A stretch of DNA of 10,936 nt from positions 1 to 10,936 of the forward strand of contig JALXCG010000794.1 of NCBI GenBank assembly GCA_026991065.1, in the 5' to 3' direction. This DNA is from JALXCG01 sp026991065 [NCBI: Gemmatimonadota bacterium]. Lineage in GTDB: Bacteria > GCA-2686955. The translations under genes and the position numbers were made by a program. Positions within the stretch are counted from its first letter, which is position 1; every line of letters starts with the position of its first letter. Under the pieces are notes generated by a model. The model had not been told where the DNA came from and did not search any database. It saw only the letters and a list, made by a program, of their open reading frames with translations. This document shows, piece by piece, positions 1 through 10,936 of this stretch.

Positions 1-1
1 G

Positions 2-883
2 GTGAGCCGCGGCTGGGCCGGAGCCGCTCCCGAGCACCTCAACATCTTCTCGCGCCACGGCATCACCCCGCTGCCGGACTGGGACGACCCGCGTTACGAA
101 GAGTGGGGCTATCCGCGCAACGTGGTCGACTGGGCCCACGCCCAGGGATTCGCGGTGAGCCTGAATCACATGTTCACCGCCCTGGTCGAAGGGGAGATCC
201 CCGACGAAGTGCGCGAGCGTCGCCGCGCCCTGATTCTCGGCAGCCTCGCCTACTACGCCGATTTTGTCGAAGTCGGCTACCCGATGCGCGGCCTGCCGAT
301 TGAGGAGCACCTGCGACTCTGGGATGATCTGCTGCGGCGCAACTCCTTTCAGACCGGCCTCGGCGTGACCGATTCGCACGACGCCTTCCCCTGGCAGGAG
401 GTCACCAACCGTTTCGTCACCTGGATCGCGGCGCAGCGAATCACCCAGGCCCGGCTGCTCAACTCTCTGCTGCGCGGCCACGCCTTCTTTGGCGATCCCT
501 TCGTGGTCGGCGCGGACGCCCGCCTGCTGATCAGCGATCCCGACCGCCGTTACTCGATGGGGGACCTGGTGCTGGTCGGCGATCAGGAGCAGATGCCGCT
601 GCACTTCCGCGGCCGCAGCGACCTCCCGAGCGTGGACGTGGCGGTGATCACCACCCACGAAACCACGGCCGACACCGTCTTCATCGGCGGCCTGAGCGGT
701 GCCGGTTTCCAGGGAACCCTGGCGGTGCATCTCTCCAACGCCTGCCACGTGCGGGTGGAGGTGCGCGACCCGCTCAGCGGTGACCTGGTGCTTGGCTCCA
801 ATCCCATCATCTTTCGCGGCGTGCCGCCCTCGCCGGATCGTCCGGGCCTGCGCCTGCGTCGAATCGTCGATCTGCGGCCCTGA
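2..883 (+). CDS. PHP-domain metallohydrolase, CehA/McbA-like (3' part)
   Basis: This is the C-terminal part of a larger protein; the reading frame is open to the left edge and the first GTG in it is probably internal. About 293 residues are visible. The segment SLNHM (residues 53-57) and GVTDSHD (121-127) look like the late metal-binding His/Asp motifs of the PHP fold, as found in CehA/McbA-type hydrolases. A beta-rich C-terminal region of about 150 residues follows, ending in an Arg-rich tail. PHP enzymes hydrolyse phosphoesters or related bonds with a multinuclear metal site, but the family is broad and the substrate cannot be read from the sequence. The signal peptide, if any, lies outside the window. 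It is separated from the next gene by 276 bp, so it is probably not in the same operon. I am fairly sure of the fold and unsure of the function. Confidence 0.72.
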   Translation: MSRGWAGAAPEHLNIFSRHGITPLPDWDDPRYEEWGYPRNVVDWAHAQGFAVSLNHMFTALVEGEIPDEVRERRRALILGSLAYYADFVEVGYPMRGLPIEEHLRLWDDLLRRNSFQTGLGVTDSHDAFPWQEVTNRFVTWIAAQRITQARLLNSLLRGHAFFGDPFVVGADARLLISDPDRRYSMGDLVLVGDQEQMPLHFRGRSDLPSVDVAVITTHETTADTVFIGGLSGAGFQGTLAVHLSNACHVRVEVRDPLSGDLVLGSNPIIFRGVPPSPDRPGLRLRRIVDLRP

Positions 884-960
884 CCCGGGAGCGGAAAAGA
901 GAGTTGATTTGAAGTGCACCCGCGGTGCCTTTCCCGGAACCACCGCGTCTCGCCGCGGAG

Positions 961-1020
961 CACACTTCCGCATCGCCCCCACCCCTTCTCGCCGAAACCG
1001 CGTCACGCCCCCTTCCTCGC
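961..1020 (+). terminator. C-rich, G-poor stretch, candidate Rho-utilisation (rut) region
   Basis: By direct count this 60-nt stretch has 34 C and 8 G on the + strand, a strong bias in an otherwise balanced GC-rich window. It lies about 80 nt after the stop of the PHP gene and upstream of the next start. C-rich, G-poor RNA is what Rho binds, so Rho-dependent termination of the upstream gene is a reasonable inference. No hairpin with a T-tract is present in the 884-1159 gap. The best stems are a 7-bp one at 921-927/941-947 and a 6-bp one at 1065-1070/1075-1080, the latter followed by A-rich rather than T-rich sequence. Confidence 0.3.
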
Positions 1021-1113
1021 TTTCGGCTCCTGGTCGCCCTTCGCGCCGCCTCCCCGGGGCCGCCGCGCCGCTCCCGGCGCAATTCAAAAAATGCACCGGG
1101 CCTGCGCCGATTG

Positions 1114-1122
1114 TGCTACGGT
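1114..1122 (+). promoter_or_regulatory. Possible extended -10 promoter element
   Basis: TGCTACGGT fits an extended -10 (TGn followed by a TATAAT-like hexamer) in a locally AT-richer patch, 37 nt upstream of the GNAT-like gene's ATG. No good -35 hexamer sits 16-18 bp upstream, so this is weak. The gap must hold a promoter for the downstream genes if they are not read through from the PHP gene. Confidence 0.22.
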
Positions 1123-1150
1123 AAATCTCGATTTTGGTTGGTTGTGTCGC

Positions 1151-1154
1151 GAGG
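1151..1154 (+). promoter_or_regulatory. Ribosome binding site deciding the start at 1160
   Basis: GAGG lies 5 nt before the ATG at 1160. The reading frame is open much further upstream (an ATG at 914), but that stretch is low-complexity Pro/Arg-rich translation without a matching ribosome binding site. This site supports the 1160 start. Confidence 0.6.
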
Positions 1155-1159
1155 ACTCG

Positions 1160-2428
1160 ATGGTAAGAGTTGCGACAGTCACTCCCGCCATGCTCGGGAG
1201 TGTTACCCGCTTCCTGCAGCAGGAACAGCGTCTCGCAGGCAGCCCATGGGCGGATGCCGGACGCGATTACTACGCCTGGAAGTTCTTTGGCAACCCCTGT
1301 GGACCGTCGCTGGCGCAATGCGCTTATGCTGGCACGGAGCTGATCGGCTTTCTCGGTGCCGACGCGCGGCGGCTCTGGGCCGCGCCGCACACATCGGTGG
1401 TGATGCACACCGGCGACTCCTATGTGCGCGAAGAGCATCGCCCGAGTGGCGTCTATCTGCGCTTGCTCTGGGCGCTGCACCAGGCGTGTCTCGCCGCCGG
1501 CATTCCACTCAGCTACGCGCGCCCCTCCCGCTCGCTGATCCCGCTCCTCCAGCGTTCCGGAGCGATCGACCTGGCACGGCTTCAGCCCTGGGTGCGACCG
1601 CTCTCGGGGGCCTGGGCCGGCGCCCGTCTCGGGCTCGGCCCCTGCGCTCCGGTGCGCGGGGCGCTGAACGCGCTCTCCGTGCTTTCCACCCTTCCCGCCA
1701 CCCTCATCAGCGGCGGGATCCGCATCGAACCGCTCTCCGCCTTCGGCCGGGATGCGGACCACCTTTGGCGACGCGCGCGTCCCGCGCATGGCGCCACCCT
1801 GGTCAAGGACCGCAGCTATCTGACCTGGCGCTACCTGAGCGGCCCCTGTCGCTATCAGATTCTGGGCGCGCGCCGTGGCGGGGAGTTGGTTGGATTTGTC
1901 GTTACCACCGGTTGTCGCGACCGCGCCGACACCTGTGAACTGGTGGACCTGCTGGTGGCCCCGGAAGGGGGGCGGTTCATCGCCTATCGACTGGTTGGCG
2001 AGGCGTTGCGGCGGGCGCGCAAGAGCGGCTTCGCTCGCATGCGGTGTCAACTGACTGGGAGCCTGTCGCACACTGTCTTCACGTCGCCCCGCACCCGTCC
2101 CTGCTCCGATCTCTGCGTTGCTGAGCCCTTGAAAGGCAACCAGCCTTCCGGCGGACTCAGCGCCTTGATCTCGAAGCAGGCCCGAATACGGGGCTCGAAA
2201 GCCAATGCGCGACAGGCTCCTGCCACCGCCGCATCCCGCAACGACGCGGACCCGCTGCCCTACGCGCTGCGACTGCATGGCTTCCTGGTGCGCGCCAATG
2301 AAGCCGAGGCGGTGCCCCTGCTGGCGGCTCCTCACACGGTGCGCGGCAGCCCGCCGGCCCCCCTCTATCAGGCCCTGGCCGAGCACGGCTGGCAACAGTT
2401 TCGCATCGGTGACACCGATGGTGCTTGA
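1160..2428 (+). CDS. GNAT-fold acyltransferase-like protein with an in-frame repeat insertion
   Basis: The protein is 422 residues and soluble, with no signal peptide. The N-terminal half has a segment resembling two-domain GNAT/FemAB-like transferases: YYAWKFFGNP (residues 38-47), then a strand with LIGFLGA (61-67). The second half repeats the pattern with SYLTWRYLSGP (219-229) and ELVGFVVTT (242-250), a helix, and a C-terminus with FRIGDTD (415-421). Such proteins acylate amines on sugars, peptides or small molecules, often beside polysaccharide or natural-product genes. The acceptor is unknown here. Residues about 300-355 are Ser/Arg/Pro-rich, unlike their surroundings, and are encoded by a palindromic repeat element (2058-2220). 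Removing 2058-2222 would give a continuous protein of 367 residues. Whether the inserted protein folds and works is open. The gene ends 62 bp before the flavin monooxygenase. The GNAT assignment rests on pattern resemblance only. Confidence 0.65.
   Translation: MVRVATVTPAMLGSVTRFLQQEQRLAGSPWADAGRDYYAWKFFGNPCGPSLAQCAYAGTELIGFLGADARRLWAAPHTSVVMHTGDSYVREEHRPSGVYLRLLWALHQACLAAGIPLSYARPSRSLIPLLQRSGAIDLARLQPWVRPLSGAWAGARLGLGPCAPVRGALNALSVLSTLPATLISGGIRIEPLSAFGRDADHLWRRARPAHGATLVKDRSYLTWRYLSGPCRYQILGARRGGELVGFVVTTGCRDRADTCELVDLLVAPEGGRFIAYRLVGEALRRARKSGFARMRCQLTGSLSHTVFTSPRTRPCSDLCVAEPLKGNQPSGGLSALISKQARIRGSKANARQAPATAASRNDADPLPYALRLHGFLVRANEAEAVPLLAAPHTVRGSPPAPLYQALAEHGWQQFRIGDTDGA
2058..2220. repeat. 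163-bp imperfect palindrome with 12-bp terminal inverted repeats, MITE-like
   Basis: The ends are perfect inverted repeats: GGAGCCTGTCGC at 2058-2069 and GCGACAGGCTCC at 2209-2220. Further nested pairs share the same centre near 2140: CCTGCT 2100-2105 with AGCAGG 2175-2180, GCTGAG 2120-2125 with CTCAGC 2156-2161, and AAGGC 2133-2137 with GCCTT 2143-2147 around a 5-nt loop. This nested symmetry is that of a small non-autonomous inverted-repeat element, not of coding sequence. A TG lies on both sides (2056-2057 and 2221-2222). If that is a 2-bp target duplication, element plus one copy is 165 bp, exactly 55 codons, which would explain why the host frame was kept. No transposase is encoded within it. 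The structure is seen directly; mobility is inferred. Confidence 0.75.
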
Positions 2429-2478
2429 CCCGCGCGACTGCCGAACCGACGGCGGCGCCCAACTGTCCTCTCCCATCC

Positions 2479-2484
2479 GAAAGG
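2479..2484 (+). promoter_or_regulatory. Ribosome binding site deciding the start at 2491
   Basis: GAAAGG lies 6 nt before the ATG at 2491. An in-frame upstream start near 2425 would add 22 Pro/Ala-rich residues that precede the beta strand opening the TIM barrel (MKFSLFFEF). The 2491 start is therefore preferred. Confidence 0.6.
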
Positions 2485-2490
2485 CGACCG

Positions 2491-3564
2491 ATGAAGTTCT
2501 CACTTTTTTTCGAGTTTCAGTTGCCCAACCCCACCCCGGCGCGTGAGCGCGCGCTCTACCAGGCGTGCGTCGAGCAGGCGGTGCTGGCCGACGAACTGGG
2601 TTACCACTGCATCTGGGCGGTGGAACACCACGGACTGTACGAATACTCCCACATGTCCGCGCCGGAGGTGTTTCTGGCTCACGTGGCGGCGCGCACCCGG
2701 CGCATCCGGCTGGGCCACGGAGTCACGCTGATGCCTCACCGTTACAACCATCCGATTCGCATCGCCGAGCGGGTCGCGACACTTGATATCCTCTCCGAGG
2801 GGCGGGTCAACTGGGGTTCCGGCAAGTCGGCCACCCTGGTGGAGCAGGGGGCATTCGGGGTTGAGCGCTCGCAGATGCACGATGAGTGGCGGGAAACGAT
2901 CGAAATGGTGCCGCGGATGTGGACCGAAGATGTCTTCGAGCATCACGGGCGCTATTTCGACATTCCACCCACGCGGATCGTGCCGAAGCCGGTCCAGGAT
3001 CCCCATCCGCCGATGTTTGCCGCCTGCCTAAAACCGGAGTTCGCCAGAGCGCTCGGCGAGTTGGGGATGGGAGCACTCAATCTTGCCACCTACACCGACG
3101 AGGTCCTCAAACAGCGCGTGGCGGAGTACAAAGAGGCCTGCCGGCAAGCCAAACCGGTTGGTTTCCGGGCGACCAACCATTTCGCCTGCAACCCCTCGGT
3201 ACTGGTGCTGGAAGATGACAAGAAAGCCTGTCGCTATGGGCTGCGGGGAGCCCAGTTCTTCGTCAAGGGGCTTGCCTATTACTTTGTCACCGGCGAGCGC
3301 CCCATGGGGCCGGTGCCGATGCCGGCGCAGGGGCCGGACGACGCTTTTGTGGCCAAGTTCCAGCAGCAGCGCAACGCTCCGGGTTCGACCCTGTCGACCA
3401 TCATCGGCTCGCCAAGCGCCGCGCGGGAAACGGTGCAGCGCTTTGTGGATGTGGGGCTGGATGAGATCATTCTGGTGATGCAACTGGGGACGATTCCCAA
3501 CGAGTTGGTGCTGGAGTCGATTCGCTTGTTCGGGGAAAAAGTGTTGCCCCATTTTGCCGACTGA
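2491..3564 (+). CDS. Luciferase-like (LLM class) flavin-dependent monooxygenase
   Basis: The protein is 357 residues, the usual length for a single-domain bacterial-luciferase-family TIM barrel. Family marks in order are the opening strand KFSLFFEFQ (2-10), IWAVEHHG (41-48) with the His pair at the position of the active-site His of LuxA-like proteins, and HPIRIAERVATLDILSEGR (87-105). The HHGRYFDIPP segment with a Pro-rich stretch follows (151-173). These enzymes use reduced FMN or F420 and, in most cases, O2 to oxygenate or oxidise small molecules in the cytosol. Several natural-product assembly lines carry such enzymes acting on carrier-protein-bound substrates. Here the gene lies 80 bp before an acyl carrier protein gene, so a tailoring role in the same pathway is plausible but not shown. 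The family call is secure; cofactor and substrate are not determined. Confidence 0.88.
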   Translation: MKFSLFFEFQLPNPTPARERALYQACVEQAVLADELGYHCIWAVEHHGLYEYSHMSAPEVFLAHVAARTRRIRLGHGVTLMPHRYNHPIRIAERVATLDILSEGRVNWGSGKSATLVEQGAFGVERSQMHDEWRETIEMVPRMWTEDVFEHHGRYFDIPPTRIVPKPVQDPHPPMFAACLKPEFARALGELGMGALNLATYTDEVLKQRVAEYKEACRQAKPVGFRATNHFACNPSVLVLEDDKKACRYGLRGAQFFVKGLAYYFVTGERPMGPVPMPAQGPDDAFVAKFQQQRNAPGSTLSTIIGSPSAARETVQRFVDVGLDEIILVMQLGTIPNELVLESIRLFGEKVLPHFAD

Positions 3565-3569
3565 GCCGG

Positions 3570-3596
3570 GCCGAGGAGCCTGTGACGGCGTTTTTT
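3570..3596 (+). terminator. Weak candidate intrinsic terminator between monooxygenase and carrier-protein genes
   Basis: GCCG at 3570-3573 can pair with CGGC at 3586-3589, with TTTTTT following at 3591-3596, 6 nt after the monooxygenase stop codon. The stem is only 4 bp with a 12-nt loop, so termination would be partial at best. It could instead lower read-through into the carrier-protein operon. Confidence 0.28.
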
Positions 3597-3644
3597 GCAC
3601 ACTTGTCGGGTAGATCAATGTCCTTATGAGGAAAGGTGAAGCAG

Positions 3645-3941
3645 ATGGATCGAGCACGCATCACAGAGGAGCTGAAAGAGCTGATGGTCGAAGTGTCCAC
3701 GGTCAAAGAGGAGCGCGGCAAGGCGCGCCGCGGGTCGCCCTTTTTCGAAAGCGTGGATGAGATAAAGTTGGAGACTCCGCTGGCGGAATTGGGAATGGAC
3801 TCGATCATGGTGACCGCCCTGGTGACCCGCCTGGAGGAACGCCACGAGATTGAGCTTTCACCGATGATCATGTTTGAAGTGCGCACCGTTGGGGATTTTG
3901 TCGACGCGGTGGAGCAGGCGATGAGCGAGGCGAAGGAATGA
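3645..3941 (+). CDS. Acyl carrier protein (phosphopantetheine carrier)
   Basis: This is a small acidic protein of 98 residues. It carries the phosphopantetheine attachment motif LGMDSIMV (residues 49-56) with the modifiable Ser53 at codon 3801-3803. The expected helices lie before and after it, and the late segment SPMIMFEVRTVGDFVDAVE matches the C-terminal part of PKS/NRPS-type carriers. It is longer than a fatty-acid-synthesis ACP (about 78 residues) because of a charged segment at about residues 20-40. I chose the ATG at 3645, with AAGG 8 nt upstream. A GTG at 3636 with GAGG 4 nt upstream is an alternative adding three residues. Its stop overlaps the next start as ATGA, so it is translationally coupled to the dehydrogenase, which is therefore its likely partner. 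It presumably carries the acyl group activated by the ligase two genes on. Confidence 0.9.
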   Translation: MDRARITEELKELMVEVSTVKEERGKARRGSPFFESVDEIKLETPLAELGMDSIMVTALVTRLEERHEIELSPMIMFEVRTVGDFVDAVEQAMSEAKE

Positions 3942-5113
3942 TCGACTTTGGCTTGAGTGCCGCGGAGCGTGACCTGCGGGCGCGGGTGCGGGCGTTTGCC
4001 GCGGCCGAGATCGAGCCGCGACGGGAGTTCCTGGATCGCAATGATCATTTTCCGCTGGAGATCTTCGAAGCGGCCTTCGAGGCGGGGCTGATGACCGCGC
4101 ATCTTCCCGCCGATCTGGGCGGTGGAGGCTACAGCACGGTCGATCTGGCGCTGGCGGCGGAGGAGGTGGCGTACCAGGATGCCGGCGTCGCGACCTCGCT
4201 CTTTGTCGGCATTCTGCCGACAACGCCGATCGATCTCTTCGGCACCGCGGAGCAGCGCGAGCGCTGGTTGCGCCCGCTGACTGGGGGACCCCGTTTCGCG
4301 GCGATGGCGTGGACCGAGCCCGACGGCAGCTCTTCGCTCTTCTTCCGCCCCGGGGGAACCACTGCGCAGCGGGTCGATGGCGGCTATCTGATCAATGGCA
4401 CCAAGTGCTTCATTACCAACGGATCCTACGCCGATTTCGTTCTTCTGCTGGCCTATTCCGGCCCCAAGCTGCGCGATCTCAGCGCTTTCATCGTTCCCAC
4501 CGATGCTCCCGGGGTGAGAATCACGACGCCCTATCAGAAATTGGGACAGCGGGCCTCGAATACAGCCCGGATCGAATTCGAGAATGTGCTGATCGACGAG
4601 ACCCAGCTCCTGGGCGAAGAGGGGCGCGGGGCGATGCTGGCGCTGGCCGGGTTCTGCCGCTCCCGCGCCGGTGTTTGTGCCATGGCCGCGGGTGTGGCGC
4701 AGGCGGCTCTGGACCAGGTGGTGGCGTGGGGCAACCAGCGCCGAACCGGTGATGGCCGGCCGTTGGTGCTGCAGCAGGACTACCGCTTCCGCATCGCCGA
4801 GCTGGAGACCCAGGTGGAGCTGGCGCGTCTCATGGCCTGGCGCGCCGCCTGGGAGATCGACCACGGCAAGGAGCTGCCGCGCTGGTCGAGCATGGCCAAG
4901 TTGGCCGGCGGCGGGATCGCCGCCCGGGTCACCGCGGCGGCGGTGGAGATGAAGGGTGGACACGGCTACATGGAGGATGGACGGGTGGAAAAGCTGATGC
5001 GCGACGCCAAGCTCTTCGAGATCTACGAGGGGCCGATCCCGATCCAGAAGATGCTCATCGCCCAGTACGCGACCAAGCTCCGGCGGGGGAGGAGGCGACA
5101 TTCGCATGGCTGA
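3938..5113 (+). CDS. Acyl-CoA-dehydrogenase-like flavoprotein, probably acting on a carrier-bound acyl group
   Basis: The protein is 391 residues, a normal length for the family. The N-terminal helical domain (about 1-115) is followed by the beta domain with WTEPDGSSS (125-133) in the place of the usual TEPGAGSD flavin-contact motif. The C-terminal helical domain carries KGGHGYMEDGRVEKLMRD (339-356) and IYEGPIPIQ (362-370). Glu364 is at the position of the catalytic base of medium-chain acyl-CoA dehydrogenase. The family removes two hydrogens from the alpha and beta carbons of acyl thioesters, using FAD. Standing between a carrier protein and an acyl-AMP ligase, as in PltE-type pathways that oxidise carrier-bound prolyl groups, it most likely acts on the carrier-bound substrate. 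The residues after the Glu (PIPIQ rather than TSQIQ) and the altered flavin motif suggest a divergent subgroup. It overlaps the ligase gene by 8 nt. Confidence 0.9.
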   Translation: MIDFGLSAAERDLRARVRAFAAAEIEPRREFLDRNDHFPLEIFEAAFEAGLMTAHLPADLGGGGYSTVDLALAAEEVAYQDAGVATSLFVGILPTTPIDLFGTAEQRERWLRPLTGGPRFAAMAWTEPDGSSSLFFRPGGTTAQRVDGGYLINGTKCFITNGSYADFVLLLAYSGPKLRDLSAFIVPTDAPGVRITTPYQKLGQRASNTARIEFENVLIDETQLLGEEGRGAMLALAGFCRSRAGVCAMAAGVAQAALDQVVAWGNQRRTGDGRPLVLQQDYRFRIAELETQVELARLMAWRAAWEIDHGKELPRWSSMAKLAGGGIAARVTAAAVEMKGGHGYMEDGRVEKLMRDAKLFEIYEGPIPIQKMLIAQYATKLRRGRRRHSHG

Positions 5114-6776
5114 TCCATTCCGGGCGACCCACCTGAATGAGGCCCTGCGGCAGTTGGCGGAGGAGTACGGGCAGTCGCCGATTCTGCACTTCTACGGTGA
5201 ACATGGCTGGGGCGCGCCGGTGACCTACCGGGAGCTGGAGCGCGCCGCCTTTGGTGCAACCCACACCCTGGTTGAGGCGGGGGTTGGTTGCGGCGACCGG
5301 GTGCTGCTGGCGCTGGATACGTCGCTGCAGGCGGTGGCCGCTTTCTTTGCTGCGAACCAGATCGGCGCCATTCCGGTCCTTACCGCGCCCTGGCCGCGCG
5401 GGCTCGGTGATGCCGATGGTTTTCGCCGCCGCTTGCAGGCGACACTGGCGCGGGTGCGGCCGAAGATCCTCGTTGCCCACGGGGCGCTGCTGCCCCATCT
5501 GCGCGAGCTGCCGCTGCCGCTGCTCGCCGACACTGCCCTGGCGACGGAGGCGGATCGGCCGGCGCGCGCGGACCACCGTTCCGAAATCTGTCACCTGCAA
5601 CTCACCAGCGGCAGCAGCGGAACCCCGCGCGCGGTTCGGGTGACCCATGCCGCGGCTCTGGCGAATGCCTCGGCGATCCAGGACTCCGATCACCTGGGGC
5701 CCGGCGACCGCCTGCTGCACTGGGTCCCGCTCTATCACGACATGGGGTTGCACGGCGGGCTCCTGCAGCCGCTGCTGGCGCGAATGCCGGCGTGGCTGAT
5801 GCCGCCGCGGGTCTTTCTGCAGCGGCCACAGCTCTGGCTGGAACAGATCGGTCACCTTGGCGCCACGGTGACGGTCGCCCCCAACTTCGGCTATGCCCGA
5901 ATGGCGGGGTTGATGCGGGGGCTGGCGGATGGCGCGATCGACCTGAGTTCGCTGGAGCACGCCTACAACGGCGCCGAGCCGATCGATGCCGGAGAGACCC
6001 GGGCGTTTCTTCGCGAAGGGCGCCGTTTTGGCCTCTCGCCGCGGGCGCTGGCGCCCTGCTACGGCCTCGGCGAGGCGACCCTGGCGGTGACCCTAACCCC
6101 GCGCGGCGAGGGGGTGCACTTCGACCGAATCTCGATCTCCGCGCTGCGTCGCCATCGGGCGCAGGCCGCGGCGGAGTCCGCCCCGGAGACAACCGAGATC
6201 GTTGCCTGCGGCGTGCCGGTGAGTTCCTGCCGGGTGGTGATTGAGGATGAGGCGGGCAACCCGGTTGCGGAGCGCGAAGTCGGTGAGATCGTGGTCGCCG
6301 GCGCCTCAGTCTGCGACGGCTACTTCGATCCGGAAGAGGGCGCCGGCCCCTCGGCGTTTGTCAATGGCCGCATCCGCACCGGGGATCTGGGCTATTTCGC
6401 CGCCGGGCGACTCTATGTTGTGGGACGCAAGAAAGAGGTGTTGATCGTTCGCGGCGAGAAATTCGCACCGCACGAGCTGGAGCGGGTTGCGGAGTCGATC
6501 GCCGGCATCCGCAAGGGGCGCAGCGCCTGCTTTGCGCAGCGCCGCGCCGGTGACGGGAGTGAGAGCGTGGCCATCGTCTGCGAAACGCGCGGCGCCGCCT
6601 CCGAATACCCGGCCCTGGCGCGCAAAGTACGCGGGCGGCTGAATGAGGAGTTCGGGCTCAGCGTGGCGGTGTCGATGGTCCCCGCCGGCTGGGTGCCGAC
6701 CACCTCCAGCGGCAAGTTGCGGCGGACGGCGGCGCGGGAGAAGCTGGAGCGGGAGTCGGCGGCGGCGCAGCGATGA
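5106..6776 (+). CDS. Fatty-acyl-AMP ligase-like adenylate-forming enzyme
   Basis: The protein is 556 residues with the ANL-superfamily motifs in order. They are the ATP phosphate-binding loop LTSGSSGTPR (166-175), WVPLYHDMGL (206-215, a form typical of fatty-acyl-AMP ligases), YGLGEAT (319-325), RTGDLGY (424-430), the hinge GRKKEVLIVRG (440-450) and TSSGKLRR (533-540) with the catalytic Lys537. The segment between about 335 and 380 also follows the fatty-acyl-AMP-ligase pattern. It would activate a carboxylic acid with ATP to an acyl-AMP and pass it to a phosphopantetheine thiol, most simply that of the carrier protein encoded two genes upstream. A strong ribosome binding site (GGAGGAGG, 5088-5095) lies inside the end of the dehydrogenase gene. 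Chain length or amino-acid specificity cannot be read. Its stop is 39 bp from the convergent gene's stop. Confidence 0.9.
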   Translation: MADPFRATHLNEALRQLAEEYGQSPILHFYGEHGWGAPVTYRELERAAFGATHTLVEAGVGCGDRVLLALDTSLQAVAAFFAANQIGAIPVLTAPWPRGLGDADGFRRRLQATLARVRPKILVAHGALLPHLRELPLPLLADTALATEADRPARADHRSEICHLQLTSGSSGTPRAVRVTHAAALANASAIQDSDHLGPGDRLLHWVPLYHDMGLHGGLLQPLLARMPAWLMPPRVFLQRPQLWLEQIGHLGATVTVAPNFGYARMAGLMRGLADGAIDLSSLEHAYNGAEPIDAGETRAFLREGRRFGLSPRALAPCYGLGEATLAVTLTPRGEGVHFDRISISALRRHRAQAAAESAPETTEIVACGVPVSSCRVVIEDEAGNPVAEREVGEIVVAGASVCDGYFDPEEGAGPSAFVNGRIRTGDLGYFAAGRLYVVGRKKEVLIVRGEKFAPHELERVAESIAGIRKGRSACFAQRRAGDGSESVAIVCETRGAASEYPALARKVRGRLNEEFGLSVAVSMVPAGWVPTTSSGKLRRTAAREKLERESAAAQR

Positions 6777-6812
6777 GCATCGTGGCGAGCGTCGCGGGGT
6801 GCGTCGCGGGGC
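6777..6812. repeat. Degenerate tandem 12-mer in the convergent spacer
   Basis: GCGTCGCGGGG occurs at 6789-6799 and again at 6801-6811, a 12-bp period. The 12 nt before them (6777-6788) match the unit at 8 of 12 positions. The block fills most of the 39-bp spacer between the two converging operons. No T-tract terminator is visible on either strand here. Confidence 0.55.
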
Positions 6813-6815
6813 GCG

Positions 6816-8135
6816 TTACGCGGACTGAAAAAGCGCTTCGATGATCCGCTGCGAAGCACCGGTGCGGGATTCGACAAACGCGCGGGCGCGGCGCCCAAGG
6901 GCCTCGCAGCGGGCGCGGTTGCGGGCCTGCGCCAGGTCCAGGAGCGAATTCACCGCCGCTACCCCCGGGACCGGCCGGGCGATCCCCTCTTCCTGCAGAT
7001 CCAGCGCCTCATCCAGAATCGCGCTGTGCGGCCCGAAAGCGACTGCCGCGCCATGCGCCGCCGGCTCGATCACCGAATGCACGCCGGCACCGAAACCGCC
7101 GCCGACATAAGCGACCTGCCCCCAGGCGTAAAGCTCCGGCAGAATGCCGACCCGGTCGACCAGGAGCACCCGTTCGCCCGCGTAGTGGCGGCGCGCGGAG
7201 TAGCGGCAGACCGAAATCCGCTGGGCCTGGAAGCGGGCCTCCAGCGCCGCGATTGCCGCCGGGTCGGTTTCGTGGGGGACATAGATGAAGCGCAGCCCCT
7301 CGCGGTCCAGGGCCGCATCGCCACCGGCCAGACGCTCGCGCCAGCCGGCGAAGAGCACCTCATCATCGCTCGGCAGCACACTGCCGAAAACGATCACCCG
7401 GTGCGCGCCGAAAAGATCGGGGGGCAGAATCGCGGCCTTGGCGGCGGCGCTCCGCTCGAGGTCGCGGGCGCGCTCCCAGACCTGGTCGAACCGGGTATCG
7501 CCGCTGATCTCGATCCGTTCCGGCGGCAGCAGCCGCGCCCAGCGCTCGCGCAGCCGCGGCGAGCCGGTGAAGACCCGGTCGAAAAGAGAGAAGAGCGCGC
7601 GATTGGCGGCCCGGGCGGCAGGGTGGAGGCGCAGCGAACCAGCGTGCAGATTGGCGTTGATGAGCGTCGTGCGAACCCCCGCCCGGCGCGCCGCCAGCAG
7701 ATGGTTGGGCCAGATGTCGTGACGGGTGATCAGATAGTCGTCCGGGGCGATGCGGGCAAAGAAAGCGCGCGCCGCCCAGGGCCAGTCGAGCGGGTGGTAG
7801 CAGGCGGCGTCGAAGAGTGCGCTCTCCGCCTCGCGCTCGAAGATGGTCGGCGAAAAAAAAGTCTGCAGCACAATCAGGCGCTGGCGGTCGAGCCGCCGCA
7901 GCAGCGGCCGCAACTGCTCGAACTCCCCGGCCGATGCCGCGTGGCAGACCACAACGCGGCGGCCATCGTGGCGCAGCTCGGTCAGTTTCGCCGCCGCCGC
8001 CGCCAGCGTGTGGGCGCCGGGCCGGCGCCGGCGGGCCCATTTGGCGCGCACCGCAGGCACTGCCCAGGCGCCTGCCATGGCGACCGGCAGAAGGGCATTG
8101 TAGGCGCCGATCCAGGTCGCATCGCGCGGTTTCAC
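6816..8135 (-). CDS. waaA: GT30 glycosyltransferase, Kdo transferase (WaaA/KdtA) homologue
   Basis: The protein is 439 residues. A hydrophobic N-terminal segment (about 8-30) would anchor it to the inner membrane. HAASAGEFEQL (65-75) contains the family's catalytic Glu, here Glu71. LITRHDIWPNHL (135-146) corresponds to the METELWPNL region of the E. coli enzyme but is divergent. The C-terminal GT-B half has YVPHETD (285-291) and VGGGFGAGVHSVIEPAAHG (344-362), the nucleotide-sugar binding region. WaaA transfers Kdo from CMP-Kdo to lipid IVA on the cytoplasmic face. The start is a GTG sharing a GTGA overlap with the phosphatase stop. Its operon partners make a CMP-nonulosonate rather than obviously CMP-Kdo, so the donor sugar is uncertain. 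The fold assignment is firm; Kdo as donor is not certain. A run of eight T on the coding strand falls at 7853-7860. Confidence 0.88.
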   Translation of the reverse strand: MKPRDATWIGAYNALLPVAMAGAWAVPAVRAKWARRRRPGAHTLAAAAAKLTELRHDGRRVVVCHAASAGEFEQLRPLLRRLDRQRLIVLQTFFSPTIFEREAESALFDAACYHPLDWPWAARAFFARIAPDDYLITRHDIWPNHLLAARRAGVRTTLINANLHAGSLRLHPAARAANRALFSLFDRVFTGSPRLRERWARLLPPERIEISGDTRFDQVWERARDLERSAAAKAAILPPDLFGAHRVIVFGSVLPSDDEVLFAGWRERLAGGDAALDREGLRFIYVPHETDPAAIAALEARFQAQRISVCRYSARRHYAGERVLLVDRVGILPELYAWGQVAYVGGGFGAGVHSVIEPAAHGAAVAFGPHSAILDEALDLQEEGIARPVPGVAAVNSLLDLAQARNRARCEALGRRARAFVESRTGASQRIIEALFQSA

Positions 8136-8704
8136 CGGGCGTCGGGGCCGCCGCCCGCGGCGCCTGCCGCCGGCGCCGCCAGCAGCAGCTCGGCCAGGTC
8201 CCGGAACGCCCCCGCGCCGCCACTGCGCCGGGTGACCCAGGCGCCCGGCAGGCGCTCCAAAATCGGGCTGTTGGGCACCAGAACCGGAAACCCGACCGCT
8301 TCCAACAGCGGCAGGTCGTTGACATCGTCACCGATGTAGGCAACCTGCGCCAACGTCACTCCCCGCGCCGCGGCGATCGCCCGCATCGTCGCCAACTTGT
8401 CGCGCACCCCCAGGTGCACTTCGGTGATCCGCAGCTTCTCCGCCCGCCGGGCGACGATCGGCGTGTTCTCCGAAGTCAGAATCACCGTCTCCAGCCCGGC
8501 GTCGCGCAGCAGTGCCGCCCCCATGCCGTCGTATGTGGAGAACCCCTTCATCAATTCGCCGTGCTCGCTGTAATACATGCGCGCATCGGTCCACACCCCG
8601 TCGATATCGGTCCCGACCAGGCGCACCGCCTGTGCCCGCCGGCGCAACTCCGCGCTGCCCCAACTCCAGCTCGGTCCGTTGCCATCCCCCCGCGCGGCGC
8701 TCAT
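8132..8704 (-). CDS. HAD phosphatase, KdsC-like; probably nonulosonate (KDN-type) 9-phosphate phosphatase
   Basis: The protein is 190 residues, a cap-less (C0) HAD phosphatase. The motifs are the nucleophile DIDGVWTD (33-40), motif II TSEN (77-80), Lys103 and the metal site GDDVND (125-130). The C-terminal SGGAGAFRDL follows the KdsC-family pattern. KdsC removes phosphate from Kdo-8-phosphate. The related KDN-9-phosphate phosphatase of Bacteroides thetaiotaomicron uses, as I recall, Glu56 and Lys67 for specificity in the string TGEKTEIVRRRAEKL. Here TSENTPIVARRAEKL places Glu79 and Lys90 at those positions, where E. coli KdsC has TGRK instead. With the synthase and cytidylyltransferase genes directly upstream, a nonulosonate 9-phosphate substrate is favoured, with KdsC the alternative. 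The first 28 residues are an extension of unknown role. The start shares an ATGA overlap (8701-8704) with the synthase stop. Confidence 0.85.
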   Translation of the reverse strand: MSAARGDGNGPSWSWGSAELRRRAQAVRLVGTDIDGVWTDARMYYSEHGELMKGFSTYDGMGAALLRDAGLETVILTSENTPIVARRAEKLRITEVHLGVRDKLATMRAIAAARGVTLAQVAYIGDDVNDLPLLEAVGFPVLVPNSPILERLPGAWVTRRSGGAGAFRDLAELLLAAPAAGAAGGGPDAR

Positions 8705-9747
8705 TGCAGATCTTCCCAGGTCAGAATCCGGTCCGCCTGCAGATCCCGGCTCGCCACCCGCCCCACCACCTCGGCCAGGCGTGCCGGCGAGATCCCGGTT
8801 CCCGGCCCCTTGGTGGTCAAGAGTCCGCGCTCGATCCGCGTCCCGCGGGCGATCGGTGCCGTCGTCACAATGCTCTTCGCCAGTTTCTCCCGCACCGGCA
8901 CCTCGCCCTCTTGCAGGCGCTTCTCGCCGCTGCCCAGCGCCTCCTCCACATGGCGGATGTCGCGCACCATCTTGGCGAACCCGTGCGGTTCCAGCGAGGC
9001 GGCGTGATCGCCCCCCTTCATCGTGCGATCGAGAGTGAAGTGGCGCTCCACGATCTTTGCCCCGAGGGCCGCCGCCACTGTCGAAATGGCGATCCCCAGC
9101 TCATGGCCGGAGTAGCCGATCACCGCCTCCGGGAACTCCCGCAGATAGGTCTGGATCACCCGCAGGTCGATGCCCGAAAAAGGGCTCGGATAGGTCGACG
9201 TGCACTGCAGGATGCCCACCGCCGGCGCCGTCTCGCGCACCTCCGCATAGGCCTGCCGCACCTCCTCCATGGTCGCCATGCCGGTGGAGAGGACCAGCGG
9301 CCGCCCCTTGCCCGCCGCGTGGCGCAGCAGCGGCAGATTGGTCAGGTCAGCCGACGCCATCTTGAAAAAGGGGATCCCCAGCGCGTCGAGAAAATCGATG
9401 CTCTCCTCATCCCAGCCGGAAGCGATGAAATCCACCCCGAGGTTGTCCGCCAGCGCCTTCAGGTCGTGGTAGACCGCTTCGGAGAGTTCCAGCGCCTCCT
9501 TGTGCTCGCCGTAGGTTTCGCCGAAGCTGTGGCGATTCCGGTAGGGCATCGCCAGCCCCTCGGCGGTGAGAATGCGGTTCAGCGAACGCTTCTGGAACTT
9601 CACCGCATCGGCGCGGGCATCCGCCGCCGCGGCGATCATCTCGGCGGCGATCGCCGGATCCCCCTGGTGGTTAATGCCGATCTCTGCGATCACATAGACC
9701 GGCGCGTCGTCGCCGATGGTGCGGGTGGAAGTAGAAAAACTGGACAT
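8701..9747 (-). CDS. neuB: Nonulosonic acid synthase (NeuB/NANS family), likely 9-phosphate type
   Basis: The protein is 348 residues. It has the NeuB TIM barrel (about 15-280) followed by an antifreeze-like SAF domain (about 285-348). Barrel motifs are AEIGINHQGD (21-30), DAVKFQK (47-53), FFKMASAD (127-134), LQCTSTYPSP (180-189), GYSGHELG (211-218) and ERHFTLD (234-240). The family condenses phosphoenolpyruvate with a hexose derivative to make nonulosonic acids. The segment PYRNRHSFGETYGEHKEALE (69-88) closely follows human NANS (PYTSKHSWGKTYGEHKRHLE). NANS uses ManNAc-6-phosphate or mannose-6-phosphate; bacterial NeuB of the N. meningitidis type, which uses free ManNAc, lacks this segment. 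Together with the next gene, a phosphatase, this suggests a phosphorylated substrate and a 9-phosphate product. The start has AGGA a few nt upstream. It lies 43 bp after the cytidylyltransferase gene. Confidence 0.93.
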   Translation of the reverse strand: MSSFSTSTRTIGDDAPVYVIAEIGINHQGDPAIAAEMIAAAADARADAVKFQKRSLNRILTAEGLAMPYRNRHSFGETYGEHKEALELSEAVYHDLKALADNLGVDFIASGWDEESIDFLDALGIPFFKMASADLTNLPLLRHAAGKGRPLVLSTGMATMEEVRQAYAEVRETAPAVGILQCTSTYPSPFSGIDLRVIQTYLREFPEAVIGYSGHELGIAISTVAAALGAKIVERHFTLDRTMKGGDHAASLEPHGFAKMVRDIRHVEEALGSGEKRLQEGEVPVREKLAKSIVTTAPIARGTRIERGLLTTKGPGTGISPARLAEVVGRVASRDLQADRILTWEDLQ

Positions 9748-9790
9748 GGTTCCTGGGGTATGGGCATAAGGCTGCAGCGGTGAACTGAAA

Positions 9791-10525
9791 CTACCGATCC
9801 GCGAGGCTTCGGGCGATCGTTTCCAGTGCCGCCCAGTCGGTTGGGGTGTCGATTTCAGGCGCGAACGGCTCGGAATGTATCACATGACCGATCTTTCCCC
9901 CGAGTCGGTTGCCCACCCGCTCGAAATGGGCGCGGGTGAACACGTAGATCGAGCCGGTTTCGACATAGCGGATCTCCTCCGGGCGCAGATCCTGGCGCCG
10001 CGGGCGGTGCAGATAATCATACTCGGCACGGGCCTCGCCCGATTCCTCCAGGCGCCAAAAAAACCGGTGCGTCGGGGCGACCGAAAGCAGCGAATCGAAC
10101 CCCCCGGCGAGCAGTCGTTCCAGCGCCGCGTCCACCGCCCCGGCCGGTCGCAGCGGACTGGTGGGTTGCAGCAGCACCAGCAGATCCGGCACCGGACAGG
10201 GCGCCGCTTCCGCCTCGCGTCCCTGGGTCGCCCGCAGGAAATGGGCGATCGCGCTCTCGGTGCTCGCCTCATCTCCCGCCAGCGCCGCCGGCCGCCGCAG
10301 CACCGAGGCCCCCGCTGCCGCCGCCACCGCCGCAATCTCATCATCATCGGTCGACACCACCACCGAGTTCACCAACCGCGCCGCGCGCGCCGCCGCGATC
10401 GAATGCACCACCAGCGGTTGCCCCAAAAAGAGCCGCAGATTCTTGCGCGGAATCCCCTTGCTGCCGCCACGCGCGGGGATCAACGCCGCCACCTGCCGCC
10501 CCGGTTCGCTCCGCTCCCTGCTCAT
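9791..10525 (-). CDS. neuA: CMP-nonulosonate cytidylyltransferase (NeuA family)
   Basis: The protein is 244 residues, a single cytidylyltransferase domain. It opens with the nucleotide-binding signature [15 protein letters not shown] (16-30), followed by [11 protein letters not shown] (55-65), LLQPTSPLR (118-126), [10 protein letters not shown] (187-196) and EIDTPTDW (224-231) near the end. These are the marks of the CMP-N-acylneuraminate synthetase branch rather than of KdsB. It would activate the free nonulosonate made by the synthase and phosphatase with CTP, giving the CMP-sugar donor. AGAGGA lies 6 nt before the ATG, and the ATG overlaps the stop of the transporter gene as ATGA (10522-10525). 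It lacks the fused C-terminal esterase or phosphatase domain that some NeuA proteins carry, consistent with a separate phosphatase gene in the operon. Exact sugar (Neu5Ac, KDN, legionaminate) is not determined by sequence alone. Confidence 0.92.
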
Positions 10526-10936
10526 GCGTCATCCTCTTTGCGCTGAAACTGCAACTCATAGAGTCGCTGGTACACCCCGCCGAGCGCCAGCAGTTCCGCG
10601 TGCCGCCCGCGCTCCACCACCCGCCCGCCATCCAACACCACAATCTCATCGGCGTGGAGAATCGTCGACAACCGGTGGGCGATCACCACCACCGTGCGCT
10701 CCCGCACCAGCCGATCGATCGCCTCCTGCACCTCGCGCTCCGATTCCGTATCCAGCGACGAAGTCGCCTCGTCCAGAATCAGAATCGGCGGATTCTTCAA
10801 GATCGCCCGGGCGATCGCGATCCGCTGCCGCTGCCCGCCGGAGAGGCGCACCCCGCGCTCGCCGATGCGGGTCGCGAACCCCTGCGGCAGCGCCTCCACA
10901 AAATGCAGCGCATTGGCCGCCGCCGCTGCCGCAGGG
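10522..10936 (-). CDS. ABC exporter, MsbA-like, nucleotide-binding domain (3' end only)
   Basis: The last 137 or so residues of an ABC transporter are visible; the frame is open to the right edge, so the membrane domain and Walker A lie outside. In order: an Ala-rich helix ending [13 protein letters not shown], the ABC signature LSGGQRQR, Walker [13 protein letters not shown] with its catalytic Glu, and the H-loop AHRLSTI. The C-terminus is a standard [26 protein letters not shown] tail split here as [12 protein letters not shown] then [11 protein letters not shown]. This arrangement is that of fused TMD-NBD exporters of the MsbA/ABCB type, which flip lipid A-core or other lipids. The operon link to a GT30 gene makes a lipid A-type substrate plausible, though a drug or lipid exporter of the same family cannot be excluded. 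The stop overlaps the cytidylyltransferase start by 4 nt. Confidence 0.9.

Follow-up and report, generated by a model that had tools for sequence, protein, structure and literature searches.

A palindromic MITE-like element probably read through in frame within a GNAT-like acetyltransferase gene

Introduction

A GNAT-like acetyltransferase gene contains, within its reading frame, a palindrome resembling a miniature inverted-repeat transposable element (MITE). This raises the question of whether a small mobile element has lengthened a protein, and whether the added residues serve the enzyme, burden it or disable it. We addressed this question in the window, the whole stretch of 10,936 nucleotides that was analysed, together with the draft genome to which it belongs (G000; 4.14 Mb in 902 contigs, 83.8% complete). 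Comparable cases are described in the accessible parts of earlier reports, where Rickettsia palindromic elements (RPE), palindromes of 105-146 bp (about 150 according to another review), are dispersed repeats that have an open frame and occur as in-frame fusions within genes of conserved proteins (PMC10969869, PMC2229807). Open frames fused in frame into genes are described there for RPE, ERIC and Correia-type repeats alike (PMC10969869, PMC2229807, PMC2759123).

Table 1. Features of the GNAT-like gene and its inserted element, in window coordinates
Feature	Position	Strand	Evidence
GNAT-like acetyltransferase gene, 422 aa, insert at codons 300-354	1160..2428	+	open frame, Pfam, homologues
C-terminal portion downstream of the insert, with in-frame GF..W..GDTD motif	2223..2425	+	motif, codon usage
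Palindromic MITE-like element, in-frame copy, 163 bp	2058..2220	+	arms, genome copies, fold
Left terminal inverted repeat, perfect over its first 12 bp	2058..2079	+	arm pairing; family end GGAGCCTGTCGC
Right terminal inverted repeat	2199..2220	+	arm pairing
TG, left copy of probable 2-bp target repeat	2056..2057	.	copy flanks
TG, right copy of probable 2-bp target repeat	2221..2222	.	copy flanks
Left inner arm	2086..2109	+	arm pairing
Right inner arm	2171..2194	+	arm pairing
Central hairpin CTTGAAAGGCAACCAGCCTTCC, common to repeats of Gammaproteobacteria	2128..2149	+	pattern matches

The reading frame of the GNAT-like gene runs through the element

The frame starts with an ATG at 1160 and stays open to 2425, followed by a stop codon at 2426-2428. 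Upstream of the insert, PF00583 (GNAT) matches residues 221-295 of 422 (3.1e-10; profile positions 24-97 of 116), and NCBIfam gave no match for the protein. The element of 163 bp and the repeated TG add up to 165 bp, corresponding to exactly 55 codons. Both the uninterrupted frame and the TG on either side had been proposed in a first-pass annotation, and both hold, with the GNAT family match before the element and a conserved motif after it.

Homologues of the protein in distant genomes lack the insert. The set comprised 20 loci that yielded 17 reading frames, 16 of them after removal of a duplicate, and some share a genome. A profile of these 16 sequences aligned to window residues 36-307 only, with 125.7 bits, and scored the 68-residue C-terminal fragment alone at -0.4 bits, below several of 2000 shuffles. 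Because the profile finds no match there, the evidence for the C-terminal part consists of a motif and of codon usage. The motif, GF...W..GD[STR][DE], was framed after the homologue alignment had been seen; it is present in 10 of the 16 homologues, appears after the insert in the read-through frame only (0/5 other frames), and arose in 14 of 200,000 shuffled versions of the C-terminal fragment. Codon usage on both sides of the insert likewise favours the read-through frame. Together, these features of the sequence support in-frame read-through of the element in a GNAT-like gene, and Pfam, homologues and motif agree in placing it, in the manner of RPE, inside a conserved protein gene.

The homologue alignment that the first-pass annotation had called for, covering residues about 300-355, found the 55 residues missing from the homologues; a protein segment conserved in unrelated genera around a repeat with no other copy, the contrary outcome named there, is not what emerged. 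In G001, the sole other genome of the family that was searched, the N-terminal part of the protein had no match at E 1e-6, so the genomes searched offer no close empty site, and no second genome with the insertion was found among them. Behind the GNAT-like gene, the window (2491-10525) carries genes for a luciferase-like monooxygenase, an acyl carrier protein, an acyl-CoA dehydrogenase and an AMP-binding enzyme, and further on, on the opposite strand, family matches to Kdo transferase, HAD hydrolase (weak), NeuB and cytidylyltransferase.

The palindrome belongs to a dispersed MITE-like family

Pairing of the arms and comparison of the fold with shuffled sequences bear out the earlier description of an imperfect 163-bp palindrome with nested arms and one centre. 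The outer arms (22 nt, 86% complementary) and the inner arms (24 nt, 75% complementary) share a common centre near 2139, and the strand folds at -84.5 kcal/mol, compared to -57.8 (sd 4.3) for shuffled sequences, none of which among 200 reached as low. The ends are given as CTAGGAGCCTGTCGC, and the central hairpin can also be written TTGAAAGGCAACCAGCCTTCC. No family reached its gathering score in an Rfam scan of the window. At 163 bp the element is short and leaves no room for a transposase, and its 22-nt terminal inverted repeats are 86% complementary, as in bacterial MITEs.

A search of G000 with the element gave 130 first-look candidates, 40 of which were scored, the window's copy included. 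These are copies of 134-175 bp, and the other 39 are 87-97% identical to the window copy; the same table holds 77 matches when partial matches to the other arm are counted too. With at most 2 mismatches allowed, the end GGAGCCTGTCGCAC was counted 89 times on one strand of G000 and 92 times on the other, compared to 21 and 22 times for a control. Sixty stretches of G000 together with the window contain 50 long matches to the element. Among 60 genomes searched, only two have an element match, namely G000 and G001 (MAG ARS67, deposited as Gemmatimonadetes) of the same family, in which 13 places of 86 candidates were scored at 81-86% identity. The palindrome is a member of a dispersed MITE-like family, having many copies (40 scored places; 50 long matches), and the suggestion that it is a small mobile element gains from the copies found in both genomes. 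Comparison with plasmids and phages by blastn at E 1e-3 revealed no similarity.

Solo element ends of 12-14 bp, which consist of TA or CA followed by GGAGCCTGTCGC and enclose unrelated sequence, occur at L059:1241, L089:4142, L090:5574, L094:4291, L098:5126 and other places. Judged by eye, several of them lie a few bases from gene ends.

Copies prefer CTAG-like sites, mostly outside genes

The flanks were counted in 44 of the 50 long matches, namely those that have flanks and measure 160-166 bp, some of which are degraded. The bases preceding the element are mostly C, T and A (38, 31 and 32 copies, respectively), and those following it T, A and G (32, 25 and 33 copies). The flanking dinucleotides are identical in 20 of the 44 copies and differ in 24; 5000 shuffles gave 12.4 identical pairs on average and never more than 21. 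Among the 17 copies without TA on either side, seven have identical dinucleotides, including the TG/TG of the window. We read these flanks as a 2-bp duplication within a CTAG-like target that has partly decayed; an empty/filled site pair proving the duplication was not found.

Location was classified with a home-made gene caller, which uses codon usage and no homology, on contigs from which the copies had been removed. The 41 copies classified measure 155-170 bp and have 200 bp on either side; 20 of them are intergenic, 11 coincide with stop codons and 10 fall in genes. Classed in the same way, all TA sites fall largely in genes (4537, with 731 between genes and 104 at stops), and CTAG sites are distributed as 19 in genes, 31 between and 22 at stops. 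Five of the ten copies called as in genes (L066, L073, L082, L088 and L104:3508) score as stop-codon sites in a stop-boundary test, one (L064) lies upstream of a LysR match, and three more (L074, L075:2088 and L104:1666) are doubtful, so that the window copy is the sole convincing case within a gene among the 41. A frequent location inside genes, as in RPE, is thus not seen here, with 10/41 called in genes and the window alone clear.

A coding-like TAG stop falls exactly at the element boundary in 15 of 42 copies, two of which have it on both sides; counted by boundary, there are 20 stops at 92 boundaries, one of them TAA. Elsewhere, 25 of 71 CTAG sites and 144 of 5445 TA sites are coding-like TAG stops. 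A mechanism that targets stop codons was rejected, since the 15 of 42 copies compare with 25 of 71 CTAG sites and the preference for CTAG suffices; it also accounts for much of the rarity in genes. The accessible part of PMC3119063 discusses MITEs without an intact partner and does not name stop codons as targets. At L060:4575 and L069:4108, copies sit between convergent coding-like frames, and both TAG stops coincide exactly with the ends of the element.

Several further candidates for copies within genes were set aside. The codon-usage test first flagged three copies with an equal frame on both sides: the window, L075:558 and L081:5605. The open frame at L075:558 has no Pfam match, and that at L081:5605 scores poorly in codon usage. 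Pfam was also scanned for ten open frames spanning eight other copies, with no match for seven of these frames, and the minus strand of L071 gave a weak DUF4185 match below the cut-off; in L064 (LysR) and L051 (DUF455), the Pfam matches start after the element, and these copies are read as upstream of genes. The copy at L075:558-720 adjoins a stretch that resembles, by eye, the end of the ATPase-like gene that this contig carries at 912-2090.

Origin of the insertion and fate of the protein

Very probably, a MITE-like element inserted into a CTG/TG site within the GNAT-like gene and lengthened rather than broke it. A non-autonomous palindromic element, whose usual sites are CTAG-like and lie between genes or at gene ends, would have been moved by a transposase acting in trans, and its landing in the CTG/TG site would have duplicated 2 bp. 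With a total of 165 bp and a family consensus free of stops in that frame, the gene would have gained 55 codons instead of being interrupted. The fusion would then be translated, and the protein may tolerate the insert because of its position close to the C-terminus and beyond the main GNAT match.

Two readings would dispense with such an insertion. In the view that the palindrome is a structural RNA or a terminator-type element and not mobile, the strong fold and the number of copies at gene ends would be expected, and 19 cells show a change in one member of a pair matched by a change in the other, compared to 6.5 in shuffles (maximum 13 of 300). However, the pairs with a matched change number 11, within the 8-13 of slid structures (their cells 9-13), and the matched changes in the arms lie mostly near the element ends; the support for a conserved structure is thus weak. 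Given in addition that the dispersed copies are conserved end to end with TA-type flanks and that no Rfam family reached its gathering score in the window, we consider this reading improbable. An assembly artefact, in which the repeat joined two pieces into one gene, could be suspected in a draft MAG where several copies and many related repeats lie at contig ends; nevertheless, the two flanks belong to one gene family, share the reading frame and carry a matching TG, which leaves an artefact very hard to credit.

If the element did insert into the gene, its consequence for the enzyme has to be weighed. The first-pass annotation had offered domestication as a protein insert, in which the 55 residues would be kept as helpful to the enzyme, and the open frame and the still coding-like C-terminal part would agree with this. 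Of the 34 copies that measure 163 bp, however, 31 keep open the frame used in the window, and 25 have three open frames, the commonest state; among 2000 mononucleotide shuffles of the element, 227 have three open frames and 61 more than three. The peptide (for example GNQPSGGLSALISK) is the default translation of the element family. Moreover, seven positions of the window copy depart from the consensus of the other copies, and each of these differences changes the amino acid; as about three quarters would be expected by chance, this is weak evidence against domestication. With seven differences, it is about as near to the consensus as many other copies are (range 1-81 over 44 copies), none of the homologues found carries the 55 residues, and the insertion is seen in one genome only. 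These comparisons do not support the domestication claim, and we give it very little credence. A single-sequence structure model of the protein was uninformative (mean pLDDT 35.4).

Alternatively, the enzyme may have lost its activity through the insertion, which would make the gene an early pseudogene. The insert precedes the last segment conserved in homologues, and there is no sign of selection since insertion; against this, the frame, the C-terminus and the stop have all been preserved, the insert is located downstream of the PF00583 match, and a Rickettsia Gmk with a similar insert is described as active, with changed substrate affinity, in the accessible part of the report (PMC2229807). 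Loss of function is a serious but rather unlikely outcome. For the lengthened gene that we favour, the likeliest effect of the insert is neutral to mildly harmful, not adaptive.

Comparison with known palindromic repeats

By description, the family is similar to the RPE in the accessible accounts of them, being a dispersed palindromic repeat with an open frame and one in-frame gene insertion. They differ in that 1 of 41 classified copies here is convincingly in a gene, and in the lineage and the CTAG-type target. The ERIC/RU-1 and Correia/NEMIS MITEs, again likened by description, share terminal inverted repeats, TA at the termini, a mostly intergenic location and open frames sometimes fused to genes, as far as the available part of PMC2759123 describes them; for the window family, no transposase partner was found within PF13358 and PF01609. 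RUP of pneumococcus, a MITE of IS630-Spn1, is also described, in the part available, as non-autonomous with TA at its ends, but it has stops in all six frames, and G000 and G001 lack the IS630-type DDE_3 match.

By analogy, the window case would join an already known kind, that of the RPE, ERIC and Correia in-frame insertions. It adds a case from a poorly sampled bacterial lineage in which a small mobile repeat may have lengthened a protein with the frame kept. Copies within genes may be rare here because the target, CTAG, is for the most part found outside genes or on stop codons.

The central hairpin is common to repeats of Gammaproteobacteria

A search of contigs with the pattern YTGAAAGGCAACCAGCCTTYC gave at least 95 stretches, which group by title, among the matches listed, into 21 from ARS67 and 74 gammaproteobacterial ones, the latter from Marinobacter, Shewanella, Endozoicomonas, Zhongshania and others. 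Among the matches listed (L140-L234), the hairpin sits in gammaproteobacterial palindromic repeats that are larger and end differently.

Letters beyond those searched are also shared among the matches listed, where copies within one group are not independent. CGTTG upstream and TGC directly after the hairpin occur, respectively, in 29 and 30 of 30 repeats of the Marinobacter BWSM group, 8 and 8 of 9 in other Marinobacter, 5 and 5 of 5 in the Zhongshania group, and 13 and 13 of 14 in the Endozoicomonas group, where random places give about 2%. The corresponding counts are 0 and 0 of 13 in Shewanella, and 0 and 1 of 16 in ARS67, which has variant letters there. Similarly, among the matches listed, GCGYY follows downstream in 8/9 other Marinobacter, 4/5 of the Zhongshania group and 10/14 of the Endozoicomonas group, and in 0/30 Marinobacter BWSM, 0/13 Shewanella and 1/16 ARS67, against a background of 6%.

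The gammaproteobacterial repeats have TA-type flanks and ends unlike those of the window family. Among the matches listed, 26 of the 75 rows outside ARS67 measure 259-286 bp with a right arm of 76-89 nt; in the remainder, only the inner arms were caught, or the match ran past the ends or lay at a contig edge. The repeats of Marinobacter, Endozoicomonas, Zhongshania and Shewanella are thus similar to the window family in the central hairpin, the TA-type flanks and a right arm of ~80 nt, but differ in length (about 260-285 bp where both ends were caught), in a longer left arm and in their terminal repeats, and those of Shewanella also lack the conserved letters beside the hairpin.

The distribution of the 19-base core across bacteria is patchy: of 386 genomes drawn from across the domain, only G000 (39 times) and G001 (26 times) contain it, and of 369 genomes from the class to which Marinobacter xestospongiae belongs, 2 do, one of them being that of M. 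xestospongiae itself. The core letters, GAAAGGCAACCAGCCTT, were not found in the literature searched and may be printed elsewhere. Our reading of the sequences is that the hairpin repeats share descent, with exchange of ends. Somewhat more boldly, and as a tentative proposal that falls short of even chances, they may form a superfamily in which one central hairpin and a ~80-nt right arm are kept in this lineage and in Gammaproteobacteria, the terminal repeats being exchanged for those of different YTAR-targeting transposons and the hairpin being the functional, selected and horizontally spread part. A hairpin common to unrelated bacteria makes it testable whether a conserved functional core is moved by different transposases.

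Candidate mobilizing transposases

The search for an autonomous partner covered the families PF13358 and PF01609, in draft genomes that may miss a partner. PF13358 (IS630-type DDE_3), the transposase that an IS630-derived MITE would have in its genome, was found in neither of the drafts G000 and G001 (0/2). PF01609 has one match in G000 (L240), where the element ends are absent, and two in G001 (L239 and L245), where only 3-mismatch look-alikes of the ends occur, without TA alongside. The YTAR-like flanks of the window's family presumably fit IS5-type targets.

The repeats of Shewanella have what we take to be an IS5-like end, situated close to a PF01609 match in L247. Endozoicomonas elysicola has a different repeat type; there, end pairs that face inward span up to 278 bp, and the next are 20.8 kb apart. 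In Marinobacter xestospongiae, a 1590-bp stretch (L238:1273-2862) has inverted ends CTAGGAGTCTGCGCGGCAGAAG around a PF01609 match; the open frame is 463 aa long, and the ends are similar in style to those of the MITEs.
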